The position numbers and the translations under genes are program-made. The notes beneath the pieces are model-generated. The model did no database searches. It was not told the origin of the DNA and was given only the letters and a program-made list of their open reading frames with translations. A stretch of 64,000 nt of DNA from Candidatus Faecousia excrementipullorum (GTDB lineage Bacteria; Bacillota; Clostridia; Oscillospirales; Oscillospiraceae). Positions 1-64,000 of this stretch are shown here, in pieces. How positions within the stretch are numbered: position 1 is the first letter of the stretch; every line of letters starts with the position of its first letter. The stretch lies in the NCBI GenBank assembly GCA_018712825.1, contig DVGG01000026.1, positions 55,171 through 119,170 of the forward strand. Reading direction: 5' to 3'.

Positions 1-278
1 TCCTGAGAGACGGTGATGAGGGCGACCTTGTCGGCATAGTAGCCGCTGCCGGCATACATCTTTACCGTGGCCCCTTCCGGCAGATCCGGGAAATACATAG
101 CGCCGCTGTCTCCCACGTCCTTGAGCTCTGTGTCATACTCCAGCTGGGTCAGCAGAGCCTGAAAAGCCGCCTGGGGATCCGTGGTCTTTTTTGCATCGTT
201 TTGGTTGCTGCAGGCAGTCAGTCCCAATACGGACGCCAGCACCAACAGCAAGGCAACGGTGCGTTGAATGTGTTTCAT
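1..278 (-). CDS. Lipoprotein, DUF4358-like, C-terminus beyond window edge
   Basis: Minus-strand reading MKHIQRTVALLLVLASVLGLTACSNQNDAKKTTDPQAAFQALLTQLEYDTELKDVG...; signal peptide plus LTAC lipobox; runs off the window. Confidence 0.7.
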   Translation of the reverse strand, partial: MKHIQRTVALLLVLASVLGLTACSNQNDAKKTTDPQAAFQALLTQLEYDTELKDVGDSGAMYFPDLPEGATVKMYAGSGYYADKVALITVSQ

Positions 279-575
279 GCAATCCACTTCTTTCTATTTT
301 TGATTTCCGTGACTTCCCATGGGGAGAATCTTTAGCGCTACTTATGTTAACCCAAAATTCCCATTTTTGCAACCTAAAAAAAGGAAAATTTCTATGAATT
401 TTGCCGTAACTTTTCCTTCATAATTTGTAATAAATATGTAATATGCTTCATTTTTCTCCTCATGCTGGTTTCCTTGGTTGAGGGGTGCCTTTTTCGCAAA
501 TCTGGGAAATACAAAAAAATTTCCCGGAAGCTATTGACAAACAGCCAATCTTTCGTTATAATACATCTCGCGTCT

Positions 576-651
576 GGACGATTAGCTCAGCTGGTAGAGC
601 ATGCGCTTGACGTGCGCAGGGTCAGCGGTTCGAGTCCGTTATCGTCCACCA
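576..651 (+). tRNA. tRNA-Val(GAC), CCA encoded
   Basis: 7-bp acceptor GGACGAT/ATCGTCC, anticodon arm TGCGC-TTGACGT-GCGCA, T arm with GGTTCGAGTCC, terminal ACCA. Confidence 0.95.
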
Positions 652-653
652 TA

Positions 654-687
654 AATCAGTCATCCGCCCGGATGGCTGATTTTTTAT
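654..687 (+). terminator. Rho-independent terminator after tRNA-Val
   Basis: AATCAGTCATCC-GCCC-GGATGGCTGATT followed by T-run. Confidence 0.85.
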
Positions 688-738
688 TATCATGGCCAAA
701 AAAGGGAGCGTGCGGCTGCACGCTCCCTTTTGATTCTT

Positions 739-2631
739 TTAGCCCTGTACCAGACGGCACACCAGGTCCGTGTAGGCCACCGGGTCTTCCAGAGGCAGCT
801 CTGCCATCAGCTGTGCCTGGCAGCACAGGAGGTTGGCGTAGTCCTTTGCCTTCTCGGGGTTTTCCGTCATGGCACCCTCCATGGCCTTTACCAGAGGATG
901 CTCCGGGTTCAGCTCCAGGATTCTGTCCACCGGGAAGGCCATCTCCGGGTTCACCCGCTTCATGTACTTCTCCATCTCGAAGCTCATGCCGGGGCCGGGC
1001 ACCATGGCGACCGGGTGGTCACCCAGGTTGGCAGACAGGCGCACTTCCTTCACCTGATCTCCCAAGCTCTCCTTCACGAAGGTGATAAAGCCCTTCAGCT
1101 CCTCCGCCTTCTCCTGGATTTCCTTCTTCTCCTCCTCGGATTGCAGGCCCAAATCCTCCGTGGCCGCATTGCAGAAGGACTTTTCTGCGTAGGTCTGGAG
1201 GGTCTGGGGGATGAACTCGTCCACCTCGTCGGTAAACAGCAGCACATCATAGCCCTTATTGTCCAGGGTCTGAACCTGGGGGAGCTTGCCCAGCCGCTGG
1301 GTGCTCTCGCCGGAGATGTAGTAAATCTTCTCCTGGCCCTCGGCCATGGCATCCACATACTCCTGCAAGGTGATAAGCTTTCCCTGCTTGTGGCTGTAGA
1401 ACATGAGCAAATCCTGGGTGGCTTCCTTGTGGACGCCGTACTCCCCTGCCACGCCGAACTTCAGCTGGCGGTTGAACACGGCGTAGAACTTCTCGTAGGT
1501 TTCCCGGTCGTTTTCCAGCATGGCTTTCAGCTCGGACTTGATCTTCTTCTCCACGCCCTTGGCAATCACCCGCAGCTGCCGGTCATGCTGCAGCATCTCC
1601 CGGCTGATGTTCAGGGACAGATCCTGGCTGTCCACCACGCCCCGGACGAAGCGGAAGTGCTCCGGCAGCAAATCCTCGCAGTTTTCCATAATCATCACGC
1701 CGGAAGAATACAGCTGCAGGCCTGCCTTGAAGTCCTTGGTGTTGAAGTCATAGGGGGCTCTGCCGGGGATATACAGCAAAGCCTTGAAGGACACGGTACC
1801 CTCGGCGCTGAAGTGGATGGTACGCAGGGGCTTGGTATAGTCAAAGAATTTCTCCCGGTAGAAGCTCTCGTACTCCTCCTGGGTCACATCCTTCTTGTTC
1901 CGCTGCCACAAAGGCACCATGGAGTTCAGGGTCTCCATCTCCTGATAGGACTCGTACTCCGGCTTGTCCTCGGGGCAGCCCTCCTTCAGGCGGGACTTGC
2001 TCACCTCCATGCGGATGGGGTAGCGGATATAGTCGGAATACTTCTTCACCAGGCTGCGGATCTCATACTCCTCCAGGAACTGGGAGTACTTCTCCTCCTC
2101 CGTGTCCGCCTTCAGGGTCATAATCACATCGGTACCGGCGGTGTCTCTCTCGGCAGGCTCTACGGTGTAGCCGTCCTCCCCGCCGGACTCCCACTTCCAG
2201 GCAGAATCCTCGCCGTACTTTCTGGAAATCACCGTGACCTTATCCGCCACCATAAAGGCTGCATAGAAGCCCACGCCGAACTGGCCGATGATGTCCACAT
2301 CCTCGGTCTTTTCCATGCCCTGCTTGAAGCTAAGAGACCCGGACTTGCAGATGGTGCCCAGGTTCTCCTCCATCTCCTCCTTCGTCATGCCGATACCGTT
2401 ATCGGATACGGTGAGGGTACGGTTCTGGGGGTCCCGGGTGATGGTGATGGCCAGCTTCTCCCGGTCCACGGAGACCTTATCGTCGGTAAGGGCGGTATAA
2501 GCCAGCTTGTCCATGGCGTCGGAGCCGTTGGAAATAATCTCCCGGAGGAAAATCTCCTGGTGGGTGTAGATAGAATGAATCATTAAGTCCAAAAGCCGTT
2601 TGGACTCCGCTTGAAACTGTTTTCTTTCCAT
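739..2631 (-). CDS. htpG: Molecular chaperone HtpG (Hsp90)
   Basis: MERKQFQAESKRLLDLMIHSIYTHQEIFLREIISNGSDAMDKL and GQFGVGFYAAFMVADKV motifs. Confidence 0.97.
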   Translation of the reverse strand: MERKQFQAESKRLLDLMIHSIYTHQEIFLREIISNGSDAMDKLAYTALTDDKVSVDREKLAITITRDPQNRTLTVSDNGIGMTKEEMEENLGTICKSGSLSFKQGMEKTEDVDIIGQFGVGFYAAFMVADKVTVISRKYGEDSAWKWESGGEDGYTVEPAERDTAGTDVIMTLKADTEEEKYSQFLEEYEIRSLVKKYSDYIRYPIRMEVSKSRLKEGCPEDKPEYESYQEMETLNSMVPLWQRNKKDVTQEEYESFYREKFFDYTKPLRTIHFSAEGTVSFKALLYIPGRAPYDFNTKDFKAGLQLYSSGVMIMENCEDLLPEHFRFVRGVVDSQDLSLNISREMLQHDRQLRVIAKGVEKKIKSELKAMLENDRETYEKFYAVFNRQLKFGVAGEYGVHKEATQDLLMFYSHKQGKLITLQEYVDAMAEGQEKIYYISGESTQRLGKLPQVQTLDNKGYDVLLFTDEVDEFIPQTLQTYAEKSFCNAATEDLGLQSEEEKKEIQEKAEELKGFITFVKESLGDQVKEVRLSANLGDHPVAMVPGPGMSFEMEKYMKRVNPEMAFPVDRILELNPEHPLVKAMEGAMTENPEKAKDYANLLCCQAQLMAELPLEDPVAYTDLVCRLVQG

Positions 2632-2657
2632 AGTGCTATTTTCACTCCTTCTGATTT

Positions 2658-2684
2658 TTAGCACTCAATTTATCTGAGTGCTAA
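2658..2684. promoter_or_regulatory. CIRCE operator (HrcA binding site) upstream of htpG
   Basis: TTAGCACTC-N9-GAGTGCTAA, perfect 9-bp arms; minus-strand TATAAT (2686-2691) immediately upstream. Confidence 0.95.
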
Positions 2685-2839
2685 AATTATACCACACTCC
2701 CGGAAAAAAGCAACCCCCTGGAAAAAAGTTCTTTCTTTATTCATAACTTTGTGCTATGATTATACTGTATAGTTATGTGTATCGGGGCGGAAACACCCTT
2801 TTCTGTCCAAAATCAATTCACCACCATGAAGGAGAAGTT

Positions 2840-4444
2840 ATGATTACTGTCAGCAATTTAGGTATGCAATTTGGCGGGCAATGGCTGTTCCAGCACGTTG
2901 ACCTGCAATTCCTGCCGGGAAACTGCTATGGCATTATCGGCGCCAACGGTGCCGGCAAGTCCACCTTCCTGCGGATTCTCACAGGCGAGCTGGACTCCAC
3001 CACCGGCAGCGTATCCATCGAGCCGGGCAAGCGGATGTCCGTTCTGAAGCAGAACCAGAACGCCTATGACGAATACACCGTTCTGGACACGGTGATTATG
3101 GGCAATCAGCACCTGTACGATGTGGTGAAGGAAAAGGACGCCATTTACGAAAAGCCCGACTTCACCGATGAGGACGGCATCCGGGCCTCGGAGCTGGAGG
3201 CGGAGTTTGCGGAAATGGGGGGCTGGGAAGCCGAGTCCGACGCCTCCCGGCTGCTCCAGGGTCTGGGAATTCCCACGGAGCTGCACTATGATATGATGGG
3301 CAATACCGACCCCCGGTTGAAGGTGAAGGTGCTGCTGGCCCAGGCTCTGTTCGACAATCCCGACATCGTCATGCTGGACGAGCCCACCAACAACTTAGAC
3401 ATTGAGGCCATCAACTGGCTGGAGGATTTCCTGCTGGACTTCCCCGGCACGGTCATTGCCGTGTCCCACGACCGCCACTTCCTGAACACCGTCTGCACCC
3501 ATACGGTAGATATTGACTACGGCAAAATCAAGATGTATGTGGGCAACTACGACTTCTGGTATGAGTCCTCCCAGCTGGTGCAGGCTCTGATCCGGAACAA
3601 GAACAAGCGGAACCAGGAGAAGATTGAAGAGCTGCAGCTGTTCATTCAGCGTTTCTCCGCCAACAAGGCCAAGGCCAAGCAGGCTACCGCCCGCCGGAAG
3701 CTGCTGGACAAGCTGACGGTAGAGGAAATGCCCTGCTCCACCCGCCGTTATCCCTTCGTGGGCTTCCAGCCGGAGCGGGAGCTGGGCAAGGACATTCTCA
3801 CGGTAAAGGATGTTTCCGTCACCGTGGACGGCCAGAAGCTGCTGGACAACGTTTACTTTGTGGTGGGCAAGACCGACAAGATTGCCTTTGTGGGTGAAAA
3901 CGAGCTGGCTCAGACCGCTCTGTTCCAGATTCTCATGGGAGAGCTGGAGCCGGACGAGGGCTCCATCAAGTGGGGCATTTCCACCAGCCGGAGCTATCTG
4001 CCCAAGGACAACACCCCCTACTTTGAGGGCAACACCGAGCCCCTGGTGGACTGGCTGCGGCAGTACTCCGCCAAGAAGGACGACGTGTACCTCCGGGGCT
4101 TCCTGGGACGGATGCTCTTCTCCGGCGAGGATGCCTTCAAGCCCGTAAACGTCCTCTCCGGTGGTGAGAAGGTCCGGTGCATGCTCTCCAAGATGATGCT
4201 CTCCGGTGCCAACGTGGTGCTGCTGGACCAGCCCACCAACCATCTGGACATGGAATCCATCCAGGCAGTGAACAAGGGTCTGGAAGCCTTCCCCGGTGTG
4301 GTGCTTCTGGCCTCCCACGACCACGAGATGCTCACCTCCGTGTGTAACCGGGTCATTGCCTTCCAGCCCGACGGCACCATTGTGGACCGGTACGGCACCT
4401 ATGACGACTATCTCAGATGGATGTCTGAGCAGAAAGGAAAGTAA
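2840..4444 (+). CDS. ABC-F family ATP-binding protein (ribosome-associated type)
   Basis: Two ABC domains without TM (GANGAGKST, LDEPTNNLD; LSGGEKVRCML, LDQPTNHLD); SD GGAGAAG before ATG. Confidence 0.9.
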   Translation: MITVSNLGMQFGGQWLFQHVDLQFLPGNCYGIIGANGAGKSTFLRILTGELDSTTGSVSIEPGKRMSVLKQNQNAYDEYTVLDTVIMGNQHLYDVVKEKDAIYEKPDFTDEDGIRASELEAEFAEMGGWEAESDASRLLQGLGIPTELHYDMMGNTDPRLKVKVLLAQALFDNPDIVMLDEPTNNLDIEAINWLEDFLLDFPGTVIAVSHDRHFLNTVCTHTVDIDYGKIKMYVGNYDFWYESSQLVQALIRNKNKRNQEKIEELQLFIQRFSANKAKAKQATARRKLLDKLTVEEMPCSTRRYPFVGFQPERELGKDILTVKDVSVTVDGQKLLDNVYFVVGKTDKIAFVGENELAQTALFQILMGELEPDEGSIKWGISTSRSYLPKDNTPYFEGNTEPLVDWLRQYSAKKDDVYLRGFLGRMLFSGEDAFKPVNVLSGGEKVRCMLSKMMLSGANVVLLDQPTNHLDMESIQAVNKGLEAFPGVVLLASHDHEMLTSVCNRVIAFQPDGTIVDRYGTYDDYLRWMSEQKGK

Positions 4445-4446
4445 CC

Positions 4447-6198
4447 ATGGAAAAGATTTTGGATCTGATTACCCAAAAGGTATCGGAGGCTTTCCGGGAG
4501 GCCGGCTACGAAGCTTCCTACGGCAAGGTCACCGTATCCAACCGGCCGGATTTGTGCCAGTTCCAGTGCAACGGCGCCCTGTCTGCTGCCAAGCAGTACA
4601 AGTGCGCTCCCATTCAGATTGCCAACGCTGTGGCTGAAAAGCTCCAGTCCCCGGACTTTTCCATGATTCAGGCTGTGATGCCCGGATTTTTGAATCTGAA
4701 TGTCAGCGACGAATTTTTGGCCTCCTATCTGGAGCAGATGCGCACCGCCCCCGGTCTGGGCATTCCCAAAACCGGCGAGGGCAAGACCCTGGTGGTGGAC
4801 TACGGCGGACCCAATGTGGCAAAGCCTCTGCACATCGGCCATCTCCGCTCCGCCATCATTGGCGAGAGCCTGAAGCGGATTTACCGTTTCTTCGGATACA
4901 ACACCATCGGTGACATTCACCTGGGTGACTGGGGATTACAGATGGGGCTGATCATTGCAGAGCTTCAGGAGCGGCAGCCGGAGCTTCCCTACTTTGACCC
5001 GGACTTTACGGGAGAGTACCCGGGGGAAGCCCCCTTCACCATCTCCCAACTGGAGGAGATTTACCCCACCGCCTCTGCCAAGAAGAAGGAAGACCCGGAT
5101 TTTGCGGAAAAGGCTCACAACGCCACCTTCCAGCTTCAGCAGGGCCGCCGGGGCTACCGGGCGCTGTGGCAGCACATTATGAAAATCTCCGTTGCCGACC
5201 TAAAGAAAAATTATGACAACCTGGATGTGCATTTTGAAAGCTGGCTGGGTGAGTCTGACGCCGACCCTTATATCCCTCCCATGATTGAAGACCTGAAGGC
5301 CCGGGGCCTGACGGTGGAAAGCGAGGGTGCGCTGGTCATTCCCGTAGCCCGGGAGGATGACAAGAAGGAAGTGCCCCCCTGTATTCTGGTCAAGTCTGAC
5401 GGCGCCTCCATTTACGCCACCACAGACCTGGCTACCATGGTCCAGCGGATGCAGGACTTTGCCCCCCAGAAGATGCTGTATGTGACGGACAAGCGCCAGA
5501 GCCTGCACTTTGAGCAGGTATTCCGGGCCGCCAAGCTCTCCGGCATTGTGCCGGAGGATGTGGAGCTGGAGCATCTGGGCTTCGGCACCATGAACGGCAA
5601 GGACGGCAAGCCCTTCAAGACCCGGGACGGCGGCGTCATGCGGCTGGAGCAGCTGATTGCAGACATCACCGCTTTCGTCCGCTCCAAGGTGGTGGAAAAC
5701 CAGATTGTATCCGCCGACCAGGTGGATGAGACCACCAAGAAGATTGCCATGGCCGCCCTCAAGTACGGCGACCTGAGCAACCAGCCCACCAAGGACTATG
5801 TATTCGACATGGACCGGTTCGCCGCCTTCGAGGGCAACACCGGCCCCTATATCCTCTACACCATTGTGCGGATCAAGTCCATTCTTGCCAAGTACGGCCC
5901 CTGGGAGAATCTGCCCATTCAGCCCCCCGCCAACCCTTATGCCCGGGATCTGATGCTGGTAATTCCCAGAGTGTCCACGGCTTTGGAGGCCGCCCTTTCC
6001 GGCTCCGCCCCCAATCAGATTTGCGCTTACATCTATGAGCTGGCAGGCGCCGTCAACAAGTTCTACCACGAGACCCGGATTCTGGGTGAAGAAAACAAGC
6101 AGCTGCAGGCGGGCTACATCGCCCTTATGGGACTGGCCAAAAATGTCCTTGAAACCTGCATTGATCTGCTGGGCTTCTCCGCCCCTGAAAAAATGTAA
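4447..6198 (+). CDS. argS: Arginyl-tRNA synthetase
   Basis: VVDYGGPNVAKPLHIGHLRSAIIGESLKRIYRF (HIGH) and C-terminal DALR anticodon-binding region. Confidence 0.96.
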   Translation: MEKILDLITQKVSEAFREAGYEASYGKVTVSNRPDLCQFQCNGALSAAKQYKCAPIQIANAVAEKLQSPDFSMIQAVMPGFLNLNVSDEFLASYLEQMRTAPGLGIPKTGEGKTLVVDYGGPNVAKPLHIGHLRSAIIGESLKRIYRFFGYNTIGDIHLGDWGLQMGLIIAELQERQPELPYFDPDFTGEYPGEAPFTISQLEEIYPTASAKKKEDPDFAEKAHNATFQLQQGRRGYRALWQHIMKISVADLKKNYDNLDVHFESWLGESDADPYIPPMIEDLKARGLTVESEGALVIPVAREDDKKEVPPCILVKSDGASIYATTDLATMVQRMQDFAPQKMLYVTDKRQSLHFEQVFRAAKLSGIVPEDVELEHLGFGTMNGKDGKPFKTRDGGVMRLEQLIADITAFVRSKVVENQIVSADQVDETTKKIAMAALKYGDLSNQPTKDYVFDMDRFAAFEGNTGPYILYTIVRIKSILAKYGPWENLPIQPPANPYARDLMLVIPRVSTALEAALSGSAPNQICAYIYELAGAVNKFYHETRILGEENKQLQAGYIALMGLAKNVLETCIDLLGFSAPEKM

Positions 6199-6203
6199 GA
6201 AAG

Positions 6204-6235
6204 TCCCCCATTTCCTGAGAAATGGGGGATTTTTA
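6204..6235 (+). terminator. Terminator after argS
   Basis: TCCCCCATTT-CCTGAG-AAATGGGGGA-TTTTT. Confidence 0.9.
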
Positions 6236-6239
6236 CGTC

Positions 6240-7523
6240 TTATTTTTCCTTATCTTCCGGTTTATGCTTATGGGTGAAATTTTCCATGGCTTTCAGGCCC
6301 TTCATCATTTCCCGTTTGGCCTTGGACTGCTTCCGCTTTTCCTTGAACCGGGAGACCAGCTCCGGCGGCTGCTCCTGCAGCTTATCCCCAGCCACGTCCC
6401 GTTTGTCCAGGCGGTTGTGGGTCCACTCCCGCAGGAGGGTATACAGGACGGAAACCACCGGAATCATCAAGAACATACCAAGAACGCCCATGAGCTCTCC
6501 ACCAATGCCGATGGCGAACAGCACCCACATACCGGACAGGCCGATGGAGGTGCCCACCACCTTGGGGTAAATCATGTTGCCCTCAATCTGCTGAATCACC
6601 AGGAACATAATCACAAACCAGAAGGCCTGCACCGGGTCGGAAATGAGAATCAGGAATGCACCGATGATACAGCCGGCCCAGGCACCCACCACCGGGATAA
6701 AGGCGGTGACCGCCACCAGCACGCTGATCAGGGGAATATAGGGCATCCGGAAAATAGCCATGGCCACCGCAAACAGTGCGCCCAGAATACACACCTCAAT
6801 GCACTGTCCGGACAGGAAGTTGGAGAAGGTGGCGTTGCTCAGCCGCAGCACCTTCACCACATAGTCCGCATGGCTCTCTTTCAGGAAAGCATAGGCAAGC
6901 TTTCTTCCCTGCCGGGCCAGCAGTTCCTTCTGAAACAGGGCATAGACCGCAAAGACGATGGCGATGAAGGCATCCATCAGCACACCCACAAGGCCGCCAA
7001 TGGCAGTCAGGGCCGTGGTCAAAATGGTAGACAGGCTGTTGCCCACCAGGGTCAGTCCCTGCTGCACCAGTCCCGCCCAATCCAGCTTGCTCAGCTCGGT
7101 ATTTTCCTGAATCCACTGCATAAGCTGGGGATTCTCCGCCAGCGTCCGATTCACCCACGCCTCTACCTCTTTCAAAAATGCAGCAACTGCCGGGTACAAA
7201 GAGGCAATGGTCTTGGCCAGCTGGGGAATCAACAGGGAAAATACCGCCGTAATCACCAGGGCCCCGCAAACAAGGGTCAGAAGCAATGCAATGCTCCGGC
7301 GCAAGCCTGCTTTTTGAACGAATTTGAGATGCCGCTCAAAAAACCGCATGGGAACATTCAATATAAAGGCAATCACCGCACCCACAATGAAGGGTGACAG
7401 GGTGCGAATGCCAAAGCTCCACACGCCGCTGGCAAGCTGGGGCTCGTTCAACAGCCAGTATAAAATGATTCCGGTACATACCACCGCCAGCAGGCGTTTG
7501 AAATTCTTTTTATCCAATTCCAA
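6240..7523 (-). CDS. AI-2E family transporter (YdiK/PerM-like)
   Basis: Multiple TM segments, typical AI-2E family C-terminal sequence VVGTSIGLSGMWVLFAIGIGGELMGVLGMFLMIPVVSVLYTLLRE. Confidence 0.85.
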   Translation of the reverse strand: MELDKKNFKRLLAVVCTGIILYWLLNEPQLASGVWSFGIRTLSPFIVGAVIAFILNVPMRFFERHLKFVQKAGLRRSIALLLTLVCGALVITAVFSLLIPQLAKTIASLYPAVAAFLKEVEAWVNRTLAENPQLMQWIQENTELSKLDWAGLVQQGLTLVGNSLSTILTTALTAIGGLVGVLMDAFIAIVFAVYALFQKELLARQGRKLAYAFLKESHADYVVKVLRLSNATFSNFLSGQCIEVCILGALFAVAMAIFRMPYIPLISVLVAVTAFIPVVGAWAGCIIGAFLILISDPVQAFWFVIMFLVIQQIEGNMIYPKVVGTSIGLSGMWVLFAIGIGGELMGVLGMFLMIPVVSVLYTLLREWTHNRLDKRDVAGDKLQEQPPELVSRFKEKRKQSKAKREMMKGLKAMENFTHKHKPEDKEK

Positions 7524-7535
7524 GGGAATACCTCC

Positions 7536-8576
7536 TTATTTCTTGGCAGCTTCCAGCAGCCGGCAAAGCTCCTCCACCGCCTCATCGCCGGTAGACCAGC
7601 TGGTACACAGGCGGATGGCCCGGTGGGTTTCGTCCGCCGGCCCCATGTCTGTATACAGCACCTTTTGGGAAAGGGCCTTCAAAGCGCTGTCAGACAATAT
7701 GGGGAAAATCTGATTGGTGCTGCCGGGGACCAGCATGGGAACGGCCCCATCTTCCAGGGTTTTGCGGATCCGGTCTGCCTGGTCATTGGCCTTTTGGGCA
7801 ATGCGGAAGTAAAGTCCGTCTTCCAGTAGGGCTTCAAATTGCAGCCCCAGAAGCCAGCCTTTTGCCAGCATGCCTCCCTGGCGCTTGATCATATACCGAA
7901 AATCTCCCGCAAGCTCCGGGTTGGCAATCACCACCGCCTCACCGAACATGGCGCCCACCTTGGTGCCGCCTATGTAGAACACATCACACATCCGGGCCAA
8001 ATCCTGCAAATTCACATCGCAGTCCTTCGCCGTCAGGCCGTAGCCCAGCCGGGCCCCGTCCAGGAACAGATACAGGCCATACTGCCGGCAGACCCGGTGC
8101 AGCGCCTCCAGCTCCTGCCGGGTATACAGGGTTCCCAGCTCCGTGGGATAGGAGATGTAAACCATTTTGGGCTGCACCTCATGGGCAGGGTCCTCCTGGC
8201 TTTGGTGGCTTTCCATCAGCTGCTCCACCTGGGCCGCCGTAACCTTGCCGTCCCGGGAGGGCAGGGCCAGCACCTTGTGGCCGGTGGCTTCCACGGCGCC
8301 GGTTTCGTGGACATGGATGTGGCCACTCTGGGCTGCTGTCACAGCCTGGTAGGGCCGCAGAGCTGCGGCAATCACCGTCAGGTTGGTCTGGGTACCTCCC
8401 ACCAGGAAGTGCACCGCCAAATCCTCCCGGCCGCACAGCCGCCGGATGGTATCCGCAGCCTTTCCGCACAGTTCGTCCTGTCCGTAGCCGGGGAAGTCTC
8501 TCTGGGAAAACCGGTCAAGCCGCCGGAGAATCTCCGCATGGCAGCCGGCATGATAATCGTTTTGAAAATAGAGCAA
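7536..8576 (-). CDS. Threonine aldolase / beta-eliminating lyase family, PLP-dependent
   Basis: MLYFQNDYHAGCHAEILRRL..., FLDGARLGYGL and FYIGGTKVGAMFGEAVV (PLP lysine). Confidence 0.88.
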   Translation of the reverse strand: MLYFQNDYHAGCHAEILRRLDRFSQRDFPGYGQDELCGKAADTIRRLCGREDLAVHFLVGGTQTNLTVIAAALRPYQAVTAAQSGHIHVHETGAVEATGHKVLALPSRDGKVTAAQVEQLMESHQSQEDPAHEVQPKMVYISYPTELGTLYTRQELEALHRVCRQYGLYLFLDGARLGYGLTAKDCDVNLQDLARMCDVFYIGGTKVGAMFGEAVVIANPELAGDFRYMIKRQGGMLAKGWLLGLQFEALLEDGLYFRIAQKANDQADRIRKTLEDGAVPMLVPGSTNQIFPILSDSALKALSQKVLYTDMGPADETHRAIRLCTSWSTGDEAVEELCRLLEAAKK

Positions 8577-8677
8577 ACTCTGCGCCCCCTTTGTATTCTT
8601 TCCCTATCATATCGGTTTTCCCCGCACCTGTCAAGAACTCCCGGGAAATACCCCCTTGCCATTTGCACAATTTCCTC

Positions 8678-8706
8678 TCATATTCTTCCCGGGGATTTCA
8701 TAATCT
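8678..8706 (+). promoter_or_regulatory. Putative sigma-E promoter for spoIIID
   Basis: TCATATT-N14-CATAATCT compared with the sigma-E consensus kmATATT-N14/15-CATACAHT; ATG 34 nt downstream. Confidence 0.6.
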
Positions 8707-8739
8707 TTCCATGGCAGAACACAGCAGGGAGGGGAAATC

Positions 8740-8997
8740 ATGGCAGATACGATTGAGGATAGAGCCTGCGAACTGGCTGTGTACATGATTGAGACCGGTG
8801 CTACCGTCCGGGCCGCCGCCAAACGCTTTGGAATTTCCAAATCCACGGTGCATAAGGATCTTTCCCAGCGATTGCCTCAATGCAACCGGCGGCTTTATCA
8901 GCAGGTGCGGCAGGTGTTGGAAACCAACAAGGCACAACGGCACATCCGGGGCGGTCTGGCCACCCAGAAAAAATACCGTTCCCTGGAAAAGCCGTGA
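8740..8997 (+). CDS. spoIIID: Sporulation transcriptional regulator SpoIIID
   Basis: IEDRACELAVYMIETGATVRAAAKRFGISKSTVHKDLSQRL HTH. Confidence 0.95.
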   Translation: MADTIEDRACELAVYMIETGATVRAAAKRFGISKSTVHKDLSQRLPQCNRRLYQQVRQVLETNKAQRHIRGGLATQKKYRSLEKP

Positions 8998-9004
8998 ACA
9001 CAGA

Positions 9005-9032
9005 AATGGGACTGCCGGAAGGCAGTCCCATT
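9005..9032. terminator. Bidirectional terminator-like hairpin between convergent spoIIID and 34-aa ORF
   Basis: AATGGGACTGCC-GGAA-GGCAGTCCCATT. Confidence 0.75.
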
Positions 9033-9036
9033 GACC

Positions 9037-9141
9037 TTACAGGTCATCTGCATCCTGTACAGGCTTTTCGTAAGGCTCCTCCGGCCGGCCGGTATAGCTG
9101 CCCTGGGGGTCTGTGTTGATTTTTTTCTTTTTCTTCTCCAT
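9037..9141 (-). CDS. Short hydrophilic protein, 34 aa (not in supplied ORF track)
   Basis: MEKKKKKINTDPQGSYTGRPEEPYEKPVQDADDL, preceded by GGGAGGTGGGCAT SD region, followed by a hairpin. Confidence 0.6.
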   Translation of the reverse strand: MEKKKKKINTDPQGSYTGRPEEPYEKPVQDADDL

Positions 9142-9245
9142 ATGCCCACCTCCCGGTAAAAAGGATGCCGCTTTTGACGTTTTTTATACCCTTTTGTTGC
9201 TTTTCCGCCGAAAATATGCTATACTTCCCCACAAGAGGTGAGCGT

Positions 9246-9728
9246 ATGTTTTCTGTTACCCTGATTTGTATGGGAAAGCTGAAGGAAAAATTCTACACCG
9301 CTGCCGCATCGGAATACGAAAAGCGGCTGCAGGGCTACTGCCAGTTCAAGCTTCTGGAGCTTCCGGAGGTGCGGCTGCCGGAGAATCCTTCCCCGGCGGA
9401 GATTGCCGCAGGTCTTGACAAAGAGGCGGAGGCCATTCTGGGAAAAATCCCCAAAGGTGCCTGGTTCTGTGTCCTGACCCCGGAGGGGAAGCTCCTGTCC
9501 TCCGAGGCGCTGGCCCGGCAGATGGAGCAGGTAAAGCTCAGCGGCAAAGGCAGCGCCTGCTTTTTGATCGGCTCCTCCTTCGGCATTGCCCCCCAGGTAA
9601 AGGCCCGGGCGGATCTGAAGCTCTCCATGAGCCCCATGACCTTTCCCCATCACCTGGCAAGGGTGATGGTGCTGGAACAGCTGTACCGGGCGGAGGCCAT
9701 TCAGGCCGGAAGCAAATACCATAAATAA
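9246..9728 (+). CDS. rlmH: 23S rRNA (pseudouridine1915-N3)-methyltransferase RlmH
   Basis: MFSVTLICMGKLKEKFYTAAASEYEKRLQGYC ... FLIGSSFGI ... LSMSPMTFPHHLARVMVLEQLYRAEAIQAGSKYHK. Confidence 0.96.
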   Translation: MFSVTLICMGKLKEKFYTAAASEYEKRLQGYCQFKLLELPEVRLPENPSPAEIAAGLDKEAEAILGKIPKGAWFCVLTPEGKLLSSEALARQMEQVKLSGKGSACFLIGSSFGIAPQVKARADLKLSMSPMTFPHHLARVMVLEQLYRAEAIQAGSKYHK

Positions 9729-9755
9729 ACCGGCGGATTCCCCCGCCGGTTTTTT

Positions 9756-10487
9756 TCAAAATTCCCCTGTGGCGTACATCACCGCAGACAAGGCGCAAAG
9801 GGGCGCCGTTTCACACCGAAGGATTCGTTTCCCCAGGGTGCAGACCTGAAGCCCTGCCTCCTGAGCCTTCTCCACCTCGGAAGCCTCCAGTCCCCCTTCC
9901 GGGCCGGTGAGCAGGCTCAACGTGGTGCCGGCGAACCCGGTCATGGCCATCTGCAAGGTGGTGGCCTGCTCGTTTTCGTAAAACAAAAATCCGGAATCTG
10001 CCTGGGCTGCACGCTCCAGGGCCTCCCGGTAGCTACCCAGCACCAGCACTTGGGGAATCTGCCCCCGGCCGGACTGCTCGGCAGCAGAGGCGGCAATCTT
10101 CTGCCACCGCTCCAGCTTCTTTTGGAGACTCTTGGCATCCGGGCGGGAGACGCACCGGGCGGAGGGGAAGCTCACAATCTCGTAAGCCCCCAGCTCCGTG
10201 GCCTTCTGAATCACGTGCTCCAGCTTATCCCCCTTGGGAAAGGCCATGTATACACTTACCCGAACCCGGGCTTCCGCACAGCTCTCCCGGCGCTCCAGCA
10301 CCGCAAGCGCCAGCCCCTCCGGGGTCAGATTCTCCACCTGGCAAAGACATTCCTGCCCCTGCCCGTCGCATAAAAGCACCTGCTCCCCCGGTTTCAGGCG
10401 GAGGACCCTGGCATGGGCTGCGTTATCCCCTGTCAGGCAAGGGGTCGGCCCAGCCATCTCCTCCGGCGTCACAAAAAATCGGGTCAT
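9756..10487 (-). CDS. rsmE: 16S rRNA (uracil1498-N3)-methyltransferase RsmE
   Basis: MTRFFVTPEEM...HARVLRLKPGEQVLLCDG...LLTGPEGGLEASEVEKAQEAGLQVCTLGKRILRCETAPL. Confidence 0.95.
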   Translation of the reverse strand: MTRFFVTPEEMAGPTPCLTGDNAAHARVLRLKPGEQVLLCDGQGQECLCQVENLTPEGLALAVLERRESCAEARVRVSVYMAFPKGDKLEHVIQKATELGAYEIVSFPSARCVSRPDAKSLQKKLERWQKIAASAAEQSGRGQIPQVLVLGSYREALERAAQADSGFLFYENEQATTLQMAMTGFAGTTLSLLTGPEGGLEASEVEKAQEAGLQVCTLGKRILRCETAPLCALSAVMYATGEF

Positions 10488-10625
10488 ATCAAAACGCTCC
10501 TTTTCCGCAGTTTTTTCCAGTATACCACAGTTCCCCCGGGAAAACAACCGCAAGCCCCGGCGGATTTTTCCTGAAAAATCTATTGACAAATCCTTACACC
10601 TAAGCTATAATAGCTTGGCGTAGCT

Positions 10626-10709
10626 GCGAGAGTGTTGGAATGGTAGACAAGCACGTTTGAGGTGCGTGTGGTCAACGCCGTGTGGGTTCGAGTCCCATCT
10701 CTCGCACCA
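10626..10709 (+). tRNA. tRNA-Leu(GAG), class II, CCA encoded
   Basis: Acceptor GCGAGAG/CTCTCGC, anticodon loop TTGAGGT, extended variable arm, GGTTCGAGTCC, ACCA end. Confidence 0.93.
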
Positions 10710-10711
10710 CT

Positions 10712-10749
10712 AAAAAACAGAGCAGAAAGTTTTATCTGCTCTGTTTTTT
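10712..10749 (+). terminator. Terminator after tRNA-Leu
   Basis: AAAAAACAGAGCAGA...TCTGCTCTGTTTTTT. Confidence 0.85.
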
Positions 10750-10838
10750 CTTGTTTTCCTTGATTTTTCTGGGATTTCGCAACTTTTTGTTATTTGTTTT
10801 TTGAAACGGATGTTTCATATATGGGCCATCTATCCCAT

Positions 10839-10860
10839 AAAATGACAACAAAATGACAAC
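10839..10860 (+). repeat. Tandem 11-bp direct repeat AAAATGACAAC x2
   Basis: Exact tandem duplication 10839-10849 / 10850-10860 downstream of tRNA-Leu. Confidence 0.8.
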
Positions 10861-10989
10861 GGCATATTTTTGCCCCCTCCTGGGCCGGGATAGCCCAGGA
10901 GGGGGTTACGCATTATTCGCTCAACTGCTTTTTCGCCTGGTGCAGGCCAGTTGCGGCCAAACCCGAAACACCGCCGACAGCCGCAGCTG

Positions 10990-13851
10990 TCATAGCGTAT
11001 CTTCGCCAAGTACACCGTCAGGCCTGCGCTCATAGCCATAGTGCTTCAGCACATCCTCCGGCAAAACATCCGGGAAAAACTTATTGACAACATCCAGATA
11101 ATTCGCTATACTGATAGTGGAACCAGTAAAGTAACCGGTGCTTTGCACCGTAGTGCTTGGGGATAAGCTCCCGGCTGGTTCCGTTTTTGCGTTTACAGAG
11201 TATATAACATCCATATCCACAAGTTCATTTGAATAGCGATTTACAACGAACGAGATGACATAATGCTCGTTCGTTTTATTTTTTGCGGCGGACATCAGGA
11301 TATAGGAATCTTTGATATGCTCATAACGAGGAAGCAGTTCGTTTATCTGAATTGCATTTTTCAGTATATCACCAACACGCTCCACAACCGGGCCTACGGT
11401 TTCTTCTCTGCGATCAAGGCCTTGCTACAAACCATTTATAGGAATACTTTTGGTAATCCCGGCGCTGTTCCTGCTCCCAGAGATAATTTATAACAGAGGC
11501 CGCCTGTCTGTCTACATTGGCTCCAAACTGCTGTTCTTTATACAGCCGTCCGGCTTCTGCACGCTTCTCCTGGAGCTCGTGAAGCTCCGCCAGGCGGTCC
11601 TTGAAGGTTTGCAGCGCAGCCTGTTCTGCATCGCTCATGTCGGAAAAACCAGCATCGTTGGCGGCAGCTTCCAGAACATCCCGGTCAGTCAGAGGGGAGG
11701 TTCGCTCTTGGTATTGTCCTTTGAAAATTCTCCGGCCCGAACCCGCTTTTCCAGTGCTTCGGCGATTGCTTCCTTCTCCTCGTCTGTCTTGCCAATCATC
11801 TCTTTGGTAATTTCTAGCATTGTACTCATGGATAAACCCATCTCCGTACATGTGATTGAGAAGCTCAACCGCTTCTCCGTGCCCGGCCGTACGCCTTTCT
11901 TCATCAAAAATCCGTCCTTTCACATAAGCCATATTGGCATCATAGTTCTCTGCAAACACAATCACTTTGCTCAGGGTTGGCGCATTAAAATCTCCATCTG
12001 TGAACATGATTTTGTTATTGTGTTCTATCATGTATACGCCATTTTTATTCCGGGGAACACTGTAATTGCGCTTGTTCAGGTCTGCAATCACTTCATAGAA
12101 TCTGGCTCGATCCGTCTCATCAATGATGAAATTTTCATAAGCCCAATTTGTGGAATCTGTGGCATATCCTTCATCGATGTAGTCCCGGCGCTGCTCCTGA
12201 ACCTCATCATCCAAAAGCTGAATGAGGTTCCCGTCATCGTCCAAGACCAGGGCGCCGCCCCGAATGGCTTCGCTTAGTTCTTCTCCGCTGCCAAATCCAT
12301 AGTAATCATCAAGATATCCTGCGGTGTCGCCCTCCGATTCTCCGCCATCCAGGACATCAGCCGGTCTCGCTTCTTTGGCGTATCCATCGCCAACATTATC
12401 CCAATCGTTTCGTCCTCGCTGCACCCCATAATCTTGAGCCATCTGACTAAATGTTTCTGTGCCGGTGTAAGCTCCACTTTCGTACTCCTTTCGCAACTTC
12501 CGCAAGTATTTCTCATTGCCAGCAATCTTATACTTCTCAATCTTTCCGTAAGACATATACCCGGTTGCTTCCACAAGATAGATATGATTTGCTGTACTTA
12601 TGACAATTCTTTTCGTCTGTCCGGTTTTTAAGCTGCTGGTTTTATTGGCAAGGGAACGGTTGAATACCGACCATTCCCGTGCTCCTTTGGGCTCATTGGG
12701 GTTCTCATATTTTCTGCGCTGCTCCTGCTCCCAGAAATCATCTGCAACAAAGGTGCCATCCTGGATCGCCTGCACATCTTCAATCAGAAGACCAACCATA
12801 TCTCCCAGCCATCTGAACCGACCATCGTTTTCCAGGAGGACACGGTCTCCCTGCATAGCCTCATAGAACTGCCGGGCCATTTCCGTAACGGCTTCCCTGC
12901 GGATGTCCTCATCGGAAATATCTCCTTTTGCAATTTTCCCCAAGTACAACTCTGCCTCATCGCTACCATAGGTATAAAGGTCAAAACAATCTACTATTTG
13001 TTCTTGTCGCTCTCCTCCGATCTCTTTCCAGCTCTTCGCAGGTTCTGCCTTTGATAGACTACTTCCGCTCCTTTTTGTATTTCCTTCTCCGACCAATCCG
13101 GGTGAATCTTTCTCAGAATTTTCACCATTTGTTCCTTCGTCATACCTTTCTCCTCTCTCCGAATTTCCTCTGTTTTGTCCCTGGGCAAATTCAGTCGTCT
13201 TCTCAGTTGCAACAGTCAGCTGGTAATTCTCCACCGCCTGTTCGGCAACCTGGTCAAACATCTTTACAATGTTCTCCACATAGCGGACGGTTTCCCCCAC
13301 CTGCTCCTTCAAGGCATTTGCCTCTCTGGAACGGTTCTTTCCCAGGGAATCGAAATAGCTTCTCAGGCCCTCAACAAATTCCTTCAGTTTTTCCATTAAC
13401 TTCTGGAAGATGCTCTTATGTTTTTCCGCAAGATTCTGAACAAAATGACTGTCCGGCAGAATATCCGTCATGGCCTCCGCCACTACTTCCCGGCTTGCCA
13501 TGTCATAGGAAAGGCCGGCTGCCTGCTTTGCCTCCACCAGGTCGTCCACATTCTCCCCTCTTTCACGAAGGGTATCGAAAACCACCTTTCTGAATTCATT
13601 GTACTGCACCGGGTTCCACTTTTCAATAAAATGTGTGAACTCATGGGCAAAGGTGCGCAGCATTGTATATTTTGCCAGATTGCCAACATCGTGCTTGCCG
13701 TTGAGGCCTGCGTTGATATCGATGTAAATGGTGCCGGGTTCGCCTCTTTTGAATTGGCCCTGGGCGCCCTGGAAATTCCCACTTGCATCCATTTCAGACT
13801 GATACAGCACAATGTCAATGCCGGTAGCTTCCGCAAAAGTACTGCACCCCC
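10990..13851 (-). pseudogene. Remnant of large mobile-element polyprotein with HEFTH metallopeptidase-like region and C-terminal LPD/nuclease-like domain; 5'-truncated and frameshifted
   Basis: Open frame ...FAEATGIDIVLYQSEMDASG (no in-frame start before TAG); FAHEFTHFIEKW; ORF 11414-13810 ends in YKWFVARP* and reading resumes in another frame (GLDRREETVGPVVERVGDILKNAIQINELLPRYEHIKDSY...). Confidence 0.75.
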
Positions 13852-13899
13852 ACAGTCTGGAAGCTGTGGGGGTGTTTTGCTATGGAGAATCGCTGGGAT

Positions 13900-14727
13900 T
13901 CAGCCTTTTTCCGGAAAGTATTTTTTCTTCATCTGGTGAAGTGTTTCCAAAGACTCGGTGCCCCGCTGTCCCAGGCGGTCGCTGACGGCAACCACCAGGG
14001 CATCCACCATGGCTGCCGGGGCAGTCAGGGAATGATACTCCTTCTCCTCGCCCCGGTACACAAACAGGCTGATATCCGTCCGCTCCCGGGCAGGAATGAT
14101 GGTACGGCTGACAAATGCCATGGTTTGGTAGCCCGCATCCTTCCCGTGTTCCAGGATAATCCGTCCCTCCCGGGACAGCTTGGAAAAGCTGAACATCACC
14201 ACAAGATCTCCCTGTCCAGCCTGCACCAGGCCTTCCAACAGCTCGGAGCCGCCGGACGGCAGCAGCACAACCGGCAAGCCCAGCCGCCGCAGACGAAATG
14301 CCAGCATCTGAGCCAAAGAGCAGGAGGCGTTTTTGCCGTGGAGGAAAATCCGTCTTGCGGAAATCAGTGACTCCACCCCCCGGTCAAATTCCTCCGGGCG
14401 GAGCTGCTGTGCGGTTTTTTCCAGATACAATCTCTGGCGTTCCAGCCATGCTGCCGGGGAAAAGGCCCCATCCTGGGACAGGGTTCCGGCAATTTTGGCT
14501 GCCGGCCCGGAGGCCTGCTCCATTACCATGCCTTTCAGGGCCTTGAAATCGGCACAGCCTGCATGGCGGGCGAAGCGGGAAACAGTGGCATCGGAAATTT
14601 CCAGCCGCTGGGCCAGCTGTCCGATGGAAGAAAAGAGAAAACCGTCGGGATTGGTGTTGATATAATCAAGAATCTTTTGCTCCGCCCGGGTCAGCTCTGC
14701 CGCAGGCACGTTCAGGGAAAGTACCAC
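13900..14727 (-). CDS. MurR/RpiR family transcriptional regulator (HTH + SIS)
   Basis: N-terminal HTH (IGQLAQRLEISDATVSRFARHAGCADFKALK) and SIS region (ARRIFLHGKNASCSLAQMLAFRLRRLG). Confidence 0.9.
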   Translation of the reverse strand: MVLSLNVPAAELTRAEQKILDYINTNPDGFLFSSIGQLAQRLEISDATVSRFARHAGCADFKALKGMVMEQASGPAAKIAGTLSQDGAFSPAAWLERQRLYLEKTAQQLRPEEFDRGVESLISARRIFLHGKNASCSLAQMLAFRLRRLGLPVVLLPSGGSELLEGLVQAGQGDLVVMFSFSKLSREGRIILEHGKDAGYQTMAFVSRTIIPARERTDISLFVYRGEEKEYHSLTAPAAMVDALVVAVSDRLGQRGTESLETLHQMKKKYFPEKG

Positions 14728-14736
14728 AATTACACC

Positions 14737-15519
14737 TCATTTCAGCATTTCCAGCAGGTCCCTGTGAAGCAAGCCGTTGGAGGCCAGCACGCCACCGCCC
14801 GCCTGCAGGGACAGTGGTTTCCCCTCCGGCCCGGTCACCATTCCTCCGGCCTCCTCCACCAGGAGCATTCCGGCGGCATAGTCCCAGGGCTGAAGGGACA
14901 GCTCCACAAAGCCTTCCAGACGTCCGCAGGCGACCCAGCACAAATCCAGAGAAGCGCAGCCGGTTCGGCGCACATCCTGGCAACAGTCATACAGCCGGCG
15001 CATCTGCCGGAACGCCAGATCCGCCAGATCTCTCCGACCCGGGACAGTCCCGGCAGAGAGCAGGCTCTGGGACAGTTTTTCCGCCTTGCTCACACAAATC
15101 CGCTTTCCGTTGCAGTATGCCCCTTTTCCTCTCACCGCTGCAAAGCATTCATGGGTATAGGGCTGGTACACCAGGCCAAAGGTCACCCGCCCCTCCTCCA
15201 CCAACCCCAGGGAGATGGCGCTGTGCCGGAAGCTGTGAATCAGGTTGGTGGTGCCGTCCACCGGGTCCAGGAGCCAATAGGGTTTGGCGGTATCCACCGG
15301 GATTTTCTCTCCCTCCTCCCCCCAGAACTGGGCCCAGGGGGTCAGCTGCAAAAGCGCCTTTTCCAGCCGGTGCTGCACAGAAAAGTCCACATTGGTTACA
15401 AAGTCCGTGGGGCTTTTGGCCTCCACCCTTTCCAGGCAGCAGGGGTCTGTCAGCAGCCTTCCGGTCTGCTTCACTGCCTCCGCCACCTGCTCTATCAGCA
15501 CAGGGTTCAGGCGGCTCAT
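14737..15519 (-). CDS. Inositol monophosphatase family protein
   Basis: FWGEEGEKIPVDTAKPYWLLDPVDGTTNLIHSF and QPWDYAAGMLLVEEAGG motifs. Confidence 0.92.
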   Translation of the reverse strand: MSRLNPVLIEQVAEAVKQTGRLLTDPCCLERVEAKSPTDFVTNVDFSVQHRLEKALLQLTPWAQFWGEEGEKIPVDTAKPYWLLDPVDGTTNLIHSFRHSAISLGLVEEGRVTFGLVYQPYTHECFAAVRGKGAYCNGKRICVSKAEKLSQSLLSAGTVPGRRDLADLAFRQMRRLYDCCQDVRRTGCASLDLCWVACGRLEGFVELSLQPWDYAAGMLLVEEAGGMVTGPEGKPLSLQAGGGVLASNGLLHRDLLEMLK

Positions 15520-16313
15520 TCTGTTCCCTCCCGGGTGAGAACGGAAACATAGTCTCCTCCCAGGGCATGAATCTCCTTCAGTGCCCGCTTCAAAAGGCCT
15601 GCGGTACGCACCTGGAAGGCTGCCGTGGGAGAAAGCTGTATCTCATAGCTGCCCCCATCCATCTGGGCTTTCAGCTGATCCAAGGAGGTACAGTCCTTTT
15701 CAAACACCGTACTGACGCAGCCATACTGCACCGCCTGGTGGGTGTCGCTTCCGGACACCACCGGGATTCCCAGCTTCCTGCCCAGCTCCCGGGTCAGGGT
15801 TTCCGTCCGTTCCCGGTCCTGGGCCAGGTCCTTTCCGTTCAGGTCCAGGAAGGAAAGGCGCTGAAGCTGCTCCAGAGGCAGCTGAGGCACATGCCCCGGT
15901 GCCCGATAGGGATGACCGCAGCCCACCAGAACCGGGTACTGGTCAAAGAGGTTCATAAGGCTTTCAAAGGGCAGAAAATTCCCCTTTTCTTTATGAAGCT
16001 CCAGGCGGCTGTTCAGCTCCAGGATCGCCTCCAGAGGGCCGATGGACAGAATGTGTCCCCCTTCTGCCACATCCGTTTCCATGCCGGGAAAAATCCGCAG
16101 TCCGTTTTCCAGCTCCAGGCAGTCCCCGACCCGGCTGCTGACAGAAGCCAGGTAGCCATAAAGCCTACCAAACTGCAAGGTGTTGAAATGCTCCGTCAGG
16201 CACAGAGCATCCAGCCCGGCTCTCCGGGCTTCTGCAAAAAGCCAGTCCGTATAGGTGGTGGAAAAGGGCAGCTTCTTGGCAAGCTTGCCATGGGTATGAA
16301 AATCAAGTCGCAA
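15516..16313 (-). CDS. PHP-domain metal-dependent phosphoesterase
   Basis: LRLDFHTHGK, CLTEHFNT, GCGHPYR, SGSDTH; TTG start at 16313 with GAAGG SD avoids overlap with ecfT; next gene overlaps by 4 nt. Confidence 0.85.
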   Translation of the reverse strand: MRLDFHTHGKLAKKLPFSTTYTDWLFAEARRAGLDALCLTEHFNTLQFGRLYGYLASVSSRVGDCLELENGLRIFPGMETDVAEGGHILSIGPLEAILELNSRLELHKEKGNFLPFESLMNLFDQYPVLVGCGHPYRAPGHVPQLPLEQLQRLSFLDLNGKDLAQDRERTETLTRELGRKLGIPVVSGSDTHQAVQYGCVSTVFEKDCTSLDQLKAQMDGGSYEIQLSPTAAFQVRTAGLLKRALKEIHALGGDYVSVLTREGTE

Positions 16314-16327
16314 AGAAAAACCTTCTT

Positions 16328-17164
16328 TCAAAACAAAGTGGAACACAGAATAGACAGAACCACCCACAAAAAGGAAACCGCCAGGAAAAGCAGGTCGTTG
16401 CTGGTCACCTTCAGGTGGGACAGTTTGATCTTCTTTACCGCCTTATTGGTGGCCGCATACCGATAGCCCCGCAGCTCCAGAGCCTCTACCGTGGTCCGGG
16501 AGCGCTTGGCGGTATTGAGCATCAGGGGGTAGAAAGACTCCATAATGATTTTGATTTCATAGATGAGATACCGCACCTTGCCCCCAAAGGTGTCCCGGGC
16601 AGGGGGATTGCCCCGCAAGCGATAGGACAGCAGCACATTCTGAAATTCCTCCATCAGCATGGGAAGCATCCGGTAGGCATAGGAGATGGAAAAGCTCAGC
16701 CGCTCCGGACAGCCGTACCACATCAGGCCGTTGGACAGCTTATCCGGGTCCAGTCCGGAAAACACCGTCACAGAGGCCAGGGAGATGGTAGCCACTTTCA
16801 ATGTCAGAATCAGAAGGGGTACAATGGCAGAGGCGTCTCCTCCAAACACCAGGGTAACCAAAAACAGATAGCCCGTCTGGGAAAACACACCCAAAGCAAA
16901 CAGAAACAGCACCAGGCCCGCCACATGGGCCAAAATGGTAGTAACCATCACCAGGATGAAGCTTCCCAGAAGGAAATACAGGTCGTTGGCAAACCAGGGC
17001 ACCAGGCCGAAAAACAGGTACCAACCAATCAGCACCCGGGGGTCCAGGCCGGCAATCACCGTATCGTCATTGCCATAGGCGTTTTTCAGCACCTGATTCC
17101 GAAGAAAGTCCATAGAGAACTTCTCCAATATGTTTTCGGAGAGTTTTTTCTTCATCTTACGCAT
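16328..17164 (-). CDS. ECF transporter transmembrane component EcfT
   Basis: Hydrophobic protein; LIYEIKIIMESFYPLMLNTAKRSRTTVEALELRGYRYAATNKA (EcfT coupling-helix type). Confidence 0.85.
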   Translation of the reverse strand: MRKMKKKLSENILEKFSMDFLRNQVLKNAYGNDDTVIAGLDPRVLIGWYLFFGLVPWFANDLYFLLGSFILVMVTTILAHVAGLVLFLFALGVFSQTGYLFLVTLVFGGDASAIVPLLILTLKVATISLASVTVFSGLDPDKLSNGLMWYGCPERLSFSISYAYRMLPMLMEEFQNVLLSYRLRGNPPARDTFGGKVRYLIYEIKIIMESFYPLMLNTAKRSRTTVEALELRGYRYAATNKAVKKIKLSHLKVTSNDLLFLAVSFLWVVLSILCSTLF

Positions 17165-18861
17165 GTTTTTGCCTCCTGAAATGCCCGGGTGAACGCATCT
17201 ATGGTATAGCACAGGGCCTGGGGGTTCAGGGCCTGGGCCATGGTAAAAATCTCCGGCGGTCGGATACCCACCAGCTGGGTCAGCCGGGTCTGGGAAAAAA
17301 TCTCGTCCCGGCTGCCGTCTGCCACCACCTTGCCGCCGCTGAGCACAATAATCCGCTCCGCCCACTGGCAAACCAGCTGCATATCGTGGGTGGCAATCAC
17401 GGCGGTTTTGATAATATCCTTCATATCCTCCAGTACCCCCAGAATTTCCCGGCGGGTGGCAATGTCCAGATTGGCGGTAGGTTCATCCAGCAGCAGAATC
17501 CCCGGTTCCAGCGCCACCCCAACCGCCAGACTGGCTCTGCGCATCTGACCGCCGGACATAAGCCTGCCGTCCCGGTGCTGAAGCTCCCGGAGGCGGAACC
17601 GCTCCAGCAGGGCATCGGTGCGTGCTTCCCACTGGGGAACCCCCCGCACCTTCATGGCATAGGAGATATCCCCCCGGATGGAGTCCTTGATGAACATCTC
17701 CTCCGGGTTCTGGTACACCAGCGAGATTTGCCGGGAAATCTCCTCCGGTTTTTTATCAGACACATTCTTCCCAAAGAGGGAAACGGTGCCGGACTGGGGT
17801 TTCAGCAGCCCCACCATCAGCTTCATCAGGGTGGACTTGCCCGCCCCGTTGGAGCCAATGAGCGCAACCCGCTCCCCTTCCCGGATGTCCAGGTTCAGCC
17901 CATCAAAAATGGTCCTGGGCTCTCCCTTCACCGACCGATAGGCAAGGGACACATCCCGGAAGGAAACTGCTGTTGCCTCCCTGTCATTTCCTTTATACCC
18001 TTCCGCAGGCTGGGGCATATAGGTGAGCTTTCCAAAGGTTTTGCGGCCCTCTTCCACGGTGGTGGGCAAGGCTTCATCCCGGGGCAGCACCCCTTCCTTT
18101 TGCAGGCGGTGGGCCGCCTGGGTTACCTGGGGCGGAAAAATATTGCAGGCCTCCAGTTCCTCCACATGCTGCAGCGCTTCCCGGGTGGGCAGGAGCCACT
18201 GGGCTTCTCCGTCCTTCATCAAAAGCACATGTTTGCAGTAATCCGCAATATACTCGGTGTGGTGCTCAATCACTACAATGGTCTTGCCGTACTTCTGGTT
18301 CAGCTCCCGCAGCACTTCGTAAATCCGGTCTGCGTGCATGGGGTCCAGCTGGGCAATGGGCTCGTCCAGAATCAGCACATCCGGCTGGAGGGATACCGCT
18401 CCCGCCAGTGCCAGCAGGTGGGTCTGTCCGCCGGACAGCTGCCAGATATACTCTGCATCGTGTCCCTCCAGGCCGCATTGACGAAGGGCTGTCTTACCCC
18501 GCTCCAGATAGTCCGGGTAAGCATAATTCAGACAGGCATAGGAAGCATCGTCCAAAACAGTAGGCCGGACAATCTGATTTTCAAAGTCCTGGTACACATA
18601 GCCTACCTTCCGGGCCAAATCCCCCACCTGGCTATCCAGGGTATTTTGTCCATCCACTCGCACCTCTCCCTGAAAATCCCCGGTGATAAAGTGGGGAATA
18701 AGCCCATTGATCACCTTACACAAAGTGGACTTCCCGCAGCCGTTGTTGCCAACCACTGCAAGGAAGTCTCCTTTGGTAATTTCCAGCGAGATATTTTTGA
18801 GGGTTGGCTGAGAGGCACCTGGATATGTATAAGTCAGGTTCTGAATCTCAACCGCATTCAT
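17152..18861 (-). CDS. ECF transporter duplicated ATP-binding protein (EcfA-EcfA' fusion)
   Basis: Two ABC ATPase domains: GNNGCGKST...LSGGQTHLLALAGA...LDEPIAQLDP and GSNGAGKST...MSGGQMRRASLAVGVALEPGILLLDEPTANLD. Confidence 0.93.
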   Translation of the reverse strand: MNAVEIQNLTYTYPGASQPTLKNISLEITKGDFLAVVGNNGCGKSTLCKVINGLIPHFITGDFQGEVRVDGQNTLDSQVGDLARKVGYVYQDFENQIVRPTVLDDASYACLNYAYPDYLERGKTALRQCGLEGHDAEYIWQLSGGQTHLLALAGAVSLQPDVLILDEPIAQLDPMHADRIYEVLRELNQKYGKTIVVIEHHTEYIADYCKHVLLMKDGEAQWLLPTREALQHVEELEACNIFPPQVTQAAHRLQKEGVLPRDEALPTTVEEGRKTFGKLTYMPQPAEGYKGNDREATAVSFRDVSLAYRSVKGEPRTIFDGLNLDIREGERVALIGSNGAGKSTLMKLMVGLLKPQSGTVSLFGKNVSDKKPEEISRQISLVYQNPEEMFIKDSIRGDISYAMKVRGVPQWEARTDALLERFRLRELQHRDGRLMSGGQMRRASLAVGVALEPGILLLDEPTANLDIATRREILGVLEDMKDIIKTAVIATHDMQLVCQWAERIIVLSGGKVVADGSRDEIFSQTRLTQLVGIRPPEIFTMAQALNPQALCYTIDAFTRAFQEAKTCVR

Positions 18862-18862
18862 A

Positions 18863-19710
18863 TCAGCACGCTACTCTCTTTTCCCGATTCTTTTTCACCA
18901 GGATGCCCACAATGGCAACCACGGCAAGGGCGGCGGCTACCACCATGCCAACGGTCAGAGCAGTTTCGCTTTCTGCCCACTCGGCTTCCCACTCAATCAG
19001 GGGGGTGCCGGAGGAGGCCAGCATCTCAGCGGCAACGGCACAGGCAAAGCCCAGTACGCACACAATGCAAACCTTTGCGTTCAGTCCGGCAACGGGGCTT
19101 TCTGCCGTACGGGGTGCCATACCCAGAAGGGGCTCAATCTTGCCGTACAGCCGGGGCACCAGGTACAAGGTGGGCAGCAGACAGAACAGGATGCCGGAGA
19201 ACAGCAGGTCATTGGCAAAAGCAAAGCCCTCGGTAGCGAAGACGCTCTCCGGAAGACCGGCAACGGCTTCAAAATCCTCCACAGCGAACTGCACCTTGGC
19301 AATGTCCACCAACATACCCATAAACAGCTGGGCTGCGGTACCCACCAGAGCGGCCACGCCTACCATAACATGGTTCTTGGGATTCTTCACCATACGTCCG
19401 GCGATGTAAACGCCGATGGTCACGGTCAAAAACTTTTCCAGCTCACCCAGGCCGCCGAACTGACCCAGCATGATTTCGCTGAATACCAGCTCACCGGTGG
19501 CAGCGCCCAGGGCTGCGGACAGCGGGTCAAACAGCATACCCAGGGTCAGGGGGATAAACAGGAAGTACTCAACAGAAAACTCTACCAAACCCACCTGGAA
19601 TTTGGGAATCAACTCTGTAAAGAGGGTGGACAGACCATACAAAGACATGGTCAGCACAAAAATCATCAGCTTTTGGGATTGTGTGGTAGCATTTTTTGAA
19701 ACGGTGTTCA
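18863..19710 (-). CDS. ECF transporter S (substrate-binding) component, substrate unknown
   Basis: 6+ TM hydrophobic protein immediately upstream of EcfA/EcfT, AGGAGGAATTC SD before ATG. Confidence 0.8.
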
Positions 19711-20081
19711 TACAAGAATTCCTCCTAATGTTTGTGGTGTTGCTCACACGCCTACAAGTATAGCCATGGGATGTAAATTTCTCTATCTTGGGGCAGTAAA
19801 ATGTAATTAAATTTTCTTTTTCACTTTTTCCCTGGAAAATATCGTCTGAATGCTTTTGGAAATTCAGAACTTTTCCCTTTGTATTTTTCTGGAATTAAAG
19901 AAAAACAACAGGGATTTCCCCATTTCCTGCAAAATGATTTCAGAATGGTTTTTCTCCTTTTTCCTGCCTGGTATCCTATTTTCCTCTTTACAAAAAACGG
20001 CTTTATCTTTACATTTCGTTCACAAAGCACCCGGCAGGCCCTGAAAAACGGCGCCTTCTTTCCCGGGATTTCAAAAAGGAC

Positions 20082-20110
20082 TTGCATTTTATGGCGGACT
20101 GTGGTACTAT
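20082..20110 (+). promoter_or_regulatory. Sigma-A-like promoter for pheST leader
   Basis: TTGCAT-N17-TACTAT. Confidence 0.65.
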
Positions 20111-20116
20111 TTTTGT

Positions 20117-20373
20117 TGATATGTAATGGCTATGAATGGGCTGCCCCAGGCGGTAACTCCCATACAGCGAAGACGGATTGGTGTGAGCCGTCTTGGGGGT
20201 GCGGACGGGCCTTCTCCCAGGAGCTGCCGCCTGAAAGATAAGTAGGGTGTGCCGGGTGACTCCGTTATGGGTCTTTGGTGTAGCAGCACCGAGAGTGCGC
20301 CGAACGGCGAATTGCGGGTGGTACCGCGGAGGTCAATGCCTTCGTCCCCAGGGGGACGGGGGTTTCTTTTTTT
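20117..20373 (+). promoter_or_regulatory. T-box leader upstream of pheS (tRNA-Phe responsive by context)
   Basis: T-box core GCGGGTGGTACCGCGGA at about 20314-20330, followed by terminator CGTCCCC-AG-GGGGACG...TTTCTTTTTTT. Confidence 0.93.
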
Positions 20374-20411
20374 ACCCCATATGTTTTATCTCAAGGGAAG
20401 GAGATTCAAAA

Positions 20412-21455
20412 ATGAAAGAACAATTGGCACAAATCAAGCAGCAGGCTATGGAAGCCCTGCAGCAGGCCCAGACCCCTGCCCAGCTAGAGGAGCTGCGGGT
20501 TCGGTTCCTGGGCAAGAAGGGCGAGCTCACCGCAGTGCTGAAGCAGATGGGCAAGCTCTCCCCGGAGGAGCGTCCTGTCATGGGACAGCTGGCAAACGCC
20601 GTCCGGGCGGAGATTGAGGAAATGCTGGAAAAGCAGAAAGCTGCTGCCCACGCTGCCGCTCTGGAAGCCAAGCTGGCTTCCGAGGCGCTGGATGTGACCA
20701 TCCCCGGCAAGAGCGTGGTGCTGGGCCACGCCCACCCCATGAATCAGGTTTTGCAGCAGATCAAGGATCTGTTTGTGGGCATGGGCTATCAGATTGTGGA
20801 CGGCCCGGAGGTGGAGCTGGCAGACTACAACTTCACCAAGCTGAACATTGAGGAAGGACACCCCTCCCGGGACCGTTCCGACACCTTCTACTTCACCGAT
20901 GACGATTCCGTCCTCCTGCGGACCCAGACCAGCCCCATGCAGATTCGGGTGATGGAAAACGCCAAGCCCCCCATCTGCATCCTGGCTCCCGGCCGGGTTT
21001 ACCGGAAGGACGAGGCAGACGCCACCCACTCCCCCATGTTCCACCAGATTGAAGGTCTGGTAATTGACGAGCACATCACCATGGGCGACCTGAAGGGTGC
21101 CCTTGTGACCCTCATGAAGAAGCTCTACGGCGAGGAGGCGGTGATGCGGTTCCGTCCCCACCACTTCCCCTTCACTGAGCCCAGCTGCGAAATGGATATG
21201 CAGTGCCACAAGTGCCACGGCACCGGCGAGGTGGATGGTCAGGTCTGCTCCACCTGCCACGGCGAGGGCTGGATTGAGCTGCTGGGTGCCGGTATGGTGC
21301 ACCCCAAGGTGCTGGAAGGCTGCGGTATCGACCCGGAGAAGTACTCCGGCTTTGCTTTCGGCATGGGCCTGGAGCGGATGGCCATGCGCCGCACCCGGAT
21401 CAACGACCTGCGTCTGATTTTCGACAACGATGTCAGATTCCTGAATCAGTTCTAA
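20412..21455 (+). CDS. pheS: Phenylalanyl-tRNA synthetase alpha subunit
   Basis: HPMNQVLQQIKDLFVGMGYQIVDGPEVE, FRPHHFPFTEPSCEMD, GFAFGMGLERMAMRR. Confidence 0.97.
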   Translation: MKEQLAQIKQQAMEALQQAQTPAQLEELRVRFLGKKGELTAVLKQMGKLSPEERPVMGQLANAVRAEIEEMLEKQKAAAHAAALEAKLASEALDVTIPGKSVVLGHAHPMNQVLQQIKDLFVGMGYQIVDGPEVELADYNFTKLNIEEGHPSRDRSDTFYFTDDDSVLLRTQTSPMQIRVMENAKPPICILAPGRVYRKDEADATHSPMFHQIEGLVIDEHITMGDLKGALVTLMKKLYGEEAVMRFRPHHFPFTEPSCEMDMQCHKCHGTGEVDGQVCSTCHGEGWIELLGAGMVHPKVLEGCGIDPEKYSGFAFGMGLERMAMRRTRINDLRLIFDNDVRFLNQF

Positions 21456-21468
21456 GGAGGATACCAGG

Positions 21469-23853
21469 ATGAAGCTGAACAGAAAATGGATTAACGAAGA
21501 ATTTGTGGACCTTTCCTCCGTTTCCGACAAGGAATTTGTGGAGAAAATGACCATTTTCGGCCAGAAGGTGGAAACCTATGAGCCCATGGACAAGGAAATC
21601 AAGAATGTGGTAGTAGGCAAGGTGGTTTCCATCGTCCGCCATGAAAATTCCGACCATATGTGGATCTGCCAGGTGGATGTGGGACAGGATGAGCCTGTGC
21701 AGATTGTCACCGGTGCCCAGAATGTCCACCAGGGCGATCTGGTGCCTGCAGCCCTCCACAACTCCTGGCTGCCCGGGGGCATTCACATCACCAAGGGCAA
21801 GCTCCGGGGGGAAAAGTCCAACGGAATGCTCTGCTCTTTGAAGGAGCTGGGTCTGACCCTGGGGGATTTCCCCTACGCCATCGAGGACGGCATCTGGATT
21901 ATCCAGGAGGACTGCCAGCCCGGCGACGACATCAACAAGGTCATCGGCAACGACGACACGGTGGTGGATTTTGAAATCACCAACAACCGGCCCGACTGCT
22001 ACTCCATCATGGGTCTTGCCCGGGAAGCTGCCGCCGCCTTCGGCAAGCCCATGCGCCACCACGAGCCGGTGGTAAAGGGCAGCGATGCCGGCTCCATGTA
22101 CGACAAGCTGGATGTGGAGGTGGAGGCGGAGAACCTGTGCAACCGCTACACCGCCCGGATGGTGGCCAATGTGAAAATCGGCCCCTCTCCCAAGTGGATG
22201 CGTCAGCGGCTTCGTGCCAACGGTGTGCGGCCCATCAACAACATTGTGGACATCACCAACTATGTGATGCTGGAATACGGTCAGCCCATGCACGCCTTTG
22301 ACTACCGGTATGTAGGCTCCGGCAAAATCGTTGTCCGGGAGAGCCGGGAGGGTGAAACCCTCACCACCCTGGACGGCAATGTGCGGAACCTGAAGCCCGG
22401 TATGCTGGTGATTGCGGACGAAGAAAAGCCCATCGGTCTTGCCGGCATCATGGGCGGCGAGAACTCCGAAATTCTGCCGGACACCACCACCGTGGTCTTT
22501 GAGTCTGCCAACTTCGACGGCACCTCCATCCGTCAGACCGCCCTGGCTCTGGGTATGCGTACCGAGTCCTCCGGCAAGTTTGAAAAGAATCTGGACCCCA
22601 TGATGACCGTTTCGGCGGTTCAGCGGGCCTGCGAGCTGGTGGAGCTGCTCTCCTGCGGCGATGTGATGGACGGCATGGTGGACATCCTCAACTATGTCCC
22701 CGCCCCCAAGACTCTGGAGCTGGAGCCGGAGAAGATCAATGCCCTGCTTGGCACCAACATTCCCAGAGAGGACATGGTCAAGTATCTGAACCTGCTGGAG
22801 ATCCCCGTGGAGGGCAACACCATTCATGTCCCCTCCTGGCGGCCTGACCTGAACCTGATGGCAGACATTGCCGAGGAAGTGGGCCGCTCCTACGGCTACA
22901 ACGAGATTCCCATCACCGCCTTCAAGAACGCCACCCAGGGCGGCTACTCTCCGGAGATGCTTCTGGAGGCCAAGGCCGGGGCTGCCTGCCGCGCCGTGGG
23001 CTTCAGCGAAATCATCACCTACTCCTTCGTGTCCCCCAGCATCTTTGACCAGATTCGCCTGGGTGCCGACTCTCCCCTGCGGAACACCCTGAAGATTCAG
23101 AACCCCCTGGGGGAGGACACCTCTGTGATGCGGACCACTGCCCTTCCCTCCATGCTGGACATTCTGGCCCGGAACTCCGCCAATCACAACAAGGCCGCCA
23201 AGCTCTATGAGCTGGCAAAGGTCTATCTGCCGGTGGAAGGCCAGGTGCTTCCCCAGGAGCCCAAGTATCTGATGCTGGGCACCTACGGTGCCGGGGAGGA
23301 CTTCTTCTCCCTGAAGGGCGAGCTGGATGCAGTGCTGGAGGCTCTGAGACTGCCGGCAGCCCAGTACACCGCCGACACTGCCAATCCCTCCTACCATCCC
23401 GGCCGGTGTGCCCGGATTACCATTGGCGGTGAGGATGTGGGCTGCCTGGGTCAGATTCACCCCCTGGTGGCTGCCAATTACGGCATGGATTGTGAAGTTT
23501 ACTGCGCCGAAATCCGGTTTGACAAGCTCCTTGCCTTGCAGCTGCCGGAGGCCACCTATGTGCCCCTGCCCAAGTACCCTGCTGTCACCCGTGACCTGGC
23601 AATCCTCTGCCGGGAGGAAGTGACGGTGGGTGAGGCTGAGGCCGTCATCACCCAGGCCGCCGGAAAGCTCCTGCGGAACATCCGTCTCTTCGACGTGTAC
23701 CGGGGTACCGGTGTGCCGGAAGGCAAGAAGAGCCTGGCCTTCTCCCTGGAGCTGCGGGCGGATGACCGCACCCTCACCGACACCGATTCCGAAACCGTCA
23801 CCAAAAATGTACTGGATGCCCTGGAGAACCAGCTGGGAGCAGTATTGCGGTAA
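21469..23853 (+). CDS. pheT: Phenylalanyl-tRNA synthetase beta subunit
   Basis: MKLNRKWINEEFVDLSSVSDKEFVEKM...NNRPDCYSIMGLAREAAA; C-terminal FDX-ACB domain. Confidence 0.97.
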   Translation: MKLNRKWINEEFVDLSSVSDKEFVEKMTIFGQKVETYEPMDKEIKNVVVGKVVSIVRHENSDHMWICQVDVGQDEPVQIVTGAQNVHQGDLVPAALHNSWLPGGIHITKGKLRGEKSNGMLCSLKELGLTLGDFPYAIEDGIWIIQEDCQPGDDINKVIGNDDTVVDFEITNNRPDCYSIMGLAREAAAAFGKPMRHHEPVVKGSDAGSMYDKLDVEVEAENLCNRYTARMVANVKIGPSPKWMRQRLRANGVRPINNIVDITNYVMLEYGQPMHAFDYRYVGSGKIVVRESREGETLTTLDGNVRNLKPGMLVIADEEKPIGLAGIMGGENSEILPDTTTVVFESANFDGTSIRQTALALGMRTESSGKFEKNLDPMMTVSAVQRACELVELLSCGDVMDGMVDILNYVPAPKTLELEPEKINALLGTNIPREDMVKYLNLLEIPVEGNTIHVPSWRPDLNLMADIAEEVGRSYGYNEIPITAFKNATQGGYSPEMLLEAKAGAACRAVGFSEIITYSFVSPSIFDQIRLGADSPLRNTLKIQNPLGEDTSVMRTTALPSMLDILARNSANHNKAAKLYELAKVYLPVEGQVLPQEPKYLMLGTYGAGEDFFSLKGELDAVLEALRLPAAQYTADTANPSYHPGRCARITIGGEDVGCLGQIHPLVAANYGMDCEVYCAEIRFDKLLALQLPEATYVPLPKYPAVTRDLAILCREEVTVGEAEAVITQAAGKLLRNIRLFDVYRGTGVPEGKKSLAFSLELRADDRTLTDTDSETVTKNVLDALENQLGAVLR

Positions 23854-23939
23854 GAAATTTTTAATTTTCCGTAAAATCCCTTTACACTTTCCCCTTTTTC
23901 GGGTATAATGTATCCAATATTCGGAAGGAGGTCGTTCCC

Positions 23940-24200
23940 ATGACGGACAATTCCAGAAGTACCATTAAGTTTAAGGTTCCCGGTGAAGATAAGGATGAGA
24001 TGCGTGCCGTCCTGCGCAGTGTGTTCGACGCCCTCACCGAAAAAGGCTACAATCCCATCAACCAGATTGTGGGCTATCTTCTCACGGAGGACCCCACCTA
24101 TATCACCAACTACAACAACGCCCGGAGCATGATCTGCAAGATTGACCGGGACGAGCTGTTGCAGGAGCTGGTTCGGTGCTACTTGTTCGATAAGGCGTAA
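23940..24200 (+). CDS. ireB: IreB family regulatory phosphoprotein (UPF0297/DUF965)
   Basis: EDKDEMRAVLRSVFDALTEKGYNPINQIVGYLLTEDPTYITNYNNARSMICKIDRDELLQELVRCYL. Confidence 0.93.
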   Translation: MTDNSRSTIKFKVPGEDKDEMRAVLRSVFDALTEKGYNPINQIVGYLLTEDPTYITNYNNARSMICKIDRDELLQELVRCYLFDKA

Positions 24201-24257
24201 GGAATTCACAGGAGGCTTTTGCCCTGCAAAAGCCTCCACCATTATCAGGAGGTTTTT

Positions 24258-24548
24258 ATGGCTGAGGAAAAGGGTATTCTCACTTACAAAGGACATCCGC
24301 TGATGCGGAAAGATAATCTGATTTATTACGGCTCCATGGCCGACAGCCACATTGTCATGCTCCAGGTGCTGGAGACCAAGAAGGTCAACGATCTGGATGT
24401 GGCTACCCGGGTCAGCGTGCAGCTGCAGCTCACCGACCCCTCCGCCCGCAGCCGGGACCGGGTGGTGAAAAAGAGCGAAAAGCCCGGTCTTTACAACGCC
24501 CTGGATGTGGGCTGTGTCTGGCTGGAGCGGGCTCTGGCCGGTAAATAA
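24258..24548 (+). CDS. Conserved-looking hypothetical protein, 96 aa
   Basis: MAEEKGILTYKGHPLMRKDNLIYYGSMADSHIVMLQVLETKKVNDLDVATRVSVQLQ..., SD AGGAGG. Confidence 0.8.
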   Translation: MAEEKGILTYKGHPLMRKDNLIYYGSMADSHIVMLQVLETKKVNDLDVATRVSVQLQLTDPSARSRDRVVKKSEKPGLYNALDVGCVWLERALAGK

Positions 24549-24641
24549 CAAATTTTCTGCCGTCGGTTTATTTCCGGCGGCAGTTTTTTTCATATTTTCA
24601 GGGGTTTTGCACAGCCTAAGAAAAAAAGGATGGTGAACCCC

Positions 24642-25655
24642 ATGGCAAATTATAAAGTCGGGCGGCAGAGCTTCCGCCTTCCCAATCCCCCGGTGATTAC
24701 CGCCTGGGCAAGCGTTGCCGGGAAAAAGGAATCCCAGGGGCCTTTGGGCAGCTTTTTTGATGTGACCGGCCAGGACCCCTACTGGGGGCAGAAAACCTGG
24801 GAGCAGGCGGAAAAGCGGATGCAGCAGTTGGCGTTGGAAACCCTGGCCAAGAAGGCCGGCATCTCCACCCGGGATTTTAACCTGGTGTTCTCCGGGGATT
24901 TGCTGAACCAGTGCATCGGCTCCTCCTTCTCCCTGCGGAACACCGGCATTCCCCATCTGGGACTGTACGGCGCCTGCTCCACCATGTCGGAAAGCCTGCT
25001 GCTGGCCGCCATGACCGTGGGGGGCGGCTTTGCCAGAAACGCCGTGGCTATGACCTCCTCTCACTTTGCCTCCTCGGAGCGGCAGTACCGCTTCCCTCTG
25101 GGCTACGGCGGACAGCGCACCCCCACCGCCCAATGGACGGTCACCGGCTCCGGTGCCGCTCTGGTGGAAGAAGCGGGGTCCGGGCCCAGAATCACCGGCT
25201 GCACCATCGGCACCGTCCGGGATCTGGGGATTCAGGATGCCAACAACATGGGCGCTGCCATGGCACCTGCGGCCTTTGACACCATAAAAGCCCACCTGGA
25301 GGATTTTTCCCGCACACCGGAAGACTTCGATCTGATTGTCACGGGAGACTTGGGGCAGCTGGGAAAGGATGCCCTTCTCATGCTGGGACAGGAGGAAGGG
25401 CTTTCTCTGGGGGGAAAAATCGCCGACTGCGGCACCATGATTTTTGATGCCACCCGGCAGGATGTTCACTCAGGCGGCTCCGGCTGCGGCTGCAGCGCCG
25501 TCACATTGTGCGGGTATCTGCTGGACAAGGTGAAAAAGGGAGAGCTGCGAAGGATTTTGTTCTGCGGCACCGGAGCCCTTCTTTCCCCCGTGTCCACCCA
25601 GCAGGGGCTGCCCATCCCCGGGGTCTGCCACGGGGTATCTATCGAGGGAGGCTGA
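24642..25655 (+). CDS. spoVAD: Stage V sporulation protein AD
   Basis: MANYKVGRQSFRLPNPPVITAWASVAGKKESQGPLGSFFD...LGLYGACSTMSESLLLAAMTVGGGFA (thiolase-like SpoVAD). Confidence 0.95.
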   Translation: MANYKVGRQSFRLPNPPVITAWASVAGKKESQGPLGSFFDVTGQDPYWGQKTWEQAEKRMQQLALETLAKKAGISTRDFNLVFSGDLLNQCIGSSFSLRNTGIPHLGLYGACSTMSESLLLAAMTVGGGFARNAVAMTSSHFASSERQYRFPLGYGGQRTPTAQWTVTGSGAALVEEAGSGPRITGCTIGTVRDLGIQDANNMGAAMAPAAFDTIKAHLEDFSRTPEDFDLIVTGDLGQLGKDALLMLGQEEGLSLGGKIADCGTMIFDATRQDVHSGGSGCGCSAVTLCGYLLDKVKKGELRRILFCGTGALLSPVSTQQGLPIPGVCHGVSIEGG

Positions 25656-25659
25656 GAAT

Positions 25660-26016
25660 ATGGACTATGTAAAAGCGTTTTTGGTGGGCGGGTTCCTGTG
25701 CGCCATCGCCCAGGTGATTATTGACAAAACCAAGCTGACCCCAGCCAGAATCCTGGTTTCCTATGTGGTGACCGGGGTGATTCTGGGGGGACTGGGGCTG
25801 TATGAGCCCCTGGTGAACTTTGCCGGGGCCGGGGCTACCGTTCCCCTGACGGGATTCGGCTACGCCCTGGCAAACGGTGTGAGAAAAGCCGTGGAGGAAC
25901 AGGGGTTTCTGGGGATTCTCACCGGGGGGCTGGCAGCCTGTGCCGGAGGTATTACCGCCGCTATGGTGGCAGGGCTTCTTGCCAGTTTCTTTTTCCGGGC
26001 CAGGGATAAATCCTGA
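25660..26016 (+). CDS. spoVAE: Stage V sporulation protein AE (SpoVAEb type)
   Basis: MDYVKAFLVGGFLCAIAQVIIDKTKLTPARILVSYVVTGVILGGLGLYEPLVNFAGAGATVPLTGFG. Confidence 0.94.
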   Translation: MDYVKAFLVGGFLCAIAQVIIDKTKLTPARILVSYVVTGVILGGLGLYEPLVNFAGAGATVPLTGFGYALANGVRKAVEEQGFLGILTGGLAACAGGITAAMVAGLLASFFFRARDKS

Positions 26017-26076
26017 AAAACCGGGCAAGCTATCCTTGCGGACAAGTCCGCAGTATAAAATCGGAGGATTTTCATC

Positions 26077-26178
26077 ATGAACAACCAGAACAAGCAGCAA
26101 AATCAGTCCCAGAACAAGCGTCAGCAGGGTGCCGAGAACACCAAGGAACAGTGCACCAAGTCTCAGAACCAGAAATAA
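26077..26178 (+). CDS. 33-aa Gln/Asn/Lys-rich peptide (not in supplied ORF track)
   Basis: MNNQNKQQNQSQNKRQQGAENTKEQCTKSQNQK, SD CGGAGG, own downstream terminator. Confidence 0.65.
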   Translation: MNNQNKQQNQSQNKRQQGAENTKEQCTKSQNQK

Positions 26179-26216
26179 AATTTTGCCGCCGGAAAAAGCC
26201 CGGCGGCAAAATTTTT
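26178..26216. terminator. Terminator between small ORF and convergent addA
   Basis: AAATTTTGCCGCCGG-AAAAAG-CCCGGCGGCAAAATTTTT. Confidence 0.9.
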
Positions 26217-29200
26217 ATTCCGTTACCTCTGCAAAAGCCCCCAGGTGGAAAAAGTACAGTAGCTTTTTCTTTACTGGCTTTTGGAAGATTTTTTCCATGG
26301 CCTTTCCGTAGGCCATGATTTGGGGGGCGTAGCGACGGACGGCAGCTTCCAGGGAATCCTTCGTTACATGGTCGGTCTTGAAATCCACCACCGTGATGGA
26401 ATCTTCCACCATGGCGCAGTCCACCACGCCTTGCAGGAGAATCTTCTCTCCAATCATGGAAGGCTCCCGACTCTGGGCATCCACCAGAATGGAGAATTTG
26501 AACTCCCGGAGAACCTTGGGGGCTGCGCACAGGGCTTTGCCCTCCTCCGTTGCAAAGAAAGCATAAATCTTCTCCGGGCGGATTCCCATGCACTCCTCCC
26601 GGGTGAGGAACCCCTCTTCCTCCATCCGGGCAATTTCCGAGTTTACATAATCAAGGCTCATATCCTTTTGGAAGCGGATATGCTCCATAAGGGTATGGAC
26701 GGCGTTGCCGTAGTCCTTCCCCTGGGGGGTTCCCCCGGCAAAGCTGGGCTTACGCCACACCCGCTCCGGCTGGCGCACCTGTGCCGCCTCCGCCACCTCC
26801 TGGTCTTTGGGTCTGCCTTTCAGCTGGGTGGCTGTCTGCTTGGAAGGAGTCTGGGTTGCGGCGGTATAGGGGTAGGAAAAACGTAGGAATTTCTCCATTT
26901 TATCCAGGATTTCCGGCTCTATTTCCTGAATTTTGGCACTTTGGGTTTCCGTTTGGGTGGACAGGTTCTCCCCCTCCACCACCTGGATTTTCCAGGGAAT
27001 CTCCTGAACCTGGGAGCAGTTGGGCTTGCCCCCTAAGGCAAACAGGGCTCCCGCCTCCGTCCGGTGCAGGGCTGTATACAGCACCCAGGTGCCGGGGCAG
27101 TCCACATCCCAGGTCAGAAGCAGAGGGTCTGTCACGTCCATCCGGCGCACAAGGCCGGTCAGCTCTTTTGAGAGATTCTTCTGGGCGTAGGTCATAATCA
27201 GCCGGTCCTTGGCCCGGGTCATAGCCACGTACAGCACCCGCATTTCCTCGGAAACGGTGCTGTCCTCAATCTTGGCAGAGATGGCCCGCTTGGCAATGGT
27301 GGGGTACCGCACCCGCTGGTCTGTATTTACCCAGGACAGGCCCAGGCCCAGCTCCTTGTGGCACAGCACCTGATCCCGGGCGCTCTCCTGGTTGAAGCTC
27401 CGGGAGAGGCCGCACAGAAATACCACCGGAAATTCCAGTCCCTTGGATTTGTGGATGCTCATAATGGTGACGGCGCCGGAGCTGCCCTCCTGGGCCGGGG
27501 CGGTGACCCCCTTTTCCTCCAAAGCCTGCAAGTAGTCCAGAAACTGTCCCAAATCCTTATGACCGTTTCGCTCATAGTCCTCTGCCAGCCGGCAGAAGGC
27601 TTGCAGGTTCTCCGGCTGCCCCTCCTCCATGGCACCATACAGGCTGTCCATCCGGGTCAGGGCGAAAATATCCTGCAGGAGCTTACTCACATCGTTCATT
27701 CTGGCCTGTGCCCGGAGCTTTCCCAGCAGCTCCAGAAACGCCCGGCAGTCCTGCCGCTCACTTTTTTCCATCACCCGGATAAAGGGGGCGTTCCTGTCTG
27801 CCTTCCGAATCTGGGCCAGGTCGTCCGCTGTGAAGCCAAAGAGGGGGCTTGCCAGCACCGCCACCAAGGGGATGTCCTGCAAAGGGTTGTCGATGGTTTG
27901 CAGCAGCGCCCGGAGGGTGGAAACCTCCCGGGACTGAAGCAAATCCTCTCCGTTTCCGGTGACACAGGGGATGCCCAGCTGCTCCAAAGCGTACTGAAAC
28001 TCTCCCCCCACGGAACCGGGGGACCGGAGAAGAATCACAATATCCTCCGGGCGGATTCGCCGCAGGGTGTCCTTCTCCCGGACAAAGTGTTCCTCCGTCA
28101 AAAGCTCCCGGATACGCCGGGCGGTAAAGGCCGCCTCCTCCCGGTAGGTGTCTGCCTGCACCTGAATCCCGTACAGCTCCACCTCCGGCTCATTCTGAGG
28201 AATATGGGGAATGCCCTCGTAGAGCCTCTCCCCTTCCCCGTAGGTAAGGCCGCCAACTTCCGGGGACATACAGCAGCCGAACACGGCGTTGACTCCCGCT
28301 ATCACCTGCCCGGCAGAGCGGAAATTCCGGGTCAGAAGCACCTTCCGACCCTGGCCCGGCTGGGCCTCCTCCGCCGGAACAAACCGGTTGTATTTTTCCA
28401 GGAAGATTCCCGGGTCTGCCAGACGGAACTGGTAAATGGACTGCTTCACATCCCCCACCATAAAGCAGTTCTGCTTCTGGGCGGTAAGGGCGGAGAAGAT
28501 GGCGTCCTGCACCTGGTTGGAGTCCTGGTACTCGTCCACCATAATCTCCCGGAAGCGCTCTCCAATCTCCCGGGCCAGAGCGGTGGGGCCGCTGCGTTGC
28601 TTGCCCAGGAGCAAGTCCAGCATTTTATGCTCCAGGTCGCCGAAGTCCATCACCCGGCGGCTCCGTTTCAGCCGGTCATAGGCCTGGGAAAATTCCTCCA
28701 CCAGTCCCACCAGACCTTCCACGGAAAGCCGGGTTTTTTCCAAATCCTCCAGCACCTGGGCGCTGGAATCGGAGAAAATCTTATCTTTCTTCCCCACCGC
28801 TGCCTTGCAGGCATCCCGCACCGCCTTGATGGTCTCTTTCAGGGTTTCGTCCGGGAAGGCTTTGGGAAAGTTCAATCTGCCAAAATCCACCCCGGGATGG
28901 TGGTAAAGCTCATCCCAGCTCCGGCAGCCTTCCAGCTGCCGCAGCTGCCGGACTGTGGACTCCAGAAGGGCCAGGGGCTTCTCGCTGCCATCGAGACCTG
29001 TGGCCAGCTGGATGCACCGCTCCAGGGCGGCCCGGTGAAGACCTACGCTTCTTAAAAATTCCCCCATCAGGTACTCCCCCCAGGGGGTCTTTGCCGCATC
29101 CTCTCCCACCGGGATTTCCCGGCGGCACTGTTCCAGCCAGGCGGAGGGGTTTAAGTGGCATCTGGCGCTGTTGTACACCTTCAGCACAATCTCCGGAACG

Positions 29201-29709
29201 CTCCTGTCGCTGCGGCCGAAGCCCTGGGTGTCCACGAAGGCCCGGAAGGCCTCCGTCCCTTCCTCGTAGGCTTTGTCCAGGAGCCCCTCCAGCACCTGCT
29301 GCTGCAACAGGCGGCATTCGTTCTCCTCCGCCACCCGGAAATCCCCGGAAAGGTCAAGAGAATAAGCGTATTCCCGGAGAATATCCCCGCAAAAGGCGTG
29401 GACGGTGGAGATTTTGGCTAAGTACAGCCGCTGCATCTGCTGCTGCAAATGGCGGTTTCCCGGGTCGGCAGCCAGGCGCTCCGTCAGCTTCTGGGCGATT
29501 TTTCCCCGGAGCTCCGAGGCCGCCGCCTTGGTGTAGGTAATCATCAGGAAGTCATCGATGTTGGCCGGGTCCTCCGGCTGGGTGAGGTAGCTCAGGAGCC
29601 TGTCCACCAGCACCTTGGTTTTGCCGGAACCGGCGGCCGCCGACACCAGCAGCTTTCCGCCCCGGTCCGTCACCGCCATTTTCTGTTGGGGGGTCAGGGT
29701 CTCAGCCAT
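26215..29709 (-). CDS. addA: ATP-dependent helicase/nuclease subunit A
   Basis: MAETLTPQQKMAVTDRGGKLLVSAAAGSGKTKVLVDRLL; ITYTKAAASELRGKI; VDEYQDSNQVQD; C-terminal nuclease VVDFKTDHV. Confidence 0.96.
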   Translation of the reverse strand: MAETLTPQQKMAVTDRGGKLLVSAAAGSGKTKVLVDRLLSYLTQPEDPANIDDFLMITYTKAAASELRGKIAQKLTERLAADPGNRHLQQQMQRLYLAKISTVHAFCGDILREYAYSLDLSGDFRVAEENECRLLQQQVLEGLLDKAYEEGTEAFRAFVDTQGFGRSDRSVPEIVLKVYNSARCHLNPSAWLEQCRREIPVGEDAAKTPWGEYLMGEFLRSVGLHRAALERCIQLATGLDGSEKPLALLESTVRQLRQLEGCRSWDELYHHPGVDFGRLNFPKAFPDETLKETIKAVRDACKAAVGKKDKIFSDSSAQVLEDLEKTRLSVEGLVGLVEEFSQAYDRLKRSRRVMDFGDLEHKMLDLLLGKQRSGPTALAREIGERFREIMVDEYQDSNQVQDAIFSALTAQKQNCFMVGDVKQSIYQFRLADPGIFLEKYNRFVPAEEAQPGQGRKVLLTRNFRSAGQVIAGVNAVFGCCMSPEVGGLTYGEGERLYEGIPHIPQNEPEVELYGIQVQADTYREEAAFTARRIRELLTEEHFVREKDTLRRIRPEDIVILLRSPGSVGGEFQYALEQLGIPCVTGNGEDLLQSREVSTLRALLQTIDNPLQDIPLVAVLASPLFGFTADDLAQIRKADRNAPFIRVMEKSERQDCRAFLELLGKLRAQARMNDVSKLLQDIFALTRMDSLYGAMEEGQPENLQAFCRLAEDYERNGHKDLGQFLDYLQALEEKGVTAPAQEGSSGAVTIMSIHKSKGLEFPVVFLCGLSRSFNQESARDQVLCHKELGLGLSWVNTDQRVRYPTIAKRAISAKIEDSTVSEEMRVLYVAMTRAKDRLIMTYAQKNLSKELTGLVRRMDVTDPLLLTWDVDCPGTWVLYTALHRTEAGALFALGGKPNCSQVQEIPWKIQVVEGENLSTQTETQSAKIQEIEPEILDKMEKFLRFSYPYTAATQTPSKQTATQLKGRPKDQEVAEAAQVRQPERVWRKPSFAGGTPQGKDYGNAVHTLMEHIRFQKDMSLDYVNSEIARMEEEGFLTREECMGIRPEKIYAFFATEEGKALCAAPKVLREFKFSILVDAQSREPSMIGEKILLQGVVDCAMVEDSITVVDFKTDHVTKDSLEAAVRRYAPQIMAYGKAMEKIFQKPVKKKLLYFFHLGAFAEVTE

Positions 29710-32700
29710 GTTTTTCCACCTCCTGTGCCACCGCCTCCCAGAATTCCTTGGAGGAAATGGCTTTATAATTTCTTCTGCCCTCCACCTGGGCCGGGTGGCA
29801 CAGGGCACCGTAGGGACAAAACCTACACACATTGTGGGATTCTCCCCGGGTGTAGGGGTTGGGAGCTACCTCTCCGGCGGCGATGGTATCCACCATCTGC
29901 CCCACAAGGGAGAATACATAGTCCCGGAGGGTTTTCAAATCCTCCCGGGAGGCAAGGTCCCCGGAAAGCTCCCCTTCTTTGTTGCATTTATAGCTCAGCC
30001 GCTTGGGCGGGGTTTCCGGCTCCATGGCCTGCAAAATCCCCATGTCCTCCAGAAGCAGTCCCTTCCGCTTCCAGAGCTTTTCCCGCTGCTGTCGGGCTTC
30101 TTCGTCTGTGAGCATTCCGTCGCTGGTCATTAAGGGCGCCCGGGCGGGGAAATACTGCACTCCCACCCCGTGGGGGTTGTCCCCCAGAAGGGATTTTCCC
30201 TGCTCCTCCAAAGAAAACAGGTACAGAAGCATTTGCAGTCCCAGGCCGTTATAGATGTCGCAGTAGTCAAAGTCCTTTTTGCCGGTTTTGTAGTCCACCA
30301 CTCGGAAATAGCGGTTGGGGCCCTCCTGCCACACATCCACCCGGTCCACAAAGCCTCGCAGCTGTGCCTCCATGGCTCTGCCGGACACCGGCACCGGAGG
30401 CAAATCCCCGTCGCCGCCGAAGGCCACCTCCGTGCCTGCCGGGGCAAACGCCGAAGCCCTGAGCTCCTCCCACAGCTCCCGGACAATCCAGAAAAGCTCC
30501 TGGTCGTTCCGCTGGAAAAGATACCGCAGACGCTGTGAGTCCAGCTGGGAGAAGTGGGTCTTTCCATAACTTTCCGCTGCCTCCCGGGCGATTTCCAGGG
30601 TGTCCTCCAGGGAAACTTCATGGAAGCCGCCTCGCTCCATTACGGTGTTCACCGTCTGCTCCAGCACCCAATGGACATAGGTGCCAAACTCCGCCGGGTC
30701 CACCTGGGCGGGCTTCCGCTCCCGGATTTTCAGGCCGTATTTAAGAAAATAAGCCAGCCGGCACTGGGCCTGCAAATCAATCTGGGAGGCAGAAAGGTTC
30801 AGACTCTTTCCGTAAAGGCCCTGAATCTGCTCCCGCTTCACCGTTCCCAATTTGAAGGACAGCTGCTGCAAGACCCGGTTATAATCCTCCGTCAGGCCCA
30901 GGTCTTGTGCCTGGGTCTTACCATTGCGGCCTGCCAGGTAGGCGGCGGCCTCTTGGGGGTCTGTCAGGGCTGCCCCCAGACCTTCCCCGGGGTTTTCCAT
31001 GCCCCCGGCCAACTCCCCCAGGCGGCGGCAGACGAAGGAGGGCTGTCCGCCGGAGCAGGAGACCCACATGGTCTCCCGGCAGCCGCAGAACACCCCGTAA
31101 ATCTCTCCGAACTCCGCCTGGATGCCCTCCATGGCACCGCCGGTGAGGGGCATTCCCAGGCTCCGCAGGGCATCACATTCCCGGTCGGACAAAATGCCGG
31201 TACTGCCGGTATACCCCGGCAGACTGCCTTCTGATGCCCCTAAGAGAATCAGATGGCGGCTTTCCTGGCACCGCATGGCAGACACCGGACCTGCCGTCAC
31301 TCCATCCAGCACCGGGGGGATGGTGCCCACGTCGTACTGGCTGATCAGCAGCCGGAACAGCCGGGTGAAGGTTTCTGAGTCCCAGGCCGTTTCTCCCAGC
31401 ACATCGTACAGCTGCTCCATGGCTCCCAGGAGAATCTCCCACAGCTGTGAAAGAATCTGGGATTCCCGGTTGTCCCCCTGGGCATCCAGGGTCTTGGCCA
31501 GCCGGTTGAGCCTGTCTGCCAGGCCGATTCCCTCCACGAAGGCATAAAGAGCCTGCACCTGCTGGGCAACGGAAGTGGCCTTTGAAAACGCCTTCCGAAG
31601 GTTGTCCAGGGGCCCGGTAATCTGCTGCCGCCAGCCGTTGAGCCCCTCCAAAAGGGCTTCGTCCTCCGTCGTCCATACATCCGTCAGCCCCTTGGGGTGG
31701 CCTGTCCAGGGGCTTAGCCATCGGCTGCCGGAGATATTCCACAGCCGCACATACGCCTCCAGCTGGTCACATTCCTCCAGGGACAGAGGAGACAGGGCAG
31801 ATTTTATGTAACGCAGCACATCCTGCTGCTCCAGCCCGCCCAGGGCTGCATCCATGGCAGAGAGCACCGTGGTAATCACGGACTTTTCCAGCACTTCCTC
31901 CGTGCCCGCCACATACACCGGGATGTGGCAGCGCTTCAGCACCATTTCCAGCTCTCCCCGGTAGCTGCCCATATCGGCGCACACCAGGCTGATGTCCCGG
32001 TAGCGGCAGCCTGAGGCCGCCAGCTCCAGAATCCGCTCCGCCGCCAGGACACACTCTGCGTGAATACTCTGGGCGGAGACCACCGTAAGGCAGTTCTTTC
32101 CCTGCCCCGGCTGGATTTTCCCCTGGAACAGCAGGCGGCTCACCTCCGCCGTGGGGGTCTCCTCCCGGGGCACCGTTACTGTCTGCACTGCAATTCCAGC
32201 CTTTTGGGCCAGGCGCAGCAGCTCCTTGGCGGTGGCGCCAGCTTTTTCAAAGGCCATGGCGGTGCTTCCCGGTGTGTCGCAGGGAAGGCTCACCACCACC
32301 GGGGCATCCTGCCGGATAAAATATTCCAGAATCGCCAAATGCTGCCGGGTAAAGTCCGGGAAGCCGTCCACATACAGCCGGTGAGACTTCCCGAAGTCGC
32401 TGGCTTCCAGCTCCTCCAGCACCCAGGTCATAAGATCCCGGGGGTCCATCTTTCCCCGCTGGCAGATGGCGTTATAAGCCTCCAGAATCAGGGACAGCTC
32501 CTCCAGCTTCTGGGCAAGGCTTCCCTGGGTCTGGGCGGAGGCTGCCATCAAGTCCGCCGGGGTGATACAGCAGCGTTTGAACACATCCACCCCGTCCAGC
32601 AGTCCCTGCAAAAACTCCGGCTTGGTCTCCACCGACGCATAGGCTTTCAGCTTGCTGTGCAGCTGCCGCACCGCCGAGGCCATGGCAACGATTCTGCCTC

Positions 32701-32959
32701 CTTTGTCCAGGGTGGGGGGGATATGGGTGCCCAGGTACTCCGCCGAACGTCTGGCCAGCCGGGTGAAGGACAGCACCTCTGCATACCGGCTGGCAGTGTC
32801 TCCCGCTGCCATACAAAGCCTGCGCTCCATCTCATGGCTGATAAGCTCCGGCACCAGAAGGATAGTCCCGGTTCTTTCCCGGGCCACATCCTCCCCCACC
32901 ATCTGCAAAACCTGCCGGGTATTGGCTACCCAGTCCGTGCCCAGCACCAATGTCAGCAT
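29702..32959 (-). CDS. addB: ATP-dependent helicase/nuclease subunit B
   Basis: Size, position immediately 5' of addA, PD-(D/E)XK VVDYKTGKKDFDYCDIYNGLGLQMLLYL and C-terminal CRFCPYGALC Fe-S-type cysteines. Confidence 0.93.
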   Translation of the reverse strand: MLTLVLGTDWVANTRQVLQMVGEDVARERTGTILLVPELISHEMERRLCMAAGDTASRYAEVLSFTRLARRSAEYLGTHIPPTLDKGGRIVAMASAVRQLHSKLKAYASVETKPEFLQGLLDGVDVFKRCCITPADLMAASAQTQGSLAQKLEELSLILEAYNAICQRGKMDPRDLMTWVLEELEASDFGKSHRLYVDGFPDFTRQHLAILEYFIRQDAPVVVSLPCDTPGSTAMAFEKAGATAKELLRLAQKAGIAVQTVTVPREETPTAEVSRLLFQGKIQPGQGKNCLTVVSAQSIHAECVLAAERILELAASGCRYRDISLVCADMGSYRGELEMVLKRCHIPVYVAGTEEVLEKSVITTVLSAMDAALGGLEQQDVLRYIKSALSPLSLEECDQLEAYVRLWNISGSRWLSPWTGHPKGLTDVWTTEDEALLEGLNGWRQQITGPLDNLRKAFSKATSVAQQVQALYAFVEGIGLADRLNRLAKTLDAQGDNRESQILSQLWEILLGAMEQLYDVLGETAWDSETFTRLFRLLISQYDVGTIPPVLDGVTAGPVSAMRCQESRHLILLGASEGSLPGYTGSTGILSDRECDALRSLGMPLTGGAMEGIQAEFGEIYGVFCGCRETMWVSCSGGQPSFVCRRLGELAGGMENPGEGLGAALTDPQEAAAYLAGRNGKTQAQDLGLTEDYNRVLQQLSFKLGTVKREQIQGLYGKSLNLSASQIDLQAQCRLAYFLKYGLKIRERKPAQVDPAEFGTYVHWVLEQTVNTVMERGGFHEVSLEDTLEIAREAAESYGKTHFSQLDSQRLRYLFQRNDQELFWIVRELWEELRASAFAPAGTEVAFGGDGDLPPVPVSGRAMEAQLRGFVDRVDVWQEGPNRYFRVVDYKTGKKDFDYCDIYNGLGLQMLLYLFSLEEQGKSLLGDNPHGVGVQYFPARAPLMTSDGMLTDEEARQQREKLWKRKGLLLEDMGILQAMEPETPPKRLSYKCNKEGELSGDLASREDLKTLRDYVFSLVGQMVDTIAAGEVAPNPYTRGESHNVCRFCPYGALCHPAQVEGRRNYKAISSKEFWEAVAQEVEKHG

Positions 32960-33030
32960 ACCATCACATCCATCTTTTTATCAGATGGTTGTATCATAGC
33001 ATATTTTCTGTCCAAATAACAGGGTAAGAT

Positions 33031-33636
33031 TCAGCCCCGGAAGAAATTTTCCAGCTGTCCCAGCCAGTCCAGAAGCACAAAACGGATGCTGTAACGCCCC
33101 TGGGTCAGGCTGTTTGCCAGCGCCGGGGACAGGCCGCCATCCACCGCCTGGACCTCAAAGCCGTCGCTGGTGGCAGGAACGCACAAGGAGGGAAACACCA
33201 CGCACCACCAGTTATGCCCCTCTCCTTCTCCAATCTCAATCCGCAGGGATTGGTAGATTCCTGCGGGAAGGGTGAAGGTGTCGTACACCCGGGTGGTGAA
33301 TTCCTCCATATCCAAAGACACCACTGCCTGAAGGGCAGACCCGGCTTTTTCCAGAGCCTCATTTGCCACCTGCTCCAAATCCCCCAGGTGAGCCTGTAAG
33401 TATGCCACCGCCTCCTGGGGGTCAGAGATGGCCTCCATGGCAGGCTCCAGGTAGGAGAGCACCGCATCCCGCACCTGGAGCTTCTGGGCCTGGTCCGTCT
33501 CCGAGTCGGAGTTGGCAACCACATGAAGCCGCACCAAATGCTCCTGCAAAGTCTCCTTGTCCCGGAAAAGGATCACGGTTGTCCCGATTCCCACCAGGGC
33601 AAACAGAACCAGAGCAAGTTTCAGAAGTTTCCCCAT
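33031..33636 (-). CDS. spoIIR: Stage II sporulation protein R
   Basis: LQEHLVRLHVVANSDSETDQAQKLQVRDAVLSYL ... GHNWWCVVFPSLC. Confidence 0.94.
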   Translation of the reverse strand: MGKLLKLALVLFALVGIGTTVILFRDKETLQEHLVRLHVVANSDSETDQAQKLQVRDAVLSYLEPAMEAISDPQEAVAYLQAHLGDLEQVANEALEKAGSALQAVVSLDMEEFTTRVYDTFTLPAGIYQSLRIEIGEGEGHNWWCVVFPSLCVPATSDGFEVQAVDGGLSPALANSLTQGRYSIRFVLLDWLGQLENFFRG

Positions 33637-33643
33637 AAAAAAC

Positions 33644-33678
33644 ACCGTCCATACTGAATTAACTCCAGTATGGACGGT
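33644..33678. terminator. Terminator-like hairpin between ispE and spoIIR
   Basis: 13-bp perfect arms ACCGTCCATACTG / CAGTATGGACGGT, T-tract on both strands. Confidence 0.85.
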
Positions 33679-33689
33679 TTTTCCAGAAA

Positions 33690-34547
33690 TTATACAGGTT
33701 TTGCAATAAACACATGGGGGTAGTTTTCTTTGAGCATATTGCAGATGACTGCGGCAAACTCAAATTCCGGCACAATGCCGAACACCGCCGAGCCGCTGCC
33801 GGTCATTTGCTGACCGATGGAGCCATAGGTGTTGAAGATGGATTTGATGTAATTCAGCTCCAGGTGCTCCGCCGTCACCACCGGGTCAAACACGTTCCAC
33901 AGGTTTTCCCCGATTTTTCCCAGGTCTCCTGCCAGCAGACCGCTTTCCATGGCCTGATGGTCCGGCCGCCGGGCAATGGCGGTCTCGTCCAGCTTCCGGT
34001 ACAGCTCCGGGGTGGAGGCGGAGAATTCCGGCTTGCAGATGACAAAGCAGCAGTCCGGCATATCCGGCAGCTTCCGGATTTTCTCTCCCTTCCCCTCCAC
34101 CATAGCGGTGCCGCAGAGGGTACAGAAGGGCACGTCGCTGCCAACGGCTGCTCCCAGCTCCGCCAGAGCCGGCAAAGACAGGGGGCTGTCATAGTACCGG
34201 TTCAGGGCCCGCAGGACGGCGGCTGCATCGGCACTGCCGCCACCCAAGCCTGCCTGGGTGGGAATCCGCTTGGTAATGCGGATGTTTAGCCCCTCCGGGT
34301 CCTTGCCCAGGGTATCGCAGAATACCTTTGCTGCCCTCCAGGCAAGGTTACTTTCGTCCGTGGGAATGCCCTCCATGGTACATTCCAGCTTCCAGGGCTC
34401 TCCTGTGCCCACATCGATTTCCACATCGTCCCGGACGGAGATGGTCTGCATGATGCTTTTCAGATTGTGGTAGCCGTCGGGCCGCTTGTCCAGCACATCC
34501 AAAGTCAGGTTGACCTTGGCAAATGCCCCCTCGTAAAGTGTCGTCAT
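33690..34547 (-). CDS. ispE: 4-diphosphocytidyl-2-C-methyl-D-erythritol kinase
   Basis: FAKVNLTLDVLDKRPDGYHNLKSIMQTI and PTQAGLGGGSADAAAVLRALN. Confidence 0.96.
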   Translation of the reverse strand: MTTLYEGAFAKVNLTLDVLDKRPDGYHNLKSIMQTISVRDDVEIDVGTGEPWKLECTMEGIPTDESNLAWRAAKVFCDTLGKDPEGLNIRITKRIPTQAGLGGGSADAAAVLRALNRYYDSPLSLPALAELGAAVGSDVPFCTLCGTAMVEGKGEKIRKLPDMPDCCFVICKPEFSASTPELYRKLDETAIARRPDHQAMESGLLAGDLGKIGENLWNVFDPVVTAEHLELNYIKSIFNTYGSIGQQMTGSGSAVFGIVPEFEFAAVICNMLKENYPHVFIAKPV

Positions 34548-34687
34548 AGGCCACTGCCTCCGTATTTTCATAGTTTCAGCCACATTATAACGGATTTTTT
34601 CAATTTTGGCAATTCCAAAGTTTTTGAATAATTTTATAACTTCCGGCAACAATACCTACAGCAATTCATTTTACAGGAGGTTTCTTT

Positions 34688-34894
34688 ATGGATATTCTCG
34701 CACTTGTGCTTTCCATTATTGGCTGTATCAACTGGGGCCTGGTGGGACTTTTCCAGTTTGATCTGGTGGCATGGCTCTTCGGGGGCTCCGATATGCTGCT
34801 GAGCCGGATTGTCTACTCCGTCATCGGTGTGGCAGGTCTTTGGTGCATTACCCTGCTGTTCCACCGGTTCCGGAACGTGACGGAAAATTCCTGA
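34688..34894 (+). CDS. DUF378 family small membrane protein
   Basis: MDILALVLSIIGCINWGLVGLFQFDLVAWLFGG...SRIVYSVIGVAGLWCI. Confidence 0.88.
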   Translation: MDILALVLSIIGCINWGLVGLFQFDLVAWLFGGSDMLLSRIVYSVIGVAGLWCITLLFHRFRNVTENS

Positions 34895-34900
34895 AAGCAC

Positions 34901-34928
34901 ACGGCGGCAGCCCAAAAGGACTGCCGCC
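34901..34928. repeat. 28-bp direct repeat A1 = terminator hairpin, left flank of element copy A
   Basis: ACGGCGGCAGCCCAAAAGGACTGCCGCC, identical to 35180-35207. Confidence 0.95.
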
Positions 34929-35179
34929 AGACTGTCAGTAAAGTCCCAAACCGGCAAAAGCAAAAGGAAATGGGCTTTCATCCCCTTTTGGAGGATTGGT
35001 AGAAAAACCAGGTGCAGTTCCTCCAACAAAAGCCCGGAAATTGTTGCTGCGCAACGCTTTTGCCTTACTGCGCAAACGCCGCCCTACCGTACCCTATGTA
35101 CGCCGACGGGCGGCGTTTGCTTGTCTTTGTGCCTTTCTTGACAGTCTGCCAGCGTGTCAAAAAGGTTTTTGACACGCTG
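34929..35179 (+). mobile_element. MITE-like element copy A (219-bp core 34929-35147 plus 30-bp side hairpin 35150-35179)
   Basis: Core ends AGACTGTCA...TGACAGTCT; near-identical inverted copy at 40038-40289; flanked by exact 28-bp repeats. Confidence 0.88.
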
Positions 35180-35207
35180 ACGGCGGCAGCCCAAAAGGAC
35201 TGCCGCC
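35180..35207. repeat. 28-bp direct repeat A2 = terminator hairpin, right flank of element copy A
   Basis: Identical to 34901-34928. Confidence 0.95.
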
Positions 35208-35226
35208 GCTTTGCATGTGTTTACTT

Positions 35227-36249
35227 TCAGCTTACCCGGACGATGAAGGTGTATTCCTGACCGCCGTAGGTGGTGGCAACGGTTACAATGCCGCTGCTGA
35301 CAGCCGTCAGGCGGTTGCCGGTGAAGGTGCAGCAGCTGCCCTCCTTCACGGTAAAGGTGGCGTCTACCTGGTTGCCGGAGGAATCCGTCAGCTGGAAGTC
35401 CAGGGTGTCGCCCACGGCAATGGTCACATCGTTGTACTGGTTCACGCCGTACTGGGTGCGAATCACATAGGTGCCCTGGGGCTCGGAGGCCTCAGTGGTG
35501 GGTTCCGTGGCCTCAGAGGAGGGCTCCGTGGCTTCGGTGGAGGGCTCGGTGGCCTCAGAGGAAGGCTCAGTTGCCTCGGAAGAAGGCTCCGTCTCCTCCT
35601 GGAAGGTGCAGCGGACAGCGCACTGGGTCTGGACATCGCCGCAGAAAATGGTGATTACCGTCTGTCCCGGTGCCACTGCGGTGATAAGACCGCTGCCGTC
35701 AACCGTGGCAACCGCCGGATCGCTGCTCTGGTATGTAAGGGTATCGGTGGTGTTCTGGGGCTGAGCCGTCACGGCAATCTGGTAAGTGGCGCCCTTTTCC
35801 GTCAGCTCCACCACCGGCTGGGACACCTGCAGGCTCATGCAGGGCACGGTGGTCGCCGCAGGCTGGGTGGTATTTCCCCCAAAGGGAAGCAGATCCGCCG
35901 GTGCAAAGAAGCGGATGGCGATATAGCCCGCCGTTGCCACAACACACAGCAAAAGCACCACCGCCACAATGATCAGGGGCTTATTGGACTTCTGCTTGGG
36001 CTTGCGGGGGGCCTCCGACTTCTCCACAGGGGATTCGGGCTTCTTGCCGCTGTTACGCTTATGGACGTTTTTGTTGGAGAAACGGCCGCCTTTTACATAT
36101 TGATAGCCCCGGGGCGCAGCCTCATCGCTGCCGGGCTTGGAATCGGCAACAACCTGAACATCGCCGGACCGGGCGCTTCCGCAAATGGGACACTGGGAAG
36201 CCGTCTCGGGATAGGATGTGCCGCAGACATCACAGATGATCTTGCTCAT
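35227..36249 (-). CDS. Zinc-ribbon / TM / Big_2 Ig-like surface protein with TEPSSEA repeat linker
   Basis: MSKIICDVCGTSYPETASQCPICGS; TM PLIIVAVVLLLCVVATAGYIAI; YQSSDPAVATVDGSGLITAVAPGQTVIT; repeated TEPSSEA. Confidence 0.85.
   Translation of the reverse strand: MSKIICDVCGTSYPETASQCPICGSARSGDVQVVADSKPGSDEAAPRGYQYVKGGRFSNKNVHKRNSGKKPESPVEKSEAPRKPKQKSNKPLIIVAVVLLLCVVATAGYIAIRFFAPADLLPFGGNTTQPAATTVPCMSLQVSQPVVELTEKGATYQIAVTAQPQNTTDTLTYQSSDPAVATVDGSGLITAVAPGQTVITIFCGDVQTQCAVRCTFQEETEPSSEATEPSSEATEPSTEATEPSSEATEPTTEASEPQGTYVIRTQYGVNQYNDVTIAVGDTLDFQLTDSSGNQVDATFTVKEGSCCTFTGNRLTAVSSGIVTVATTYGGQEYTFIVRVS
35490..35600. repeat. Tandem in-frame repeats (about 21-24 bp) coding TEPSSEA/TEPSTEA
   Basis: ETEPSSEATEPSSEATEPSTEATEPSSEATEPTTEASEP. 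Confidence 0.85.
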
Positions 36250-36403
36250 GGGAAACCTCCTGTCGGGTGCTGCTATCAGCACCTGTATATTCTATCTTCC
36301 GGTATTATATCACCAACTGCGCAATAAAACAACTACAAACCTGTTGCTTTTTTGGGGATTTTATTTTATGATATGTATTGATACAAAAAAGGAGGCGATA
36401 TGC

Positions 36404-39388
36404 TTGTCAGAGCCGAAATTGATTTCCCCTCTGCTGGACAGCTTTGCCATGGGTGAGCCCATCAGTCAGCACAACGGTGTGCGGTGCTGCCCTGCCATTG
36501 ACGAGCGTTCCAATAAACGATATATTGTCAAAATCATTTCCATCCCCCAGTCTCCTGCCAAGCTGGAAGCCCTGCTGCTTACCGGCGCCTATTCCACCCC
36601 GGAGCAGGCCGGAAAGTATTTTGAGGGTTTGGCAGACGGTGTGGTACAGGAGGCCAAGGTGCTTACCAAGCTGTCCCAGCTGGAAGGATTCCTGCCTTAT
36701 GAAAACTGGCAGATTCGTCCCATGGACGATCAGGTGGGCTACGATGTGTATTTGCTGGGAGAGTACCGCCGCTCCCTGGAGCGGCAGTTCCGCCGGGACC
36801 CTCTGACCCATCTGCAGGCGGTCAATCTGGGCCTGGATCTGTGCGCTGCCCTCAGCGTGTGCCGGCAGGCCGGATACCTGTATGTGGATCTGAAGCCGGA
36901 GAATGTGTATATCACCGAGAAAAATCAATTCAAAATCGGTGATCTGGGCTTTGTGCGTCTTTCCTCTTTGAAGTACGCCTCCCTGCCGGATACATACCAC
37001 AGCCCCTACACCCCCCCGGAAATCACCGATGCCATGTCCAGCCTCAACGAGACCATGGATATTTATGCCTTGGGTCTGATTCTGTACCAGGCATACAACA
37101 ACGGTCAGCTGCCCTCCCAGGAGCAGACCGCTCCCGGAGAGGCCTTCCCGCCCCCGGAGTTTGCAGACTATGAGATGGCGGAGATCATCCTCAAGGCCTG
37201 CGCCCCCGACCCCAAGGACCGGTGGCAGAACCCCTCCCAGATGGGACAGGCTCTCGTGACCTATATGCAGCGCAACGGTGCCAACGACACTCCCATCATT
37301 GCCCCTGTGGACAGCCAGCCGGTTGCTTCGGAGGAGGTTCCCACCCAGGAGCCGGAGGAAGAAACTCCCGTCCAGGAAGCTGGAGGAACTGAAACCCCGG
37401 AAGCCGGGGAAGCACCGGAACCCCAGTCCGAGGATGGGGCAGAAGCCCAGCCGGAGGAGGAGACGGAATACTACCAGGACGAGCTGGGGAATCTCAGCTT
37501 CCTGGAAGACGCTCTGTCTCAGGAGGATATGCCCACCGCAGAGGATGCCCAGGATATCTCCTATGAGGAGGTCTCCGCCGAGGTATCGGAGATGATGTCT
37601 CAGGTAGACGACATCGCCGCCCATCCGGTTCCGGACCCGGTGGTGGCACCGGAGGCCATCGACGTTCCCATTCCCGACCCCCTGCCCATCGAGACAGAGG
37701 AAGAAACCCCTGACCAGGCAGATTCCCAGGAGGAATCCCAGGAAGAGGCGCAGGACGAGCCCCAGGACGGGGAGGAAGATGCTGAGGAGCCGGAAGAAGA
37801 AGCGGAAGAAGAAATCCTCCCGGAGGATGAGGAAACCCTTCAGAAAAGGAAGCACAGAAAGAAGGTCATCCTGGTCTGGACCATCACCTTGCTTCTGGTT
37901 GCTGCCCTGGCAGCAGGCGGTTTCTGCTTCTACAAATATTATTACGTGCAGACTGTTGACGGTATTACCGTAAGCGGCGACCACACCGCCCTGACGGTCA
38001 CGGTGGACACCCAGGCAGACCCCGCCAACCTCTATGTCACCTGTACCGATGACTACGGCAACCGCTACACCGCAGAAATTCAGGACGGCAAGGCCCTTTT
38101 CTCCAATCTGACCCCCAACACCTACTATACGGTGCAGGTACAGGCCAGAGGCTTCCGGACAGTTCAGGGCAATGCCTCCCAGACCTACACCACCCCCACC
38201 CTGATTAACATTTCCAAATTTGACGCCGTCACCGGCACGGAGGAGGGCAGCGCCATCCTCACCTTCACCACAGAGGGCGGCAACTCGGCCCAGACCGGCA
38301 GCTGGAATATCACCTACTACGCCGAAGGCGAGGAGGAAAAGACCATTTCCTGCACCGGAAACACTGCCACCATTACCGGCCTGACTCTGGGCAAGGAGTA
38401 CACCTTCCAGATTCTGCCCCAGAACAATGAGACCATCACCGGCACCACCATTTTGACCTTTGTGCCCCAGAAGCTGATTTATCCCAAGAATCTTCAGATT
38501 ATCAGCTGCGTGGACGGCAAGATGACCGCCACCTGGGAGGCCCCTGCCGATACCCAGGTCGCCAGCTGGACTGCCCACTGCTATCTGGCAGACGGCACCT
38601 ATGTGACCACCCAAACCGTCCAGGAGCCCACCGTCACCTTTGAAGGTATCGACCCGGCCCAGGGCTATATGGTTGAGGTGGTAGCGGAAGGGATGAGTGT
38701 CAGCGAGCGGGTTACCCTGGAGCCCAATCCCATCACCTTGTCCAATCTGGCAGCGGACACCTCCGTTCCCGGTACCGTTACCCTCACCTGGGACGCCACC
38801 CAGCAGCCGGAGCAATGGATTGTCAATTACCAAATCGAAGGCTTCGACCAGCCTCAGCAGGTGACCACCGGGGAGAACACCATCACCATCACCGGTCTGG
38901 TGCCCAACGTGGCCTATACCTTCCAGGTCACCAGGGAAGAAGGCAATGTGCTGGGAGGAACCCTGGTGGTAAACACCCCGGCGGCAGAGGTTTTCTCCTG
39001 CACCTATGACAACTTCACTGTAACCGCCCAGGATATGACCATCCAGATGTGCAAGACCCCCTCCGCGGAAGGCTGGAATCAGAATAACGTGAAGAAGTCC
39101 GACTACACCACGGAGTTTGCCGTGGGTGAGAAGGCTTCCTTCGTGCTGAATCTGAAGAAGGTTTACGGCCTTTCCGATGACCCGGTAGCGGTTACCTATG
39201 TGGTTACCGATGCCGAGGGAAAAATTCTCACCGTGGACACCCAGAACACCACCTGGAATGATTTGTGGGATATGTACTACGCCTGCCTGGATGTGCCTCA
39301 GCTGCCCTCCGCAGCCGGAGACTACAAGCTGTCCATTTACTTCAACGGCGGCTTTATTACCACCCAGGACTTTACCATGGTTGCCTGA
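36404..39388 (+). CDS. Eukaryotic-type protein kinase-like protein with acidic linker, one TM and fibronectin type III-like repeats
   Basis: YVDLKPENVYITEKNQFKIGDLGFV; TM VILVWTITLLLVAALAAGGFCFY; repeated FN3-like strands; TTG start preceded by AAAGGAGG. Confidence 0.82.
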   Translation: MSEPKLISPLLDSFAMGEPISQHNGVRCCPAIDERSNKRYIVKIISIPQSPAKLEALLLTGAYSTPEQAGKYFEGLADGVVQEAKVLTKLSQLEGFLPYENWQIRPMDDQVGYDVYLLGEYRRSLERQFRRDPLTHLQAVNLGLDLCAALSVCRQAGYLYVDLKPENVYITEKNQFKIGDLGFVRLSSLKYASLPDTYHSPYTPPEITDAMSSLNETMDIYALGLILYQAYNNGQLPSQEQTAPGEAFPPPEFADYEMAEIILKACAPDPKDRWQNPSQMGQALVTYMQRNGANDTPIIAPVDSQPVASEEVPTQEPEEETPVQEAGGTETPEAGEAPEPQSEDGAEAQPEEETEYYQDELGNLSFLEDALSQEDMPTAEDAQDISYEEVSAEVSEMMSQVDDIAAHPVPDPVVAPEAIDVPIPDPLPIETEEETPDQADSQEESQEEAQDEPQDGEEDAEEPEEEAEEEILPEDEETLQKRKHRKKVILVWTITLLLVAALAAGGFCFYKYYYVQTVDGITVSGDHTALTVTVDTQADPANLYVTCTDDYGNRYTAEIQDGKALFSNLTPNTYYTVQVQARGFRTVQGNASQTYTTPTLINISKFDAVTGTEEGSAILTFTTEGGNSAQTGSWNITYYAEGEEEKTISCTGNTATITGLTLGKEYTFQILPQNNETITGTTILTFVPQKLIYPKNLQIISCVDGKMTATWEAPADTQVASWTAHCYLADGTYVTTQTVQEPTVTFEGIDPAQGYMVEVVAEGMSVSERVTLEPNPITLSNLAADTSVPGTVTLTWDATQQPEQWIVNYQIEGFDQPQQVTTGENTITITGLVPNVAYTFQVTREEGNVLGGTLVVNTPAAEVFSCTYDNFTVTAQDMTIQMCKTPSAEGWNQNNVKKSDYTTEFAVGEKASFVLNLKKVYGLSDDPVAVTYVVTDAEGKILTVDTQNTTWNDLWDMYYACLDVPQLPSAAGDYKLSIYFNGGFITTQDFTMVA

Positions 39389-39392
39389 TTAT

Positions 39393-39425
39393 CTGCCCGG
39401 TATCCCCCAAAAGGATACCGGGCAG
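39393..39425 (+). terminator. Terminator after kinase gene
   Basis: CTGCCCGGTATCC-CCCAAAA-GGATACCGGGCAG then T-rich. Confidence 0.8.
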
Positions 39426-39487
39426 TTCTATTCTTTTGGGGGGACGCATATACTCCTGGATATCCATTCCTTTTTAGGAGGCATATT

Positions 39488-40003
39488 ATGGAATACCGCT
39501 GTCGCCCCCCGGAACCCCCTCTGCCACCTATCCGCATTGAGCGGAAAAACCCGGAATACGCCAGGCTCCTGTTGGCTGACTATGCAGGAAAAGCAGGAGA
39601 ATTTACCGCCTCTACCCAATACATTTATCAAGCCCTCATCACCCACCAGAGCCACCCCCGGCTGTCGGAAGATCTGGAGCGCATCTCCATCGCTGAGATG
39701 CGCCACATGGAGCGGCTGGGGAAGCTGATTGTACTGTTGGGAGGGAATCCCCTGCTGCGCACCTGTCCCATGGGTGGGTGCTGCTACTGGGAGGGTTGCT
39801 GCATCTCTCCCACCCGGGAAGTCACCGAATTCCTGGAAGAGAATATTCAGGGAGAAAAAGCCGCCATTGCGAATTACCGCCAGCGGATTCGTCAGATTCA
39901 GGACCGGTACATTCAGGCTGTGCTGGAGCGAATCATTCAGGATGAGGAAGCCCACATAGAAATCTTCCGAAAATACCTGGAGTATTTCCGGGGAGAAGGA
40001 TAA
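39488..40003 (+). CDS. Ferritin-like diiron domain protein
   Basis: GEFTASTQYIYQA, SIAEMRHMERLG, GEKAAIANYRQRI, DEEAHIEIF (E..ExxH pattern twice). Confidence 0.8.
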   Translation: MEYRCRPPEPPLPPIRIERKNPEYARLLLADYAGKAGEFTASTQYIYQALITHQSHPRLSEDLERISIAEMRHMERLGKLIVLLGGNPLLRTCPMGGCCYWEGCCISPTREVTEFLEENIQGEKAAIANYRQRIRQIQDRYIQAVLERIIQDEEAHIEIFRKYLEYFRGEG

Positions 40004-40009
40004 AAAATC

Positions 40010-40037
40010 CAGCAGAACAGATTTTTCTGTTCTGCTG
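40010..40037. repeat. 28-bp direct repeat B1 = terminator hairpin, flank of element copy B
   Basis: CAGCAGAACAGATTTTTCTGTTCTGCTG, identical to 40291-40318. Confidence 0.95.
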
Positions 40038-40289
40038 CAGCGTGTCAAAAAACCTTTTTGACACGCTGCCAGACTGTCAAGAAAGGCACAAAGACAAGCA
40101 AACGCCGCCCGTAGGCGTACATGGGGTACGGTAGGGCGGCGTTTGCGCAGTAAGGCAAAAGCGTTGCGCAGCAATAATTTCCGGGCTTTTGTTGGAGGAA
40201 CTGCACCTGGTTTTTCTACCAATCCTCCAAAAGGGGATGAAAGCCCATTTCCTTTTGCTTTTGCCGGTTTGGGACTTTATTGACAGTCT
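40038..40289 (-). mobile_element. MITE-like element copy B, inverted relative to copy A (219-bp core 40071-40289 plus side hairpin 40038-40068)
   Basis: AGACTGTCA...TGACAGTCT; reverse complement nearly identical to 34929-35179; 28-bp repeats at both sides. Confidence 0.88.
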
Positions 40290-40290
40290 G

Positions 40291-40318
40291 CAGCAGAACA
40301 GATTTTTCTGTTCTGCTG
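40291..40318. repeat. 28-bp direct repeat B2 = terminator hairpin
   Basis: Identical to 40010-40037. Confidence 0.95.
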
Positions 40319-40325
40319 GTTCTTT

Positions 40326-41420
40326 TTATTGGGGTTTTACCTGCAAAAGCACCGGGTTGTGGTCGCTGTAGGTAAAGCTCTCGTCCAGGGTCTCCACCGA
40401 CAGCACCTGCAGATTGGGAGAGACGATAAAGCCGTCAATCACATAGTACTGGGTCAAATCACTTTCCGGGTCATAGGGTTGATTCAGCAGGCGGCAGGTG
40501 GGTGTGGTGTCATCGTACAGGTAATCCCATCCCTCCGGCAGGGCATCCAGGTAACCCGGCACCCACTGGCTGGTGGGTTTGATCACGGGGTCAAGGCCTG
40601 TGAAAAACTGATTGAAATCTCCACCGGCAATCACATAGTTTCCCTTTTCATATTCTTCAAGCAAAAGGCCTGTCAGCTGCTGGGTCTGGGCCGTCTTTCC
40701 CTCTCCATCATCATAGGCCTCCAGGTGCAGGTTGATGATCACCAGTTCCTTGTCCGTTCCCTCCACGGGAATCCGGGAAATCAGCAGGCAACGCTTCAGG
40801 TTGGCAGCCCGCACCGGCCAGGAAAAGGGCACCGGCAGGCTCTGGCGCACCGAATCCGCCAGGGTGTAGCGGCTGTAGGTGGCAAGGCCGGAGCTGACCT
40901 TTCCGATGGGGTCCGTCACCGGGAAGGGGACGAAGCCACATTCATAATTCAGGGCGAAGCAGGACTGGTAGTCCGCCAAAGTATCCCCATAGCGCTCCCA
41001 TTGGTTGTGGTGGTAGGTACGTCCCGAGTCCCGGTCCACCTCCTGCAAAAGGTAAATATCCGCCTGCACTTCCTCCAGCACTTGGGCAATGCCTTCCTCA
41101 TTTTTGCTCACCAGGGATTCACTTTCCGGGGTTCCCTGGGTGCCGCCGTCCAGAATAAAATCCGCCTCCGCACCCAGGCCTGCATAGCCTGTGTTCCAGG
41201 TGAGTACCTTCAAGACCTCCCCTTCATAAGCCTCAGGATTTCCCTGCTCCAGCTGCCAGGCCGGTTCCTCTGCCTGGGGCTTGTACTCCGTCACCGTCAG
41301 GTAGATGAGAAGCCCCAGCAGCATCAAAAGAGCCAGACCAACGAGCGCTGCCAGACCAATTCCCACATAAAAGTACCAGTGGCGGACGCCGCCCCCTCCT
41401 GTATGGATTTTCATTTCCAT
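40326..41420 (-). CDS. Membrane-anchored endonuclease/exonuclease/phosphatase family protein
   Basis: N-terminal TM, VLTWNTGYAGL, LLQEVDRDS, VIINLHLEAYDDGEGK, GGDFNQ, YVIDGFIVS, YSDHNPVLLQV. Confidence 0.9.
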   Translation of the reverse strand: MEMKIHTGGGGVRHWYFYVGIGLAALVGLALLMLLGLLIYLTVTEYKPQAEEPAWQLEQGNPEAYEGEVLKVLTWNTGYAGLGAEADFILDGGTQGTPESESLVSKNEEGIAQVLEEVQADIYLLQEVDRDSGRTYHHNQWERYGDTLADYQSCFALNYECGFVPFPVTDPIGKVSSGLATYSRYTLADSVRQSLPVPFSWPVRAANLKRCLLISRIPVEGTDKELVIINLHLEAYDDGEGKTAQTQQLTGLLLEEYEKGNYVIAGGDFNQFFTGLDPVIKPTSQWVPGYLDALPEGWDYLYDDTTPTCRLLNQPYDPESDLTQYYVIDGFIVSPNLQVLSVETLDESFTYSDHNPVLLQVKPQ

Positions 41421-41550
41421 TCCTCCTTTTCTTTATCCTACCACTCCCGGCGGCAGGATGCAAGAAAAAACCAACAGGACTTCCCCCCTCTATTGATTTG
41501 TCCAGGGAAATATGTATAATAAGGTTACAAGAAAAAGAAAGGAAACCGTC

Positions 41551-42852
41551 ATGACCAAAAAACTTTCTGTCATTCTCATCGGTGCAGGAAACCGGGGAGA
41601 AACCTACACAAACATCATGGCTCAAATGCCCCGGCAGTTTCAGGTGGTAGGGGTAGCTGAGCCCATCGAAAGCCGCCGGGAGCAGATTCGTCTGCGGCAC
41701 AATATCCCGGAAGAAATGTGCTTTTCCCACTGGAAGGATTTGCTGGCCCTGGGCAAATGCGCCGATGTGGCCCTGATTTGCACCATGGACCAGCAGCACC
41801 TGGAGCCGGCAATGGCTGCCATTTCTTTGGGCTATCAGATTCTTTTGGAAAAGCCTGTGGCACCGGACCCCCAGTCCTGCCTGAAAATCGCCCGCCACGC
41901 AGAAAAAATGGGTGTGAAGGTGGTGGTGTGCCACGTGCTGCGCTACACTCCCTTCTTTACCACGTTGAAAGCCCTGATTGCGGAAGGGCGGCTGGGGCAG
42001 ATTGTCTCTATCAACCACGAGGAATGTGTGGGCAATGTGCACCAGAGCCACAGCTTCGTCCGGGGCAACTGGGGAAATGCAGGCCGCTCCTCCTGTATGC
42101 TCCTGCAAAAATCCTGTCACGACCTGGACATTCTCCAATGGCTCATTGGAAAAAAATGCCGGAAGGTTCAGTCCTTTGGCTCCTTACAGTATTTCCGCCA
42201 GGAAAACGCCCCGGAAGGTGCACCTGAACGTTGCATGGACGGCTGCCCTCAGGGAGATACGTGCCCCTACAACGCTGTGAAGCTGTACCTGGAGGACAAG
42301 AAAAACGACTGGTTCCGCACCACCTGCGCCCGGCAGGCAGACCCCACCGATGAAATGATTGCGCAAGCCCTGCGCACCACCCAATACGGAAAATGCGTAT
42401 TCCGGTGCGACAACGATGTGGTGGACCACCAGACGGTGAATCTGCTGTTTGAAGATGGGGTAACCGTTACCTTTACCATGTGCGCCTTCAACCGGGGCGG
42501 ACGGTACATCCACATTATGGGCACCAAGGCAGAGCTGCGGGCAGCTCTGGACGGTACGGGGGAGCCCATCCGCCTGTATGATTTTGAAAGCCGCACCACC
42601 CAGGAAATTCCCATCACCGGGAAAGACGGCATCTCCGGTGGTCACGGCGGCGGAGACGAGGGGATCATTGAGTCCCTTTATCAGTACCTCACCGGCGGAG
42701 ACCCGGGGTGCTCTGTCTCGGATGTTGCGGTCTCCGTGGACAACCATCTGATCGTGTTCGCAGCGGAAAAGGCCCGGGAAACCGGCACCGTTGTGGATTT
42801 GCAGCAGTACATTCATTCTTTGGAAAACGAAGGAAAAGAGGATGCTTTATGA
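41551..42852 (+). CDS. Gfo/Idh/MocA family oxidoreductase
   Basis: VILIGAGNRGETYTNIM; ILLEKPVAPDPQSC. Confidence 0.9.
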   Translation: MTKKLSVILIGAGNRGETYTNIMAQMPRQFQVVGVAEPIESRREQIRLRHNIPEEMCFSHWKDLLALGKCADVALICTMDQQHLEPAMAAISLGYQILLEKPVAPDPQSCLKIARHAEKMGVKVVVCHVLRYTPFFTTLKALIAEGRLGQIVSINHEECVGNVHQSHSFVRGNWGNAGRSSCMLLQKSCHDLDILQWLIGKKCRKVQSFGSLQYFRQENAPEGAPERCMDGCPQGDTCPYNAVKLYLEDKKNDWFRTTCARQADPTDEMIAQALRTTQYGKCVFRCDNDVVDHQTVNLLFEDGVTVTFTMCAFNRGGRYIHIMGTKAELRAALDGTGEPIRLYDFESRTTQEIPITGKDGISGGHGGGDEGIIESLYQYLTGGDPGCSVSDVAVSVDNHLIVFAAEKARETGTVVDLQQYIHSLENEGKEDAL

Positions 42853-43787
42853 AAAAATATGTCATTGGCGTGGATGTGGGCGGCACTGCCTGCAAGCTGG
42901 GTGTGTTTGAAACCACCGGAGAGCTGCTTACCAAGTGGGAAATCAAAACCGACACCCGGGACAAGGGCAGCCACATCCTGGAGGATGTGGCCAAGGCAAT
43001 TCTGGGGAAGATTGCGGAAATGGGCATCGCCACTCAGGATGTGCTGGGCATCGGTGTGGGCGTTCCCAGCCCTGTAACCGGGGACGGAATTGCGGTGGGC
43101 GCTGCCAATCTGGGCTGGTCCAAATATCCCGTGGCCCAGGTGCTGAACCAGCTCACCGGGCTTCCGGTAAAGGCCGGAAACGATGTGAATGTGGCAACCC
43201 TGGGCGAGCAGTGGATGGGCAGCGCCGTAGGCCGTTCCAGCGCCCTGATGCTCACCCTGGGCACCGGTGTGGGCGGCGGTGTGGTGATTGACAACCGGAT
43301 TGTCACCGGCTTCTCCGGCGCAGCCGGTGAAATCGGGCACATGAAGGTAAAGGACAACGAGACCATCCCCTGCGGCTGCGGCAAGTACGGCTGTCTGGAG
43401 CAGTATGCCTCCGCCACCGGCATTGTCCGGCTGGCCAAGGAGCTTTTGTGCCGTTCCGACGAGGCCAGCGCCATGCGTCAGTGTGAAAACCTCACTGCAA
43501 AGGACGTGTTTGACTGTGCCAAGGCCCAGGACGCCCTGGCTTTGCAGGTGGTAGACCAGTTTGGTCAGATTCTGGGCACTGCCCTTGCCAACATTGCCGC
43601 CATCATCAACCCGGAGATTTTCGTCATCGGCGGCGGCGTGTCCAAGGCCGGTCAGATTATTCTGGATGTGGTGCAGAAGTATTTCCGGGAGAATGTGTTC
43701 TTCGGCTGTGCCGACACCCAGTTTACCCTGGCAAGCCTGGGCAACGACGCCGGCATCTACGGCGCCGCCTCCATGGTATTGAATTAA
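42849..43787 (+). CDS. ROK family sugar kinase (glucokinase-like)
   Basis: VIGVDVGGTACKLGVFE; TLGTGVGGGVVID; GEIGHMKV...CGCGKYGCLEQYAS. Confidence 0.93.
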   Translation: MKKYVIGVDVGGTACKLGVFETTGELLTKWEIKTDTRDKGSHILEDVAKAILGKIAEMGIATQDVLGIGVGVPSPVTGDGIAVGAANLGWSKYPVAQVLNQLTGLPVKAGNDVNVATLGEQWMGSAVGRSSALMLTLGTGVGGGVVIDNRIVTGFSGAAGEIGHMKVKDNETIPCGCGKYGCLEQYASATGIVRLAKELLCRSDEASAMRQCENLTAKDVFDCAKAQDALALQVVDQFGQILGTALANIAAIINPEIFVIGGGVSKAGQIILDVVQKYFRENVFFGCADTQFTLASLGNDAGIYGAASMVLN

Positions 43788-43794
43788 AGGAAAA

Positions 43795-43818
43795 GGCCCG
43801 GTGCTTACGCACCGGGCC
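43795..43818 (+). terminator. Terminator-like hairpin after ROK gene
   Basis: GGCCCGGTGC-TTAC-GCACCGGGCC. Confidence 0.7.
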
Positions 43819-44097
43819 GCATCACTGTCATTGTAGCAGATTCTTTACAGAAAAGTCAAGATATGTTTCTGATTCTTCTGTATTTCTATGTTTTACACAA
43901 GTTTATGGTATCTTTTTCTTGCAGTATTCCCTATTGCAATTCTCCTGCCCCTGTGGTACATTATAGTCAGAAAGGGTGATACCGATGCAGAGGTAAAGCT
44001 CCTCTACTTGCAGCAAGGTCGCTGCAGGAAAACCGAAACCGTATTTCCGGTTTGGATAGTTTCCCACATATCGGCCGCTCACTTATGAGCATACTGT

Positions 44098-44217
44098 ATG
44101 AAAATTTTAGATGATTTGTGTGGAGGAAATGGGATTCAGCAAGGAAATGTGGTGCAGGAAATCTGTAGAAAGCGAGGTTACACACGGATGTTAGATATCA
44201 AGAGTGAACAGATTTGA
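44098..44217 (+). CDS. Short ORF, 39 aa, possible mobile-element-associated small protein or remnant
   Basis: MKILDDLCGGNGIQQGNVVQEICRKRGYTRMLDIKSEQI in AT-richer 43.85-44.25 kb interval; no clear SD. Confidence 0.25.
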   Translation: MKILDDLCGGNGIQQGNVVQEICRKRGYTRMLDIKSEQI

Positions 44218-44303
44218 CCCTTGGCTGGAGGTTGCGGAAGGCACATCAGTCAAGGGTCAAATCTTTTCTCCTCTTCTGTCCGTGTTGGCCACAGGAGGCA
44301 CTT

Positions 44304-44834
44304 ATGAATTTTTTGGAAATCGCTAAGGTTCGGCAGTCCTGCCGCAGCTATAACCCGGACCGCCCTGTGGAGGCGGAGAAGCTCCAGGCGGTGCTGGAGG
44401 CGGTGCGGCTGGCACCCTCTGCCTGCAATTCCCAGCCCTACCACCTCACCGTCTGCCGGGGGGAAACCGCCCGGAAGGTGGCGGGGGCTGTCACCGGCAT
44501 GGGAATCAACGGCTTTGCCAAGGATGTGCCGGTGCTGATTGTCATTTCCCAGGACGCCTACTCCAAGTCCGCCGCCCTGGGAGCGAAGCTGAAGAAGAAC
44601 GACTACCGCTCCATGGACATCGGCATCGCCGCTGCCTATCTCACCGCAGAAGCCACCGCCCAGGGGCTGGGCTCCTGCATCTTGGGCTGGCTGGACGACA
44701 CCAAAATCCGCAACATCTGTAATCTGCCCGATGCGGTGCGGCTGGTGATCGCCCTGGGCTACCCCGGAGAAAAGGATGCACCCCGGATCAAGAAAAGAAA
44801 GACACTGGAAGAACTGGTCACCTATATGGACTAA
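44304..44834 (+). CDS. Nitroreductase family protein
   Basis: MNFLEIAKVRQSCRSYNPDRPVEAEKLQAVLEAVRLAPSACNSQPYHLTV. Confidence 0.92.
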   Translation: MNFLEIAKVRQSCRSYNPDRPVEAEKLQAVLEAVRLAPSACNSQPYHLTVCRGETARKVAGAVTGMGINGFAKDVPVLIVISQDAYSKSAALGAKLKKNDYRSMDIGIAAAYLTAEATAQGLGSCILGWLDDTKIRNICNLPDAVRLVIALGYPGEKDAPRIKKRKTLEELVTYMD

Positions 44835-44876
44835 ATGCAAGACCGAAGCAGCATTTTGCCGCTTCGGTCTAAGTTT

Positions 44877-45515
44877 TTACTTTTTTTCTTTAATTTGGGC
44901 CTGCAGGTGCATGGACAGCACTGCAAGAGAGGTTGCCATGTTCTCATTTTGCACCAGAATGTTGCCGGGCACGTCCAGATGCACCGGGGCAAAGTTCCAG
45001 ATGGCCTTGATTCCGCAGGCAATCATCCGGTCGCAAACCTCCTGGGCGTGTTCCGACGGCACGGTGATAATGCCCATGAGCACCTTGTTGGTACGGCAGA
45101 AGCTCTCCATCCGCTCCATGGGGATGATGGGCTTGCCGTCCACCGTTTTCTCCGCCTTGGGGCTTATATCAAAGGCTGCCAGAATGTTCAGGCCGTAGGC
45201 CTCAAAGCCGCTGTAGCCCAGCAGGGCCTGGCCCAGCTTGCCGGCACCCACCAAAATGGCGTCTGTTGTATTGTCATAGCCCAGAAACTGGCTGATATCC
45301 TCAATCAGTCCCTCCCGGAGATACCCGATTTTGGGGCGGCCGCCGTCGGACACCAAAGCCAGATCCTTCCGGACCTGCACTTCGCCCATACCCAGGGCGT
45401 TGGCCATGGCGGTGGCAGAAATATAGGGAGAGGCCTCCTCCGGGATGGTCTTCAGGTATGCCAGATAGCTGGGAAGCCGCTTGAGAACGGACTTGGAAAC
45501 TTCTTTTCGCTCCAT
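44877..45515 (-). CDS. rex: Redox-sensing transcriptional repressor Rex
   Basis: RLPSYLAYLKTIPEEASPYISATAMANALGMGEVQVRKDLALVSDGGRPKIGY; GAGKLGQALLGYSGF. Confidence 0.95.
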   Translation of the reverse strand: MERKEVSKSVLKRLPSYLAYLKTIPEEASPYISATAMANALGMGEVQVRKDLALVSDGGRPKIGYLREGLIEDISQFLGYDNTTDAILVGAGKLGQALLGYSGFEAYGLNILAAFDISPKAEKTVDGKPIIPMERMESFCRTNKVLMGIITVPSEHAQEVCDRMIACGIKAIWNFAPVHLDVPGNILVQNENMATSLAVLSMHLQAQIKEKK

Positions 45516-45607
45516 GGTAAAACACCTTTCGTACTTTCCATATCGATATTATTTTTACCGATTGTACCACAGTTTTTTCCATTTTGCAAGTGAGAAACAG
45601 GAATCTT

Positions 45608-46318
45608 TCATACGCAGCTGGTCTGCTTCATCAGTTCCTTCCGCAGGCGGAGCATAATCCGCTTCTCCAGCCGGGAGATATAGGACTGGGAAATGCCCAT
45701 TTTCTGGGCCACCTCCTTCTGGGTCAGCTCCTGCTGTCCCCACAGGCCAAAGCGCATCCCCACAATCTGCCGCTCCCGTTCCGGCAACTCCTGCACCGCC
45801 TGGCGCAGCAGCCGCAAGTCCACATCATCCTCCAAGGGCCGCAGAATCATGTCCTCGTCCGTTCCCAGAATGTCCGAAAGGAGCAGCTCGTTGCCGTCAT
45901 AGTCCATGTTGATGGGCTCATCCAGAGAGACCTCCGTCTTTTGGTTGGCGATTTTCCGGATATGCATGAGAATCTCATTTTCGATGCACCGGGAGGCATA
46001 GGTGGCCAGCTTGATGTTCTTGTCCCGGCGGTAGGTGCTGATGGCCTTGATGAGACCAATGGTGCCAATGGAAATCAAGTCCTCCAGATTCACCCCGGTG
46101 TTTTCAAACCGCCGGGCAATGAACACCACCAGCCGCAGATTCCGCTCAATGAGCAGCTGCTTGGCACTCTCCTCCCCGGCCTCCAGAGCTTCCAGAGCTT
46201 TTTGCTCCTGCTCCCCTTTTAAGGGGGGAGGCAGCACATCTGCCCCCCCGATATAATACACCCTGCCGGAAGAAAGAAGTCCCAGTTTCCGCAGCAACCG
46301 CACAAACCATCTCATCAT
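45608..46318 (-). CDS. sigE: RNA polymerase sporulation sigma factor SigE
   Basis: [13 protein letters not shown] pro-region, [42 protein letters not shown]; adjacent spoIIGA. Confidence 0.96.
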
Positions 46319-47082
46319 ACCATACCTCCTGTCAACGCCTGGTATCCGTCCCGGCCGCTCAGGCCCTCCGGGGCGAATGCCACCAATCCGCTTCCTGTCC
46401 ACTTCCCAATCCGCACCTGAGCCAGCCGCAGCCCCAGGAGCATCCCCCCGGATTGTCCCACTGCCTCATAGGGAATCAGCCGGAGGCCGGGAATCGTCCC
46501 CATGGACTCCACCGGCCGCCGCAGCTGCTCCCGGGTAAGGCCTGTGAGCTTTTCCGCCGCCTGGGCATTCACCACCAGCACAGGTCTGCCGGTAAGGGGA
46601 TCCTTCAGGGTGTTTCCCGTGTCCAGCAGGGCAGTGAGGTGCAGCATTCTGTCCCCATAGGTCAGCTCCACCGGCACCAGGGTTTGGCTTCCCAGCTTTC
46701 CGCCGAAGCACACCATGCACAAAAGGCACAGCCCCGCCGCTGCCGCTCCCAGGGTGAAAAAGCCGCCCCCTCCCAGGCACAGCATCAGGCCTCCCAGGGC
46801 AAGGCTCAGGAACGCAAACACCAGGCTTCTGCGAAGGGCGCTTTGGTTCAGGCCGTAGGCAAGGCAGCCCATGGCTCCCAGGCTTACCAGCCGCCACAGC
46901 CAGCTCCCCAGAAACCGGAGCCGGGGGAGCATAGAGGCTCCCGCGTAAACACTTCCCAGAAGTGCCCCCAGGGCGCACTTTCCCGGCTCCAAAGGGTGGC
47001 CCATCAGCCGGTTTGTCCCCAAAAGCAGGAGAAAATCCACCAGAAAATTCAATAGCAGCACCACATCCAGATACACCGTCAT
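46315..47082 (-). CDS. spoIIGA: Sigma-E processing peptidase SpoIIGA
   Basis: [46 protein letters not shown]; overlaps sigE start. Confidence 0.93.
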
Positions 47083-47216
47083 CTCCTGTCCCCCCTTCCT
47101 TGACCCCAGTATACACCCTGTCCCCTTCAAATCCAGTCAAAGAAAAGGGGCTCCCAGCCCCCAGGAATTCCCAGAGGCAGAGGGGTTTCTCCCAACCCCT
47201 TCCCGGTTGTAAAAAA

Positions 47217-47245
47217 TCCGGCAGCCGAATCCATCGGCTGCCGGA
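47217..47245. terminator. Terminator-like hairpin
   Basis: TCCGGCAGCCGA-ATCCA-TCGGCTGCCGGA. Confidence 0.6.
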
Positions 47246-47257
47246 CATTGCTGTCGA

Positions 47258-47449
47258 TTATTTCTCCGGGCGCAGAATCTGCCGGATGTTCTTCTCCGCC
47301 TTGAAGCGGTCAATCATCACCTCGTGGCCGCAGCCCAGGCAGCGGAGGCGGAAATCCGCCCCGGTGCGCAGCACCAGCCACTTCTTCTCCCCACAGGGGT
47401 GGGGCTTCTTCATTACCAGGGTATCCCCTATCTGCACATCCATGGTCAT
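47258..47449 (-). CDS. DUF951 family protein
   Basis: VQIGDTLVMKKPHPCGEKKWLVLRTGADFRLRCLGCGHEVMIDR. Confidence 0.9.
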   Translation of the reverse strand: MTMDVQIGDTLVMKKPHPCGEKKWLVLRTGADFRLRCLGCGHEVMIDRFKAEKNIRQILRPEK

Positions 47450-48729
47450 TCCCCCTTAATGGCCTGCCAGTACTGTTTGGCGGCCTGCTCCAGCTTGTTG
47501 CTGCCGTAGTGGTAGTACACCGTCCCCACCAGATCGTCCGGCAGGTACTGCTGCTTCACCCAATGGTTGGGGAAATCGTGGGGATAGAGATACCCCTGCT
47601 CCCGTTCCATGGTATAGGTGTCGGCATGGACATTCTGCAAATGCCGGGGGAAATCCCCGCCACGGCCCTTGCGGATATCCGCCATGGCCTCATCCAAGGC
47701 AATGTGACCGGAATTGGACTTGGGAGAGGTGGCCATAAGCACCGCCGCATCCCCCAGGGGAATCCGGGCCTCCGGCATTCCCAGCATGAGGGCCATATCC
47801 ACGCAGGACTTCACAATGGGAATCACCATAGGATATGCCAGCCCCACATCCTCCGCCGCAATCACCATAAGCCGCCGGCAGGCAGACTGCATCTGCCCCG
47901 CCTCCAGAAGCCGCCCCAGGTAATGAACCGCCGCATCCGGGTCGGAGCCCCGGATGGACTTTTGAAGGGCCGAGAGCAGATCGTAAAAGTTGTCCCCGTC
48001 CCGGTCAGCCCGCATGGCGCTTTTCTGGGTAACCGCCTGGGCATCGGATAGGGTTATGGGAAGCTTGTCCCCCTGGGGAACTCCCACGGAGAACAGCACC
48101 TCCACTGCATTCATGGCCTTCCGCAAATCCCCGCCGCAGGCCCCGGCGATGTACTCCAGGGCCCCTTCCTCCGGCTGGGCGGTGAGGGCTGTCCGCTTCT
48201 CCAAAAAGGCCACCGCCCGGCGGATGGCTTGCAGCGCCGCCTCCCGGGAAATCTGCTTGAACTCAAACACCGTGGAACGGCTGAGGATGGCGTTGAACAC
48301 ATAGAAATAGGGATTCTCCGTGGTGGAGGCGATAAGGGTGATTTTTCCGTTTTCGATGTATTCCAGCAGGGTTTGCTGCTGCTTTTTGTTGAAGGACTGA
48401 ATCTCGTCCAGATACAGCAGCACCCCATTGGGGGCCATAAAGGTATCCAGCTGAGCCACGATATTTTTAATGTCTCCGGTGGAGGCAGTGGTGGCATTGA
48501 GCTGGTACAAGGTGCGGTTGGTTTGCTTGGCGATAATGTTGGCAACGGTGGTCTTTCCCGTGCCGCTGGGGCCATAGAAAATCATATTGGGGATGTTTCC
48601 GGAGTCAATTAGCCGGCGCAGGACGCCCTGTTTCCCCAGAATATGCTCCTGCCCATACACCTCGTCCAAGGTAGTCGGACGAAGCAAGTCTGCAAGGGGC
48701 TGATACACAGCTTCCACCTGCCTTTCCAC
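47446..48729 (-). CDS. rarA: Replication-associated recombination protein A (AAA+ ATPase)
   Basis: QPLADLLRPTTLDEVYGQEHILG; YGPSGTGKTTVANIIA; YLDEIQSFNKKQQQ. Confidence 0.94.
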   Translation of the reverse strand: MERQVEAVYQPLADLLRPTTLDEVYGQEHILGKQGVLRRLIDSGNIPNMIFYGPSGTGKTTVANIIAKQTNRTLYQLNATTASTGDIKNIVAQLDTFMAPNGVLLYLDEIQSFNKKQQQTLLEYIENGKITLIASTTENPYFYVFNAILSRSTVFEFKQISREAALQAIRRAVAFLEKRTALTAQPEEGALEYIAGACGGDLRKAMNAVEVLFSVGVPQGDKLPITLSDAQAVTQKSAMRADRDGDNFYDLLSALQKSIRGSDPDAAVHYLGRLLEAGQMQSACRRLMVIAAEDVGLAYPMVIPIVKSCVDMALMLGMPEARIPLGDAAVLMATSPKSNSGHIALDEAMADIRKGRGGDFPRHLQNVHADTYTMEREQGYLYPHDFPNHWVKQQYLPDDLVGTVYYHYGSNKLEQAAKQYWQAIKGE

Positions 48730-48771
48730 ATTTTAGGAAAGAGGCACGGCAAAAACCGCACCTCCCAAAAT

Positions 48772-49713
48772 TCAAAAAGTCGCTACTTCCGGATCTGCCG
48801 GATTTGCCGGCTCCACCCGGATGGCGGTGAGCACCGGGCCCAGCTCGTTCTGGTACACGGCGTGTTTCTCCGCAGTAACAGTGGCCTCCACCATCACCCA
48901 GGAGCGGGGCTTCAGCTCTCTGGAGTTGGGGTACCGGCAGGGAACCCCGAAGAATTCAATATCCGCCTCGCAGCAGGTCATCACAAACCTGCCGGGGGCA
49001 AACATGGTATTCCGGTCCCGGCGGAGCATGGCCACCTGGCCTTTGAACCGGACGGTCTTGCCGGCATACTTCTGGGGCTCCTCCGTCACATCCCGGTACC
49101 ACAGAGCGTAGTCCTCGTCCTTGATTTCAATGACCGGGGCGTTGATGTCAAAGGGCAAGGGGTCTTGCAGCTCGTCAAAGGCGGTGGTGCCGTCGGTGTA
49201 GTCGTACAAAATGTCAATCCGACGGTTGGCGGCTCGTGCCAGCTTGTGCAAAGGCAGGGTATCCGCCCCGGGGGTTACCCGGTTGAATACCACCATCTGG
49301 GCACCTACCAGCTTATCCATCACCAGATTGCGCATATTGGCGTTGTAGGTCATGATGGTGGTGGAGTCGGCAAACATCACTTCCTGAGCCACCACCCATT
49401 CCTCCGGGAAGCGGCTGTAAAGGTCCCCTACCATCTGCATACCGTTCAGCTCCGCCACAATCCGCTGAGCCTTGTACTTCTTTGCCAGGGCCTGGAGGGT
49501 CTTGGGCTCCACGGTCTGCTGGTCCAGTACCTCCAGGTACACATTCTTATGGGGATAGGTAGAGAAGTCGTACTCCTCCTCCCCTTCCTCAAACACCAGA
49601 AGCAGCGTCCGCTCGCCTCCGTTGAACCGGGGGTCTTCCAGGGTCTCCTGAATGAATTTGGTCTTTCCGGAGTCCAGGAAGCCGGTAAACGTATAGACAG
49701 GAATCTGGGTCAT
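48772..49713 (-). CDS. CobW-like GTPase fused to YcgQ/TIGR03943-like C-terminal domain
   Basis: VYTFTGFLDSGKTKFI P-loop; C-terminal GKTVRFKGQVAMLRRDRNTMFAPGRFVMTCCEADIEFFGVPCRY. Confidence 0.75.
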   Translation of the reverse strand: MTQIPVYTFTGFLDSGKTKFIQETLEDPRFNGGERTLLLVFEEGEEEYDFSTYPHKNVYLEVLDQQTVEPKTLQALAKKYKAQRIVAELNGMQMVGDLYSRFPEEWVVAQEVMFADSTTIMTYNANMRNLVMDKLVGAQMVVFNRVTPGADTLPLHKLARAANRRIDILYDYTDGTTAFDELQDPLPFDINAPVIEIKDEDYALWYRDVTEEPQKYAGKTVRFKGQVAMLRRDRNTMFAPGRFVMTCCEADIEFFGVPCRYPNSRELKPRSWVMVEATVTAEKHAVYQNELGPVLTAIRVEPANPADPEVATF

Positions 49714-49716
49714 AGC

Positions 49717-50811
49717 TTACACTCCAAACAATGCGGCGATTTCCGCCTCATTCAGCTGGGCACCGATGACGCACACCTTGCCGGTGATGGCGGCGCTGCC
49801 GGTACGCACATCTGCTTCCTGAGGCACATGGTCAAAGTGAATCCAGGTGCCGTCCTGGGCTTCCACAATGCCCTTGGCCCGGAGCACCGTGCCGTACTTG
49901 CCGCTGTCCAGAGCTTCCAGAGCCTGGGTAATCTGCTCTTTGGTGAACTTCCGGGCCGTTTCCACACCCCAGGAGGTGAACACCTCGTCGGCATGGTGGT
50001 CATGGTGATGGTGACCGCAGCCGCAGCCTTCCTCGTGGTCATGGTGGTGATGGTGTCCGCAGCCGCAGCCTTCCTCATGGTCATGGTGGTGGTGTCCGCA
50101 GCCGCAGCCTTCCTCGTGGTCATGGTCGTGGTGGTGTCCGCAGCCGCAGTCCTCTTCGTGGTCATGGTGATGATGGTGGTGCTCCTGCTCCATCTGGGCC
50201 AGCTCTGCTGCCAGGGTTGCCTTGCCCTCCATGGCCTCCACTATCTGGGCTCCGGTCAGGGCGTTCCAGGGGGTGGTGACAATGGTGGCCTGGGGATTCA
50301 GCTCCCGGAGCAGCTCCACCGCCTTATCCAGCTTGTCCTGGGGGATGGCGTCCGTCCGGGACAGAATGATGGTGGAAGCGGTCTGCACCTGGTTATTATA
50401 GAACTCACCGAAGTTCTTGCTGTAGGATTTTACCTTGCCGGCGTCCACCACCGCCACGGTATAGCCCAGGGTCACATCCTCGCCGGTTACCTTGTTCACC
50501 GCACCGACGACATCGGAAAGCTTGCCTACGCCGGAGGGCTCAATCACAATCCGGTCGGGGTGGTAGTCCGCAATCACCTGGGTCAGGGCCTTGCCGAAGT
50601 CGCCCACCAAGCTGCAGCAGATGCAGCCGGAGTTCATCTCCCGGATGTTGATGCCTGCATCCTGCAAAAAGCCGCCGTCAATGCCGATTTCTCCAAACTC
50701 GTTTTCAATCAGCACCAGCTTCTGGCCCTGGTAAGCCTCCTGCAGCAGCTTCTTAATGAGGGTGGTTTTGCCTGCGCCCAGGAAACCACTGTAAATATCA
50801 ATTTTTGTCAT
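49717..50811 (-). CDS. CobW/COG0523 family GTPase with His/Cys-rich metal-binding insert
   Basis: IYSGFLGAGKTTLIKKLL; GCICCSL; (H)nDHEE(D/G)CGCG repeats. Confidence 0.94.
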   Translation of the reverse strand: MTKIDIYSGFLGAGKTTLIKKLLQEAYQGQKLVLIENEFGEIGIDGGFLQDAGINIREMNSGCICCSLVGDFGKALTQVIADYHPDRIVIEPSGVGKLSDVVGAVNKVTGEDVTLGYTVAVVDAGKVKSYSKNFGEFYNNQVQTASTIILSRTDAIPQDKLDKAVELLRELNPQATIVTTPWNALTGAQIVEAMEGKATLAAELAQMEQEHHHHHHDHEEDCGCGHHHDHDHEEGCGCGHHHHDHEEGCGCGHHHHHDHEEGCGCGHHHHDHHADEVFTSWGVETARKFTKEQITQALEALDSGKYGTVLRAKGIVEAQDGTWIHFDHVPQEADVRTGSAAITGKVCVIGAQLNEAEIAALFGV

Positions 50812-51080
50812 AATCAAACACCTTCTGTAAATTCAGTACAACCGTCAAAACGCCCCGGACTTCCGGGAAAGGGGCTATATAAAATCGCCCTTTTGACCGT
50901 TTGCACTATATAGTATAGCACTTTCAAAGGAATATGCAAGGAAAAAATCCCCGGGTTCTCGACAGCTTCCCCTTGCATATCCCAGCGCCTGTATCATAAG
51001 GTATATACGGCGGATATTTTCTCCCAATGCGACATCCGCCAAAAATGCCGCTGCGTATCTCCCACGCAGCGGCACCTTTT

Positions 51081-52580
51081 TTACATCACCGGAATCAGAA
51101 GCAGAGCATCCGGGTCCGGCTCCCCTTCCAGGCCGTTGGCCTGGGAAATGGCATCCATGGTGGAGCCGCAGCTTTTTGCCAGGGCCCACAGGTCCGCCTC
51201 CCCCGGCTTTCTCACAATCAGGCTGGGACGATTGGGGTCAGGGCGGACAGGGTCTCCCAGCTCCAGTCCGGTCACCTGGCTCATACCCCGGCTGTTCCGG
51301 GTGGTGGTAGTGAGGCTCAGCTCTCCCCGGAGGGTTCCGCCGGCACCGGAAATGCTCCCGGACACCTTACCCACCGGAAGAACCTGGGCCTGGAGCTGGG
51401 CATTGGGGTGGGCTTCCAGCTTCCGGCACCACTCCCAGGACTGGCTTCCCCATTGAAGGTTCCCCTCCAAATCGTAGTACAGCATTTGCACCGTGCCCCG
51501 GAGGCACACCGAAACCTCCTGCTCCTGGCAGAGAATCTGGGGCTGTTCCCAGTACACTTCCCCGTCTGCCATCCGGGTTCCCTGGGCAGTGAGGCTCTCC
51601 TCCACTGCCACCGGCTGGGTATCCCAGTCCAGCAACATCGGCAGCTCCAGAGGCTCCCGGCAGGGACTTACCTTCCGGGTGTTGCTGTAGCCGTCCTCTG
51701 CCACCTCCAGAAGCCGGGAATCAAAAATCACATACTGGCAGGCAAGCCCGGCCTTCAGCTGCACCTGCCCATCCTCCTCCGGCTCCAGCTCCAGACTGGT
51801 GATTGCCGGGACAATCCGGGCCTGGGCCTCCAGGGCGTGTTCCTGGTCCAGCTGGGTATACTGGGAAAAGGGAACCTCAAAGTCCCAGGGGTAGAGGCAG
51901 TCGTCGGTGCCCAGGTACAGCACATGAATCTGGGCAATGCCCCGGAACACCACCTTGTCCTCCATGACCTTCTCGTCCAGAATTTCCGGCACCAGGCCAT
52001 ACCGGAGAATCCGGGAAATCCCGCCTCCGGCGGTGGGGGGATTCATGGTATCCTCCAGAGTAAAGGCCTTTTCCCCGGCCTCCGTAGGCAGGCGCACCGG
52101 ATATTTTCTTCGCAGCACCTGCACATCCTCCGGGATTTCCCCCAGGGTGGTCAGCTCCCGCTCCTCCGGCACCAGCGCCTCCCCCAGAATCCCCAGTCCC
52201 GCCCGGACGATCAGCTTCCGGGCGGAGGCGGAACGGGCATCCACCCCGGTGAGCTGGCAGCACACGCAGATGGTGCCGTCATGCTTGGTCTCCGGCAGCT
52301 CCCAGTTGACGGTGAAGGGCAGCCAGGTCTGCACTCCCCGGGGGGCGGAGCCGTCCTCCGGGGCATAGAGCACAAACACCATGACCCCGCCGGTTACCTC
52401 CATGTTTCCCTTCCGCCACTGCTTGCCCCGGACAATGGTCTGTCCCCAGGCACCCAGGACACTGCCCACGTCCGGCAAGTCCTCCGTCAAGCGGATTTCC
52501 TGGGTAAGCTCCTGATTCTTCTGCTCCCATTTCACCTGGTTCAGGCAGGAAATGGGCTGCTTGTCAAATTGTAATTCCAT
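51081..52580 (-). CDS. DUF3794 (SPOCS) + LysM protein, SipL-like, likely spore coat/cortex morphogenesis
   Basis: DUF3794-like repeats and C-terminal LysM-type SLIVRKPGEADLWALAKSCGSTMDAISQANGLEGEPDPDALLLIPV. Confidence 0.85.
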   Translation of the reverse strand: MELQFDKQPISCLNQVKWEQKNQELTQEIRLTEDLPDVGSVLGAWGQTIVRGKQWRKGNMEVTGGVMVFVLYAPEDGSAPRGVQTWLPFTVNWELPETKHDGTICVCCQLTGVDARSASARKLIVRAGLGILGEALVPEERELTTLGEIPEDVQVLRRKYPVRLPTEAGEKAFTLEDTMNPPTAGGGISRILRYGLVPEILDEKVMEDKVVFRGIAQIHVLYLGTDDCLYPWDFEVPFSQYTQLDQEHALEAQARIVPAITSLELEPEEDGQVQLKAGLACQYVIFDSRLLEVAEDGYSNTRKVSPCREPLELPMLLDWDTQPVAVEESLTAQGTRMADGEVYWEQPQILCQEQEVSVCLRGTVQMLYYDLEGNLQWGSQSWEWCRKLEAHPNAQLQAQVLPVGKVSGSISGAGGTLRGELSLTTTTRNSRGMSQVTGLELGDPVRPDPNRPSLIVRKPGEADLWALAKSCGSTMDAISQANGLEGEPDPDALLLIPVM

Positions 52581-52637
52581 TTGGAAATCACTCCTTCTCT
52601 CCCATTGCTGTTACAGCCTATTCCCACCGGGACAAGG

Positions 52638-52796
52638 TTATGACCGACAGCCGGGCCGGAAAAAATAAAATCCCAAAAGCATCAGGCCGATGCCAAGACA
52701 ACTGCACAGGAAACCACCTTCCAGCCAGGCTCCCAACAGGATGCCTCCCCCAAAGGCAATCAGCGCACTTCCCCAAAGCTGGTGATAGCGGCACAT
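52638..52796 (-). CDS. 52-aa membrane protein
   Basis: MCRYHQLWGSALIAFGGGILLGAWLEGGFLCSCLGIGLMLLGFYFFRPGCRS; SD GGAGG 5' of ATG. Confidence 0.7.
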   Translation of the reverse strand: MCRYHQLWGSALIAFGGGILLGAWLEGGFLCSCLGIGLMLLGFYFFRPGCRS

Positions 52797-52801
52797 AAAA
52801 A

Positions 52802-52835
52802 AACACCTCCTGCCAGATTCTATGCAGGAGGTGTT
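52802..52835 (-). terminator. Terminator of liv operon, 12-bp perfect stem; 3' arm carries SD of downstream small membrane protein
   Basis: AACACCTCCTGC-ATAGAATCTG-GCAGGAGGTGTT-TTTTT-ATG on minus strand. Confidence 0.85.
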
Positions 52836-52840
52836 CAATT

Positions 52841-53539
52841 TTAACCGCCCAGATAGGCTTTTCGTACTTCGTCGCTGCTAATAAGCTCTGCACCGGTACC
52901 GGAGAGGGTCAGGGTGCCGGTTTCCAGCACATAGGCCCGGTCTGCAATCTCCAGGGCCTTACTGGCGTTCTGCTCCACCAGCAAAATGGTGGTGCCGGCC
53001 TTGTGAAGCTCCCGGATGATGTCGAAAATCTGGTCCACCAAAATGGGGGCAAGACCCATGGAGGGCTCATCCAGCATCATAAGCCGGGGCTTGCTCATAA
53101 GAGCCCGGCTCATGGCCAGCATCTGCTGCTCGCCGCCGGAAAGGGTACCTGCCACCTGCTTACGCCGCTCCTTCAGCCGGGGAAACAGGGTGTAGACCCG
53201 CTCCAGCTCCTCTTTGGAGACCTCTTTCTGGGTAAAGGCACCCATTTCCAGATTCTCCTGAACGCTCATTTGCAGGAAAATCCGCCGCCCCTCCGGCACA
53301 TGGGCAAGGCCATGGCGCACCAGCTTATAGGCATCGGTGTGGGTAATGTCCTGGTCCATGAAGGTGATGGAGCCGCTGCGGGGGTGCATAAGGCCGGAGA
53401 TGGTTTTAAGGATTGTGCTCTTTCCGGCACCGTTTGCCCCAATCAGAGCCACAATCTCCCCCTGATTGACCTGAAAGCTCACCCCTTTGACTGCGTGGAT
53501 GGCTCCGTAATAGACATGAATATCCTGAATTTTCAGCAT
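52841..53539 (-). CDS. livF: Branched-chain amino acid ABC transporter ATP-binding protein LivF
   Basis: MLKIQDIHVYYGAIHAVKGVSFQVNQGEIVALIGANGAGKST; LSGGEQQMLAMSRALMSKPRLMMLDEPSMGLAP. Confidence 0.95.
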   Translation of the reverse strand: MLKIQDIHVYYGAIHAVKGVSFQVNQGEIVALIGANGAGKSTILKTISGLMHPRSGSITFMDQDITHTDAYKLVRHGLAHVPEGRRIFLQMSVQENLEMGAFTQKEVSKEELERVYTLFPRLKERRKQVAGTLSGGEQQMLAMSRALMSKPRLMMLDEPSMGLAPILVDQIFDIIRELHKAGTTILLVEQNASKALEIADRAYVLETGTLTLSGTGAELISSDEVRKAYLGG

Positions 53540-53542
53540 AAC

Positions 53543-54385
53543 TTAACCATCCTTTCGTCCCAGGTAAGCCTCAATTACCGCCGGGTTCTGCTTGATCTGC
53601 TCCGGGGTGCCCTTGGCAATGACCCGGCCGTAGTTGACCACCATGATGGCCTCGCACACATTCATCACCAGGTTCATGTCATGCTCAATGAGAAAAATGG
53701 CAATCTGGAAGGTATCCCGGATTCTGCGGATCTGGTGCATCAGCTCTGCGGTTTCGCTGGGGTTCATGCCTGCCGCCGGCTCATCCAGCAGCACAATGGA
53801 GGGGTTGGTGGCCAGAGCCCGGACGATTTCCAGCCGCCGCTGGACGCCGTAGGGCAAGGCTCCTGCCTTCACATTTGCCACATCCGTAAGACCCATAAAG
53901 TCCAGAAGCTCCATTGCCCGCTCGTTGGCCCCCCGCTCCGCCTTATAGTAAGGGGGAAGCCGCAGAAGTGAGGACAGGAAGGAACACTTGATGGAATTGT
54001 GCATGCCCACCTTCACATTGTCCAGAGCCGTCATCTCGGAAAACAGCCGGATATTCTGGAAGGTTCTGGCGATGCCCAGCCGGTTGACCTTGGCGGTGGT
54101 CATGCCCTTGGTGTCGATACCATTGAGAAGAATGGAGCCCCGGGTGGGCTGATACACGCTGGTCAGAAGGTTAAAAATGGTGGTCTTGCCGGCACCGTTG
54201 GGGCCGATGAGGCCGGAAATCTCCGTGGGGCCGATGGACATGGTGAAACCGTCCACCGCCGTCAGGCCGCCGAAGTCAATGCCCAGGTTCCGCACATCCA
54301 GCACCGGCTGCTTATCCGTATCCTGTTCCCGCAAAAGGTTTGTGGTGGTAACCTCCACCATTTTTCTGGAATATTCCTCACGCAT
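53543..54385 (-). CDS. livG: Branched-chain amino acid ABC transporter ATP-binding protein LivG
   Basis: LGIDFGGLTAVDGFTMSIGPTEISGLIGPNGAGKTTIFNLLTSVYQPTRGSI. Confidence 0.95.
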   Translation of the reverse strand: MREEYSRKMVEVTTTNLLREQDTDKQPVLDVRNLGIDFGGLTAVDGFTMSIGPTEISGLIGPNGAGKTTIFNLLTSVYQPTRGSILLNGIDTKGMTTAKVNRLGIARTFQNIRLFSEMTALDNVKVGMHNSIKCSFLSSLLRLPPYYKAERGANERAMELLDFMGLTDVANVKAGALPYGVQRRLEIVRALATNPSIVLLDEPAAGMNPSETAELMHQIRRIRDTFQIAIFLIEHDMNLVMNVCEAIMVVNYGRVIAKGTPEQIKQNPAVIEAYLGRKDG

Positions 54386-55466
54386 GGTCGGCCGCCCCCT
54401 TTCTGAAAATTTTGTTTTTCTGCTTGCCCAGCCACAGCCGGACTACCTGCATCTTGCCCTTCACCTGGGGAGACCAGGTGCACAGCATCACCACAATCAG
54501 CACCACCGCATACAGAATCATGCGGAGGTCCTGCAAGCCCCGGAGCAGCTCCGGCAGCAGGTACAGCACTGTGGCGGAAATCACGGAGCCCAGGATGTTG
54601 CCCATGCCGCCCAGCACCACAAACACCAGGATGTTGATGGAGTTGGTAAAGTCAAATTTATCCGCAGTAATGGCAGAGTAATTCTGGGCGAACAGAGCGC
54701 CTGCCATGCCTGCCAGGACGGAGGCCACCACGAAGGCCTTCAGCTTGAAGGCAGTGACATGGATGCCTACGCACTCAGCTGCAATCCGGTTGTCCCGGAT
54801 GGCCTTGATGGCCCGGCCTTCCTTGGAGTTGATGAGATTCAGCACCACAAACAGGGTGAAGAGAATCAGCAAAAAGCCTGCGGTAAAGGAGGAGAGTTTT
54901 TCAATTCCCGTGGCACCCATGGGGCCTTTCAGGAGCATGGTGCCCCCCTCTTCCAGGGATACGCCGCCGGCGCTCATGGCAAAGTGGAGCCCGGTTGCAT
55001 CCTTGCCGATATAGATGTTGCCGATGATATTCTTCAGGATTTCACCGAAGGCCAGGGTGACGATTGCCAGATAGTCGCCCCGGAGGCGAAGCACAGGCAC
55101 GCCGATAATCACACCGGCTACACCTGCCATCAGGCCGCCGCCTACCATGGACAGCACCAGCCGCAAAGCGTCGCTATCCACTGCGCCCTTCAGGCTTCCG
55201 GAAATCACCACGCCCACAAAAGCACCCACGCCCATAAAGCCTGCATGGCCCAGGCTCAGCTCACCGGAAACGCCCACCACCAGGTTCAGGGAAACTGCCA
55301 TTACAATGTAGGCGCAGATGGGAACCAGATAGCCCTGGGTGGACCGGGACAGCATATCCTGGCTGGACAAAATTTGCAGCACCAGAAATGCCACCGTCAC
55401 CGTTCCGTATGTAAGCAGGTTGGTTTTGTATTTCTGCCAGATATTTTGTAAACGCATACCCATCAC
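54378..55466 (-). CDS. livM: Branched-chain amino acid ABC transporter permease LivM
   Basis: VGVSGELSLGHAGFMGVGAF; LRLRGDYLAIVTLAFGEI. Confidence 0.94.
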   Translation of the reverse strand: MMGMRLQNIWQKYKTNLLTYGTVTVAFLVLQILSSQDMLSRSTQGYLVPICAYIVMAVSLNLVVGVSGELSLGHAGFMGVGAFVGVVISGSLKGAVDSDALRLVLSMVGGGLMAGVAGVIIGVPVLRLRGDYLAIVTLAFGEILKNIIGNIYIGKDATGLHFAMSAGGVSLEEGGTMLLKGPMGATGIEKLSSFTAGFLLILFTLFVVLNLINSKEGRAIKAIRDNRIAAECVGIHVTAFKLKAFVVASVLAGMAGALFAQNYSAITADKFDFTNSINILVFVVLGGMGNILGSVISATVLYLLPELLRGLQDLRMILYAVVLIVVMLCTWSPQVKGKMQVVRLWLGKQKNKIFRKGAADHA

Positions 55467-55467
55467 C

Positions 55468-56349
55468 TTACACTTTCTCCTGGATGTTCTTGCCCAACAG
55501 GCCTGCCGGCTTCACCAGCAGCACCACAATCAGCACCAGGAACACCACTGCATCGGAAAACTGGGTGGAAATATAGCCCTTGGTAAAGGTCTCTACCAGC
55601 CCCAGCACCAGGCCGCCCAGCATAGCCCCCGGAATGGAGCCGATGCCGCCAAACACTGCCGCCGTAAAGGCCCGGATACCGGGCATGGAGCCGGTGGTGG
55701 GCTGGAGGGTGGGCACGGTGGAGCACAGGAGAATTCCCGCAATGGCTGCCAGGGCAGAGCCGATGGCAAAGGTCACGGAAATGGTGCGGTTCACATGGAT
55801 GCCCATAAGCTGGGCTGCATCCCGGTCCTCGGAAACCGCCCGCATGGACTTACCGATTTTGGTTTTCTCCGTGAAAAGCACCAGAGCAATCATAATCACA
55901 ATACAGGTGATGACTGTTACCAGCACCTCGCCGGTGATGGTCACCTGGCCGTCAAAGAGCTTGATGGGGGAAAAGATCACGATACTGGTGAAGTTCTTCG
56001 GATCGCTGCCCCAGATCAGCTGGGCGGCATTTTGCAGGAAGTAGCTGGCGCCGATGGCGGTAATGAGCACCGCCAGGCTGGGTGCGCCCCGCAAAGGACG
56101 GTAGGCCAGGGCCTCAATCACCACACCCAGCACCACACAGCCCACCATAGCCACCAGAATACTCAGGTAAGGGGACATATGGAGATAACTGGTAACCGAG
56201 AAGGAAATATAGGCACCCACCATAATCACATCACCGTGGGCAAAGTTCAGCATCTTGGCAATGCCATAAACCATGGTATAGCCCAGGGCGATAATGGCAT
56301 ACACAGCACCGATACTGATACCGTTGATGGTATACTGTAAAAAATCCAT
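55468..56349 (-). CDS. livH: Branched-chain amino acid ABC transporter permease LivH
   Basis: INGISIGAVYAIIALGYTMVYGIAKMLNFAHGDVIMVGAY. Confidence 0.95.
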   Translation of the reverse strand: MDFLQYTINGISIGAVYAIIALGYTMVYGIAKMLNFAHGDVIMVGAYISFSVTSYLHMSPYLSILVAMVGCVVLGVVIEALAYRPLRGAPSLAVLITAIGASYFLQNAAQLIWGSDPKNFTSIVIFSPIKLFDGQVTITGEVLVTVITCIVIMIALVLFTEKTKIGKSMRAVSEDRDAAQLMGIHVNRTISVTFAIGSALAAIAGILLCSTVPTLQPTTGSMPGIRAFTAAVFGGIGSIPGAMLGGLVLGLVETFTKGYISTQFSDAVVFLVLIVVLLVKPAGLLGKNIQEKV

Positions 56350-56426
56350 GTTTCTTCCTCACTTTCTTCAACAGCCTATGACAAAGCCCCGGTGGGCTCT
56401 CTCATAGACCGGTGAAAGACCGAAGA

Positions 56427-56452
56427 ACCGGGCGGGGGGAATCCCCGCCCGG
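56427..56452 (-). terminator. Hairpin between livK and livH
   Basis: CCGGGCGGGG-ATTC-CCCCCGCCCGG. Confidence 0.7.
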
Positions 56453-56471
56453 CTTTCATTCAGTCTATGTA

Positions 56472-57623
56472 TTATTCGATACCTACATAAACACCGTTTT
56501 CAATCTTCACAGCCTTGGGCTCCTTGGAAACGGCACCGTCTGCGCTCCACTGCATTCCCTCACCGGTCAGACCGTCAAAGCTCATGGACAGGACCTGCTC
56601 CATCAGGATTTCACAAATCTGCTCTGCAGTCATATCCGGAGTAACCTTACCGGCTTCACAGGCAGCTGCAATCACGTAGGCCACGTCGTAAGCATCCGCA
56701 GCGAACTGGTTGGGGGCAATGCCAAACTTCTCGGTATAGTTCTTTACGAAGTTCTGGGTCTTTTCGTCGGTTGCGGTGGCATCGAAGGGGGTCAGGAGCA
56801 TGACGCCCTCGGCCAGAGCCGGGTCAAAGCCTTCCACAGCCAGGATGCCGTCCAGGCCGTCACAGCCGAAGAACTTGGGGGTGTAGCCAATCTTGTCAGC
56901 ATAGGTCAGAACCTGGGTAGCTTCTGCGGCGTAGATGGGCAGGAAAATCAGGTCGCAGCCGGCAGACTGGCACTTGGTCACCTGAGTGGTCAGGTCTGCC
57001 TTGTTGTCTTCGGTAAAGGCTTCCACTGCCACCACATTCAGGCCAATTTGATTGGCTCTCTCCTGGAACTTCTCGTAAATACCGGAGGAATAGGGGTTGG
57101 AGGAATCATAGATAACACCGATGGCAGTGCCCAGATTGTGCTGGGAAATGTAGTCGGCAGAGCCAACGCCCTGGTTGGGGTCGGTAAAGCAGATCTGGAA
57201 GATGTTGTCACCGGCGGCAATGACGGATACATCGGAAGCGGAGGGGCTCATCATGAACACCCGGTCAGCTGCACACTCAGCAGCGGTAGCAGCTGCAGAG
57301 ACGGAGGTGGTGGGGCCTGCCATAATCTGCATACCCCAGTCCATCAGGGCGGTGTAAGCGTTGACGGCCTTCTCAGCGTCAGCTTCGTCGTCCTGGGCAT
57401 TGACCTCAAACTGCAGGCCGCCCTGGGCATTGATCTCCTCAAAAGCCAGCTTCAGGCCGTTGGCAACGGCGTTGCCGTACATAGCGTTGCCGCCGGTGAG
57501 AGGACCGCTGGTGCCGACCTTGATCACTCTGGCGGCTTCCTCTTCCCCTTCCTTGGGGGCGCAGCCGACAAACATGGTTGCTGCCATACATGCGGCCATT
57601 ACAAATGCAAATACCTTCTTCAT
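56472..57623 (-). CDS. livK: Branched-chain amino acid ABC transporter substrate-binding protein
   Basis: Signal peptide/lipobox MKKVFAFVMAACMAATMFVGCAPKEGEEEA; VIKVGTSGPLTGGNAMYGNAVANGLKLAFEEINAQGG. Confidence 0.94.
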   Translation of the reverse strand: MKKVFAFVMAACMAATMFVGCAPKEGEEEAARVIKVGTSGPLTGGNAMYGNAVANGLKLAFEEINAQGGLQFEVNAQDDEADAEKAVNAYTALMDWGMQIMAGPTTSVSAAATAAECAADRVFMMSPSASDVSVIAAGDNIFQICFTDPNQGVGSADYISQHNLGTAIGVIYDSSNPYSSGIYEKFQERANQIGLNVVAVEAFTEDNKADLTTQVTKCQSAGCDLIFLPIYAAEATQVLTYADKIGYTPKFFGCDGLDGILAVEGFDPALAEGVMLLTPFDATATDEKTQNFVKNYTEKFGIAPNQFAADAYDVAYVIAAACEAGKVTPDMTAEQICEILMEQVLSMSFDGLTGEGMQWSADGAVSKEPKAVKIENGVYVGIE

Positions 57624-57656
57624 AAAAATCTCCCTTTCATTTTCCTTTTATAAAAG

Positions 57657-57686
57657 GAAGCGGCTGTGCAGATACACAACCGCTTC
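57657..57686 (-). terminator. Hairpin between small ORF and livK (possible attenuator)
   Basis: GAAGCGGTTGTG-TATCTG-CACAGCCGCTTC-CTTTT on minus strand. Confidence 0.7.
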
Positions 57687-57708
57687 TTCTATACCATAAA
57701 AAGCGGTG

Positions 57709-57876
57709 CTATGGGGCCAACAGCAGAGCCAGCAGGCTTAGGGACAGCGTGCAAAAAATGGACATTGCCAAAGCAGCAATGTCCATAATCATGCAGGCGC
57801 GCACAGAGGTACCCGCTGCGGAAGCGTTCATGCAGCAGTCAGACCAATTGGAAGAAGCATTGTGGAAAGCCATCAT
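57709..57876 (-). CDS. Small 55-aa ORF with Leu-rich C-terminus; candidate leader peptide of the liv operon
   Basis: MMAFHNASSNWSDCCMNASAAGTSVRACMIMDIAALAMSIFCTLSLSLLALLLAP; SD AAGGAGG; strong promoter upstream. Confidence 0.6.
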   Translation of the reverse strand: MMAFHNASSNWSDCCMNASAAGTSVRACMIMDIAALAMSIFCTLSLSLLALLLAP

Positions 57877-57906
57877 TGTCTTGTACCTCCTTGTTAAGAT
57901 GTTCAC

Positions 57907-57935
57907 ATTGTATCCCAGAGGCGTACATTTGTCAA
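57907..57935 (-). promoter_or_regulatory. Sigma-A-type promoter of the livK upstream small ORF
   Basis: TTGACA-N17-TACAAT on minus strand. Confidence 0.85.
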
Positions 57936-57998
57936 CACTTCAAAAGCACCAAATTCTCCCTACAGGAGGACATATGTTTTGTTCACTTCACACAATGT

Positions 57999-59369
57999 TC
58001 ATTTTTGGTCAATGGCCTGTTTACAAGCCTCCAGCACCTGGGTGGCGATGGGGATACAGGTAGAGGCACCGTAGCCACCATCTTCCACGCATACGATAAA
58101 GGCAAAGGGATAGTCTTCATCCGTGGTAAAGCCCGACAGCATAGCGTTGGGCTTCCGGTCGCCTCCCACCTCAGCCGTGCCGGTCTTGGCACATACCCGG
58201 AGGCTGCCGAAGTTTCCGGGGCCGTACCGGGTTTCCACGTTGTTCCTGAGAAATTCCTGGACGGTTTTGGCGGTTTGGGCGTCCATAATCCGCTCTGTCT
58301 GGTGGGTGCCGGCCTGGTAGGTGGTGGTATTACCCACGGTAATGTTCTCCACCAGGTAGGGCTCCACACCCACGCCGCCTCCCGCAATGGCGCCCATGTA
58401 GGTAAGGAAAGCACAGGGGTTAATCTGATCCAAATACTGACCGATGGCGCTCCAGGCCACGTTCACCGGGGTATTGTCCACCTGGAAATTCCCCGCCGCC
58501 GTGGTAATGCCGTCAAAGGTCTGACTTTCCGTAATTCCCATCTCTTCCACATACTTTGCCAGGGTTTCTCCCCCCAGCTGCTCCGAAATCTGGGCGAAGG
58601 CGCAGTTGCAGGAATTGGCAAAGGCATCCTTCACATTCTGGGTACCGTGGGCTCTTTCGCAGGTGATTTTGTCCACGCCCATTTCGTAGGCGCCGGTACA
58701 GGTGAAGGACTGCTGCTGCAAATCGGGAATCTCCTGCAAAGCCGCAGCCAGGGTCACCACCTTGAAAATGGAACCGGGAATATACACAGACTGGGTAAAG
58801 CGGTTTAGGTACATGCCCTCGTATTTTCCGGTGGTATCCGCCTCCAGATCCGGCACGTTGTCCGGGTCATAGGCGGGAGTGGACACGGCGCACAGAATCT
58901 GGCCGGTTTTGTAGTTGTATACCGCCACCGTTCCTTTATAGTCTCCCATGGCCTCCAGGGCGGCCTTCTGGGCCTCTGCCAGCAGGGTAAGCCGGGCAAC
59001 ACCGGCGGTCTCTCCATAGGCGTACACGCCGTTTACCAGGGAGTAGCCTGCCATTTCCGCTGCATAGTGGGAAAGGGCCGGGGCTTCCACAAAGCCGTCC
59101 CGGTCCCCCAGCCAATGGACTGTGGACGTCCGCAGCAGGGCGTCGGAGCTGTAGGTTCTGTCCTGGCGCATATCCAGAAGCAGGGTGCCGTTGGCATCGG
59201 TGACCACGCCGCAGTCAATATTACTGCCGGTATACACATGGGGAGAACCGGGGAACACAATCCAGGCGGAAGCCTGAGTGGTATATTCCCACAGGAAAAA
59301 GCCCAATCCCCCTACCAGCACCGCCACCAACAGCAGCACCGCCAGGGCACGGGTCGCAACTCTATTCAT
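57999..59369 (-). CDS. Penicillin-binding protein, transpeptidase (PBP2/PbpA-like)
   Basis: YIPGSIFKVVTLAAAL (SxxK), SNSCNCAF-like (NSCN), AKTGTAEVGG (KTG). Confidence 0.93.
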   Translation of the reverse strand: MNRVATRALAVLLLVAVLVGGLGFFLWEYTTQASAWIVFPGSPHVYTGSNIDCGVVTDANGTLLLDMRQDRTYSSDALLRTSTVHWLGDRDGFVEAPALSHYAAEMAGYSLVNGVYAYGETAGVARLTLLAEAQKAALEAMGDYKGTVAVYNYKTGQILCAVSTPAYDPDNVPDLEADTTGKYEGMYLNRFTQSVYIPGSIFKVVTLAAALQEIPDLQQQSFTCTGAYEMGVDKITCERAHGTQNVKDAFANSCNCAFAQISEQLGGETLAKYVEEMGITESQTFDGITTAAGNFQVDNTPVNVAWSAIGQYLDQINPCAFLTYMGAIAGGGVGVEPYLVENITVGNTTTYQAGTHQTERIMDAQTAKTVQEFLRNNVETRYGPGNFGSLRVCAKTGTAEVGGDRKPNAMLSGFTTDEDYPFAFIVCVEDGGYGASTCIPIATQVLEACKQAIDQK

Positions 59370-61080
59370 CCTCCCTGCCTCCTTTCTTTTGCAGGCGCAC
59401 CGCAAAGCTGGCATTCTGCCGGGTGTCTCCTGCCTTGATAAAGGCCAAGAGTCCCCAGGCGCCAATCATACTGGAGCCGCCGTTGGACAAAAAGGGGAAG
59501 GTCACACCGGTCAGGGGCAGCACATCCACGGTACCCAAGGCGTTCAGAATGGTTTGCAGCAGCAAAATGCTGGCTGCGGTGCAGGCGCCGATGGTGTAGA
59601 AGCTGCTCCGGCCCACCGCCGCAGAGCGCACCACAAACACACCCAGCGCCACGATGCTAAGAATAATCATCACCACCATGAGAAGGCCCCACTCCTCTGT
59701 AATGGTGGCAACCACCATATCCGAATCGGCGGCAAAGACATTTTTCATGTAGCCCTGTCCGGCGCCCAGGCCGAACAGGCCGCCGGCAGCCATGCACATA
59801 AGAGCCCGGGTCTGCTGGTAGCCGGCAGACAGCGGGGATTCCCAGATATGCCGCCAGGAGGAGAACCGCTGCATGGCATGGGGGGCGATTTTCAGGGCCA
59901 CCACCCCGGCAAAGCCCAGAGAGGTACAGGCCAGGGCAATGGTGCCCACGCTGCCGGAGCGCATATAGGCAATCACCAAAAAGGCACAGAAAAAAATCAG
60001 GGCTGTACCAAAGTCATTCATGAGGGCCAGGCAGCCGCAGATAACCACGGAATAGGCGATGAAGCCAATGAGGTTCCGCTTGGCAAGGATTCTGTCCATG
60101 GTGGAGGCCCCCACAAACACGAAGCAGACCTTACTCAGCTCCGAGGGCTGAAGGGAAAAGGAGCCGATGATCAGCCAGTTTTTGGCGCCGTTGATTTCTT
60201 TGCCCAGCACCAGAGTGATGAGCAAAAAGCCAATGCCGCCAACCGCTGCCAGCCACCGGAGCTTCTTCGCCCGCTCCAGGTCCCGCAGGGCCCAGCCGAT
60301 GCCCAAAAAGGCGCAGACACCCATGACGATGGAAAGAAACTGCTTGCTGGCCTCCTCCGGCACCACGGCGGCAATGGCCGCCATGCCCATGGTAGAGATG
60401 AAAAAGGCGATGGTCTCCACCTCGAAGGAGGTTCGGCGGATGCAGAAGTAGAACAGAAGCAGCAGCCACTGCACCACCATAATGCCGCCGATGCCCACCA
60501 GCACCGACTGCACGTCCTTCTGACGGCTGAGAAGAAAGCCCAGGCAGCACAGCACCTGGAAGATGGTCAGCAGCAGCACATTGATGAGGCTGCTGCCAAA
60601 GCTGCCGGCTCTGCCCCGGAGCTGGGCCAGCCGCTCCTCCTGCCGCTGGGTGATGGGCTGCAGGGTCATCTTCACCCCGCCGATTTCAATTACATCCTCC
60701 GGCTGCAGGGCCCAGATGGATTTGCGCTTGCCGTTGATGAACAGGCCGCCGGAGGACTCGGTATCCCGGATGGTCCAGCTGCCGTCATCGTACCGGGTCA
60801 GAACGCAGTGGTTCCGGGAGATGGTGGGCACATCCAGCACCACATCACAGCTTTTGCTTCTGCCGATGACGTTTTCCCAATGGGTGATGGGCAGCTTGGT
60901 GCCGTCTGCCATGGTGAGCCATGCCCAGATTTCCGGTGCCCGGCGGAAAAACAGCAGAGGCTTTACCGCCCGGAACAAAATGAGAAAGGCCAGAGCCGGG
61001 GCCACGTAGCGAAACACCGACAAAAACACATAGTAAAACGTGGACTCCGCTCCTTGCAGGCTTTGTACCAGATCCTGCAT
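59362..61080 (-). CDS. FHA-domain-fused FtsW/RodA/SpoVE (SEDS) protein
   Basis: FHA core NVIGRSKSCDVVLDVPTISRNHCVLTRYDDGSWTIRDTESSGGLFING; SEDS motifs GAKNWLIIGSFSLQPSELSKVCFV, TGVTFPFLSNGGSSMIGAWGLLAFI. Confidence 0.92.
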   Translation of the reverse strand: MQDLVQSLQGAESTFYYVFLSVFRYVAPALAFLILFRAVKPLLFFRRAPEIWAWLTMADGTKLPITHWENVIGRSKSCDVVLDVPTISRNHCVLTRYDDGSWTIRDTESSGGLFINGKRKSIWALQPEDVIEIGGVKMTLQPITQRQEERLAQLRGRAGSFGSSLINVLLLTIFQVLCCLGFLLSRQKDVQSVLVGIGGIMVVQWLLLLFYFCIRRTSFEVETIAFFISTMGMAAIAAVVPEEASKQFLSIVMGVCAFLGIGWALRDLERAKKLRWLAAVGGIGFLLITLVLGKEINGAKNWLIIGSFSLQPSELSKVCFVFVGASTMDRILAKRNLIGFIAYSVVICGCLALMNDFGTALIFFCAFLVIAYMRSGSVGTIALACTSLGFAGVVALKIAPHAMQRFSSWRHIWESPLSAGYQQTRALMCMAAGGLFGLGAGQGYMKNVFAADSDMVVATITEEWGLLMVVMIILSIVALGVFVVRSAAVGRSSFYTIGACTAASILLLQTILNALGTVDVLPLTGVTFPFLSNGGSSMIGAWGLLAFIKAGDTRQNASFAVRLQKKGGREDE

Positions 61081-61081
61081 A

Positions 61082-61918
61082 CTACACCTCCTGTGCCTCC
61101 AACTGCCGCAGCAGGGCGATTTCCCGGGCATAGCCGGGAAGCTCATTGGGGGTTTCCAATATCATGGGAAGTCCCCTGAGCTTGGGATGGTTTACAATCT
61201 TTCGGAAGGTTTCCAGGCCCAGAGAGCCTTCTCCGATTTTTTCATGCCTGTCCTTATGGGAGGCAAAGGGGTTTTTGGAATCGTTCAGGTGGAGGGCTTT
61301 CAGTCGATTCAGGCCAATCACCCGGTCAAACTCCTCCAGAACGCCGTCCAGATTCCCCACAATATCATACCCGCCGTCGTACACATGGCAGGTATCCAGG
61401 CAGACCCCCAGATCCTGACGGCCTACCCCGTCCAGGATGGCCTTCAGCTCCTGAAAGCTCCCCCCGACCTCGGTGCCCTTGCCGGCCATGGTTTCCAGAA
61501 GCACGGTTACAGGGTAGCTTGGAGCCATGGCGGCAGTCAGGGCCTCGCAAATCTGGGCAATGCCCGTATCTGTTCCCTGCCCCACATGGCTGCCGGGATG
61601 GAAATTATAGAAGTTTCCGGGAAGGGACGCCATCCGACGCAAATCCTCCTCCAGCAGGCTCCGGGCGAAGGCTCGGTCCTCTCCCTTGGCGGTGCAAAGG
61701 TTCATGGTATAAGCCCCGTGGGCAACCAGCTTTCCAAAGGACAGGTCGTTCATTTTTTCCATGGCTTTCCGGCAGTCGGGCAGGTCCTCTGCCCGGGCAC
61801 GGCTGCCTCTGGGGTTTCTGGTAAAGTAAGCAAAGGTGTTGGCACCCAATTCCGCTGCCGTATCCACCGTAGCGGCAAAGCCTCCGGTGGTTGACAGGTG
61901 ACATCCGATAAACAGCAT
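61082..61918 (-). CDS. nfo: Endonuclease IV (deoxyribonuclease IV)
   Basis: LFIGCHLSTTGGF; NFHPGSHVGQG; VLLETMAGKGTEVGGSFQEL; GVCLDTCHVYDGGYDI; LHLNDSKNPFASHKDRHEKIGEG. Confidence 0.95.
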   Translation of the reverse strand: MLFIGCHLSTTGGFAATVDTAAELGANTFAYFTRNPRGSRARAEDLPDCRKAMEKMNDLSFGKLVAHGAYTMNLCTAKGEDRAFARSLLEEDLRRMASLPGNFYNFHPGSHVGQGTDTGIAQICEALTAAMAPSYPVTVLLETMAGKGTEVGGSFQELKAILDGVGRQDLGVCLDTCHVYDGGYDIVGNLDGVLEEFDRVIGLNRLKALHLNDSKNPFASHKDRHEKIGEGSLGLETFRKIVNHPKLRGLPMILETPNELPGYAREIALLRQLEAQEV

Positions 61919-62036
61919 ATTTTTTGTACCTCCAAGTGCCCATAGCATATCACACAATGGGGAAAAAATCAAATTTATGAATTTTCTCTTTCCACCATTG
62001 TGACAGATGTGTTATAATCGGAAGGAGGTGAGGAAC

Positions 62037-63014
62037 ATGGGAAAGTACGACAACCAAAAGCTGAAAATTCTGTATATCCTGGATTATCTGCAAAAAAATT
62101 CCCACGAGAGTAAACCCGTGAGAGCTGCGGAGCTTATCGCAATGCTCCAAAACCGCCACGGGATTCACTGCGACCGGAAAACCGTCTACTCCGATGTGGC
62201 GGCATTGCAGGAGTATGGGGTGGACATTGTGTCCATTCCCGGCAGAAACGGCGGCTACTACATCGCCTCCCAGCGGTTTCAGCTGCCGGAGCTGAAGCTG
62301 CTGATTGACGCCGTTCAGTCCAGCCGGTTCCTCACAGAGCGCAAGTCCCGGGCGCTGATTGAAAAGCTGTGCAGCCAGTGCAACGAGGAGGACGCCCGGC
62401 TTATGAAGCGGAACGTCCTGGTATCCGGGCGGGTCAAGAGCATGAACGAGTCCATCTACTACAACGTGGATGCCATTCAGGAGGCCATCGGCCAGAACCG
62501 GCAGATTTCCTTCCGGTACTTCGACTGGGATCTGGGGGGCAAGCGCCGGTATCGGGACAAAGAATACCTGGCAAGCCCTTACGGACTGTGCCAGGACAAT
62601 GAAAACTATTACCTGCTGGCCCACTCCCAGCGTCACGGCGTCACCTCCTACCGGGTGGACCGGATGACGGACATCCGCATTACAGATGAGAGCCGCAATC
62701 CCTGCCCGGAGCTGACGGGGAAAGCCCTTGTGGAACACGCCAATCAGCTCTTTCAGATGTACTCCGGGGATGCGGTGACGGTAAAACTGCAGTTCCACCG
62801 GAGCCTCATCAATGTGGTGATTGACCGCTTCGGTAAGGACACCATGCTGATTCCCCAGGACGAGGAGCACTTCACCTTCACGGTGCAGGTGGCGGTTTCT
62901 CCCATGTTTTTAAGCTGGGTCATCGGATTCGGGGACAAGGCCCAGATCCTCTATCCCCAGTCGGTGATTGAGGCCTGCAAAGACCTATGCAGGGCAGCTA
63001 CGAGCCGCTACTGA
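62037..63014 (+). CDS. HTH + WYL domain transcriptional regulator
   Basis: HCDRKTVYSDVAALQEYGVDIVSIPGRNGGYYIASQRFQLPELKLLIDAVQSSRFL; WYL-type region QISFRYFDW...YLASPYGLCQDNENYYLLAHS. Confidence 0.92.
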   Translation: MGKYDNQKLKILYILDYLQKNSHESKPVRAAELIAMLQNRHGIHCDRKTVYSDVAALQEYGVDIVSIPGRNGGYYIASQRFQLPELKLLIDAVQSSRFLTERKSRALIEKLCSQCNEEDARLMKRNVLVSGRVKSMNESIYYNVDAIQEAIGQNRQISFRYFDWDLGGKRRYRDKEYLASPYGLCQDNENYYLLAHSQRHGVTSYRVDRMTDIRITDESRNPCPELTGKALVEHANQLFQMYSGDAVTVKLQFHRSLINVVIDRFGKDTMLIPQDEEHFTFTVQVAVSPMFLSWVIGFGDKAQILYPQSVIEACKDLCRAATSRY

Positions 63015-63528
63015 CCATGCTTTCCGGTTCAATCACCCGGAAGGAGTTGAACACCTCCACCCAGGTATCGCTCTGCAAAGCCGCCGCTTCCGCCTCCGGG
63101 GCCATAATGGTCATGACATACAGGTGGTGGCCGTCGTCAATCATCCGAAGCCGCCCCACCTGGCTGCCCCCTTCCCCGGCTGCCGTCCAGATGCAGTCAT
63201 ACTGGGTGCCCTCCATCCGGGCGGTTTCCACCACCTGCAGCTGGTCCGGGGTAAAGCCGGTGGTCTCCTGAATCACCCCCGTCACATCCCCGGATTTCCG
63301 GGTGGCTACCGTCAGGGTATAGTCCTCCCACAGGTACAGGGTGTCCCCCTGTTCGTTGGTCAGAATCGGGTCCCCTGCCTGGTCAGGCACCTGCAGCAGC
63401 ACCTGCTGGGCCTCCTGCTCCAAAACCGGCTGGTACACATCCTCCACGGTTTCCGCCGCCTCCTGTGGGGCACAGCCGCAAAGCAGCAGCCCCAGGGCGG
63501 CACAGACAAACAGTTTTTTCAAATCCAT
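62998..63528 (-). CDS. Predicted lipoprotein, unknown function
   Basis: MDLKKLFVCAALGLLLCGCAPQEAAETVEDVYQP: lipobox LLCGC. Confidence 0.75.
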   Translation of the reverse strand: MDLKKLFVCAALGLLLCGCAPQEAAETVEDVYQPVLEQEAQQVLLQVPDQAGDPILTNEQGDTLYLWEDYTLTVATRKSGDVTGVIQETTGFTPDQLQVVETARMEGTQYDCIWTAAGEGGSQVGRLRMIDDGHHLYVMTIMAPEAEAAALQSDTWVEVFNSFRVIEPESMVSSGS

Positions 63529-63548
63529 CCCTCCAAGAAAGGTATTTT

Positions 63549-63821
63549 ATGAAGCCAGTCCTCATTTATCTGTTATCAGTCAATGCGCTGGGGTTCCTGC
63601 TTATGCTTATTGACAAGTACAAAGCCAGAAAAAAACTTTGGCGGATTCCCGAGGCCACCCTTATGTGGGTGGCAGCCCTGGGAGGAAGCCTGGGGGCTCT
63701 TCTGGGAATGTATACCGTTCGCCACAAGACAAAGCACCCCAAATTTACCATCGGGGTGCCGGCACTGCTGGCCCTGCAAATCATACTGGGACTTTTGACT
63801 TATCGCTTTCTTTACTTCTGA
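63549..63821 (+). CDS. DUF1294 family membrane protein
   Basis: YLLSVNALGFLLMLIDKYKARKKLWRIPEATLMWVAALGGSLGALLGMYTVRHKTKHPKFTIGVP. Confidence 0.92.
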   Translation: MKPVLIYLLSVNALGFLLMLIDKYKARKKLWRIPEATLMWVAALGGSLGALLGMYTVRHKTKHPKFTIGVPALLALQIILGLLTYRFLYF

Positions 63822-63832
63822 CGCAAAATCGC

Positions 63833-63870
63833 CTCACAGAAAGGTTTTTCCTTCTGTGAGGCGATTTTTA
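63833..63870 (+). terminator. Terminator after DUF1294 gene
   Basis: TCGCCTCACAGAAGG-type stem (CGCCTCACAGAAAGG-TTTTT-CCTTCTGTGAGGCG) followed by ATTTTT. Confidence 0.85.
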
Positions 63871-63888
63871 GGTTCTATAATAAATGTT

Positions 63889-64000
63889 GGGGTCAGGGGA
63901 ATGAGCCTGGCCCCAAAGTTATAATAATAGGTTGAACATAGAGACCAAAATCCTTACAATACAAGTATACCCCTACACTCAATCGAAAGGATGATCTCTA
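63889..64000 (+). other. Possible left end of an insertion sequence or other element continuing beyond the window
   Basis: GGGGTCAGG...CCTGGCCCC inverted repeat in AT-richer DNA followed by a promoter-like region and a possible GAAAGG SD then ATGATCTCT at the window end. Confidence 0.3.

Follow-up and report, generated by a model that had tools for sequence, protein, structure and literature searches.

IS1272 and TnSha1, members of the IS1182 family in staphylococci, target hairpins without sequence preference, and several of these hairpins are transcription terminators (PMC4923244; PMC5678879). Furi et al. described terminators targeted by IS1272/TnSha1 in which the stem-loop is deleted (PMC4923244), and Wan et al. 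drew, beside their stem-loop-replacement model for IS1272, a hypothetical “pathway b” in which the whole stem-loop is duplicated (PMC5678879). A choice of palindromic sites has also been described for IS1111 (PMC10969869). Our literature search on whole-hairpin target duplication, with ISfinder duplication lengths outside its scope, returned the IS1272 papers only. Among other mobile elements, the target duplications of ordinary MITEs are short and nearly fixed in length, and a DDE transposase, whose two active sites sit a set distance apart, produces fixed-length duplications that are normally short.

Here, we analyzed a stretch of 64,000 nt (hereafter, the window) that contains two copies of a short element, A and B, each lying between direct repeats of a whole terminator hairpin. 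Copy A is probably a MITE that an IS1182-family DDE transposase mobilizes in trans, with an extruded terminator hairpin as its target and the whole stem-loop duplicated by gap repair.

Two copies of the element in the window

On re-reading the sequence, the 28-mer ACGGCGGCAGCCCAAAAGGACTGCCGCC was found exactly at both 34901-34928 and 35180-35207, and between these repeats lie a 219-bp core (34929-35147) and a palindrome with 14-bp arms (35150-35179). The imperfect terminal repeats and a 13-bp internal stem (35072-35084 / 35108-35120) were likewise as the first-pass annotation had described them, and it was also right in seeing no credible gene in the core: open reading frames that cross the ~250-bp element extend into its flanks. 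The motif AGACTGTCA occurs 4 times in the window versus 0.35 expected, a count reached in 0 of 100 shuffles.

Copy B lies 5 kb from copy A on the minus strand (40038-40290), with a 219-bp core 98% identical to that of copy A; a hairpin unlike copy A's stands on both sides of it as an exact 28-bp repeat (CAGCAGAACAGATTTTTCTGTTCTGCTG, at 40010-40037 and 40291-40318). Both copies sit between convergent reading frames; they do so in opposite orientations, i.e., the orientation of the element relative to its neighboring genes is not fixed.

Boundaries set by flank comparison give an element of ~253 bp with ends CAG...CTG, with CAGACTGTCAATAAAG / CAGCGTGTCAAAAA as terminal inverted repeats in addition to an inner repeat, and with the palindrome inside. 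This 30-bp palindrome had been correctly located but was initially listed beside the core. A reading of it as part of the target is rejected, as it recurs in copies A and B, at unrelated sites, and in other genera; it is the element's right end. The duplication at copy A measures 27 or 28 bp, the element's first C being common to element and repeat. The features of both copies are as follows (window coordinates, strand, description).

34901..34928, no strand: left terminator hairpin copy of copy A; exact repeat of 35180-35207; single in the relatives G301 and G136; last C shared with the element
34928..35179, plus: complete mobile element copy A (MITE), CAGACTGTCAGTAAAG...TTTTTGACACGCTG; from 10 flank comparisons and empty sites
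34928..34950, plus: left terminal inverted repeat and subterminal arm, 5' side of helix P1; pairs with 35126-35148
34953..34961, plus: 5' arm of helix P2, GGCAAAAGC; partner 35056-35064; 9 pairs conserved throughout 14 elements, two-sided changes in 6 of the pairs
35056..35064, plus: 3' arm of helix P2, GCTTTTGCC; partner of 34953..34961
35072..35120, plus: helix P3 and its conserved loop CTACCGTAC..GTACGCCGACG; two-sided changes in 8 of 13 pairs; the loop does not vary between genera
35126..35148, plus: inner right repeat, 3' side of helix P1; pairs with 34928..34950
35150..35179, plus: terminal palindrome P4, its outer arm being the right terminal inverted repeat CAGCGTGTCAAAAA; similar to the left end of IS1182 elements, CAGCTTGTCAAAAAACT; missing from the short copies L008 and L011
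35180..35207, no strand: right terminator hairpin copy of copy A; exact repeat of the left copy
40010..40037, no strand: left terminator hairpin copy of copy B; exact repeat of 40291-40318; terminator-like on the minus strand, T-run outside
40038..40290, minus: complete mobile element copy B, 253 bp; core 98% identical to copy A over 219 bp; site empty in G301
40291..40318, no strand: right terminator hairpin copy of copy B; terminator-like on the plus strand, tail GTTCTTTTTA

Hairpin duplications and empty sites in close relatives

In the window's genome (G000; 78 contigs, 1.96 Mb), the element is inserted at no fewer than 12 places, copies A and B included, and the closest named genomes in which the core is matched exactly are those of Candidatus Faecousia excrementigallinarum and an uncultured Eubacteriales bacterium (Faecousia belongs to the Oscillospiraceae, Clostridia). 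For 10 insertions, both sides could be recovered, and each of the 10 has a whole hairpin directly repeated on its two sides, with 10 different hairpins and duplications of 24-38 bp. Four of these sites were joined across contig ends, with all 4 pairings confirmed by contiguous empty sites in relatives, and the one-sided insertions (L004 left, L010) both adjoin hairpins. Duplication lengths in bp, in core orientation, are given below.

Exact: copy A 28; copy B 28; L011 31; L012/L003L 38; L013/L004R 27
One mismatch: L007 28; L003R/L014 32; L008 24 (26, exact, in the G301 ortholog of L008)
More changed: L006 31 (five mismatches); L005/L009 33 (loop altered)

On contigs L003 (G000:C34) and L004 (G000:C61), the left and the right flank of the element belong to two different sites, reflecting either recombination between copies or misassembly.

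Searching the joined flanks of copy A against 136 genus members identified the same site with one hairpin and without the element in the close relatives G301 (93%) and G136 (88%). The copy B site is empty in G301, and single-hairpin empty sites were found in G301 and/or G136 for L006, L011, L003R/L014, L012/L003L, L013/L004R, and L005/L009 as well, i.e., a total of 8 sites empty in these draft genomes, with one hairpin each. The L006, L007, and L008 sites are occupied in G301, hence these insertions are older. Copy number and empty sites support the proposal of a non-autonomous mobile element, and empty sites with two tandem terminators, which the first-pass annotation had named as counter-evidence, did not appear among the 8.

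These empty sites also bear directly on how the hairpins came to be repeated. Since terminators can be tandem and palindromes are unstable, the flanking hairpins might be tandem terminators predating the insertion, or products of later slippage, with the element merely lying between them; we regard this as exceedingly improbable, given a single hairpin in all 8 homologous empty sites and the recurrence of the duplication pattern at ~50 sites whose hairpins are unrelated, across several genera, as well as in further families of the order. Pre-existing tandem terminators are ruled out by the single-hairpin empty sites. A stem-loop replacement resembling that of IS1272/TnSha1, in which the element would supplant a terminator and bring its own, deserves next to no credence either, despite the shared transposase family and kind of target (PMC4923244; PMC5678879): at intact sites, the target hairpin is present twice and matches the empty-site sequence rather than being lost, and replacement is refuted for these copies by a hairpin that is duplicated instead of deleted.

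Three copies are shorter (L008, L011, and that of L007 in its G301 ortholog): their similar inner and outer arms have been joined, with loss of the palindrome, and the duplicated hairpin still adjoins their end. In the left hairpin of L006, both sides of a pair have changed after insertion, from ATTCC/GGAAT to ATCCC/GGGAT (G000 and G301, compared to the empty site L147 in G136), hence flanking hairpins stay paired while diverging. G301 also carries a different ~170-bp insertion, GGGAAGTCCTGCACCAATCGGC...GCCGATTGGTGCAGGGCTTCCC, which adjoins a terminator (L145, reverse complement ~14000-14170, opposite window 44873-44878), and pieces similar to it lie near copies in G136 (L054, L237).

Family spread, target sites, and the probable IS1182 partner

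Relatives of the element were found in other genera of the family, and in genera g52 and g92 and in G136 its length is still ~250 bp and the hairpin duplication is present. In further families of the order (G870, G731, G697, G774, G582, G649), copies likewise have these ends, the terminal palindrome, and a duplicated hairpin, and a covariance model of the P3 region (R1) matched in 13 of 401 family genomes and 35 of 396 order genomes, often in many copies. These matches indicate an element family that spans many families of Oscillospirales with a fixed architecture of covarying helices, an invariant internal loop, and a terminal palindrome. The element sequences of different genera seem to diverge without a conserved reading frame. 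Distant matches in genus g4 (G174, G224, G264), for which no duplication was seen, may be another element; at L242 (G224:C69), in this genus, the P3-like motif GGCGGCGCTTCCTCGTCTGC forms several tandem repeats.

Automatic scoring covered 63 sites (59 MITE and 4 IS1182). Hairpin duplications were detected at 48 of these, with a few more recognized by eye, and were 20-43 bp long (median 32, 25 exact), a range that leaves out two rows (42 and 47 nt) in which the aligner overran the hairpin. The hairpin covers the duplication end to end at 44 of the 48 sites, a property that 7% of random 30-mers share, and 44 of 48 likewise have either a downstream T-run or an upstream A-run. Along with the 10 of 10 hairpin-flanked insertions in the window's genome, this upholds intrinsic terminators as the target, while the earlier idea of a 28-bp target duplication survives for the duplicated hairpin and fails for its length, which is not fixed at 28. 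Copies lacking hairpin duplications had been named as evidence against this reading; among the scored sites without one, most have damaged or truncated ends, and a few copies have a hairpin on one side only. At 4 of the 48 sites (L005/L009, L225, L230, and L096, an IS in G066), one hairpin copy fits the other better as a reverse complement, i.e., with an inverted loop, which suggests that the hairpin was turned or that repair acted at the hairpin level. An inverted loop does not follow from a plain staggered cut, and the simple model leaves these 4 sites unexplained.

The link to IS1182 that had been suggested at first is supported by relatives, in which autonomous IS with shared termini were found. 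The G066 transposase scored 386 bits against the NCBIfam IS1182 model NF033551 (cut-off 270), with further matches to PF13751, PF01609, and PF05598, and the intact G066 IS is flanked by a 35-bp hairpin duplication. In G301 and G503, where IS copies are broken at contig ends, every scanned IS1182 junction adjoins a hairpin, and pairing the junctions revealed three duplicated whole hairpins, two of them exact (32 and 33 bp) and one of 33 bp with a single mismatch. Overall, four IS1182-family insertions had the whole hairpin duplicated, and their ends are CAG..TGTCAAAAA, as in the element. The sole IS1182-type gene found in G000 lies between hairpins and is a remnant that has undergone an internal deletion; its ends are CAGCTTGTCAAAAAAC and CAGTCTGTCAAAGAAC. 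The right end of the element matches the IS end at 16 of 17 positions for both the G301 IS and the G000 remnant, and the G052 element matches the G011 IS at 16 of 16. Distant IS1182-like genes in G039, G071, G074, and G078 were set aside as further examples, their ends being not resolvable and no hairpin duplication being seen.

Comparison of the element interior to IS copies (blastn, E<=1) returned nothing beyond the end matches and chance 11-mers, hence the element is not a simple internal deletion of the IS, and what we claim is an IS1182-mobilized element, not an IS1182 deletion derivative. Across 16 MITE-bearing genomes searched, IS1182 was absent or fragmentary, with 0 of 16 above the family cut-off, and several MITE-rich genomes (G138, G198, G282, G870, G582, and others) had no IS1182 match, so that the IS1182 partner can be considered well supported in Faecousia-like genomes only.

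The many MITE-rich genomes without a recognizable IS1182 transposase, and an interior that is an order-wide module unrelated to the IS interior, would also be expected if a different transposase moved the element and its likeness to IS1182 ends and targets reflected convergence or cross-use. We consider this quite unlikely: IS1182 copies of related genomes, among them that of the near relative G301, have the end consensus, the target choice, and the whole-hairpin duplication in common with the element, and G000 itself holds an IS1182 remnant with such ends. In addition, the absences of IS1182 may correspond to recent losses or assembly gaps, as IS copies in G301 and G503 are themselves broken at contig ends.

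The right-end module was also observed outside this family. In G031 and G125 (L050, L065, L051, L062), the CAGCGTGTCAAAAA palindrome adjoins another repeat (..CAAACTT..AAGTTTG..TTGATTGAACGCGAA) beside terminators, which is apparently another MITE family carrying the same end module. These palindromes had been considered as solo copies of a 30-bp minimal transposon, a reading rejected because they adjoin this repeat.

Conserved interior, insertion model, and comparison with known systems

Fourteen elements from several genera fit a six-helix structure of 65 pairs, with 95% of cells paired. Two-sided changes affect 23 pairs and amount to 84 cells, versus 25 in shuffles (0/500) and 6-16 with partners slid, and almost no variation is seen in the loop CTACCGTAC..GTACGCCGACG or in the linker CTTACTGCGCAA. 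Rfam 15 yielded no match near or above gathering score, and helices P2-P4 contain 2 G-U cells among ~600. This G-U scarcity agrees better with pairing kept at the DNA level (cruciform or template-switch correction) than with an RNA, without settling the point. In G282, two copies (L233 and L234) have a terminal palindrome of wholly different sequence (CATCGTAACAAAAC.., CAGTGTATCAAAAC..) that is still perfect, hence palindromy is kept, not sequence.

Alternatively, the conserved interior could be an expressed small RNA, i.e., a selected cargo for which mobility is secondary, as the excess of two-sided changes over shuffled and slid partners, the loop invariant across genera, and a far-terminator geometry that would place the element in transcripts all suggest. 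The absence of an Rfam match, a G-U content unlike that of typical structured RNA, and the varying orientation to neighboring genes (opposite in copies A and B) make this unlikely.

For the preferred reading, an IS1182-mobilized MITE, we propose that an IS1182-family DDE transposase would bind the CAG..TGTCAAAAA ends of the element in trans and take the terminator hairpin as target in its folded (extruded) state, extrusion bringing the two feet of the hairpin close together at any stem length. On each strand, an element 3' end would then be joined at the hairpin's 5' foot, and gap repair would copy the entire stem-loop, making the duplication as long as the hairpin rather than a fixed base count. 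This course corresponds to the hypothetical “pathway b” of Wan et al. (PMC5678879). Because the duplication length varies and follows hairpin length, the target was probably attacked as an extruded hairpin, and it appears to be recognized by its folded shape, not by its sequence.

The T-run lies outside the duplication, so a transcript would usually pass the near hairpin, cross the element, and end at the far copy. On each side, the far hairpin copy would retain its T-run, both neighboring genes would still end at a terminator, and the element would end up in their 3' untranslated regions. At copy B, the left hairpin is terminator-like on the minus strand only and the right hairpin on the plus strand. 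The suggestion that each side keeps a working terminator would thus be correct mainly through the far copy, where termination is presumably still retained, the near copy being usually severed from its T-run by the insertion.

A broader reading is possible, if tentative: an order-wide terminator-inserting family whose DDE transposase measures its target by DNA shape and cuts both feet of an extruded hairpin of any length, with the folded P2/P3 interior and its invariant loop serving the transposition complex as a nucleic-acid component with a function of its own, or acting as a mobile regulatory RNA. Hairpin-length duplications of 20-43 bp provide natural evidence for a hairpin that was folded when attacked, and many natural events usable for testing structure-guided integration. 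The insertions also point to a way for an element to insert beside genes without removing their terminators, and they define a repeat family that is widespread in gut Oscillospirales and whose conserved fold is unexplained.

Several described systems share part of this behavior. IS1111/IS110 and IS1397-type elements target REP palindromes and group IIC introns insert at terminators; their enzymes differ from the IS1182 type, and we know of no whole-hairpin duplication for any of them. IS1272/TnSha1 carry a transposase and delete or replace the stem-loop without a target duplication, whereas the present element has no transposase and the whole stem-loop is duplicated. Closest in behavior, the Oscillospiraceae IS1182 IS (G066, G301, G503, G055) have the same ends (CAG..TGTC[AG]AAAAA), terminator targets, and whole-hairpin duplication, but encode a transposase and have only these ends in common with the MITE. 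Bacterial MITEs such as RUP, BOX, MITEAba12, and QMITE are likewise short, gene-less, multi-copy elements with terminal inverted repeats and a target duplication; unlike in ordinary MITEs, the duplication here is 20-43 bp and set by the hairpin, and the internal architecture is conserved across the order. Taken together, these comparisons point to an IS1182-type MITE family whose mode of target duplication, set by hairpin structure, is new.

Follow-up and report, generated by a model that had tools for sequence, protein, structure and literature searches.

Results

The livK leader and its operon

The window (the whole 64,000-nucleotide stretch of DNA analysed, from Candidatus Faecousia excrementipullorum) carries on its minus strand five liv genes, which are preceded by a promoter, a short open reading frame (ORF) equipped with a Shine-Dalgarno sequence (SD), and an intrinsic terminator. 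The first gene, livK, starts 85 nt 3′ of the stop codon of the leader ORF, and livH, livM, livG and livF come next. The products match family models for branched-chain amino acid (BCAA) transport proteins; because the model scores lie below curated cutoffs, we infer substrate specificity from homology and the gene set.

57935-57907, minus strand: promoter TTGACA-N17-TACAAT, sigma-70 type, 11 of 12 consensus matches
57892-57886, minus strand: SD of the leader ORF, AAGGAGG
57876-57709, minus strand: leader peptide ORF of 55 codons, MMAFHNASSNWSDCCMNASAAGTSVRACMIMDIAALAMSIFCTLSLSLLALLLAP, ATG at 57876, TAG at 57711-57709
57806-57812, minus strand: anti-SD within the ORF, GTACCTC, the complement of GAGGTAC (57889-57883)
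57790-57802, minus strand: candidate segment 1 (GCG...TGCATG), pairing with CAT-A-GCA-C-CGC at 57713-57703, which spans the stop codon
57786-57758, minus strand: hairpin C inside the ORF, ATGGACATTGC/GCAATGTCCAT, directly 5′ of the Leu run
57718-57747, minus strand: run of regulatory codons (44-53), seven of them Leu
57707-57701, minus strand: segment 2, 5′ arm of the antiterminator, ACCGCTT, starting one base past TAG
57685-57679, minus strand: segment 3, AAGCGGT, which is both the 3′ arm of the antiterminator and the 5′ arm of the terminator
57653-57686, minus strand: intrinsic terminator, hairpin at 57686-57657 with a short U tract
56472-57623, minus strand: livK, substrate-binding protein (Peripla_BP_6)
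55468-56349, minus strand: livH
54378-55466, minus strand: livM
53543-54385, minus strand: livG
52841-53539, minus strand: livF

The promoter, the SD and the 55-codon frame had been described in a sequence-only reading of this DNA, and each is present where it was placed; the peptide ends in TLSLSLLALLLAP, with seven Leu among its last 13 residues. Three promoter-like sites occur in the 451-bp region, compared with 0.7 expected from shuffled sequence. In the aligned upstream regions of 13 relatives, TTGACAAATG of the promoter region is invariant and the -10 region nearly so, and the extended promoter pattern has a single occurrence in the source genome. Elsewhere on the minus strand of the window (49717-50817), we recognized by eye a GTPase-like ORF with a GFLGAGKTT motif and repeated His-rich stretches (HHHHHHDHEEDCGCG), which suggest a metal-binding insert.

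Distribution and conservation of the module

We located LivK homologs in relatives and in named genomes and read their upstream regions. About 40 genomes of the same genus carry the module upstream of livK, one copy each, with an SD-equipped and hence predicted translated ORF. The peptides have diverged strongly; what is kept is the order of promoter, ORF, in-ORF hairpin, stop codon at the antiterminator arm, and terminator. The comparison of livK 5′ regions that the sequence-only reading had proposed as a check therefore comes out in its favor, in that ORF placement, hairpins and branched-chain codons are all conserved in relatives.

At E<=0.01, a covariance model of the region from stop codon to terminator (model R1) has matches in 64 of the 136 genomes of the genus, and the module lies upstream of livK in 43 of the 50 matches retrieved. 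All 45 genus matches at E<=1e-4 sit at liv loci, including one (G140) whose contig stops at the beginning of a livK-like gene, and the source genome has one good copy. Six non-liv loci among the retrieved matches (E>=2.5e-4) resemble ordinary terminators, and we rejected them as further targets of the element within the genus. Upstream of livK in four relatives (L015, L031, L032 and L153), promoter and terminator remnants are retained, neither the leader ORF nor hairpin C is recognisable, and the attenuator was apparently lost.

Among 251 genomes of the family, model R1 has one match outside the genus, a Phe-rich leader at another gene. This leader (L170; minus strand of genome G553, from another genus of the family) comprises the ORF MTMRTVSGMNTLSVVGSSFFSFSKARFFAGLFCRAEKPILSDS, which contains six Phe codons, and a strong terminator behind it; it lies upstream of a gene for an ABC TrpX-like substrate-binding protein (165 bits, below cutoff); judging from its sequence, it is possibly a Phe attenuator.

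Terminator, antiterminator and ribosome position

The terminator claimed for 57657-57686 holds: the hairpin has 13 pairs as scanned and is followed by a weak tail, CTTTTAT. Across 19 sequences it is conserved, with 94% of cells paired and covariation greater than in all shuffles. The sequence overlapping the stop codon had also been proposed to pair with AAGCGGT, and the complementarity of ACCGCTT (57707-57701) and AAGCGGT (57685-57679) is indeed perfect. Pairing between a species' own arms exceeded that of arms swapped across species both in the first set (15 representatives; p=0.0028) and in an independent set of 22 new genomes (p=5e-5), in permutation tests from which phylogenetic relatedness is not fully removed. 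The register varies by lineage, being ACCGCTT/AAGCGGT at livK here and GTAACCG/CGGTTAC, GCGGCCG/CGGCTGC or GCAACTG/CGGTTGT elsewhere, and a plain alignment, in which shifted registers are scored as breaks, has 81% of antiterminator cells paired. The antiterminator is imperfect in L039, in L006 and in the group of L007, L008 and L093. Although the length of the ORF and the peptide vary, the distance from the stop codon to the antiterminator arm is at most about 6 nt in almost every leader.

Folding was computed with a ribosome footprint set at each codon of the window leader and of nine others. While the ribosome occupies the Leu run of the window leader, the antiterminator has a predicted probability of 0.85-0.97, which falls to 0.06-0.00 once the ribosome has reached the final two codons and the stop. 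A similar drop near the stop is predicted in eight of the nine other leaders; the exception is L162, in which the antiterminator was not seen in these folds and segment 3 is possibly mislocated. In the computed structures, then, there is a mutually exclusive antiterminator that depends on the position of the ribosome.

In equilibrium folding without a ribosome the antiterminator is favored, and such folds alone do not prove switching; a constitutive, partial terminator behind an incidental ORF would involve none. Such an arrangement is extremely improbable, because the covariation of the antiterminator in two sets and the conserved placement of the stop codon need a switch to explain them.

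A candidate fourth segment and a stem that sequesters the SD

The sequence-only reading recognized three segments instead of the classical four. Those three stand, but a candidate for the missing one adjoins the 5′ side of hairpin C, and its partner, at and after the stop codon, overlaps segment 2. Comparable pairings occur in other leaders (e.g., GCGCCCCT/AGGGGCGT in L160, CATATTATA/TATAATATG in L162 and ATCCCC/GGGGAT in L126). Covariation between segments 1 and 2 gave p=0.083 in the discovery set, 0.024 in the new genomes and, once the windows had been narrowed post hoc, 2e-4, the signal being weak within the window's own clade. Segment 1, less well supported than the other elements, is probably the fourth segment, which would recover the classical four-segment layout. 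Because the equilibrium fold favors the antiterminator, the off state of an untranslated leader would rest on pairing between segments 1 and 2 and on kinetics.

The SD of the leader can itself pair with the anti-SD inside the ORF, and own-species pairing again exceeds cross-species swaps in two sets (p=0.0019 and 0.0022). A comparable self-limitation of translation is known from the trp leader of E. coli.

A probable sensor of branched-chain amino acids

If the ORF encoded a functional small membrane peptide, the terminator would serve only to reduce the expression of livK relative to that of the ORF. The C-terminal stretch is hydrophobic, the ORF has an SD, and its frame is conserved: indels have lengths that are multiples of three in 27 of 45 cases within the ORF and in 11 of 53 downstream. 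But the peptides have diverged almost completely and match no protein family in a family-model search, and the tails, some of them polar (L039, L165), are often of 9-15 residues, when a membrane helix needs more. Moreover, substitutions between close relatives fall on the three codon positions 90, 71 and 83 times; since there is no excess at the third position, the exact peptide is little constrained.

What is retained is the class of residue. Between close relatives, 182 of 197 BCAA sites remain BCAA, and across 35 leaders Leu, Ile and Val make up 9.4% of residues before hairpin C and 53.5% from hairpin C on (V 20.5%, L 20.2%, I 12.7%), so the sensor would read branched-chain amino acids generally and not leucine alone. 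Of the earlier claim of a Leu-rich leader, the seven Leu codons thus survive, but sensing restricted to leucine does not. The tails are also poor in Phe, Met, Trp and Tyr: the ratio BCAA/(BCAA+FMWY) is about 0.91 in them and 0.73-0.74 in LivH and LivM, membrane proteins with 33% BCAA and proportionally more of these four residues. This strong preference for Leu, Ile and Val over Phe, Met and Trp, together with a stop codon fixed at the antiterminator arm, makes a functional membrane peptide very unlikely. Judged from the substitutions and indels, a codon sensor fits better than a functional small protein.

Hairpin C and divergent leaders

Hairpin C is the most widely retained element of the leader, kept with compensatory changes in 43 leaders, ten divergent ones among them. 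The hairpin that the sequence-only reading saw within the ORF is therefore real; the tail given as T6 is T5 when a paired T is excluded, and this run is not conserved in relatives, which have ATTTG. We rejected a role for hairpin C as a second terminator because conservation extends to the hairpin but not to its T run.

The ten divergent leaders (Oscillibacter sp. CAG:155, O. valericigenes, L022, L025, L092, L174, L179, L182, L184 and L186) lie upstream of livK elsewhere in the order and are unrelated in sequence but of the same layout, with a BCAA-poor start, a hairpin that in most of them has a GG.C...GTCC-like frame, and then a BCAA-rich run; most have a clear terminator shortly past the stop codon. 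Their hairpins were found by a best-hairpin search, which inflates the pairing statistics. No antiterminator is recognisable at the stop codon in these ten. The genomes of L022 and L025 are listed as belonging to the same genus as the window, yet their leaders are of the divergent type. A DNA pattern for the Oscillibacter-type hairpin had no matches in 394 genomes of the order, either because the pattern is too strict or because these genomes are without the hairpin.

Very long BCAA-rich leaders of 88-97 codons, with long runs of Ile, Val and Leu, also occur upstream of livK in Oscillibacter and a relative (L025, at 1054-1347; L074; L108); no antiterminator was recognized at their stop codons.

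Relation to known RNA families

No Rfam family reaches its gathering cutoff at the livK leader, and the T-box covariance model (RF00230) has no match there. The nearest scores were for nqrA-II (RF04310; 27.3 of 55 bits) and Termite-leu (RF01730; 18.5 of 51 bits), both below the gathering cutoff; we rejected membership in either, the weak overlap reflecting a hairpin/terminator layout. Apart from the livK leader, the window has a T-box-like match on the plus strand (20123-20352; G000:C70:75293-75522) at 69.4 bits, the gathering cutoff being 93, and seven more T-box matches lie elsewhere in the source genome.

The extent of conserved structure could also point to a metabolite- or protein-sensing RNA akin to a riboswitch, with the SD stem and hairpin C as the sensor and the ORF as secondary, and a livJ riboswitch candidate is known from Streptomyces (PMC11109978). 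Here, however, the structure lies within a frame predicted to be translated, linkers and stem sequences are highly variable, and the most consistent features are the BCAA codons and the position of the stop. Given these features and the Rfam result, we consider such a sensor very improbable.

Discussion

The anatomy of the leader, its conservation, covariation and codon bias, and the predicted dependence of the switch on ribosome position were all seen computationally. They strongly support, in silico, the leader-peptide attenuation proposed in the sequence-only reading, with its conserved ORF placement, branched-chain codons after a hairpin, and covarying antiterminator and terminator at the stop codon. 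We consider it very probable that the leader is a ribosome-mediated transcription attenuator that ties transcription of livKHMGF to the supply of branched-chain aminoacyl-tRNAs.

A first ribosome would start on the exposed SD while the leader is being transcribed, and the SD would later fold with the in-ORF anti-SD, which may limit re-initiation. Hairpin C probably pauses the polymerase, synchronising it with the ribosome, and may also juxtapose segments 1 and 2. When charged Leu-, Val- or Ile-tRNA is scarce, the ribosome would stall in the codon run, leaving segment 2 free to pair with segment 3, so that the terminator would be blocked and livK transcribed. With ample supply, a ribosome at the stop codon would cover segment 2, and segments 3 and 4 would form the terminator. 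From the computed features we infer that the ribosome stalls and the polymerase pauses, that transcripts terminate in vivo and that amino acids elicit a response, and we likewise infer what state the leader takes when it is not translated.

The mechanism is a known one; what sets this leader apart is that it has a hairpin within the ORF and a stem at the SD, and that its target is a transporter. In the trp, leu and ilv leaders of E. coli, a four-segment logic operates in which a ribosome at the stop codon masks segment 2. In those leaders the first hairpin contains or follows the regulatory codons, whereas in the livK leader the codons come after a hairpin that lies within the ORF. BCAA operons are reviewed in PMC6123439. 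Ribosome-mediated attenuation has also been described in a review for BCAA biosynthesis in Gram-positive bacteria. The ilv-leu leader Rli60 of Listeria monocytogenes is a ribosome-mediated attenuator with a 13-aa leader peptide, controlling biosynthesis and itself under CodY control (PMC5864092). Like the livK leader, it is from Firmicutes, encodes a BCAA-rich peptide and has overlapping antiterminator and terminator hairpins (PMC5864092); unlike it, the livK leader precedes a transport operon, encodes 39-56 aa, and has an in-ORF hairpin and an SD-sequestering stem, and CodY was not found in the source genome. The Leu-responsive ilvD attenuator of Staphylococcus aureus likewise combines a Leu-rich peptide with a terminator, but belongs to a biosynthetic operon, and we found no conserved in-ORF hairpin described for it (PMC5794164). 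In Actinobacteria, the Corynebacterium ilvBNC attenuator (ilvB-II motif), also biosynthetic, has a 15-aa leader and a proposed transcriptional pause hairpin (PMC11857589, PMC10272879); it shares antiantiterminator, antiterminator and terminator hairpins and BCAA codons with the livK leader, with no evident relation in sequence.

Conserved RNAs are also found 5′ of LIV-type binding-protein genes elsewhere. The livK motif is an Rfam RNA of Pseudomonadales. The livJ motif of Streptomyces is a proposed riboswitch (PMC11109978), and the leader described here, scoring below every Rfam cutoff, differs from both. We found no published description of the element in the open literature, where most subscription journals are missing.

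It is conceivable, though unlikely, that these leaders form a class serving transporters in many genera, whose ancient core would be a hairpin within the ORF, ahead of the sensing codons, acting as a gate that pauses the polymerase and is released by the ribosome; the peptide, the antiterminator and even the amino acid specificity would have been exchanged around it. If so, the Phe-rich leader before the TrpX-like gene would be its aromatic version.

Transcription-translation coupling in Firmicutes is debated, and with its conserved hairpin ahead of the sensing codons this leader is a case in which such synchronisation could be tested. The BCAA leader-peptide attenuators that we found in the literature control biosynthesis; with the livK leader, the mechanism would reach a high-affinity transporter of BCAA as well. 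Its hosts are mostly uncultured gut Oscillospiraceae, CodY was not found in the source genome, and the element would provide a direct handle on the sensing of gut BCAA by bacteria of this kind.
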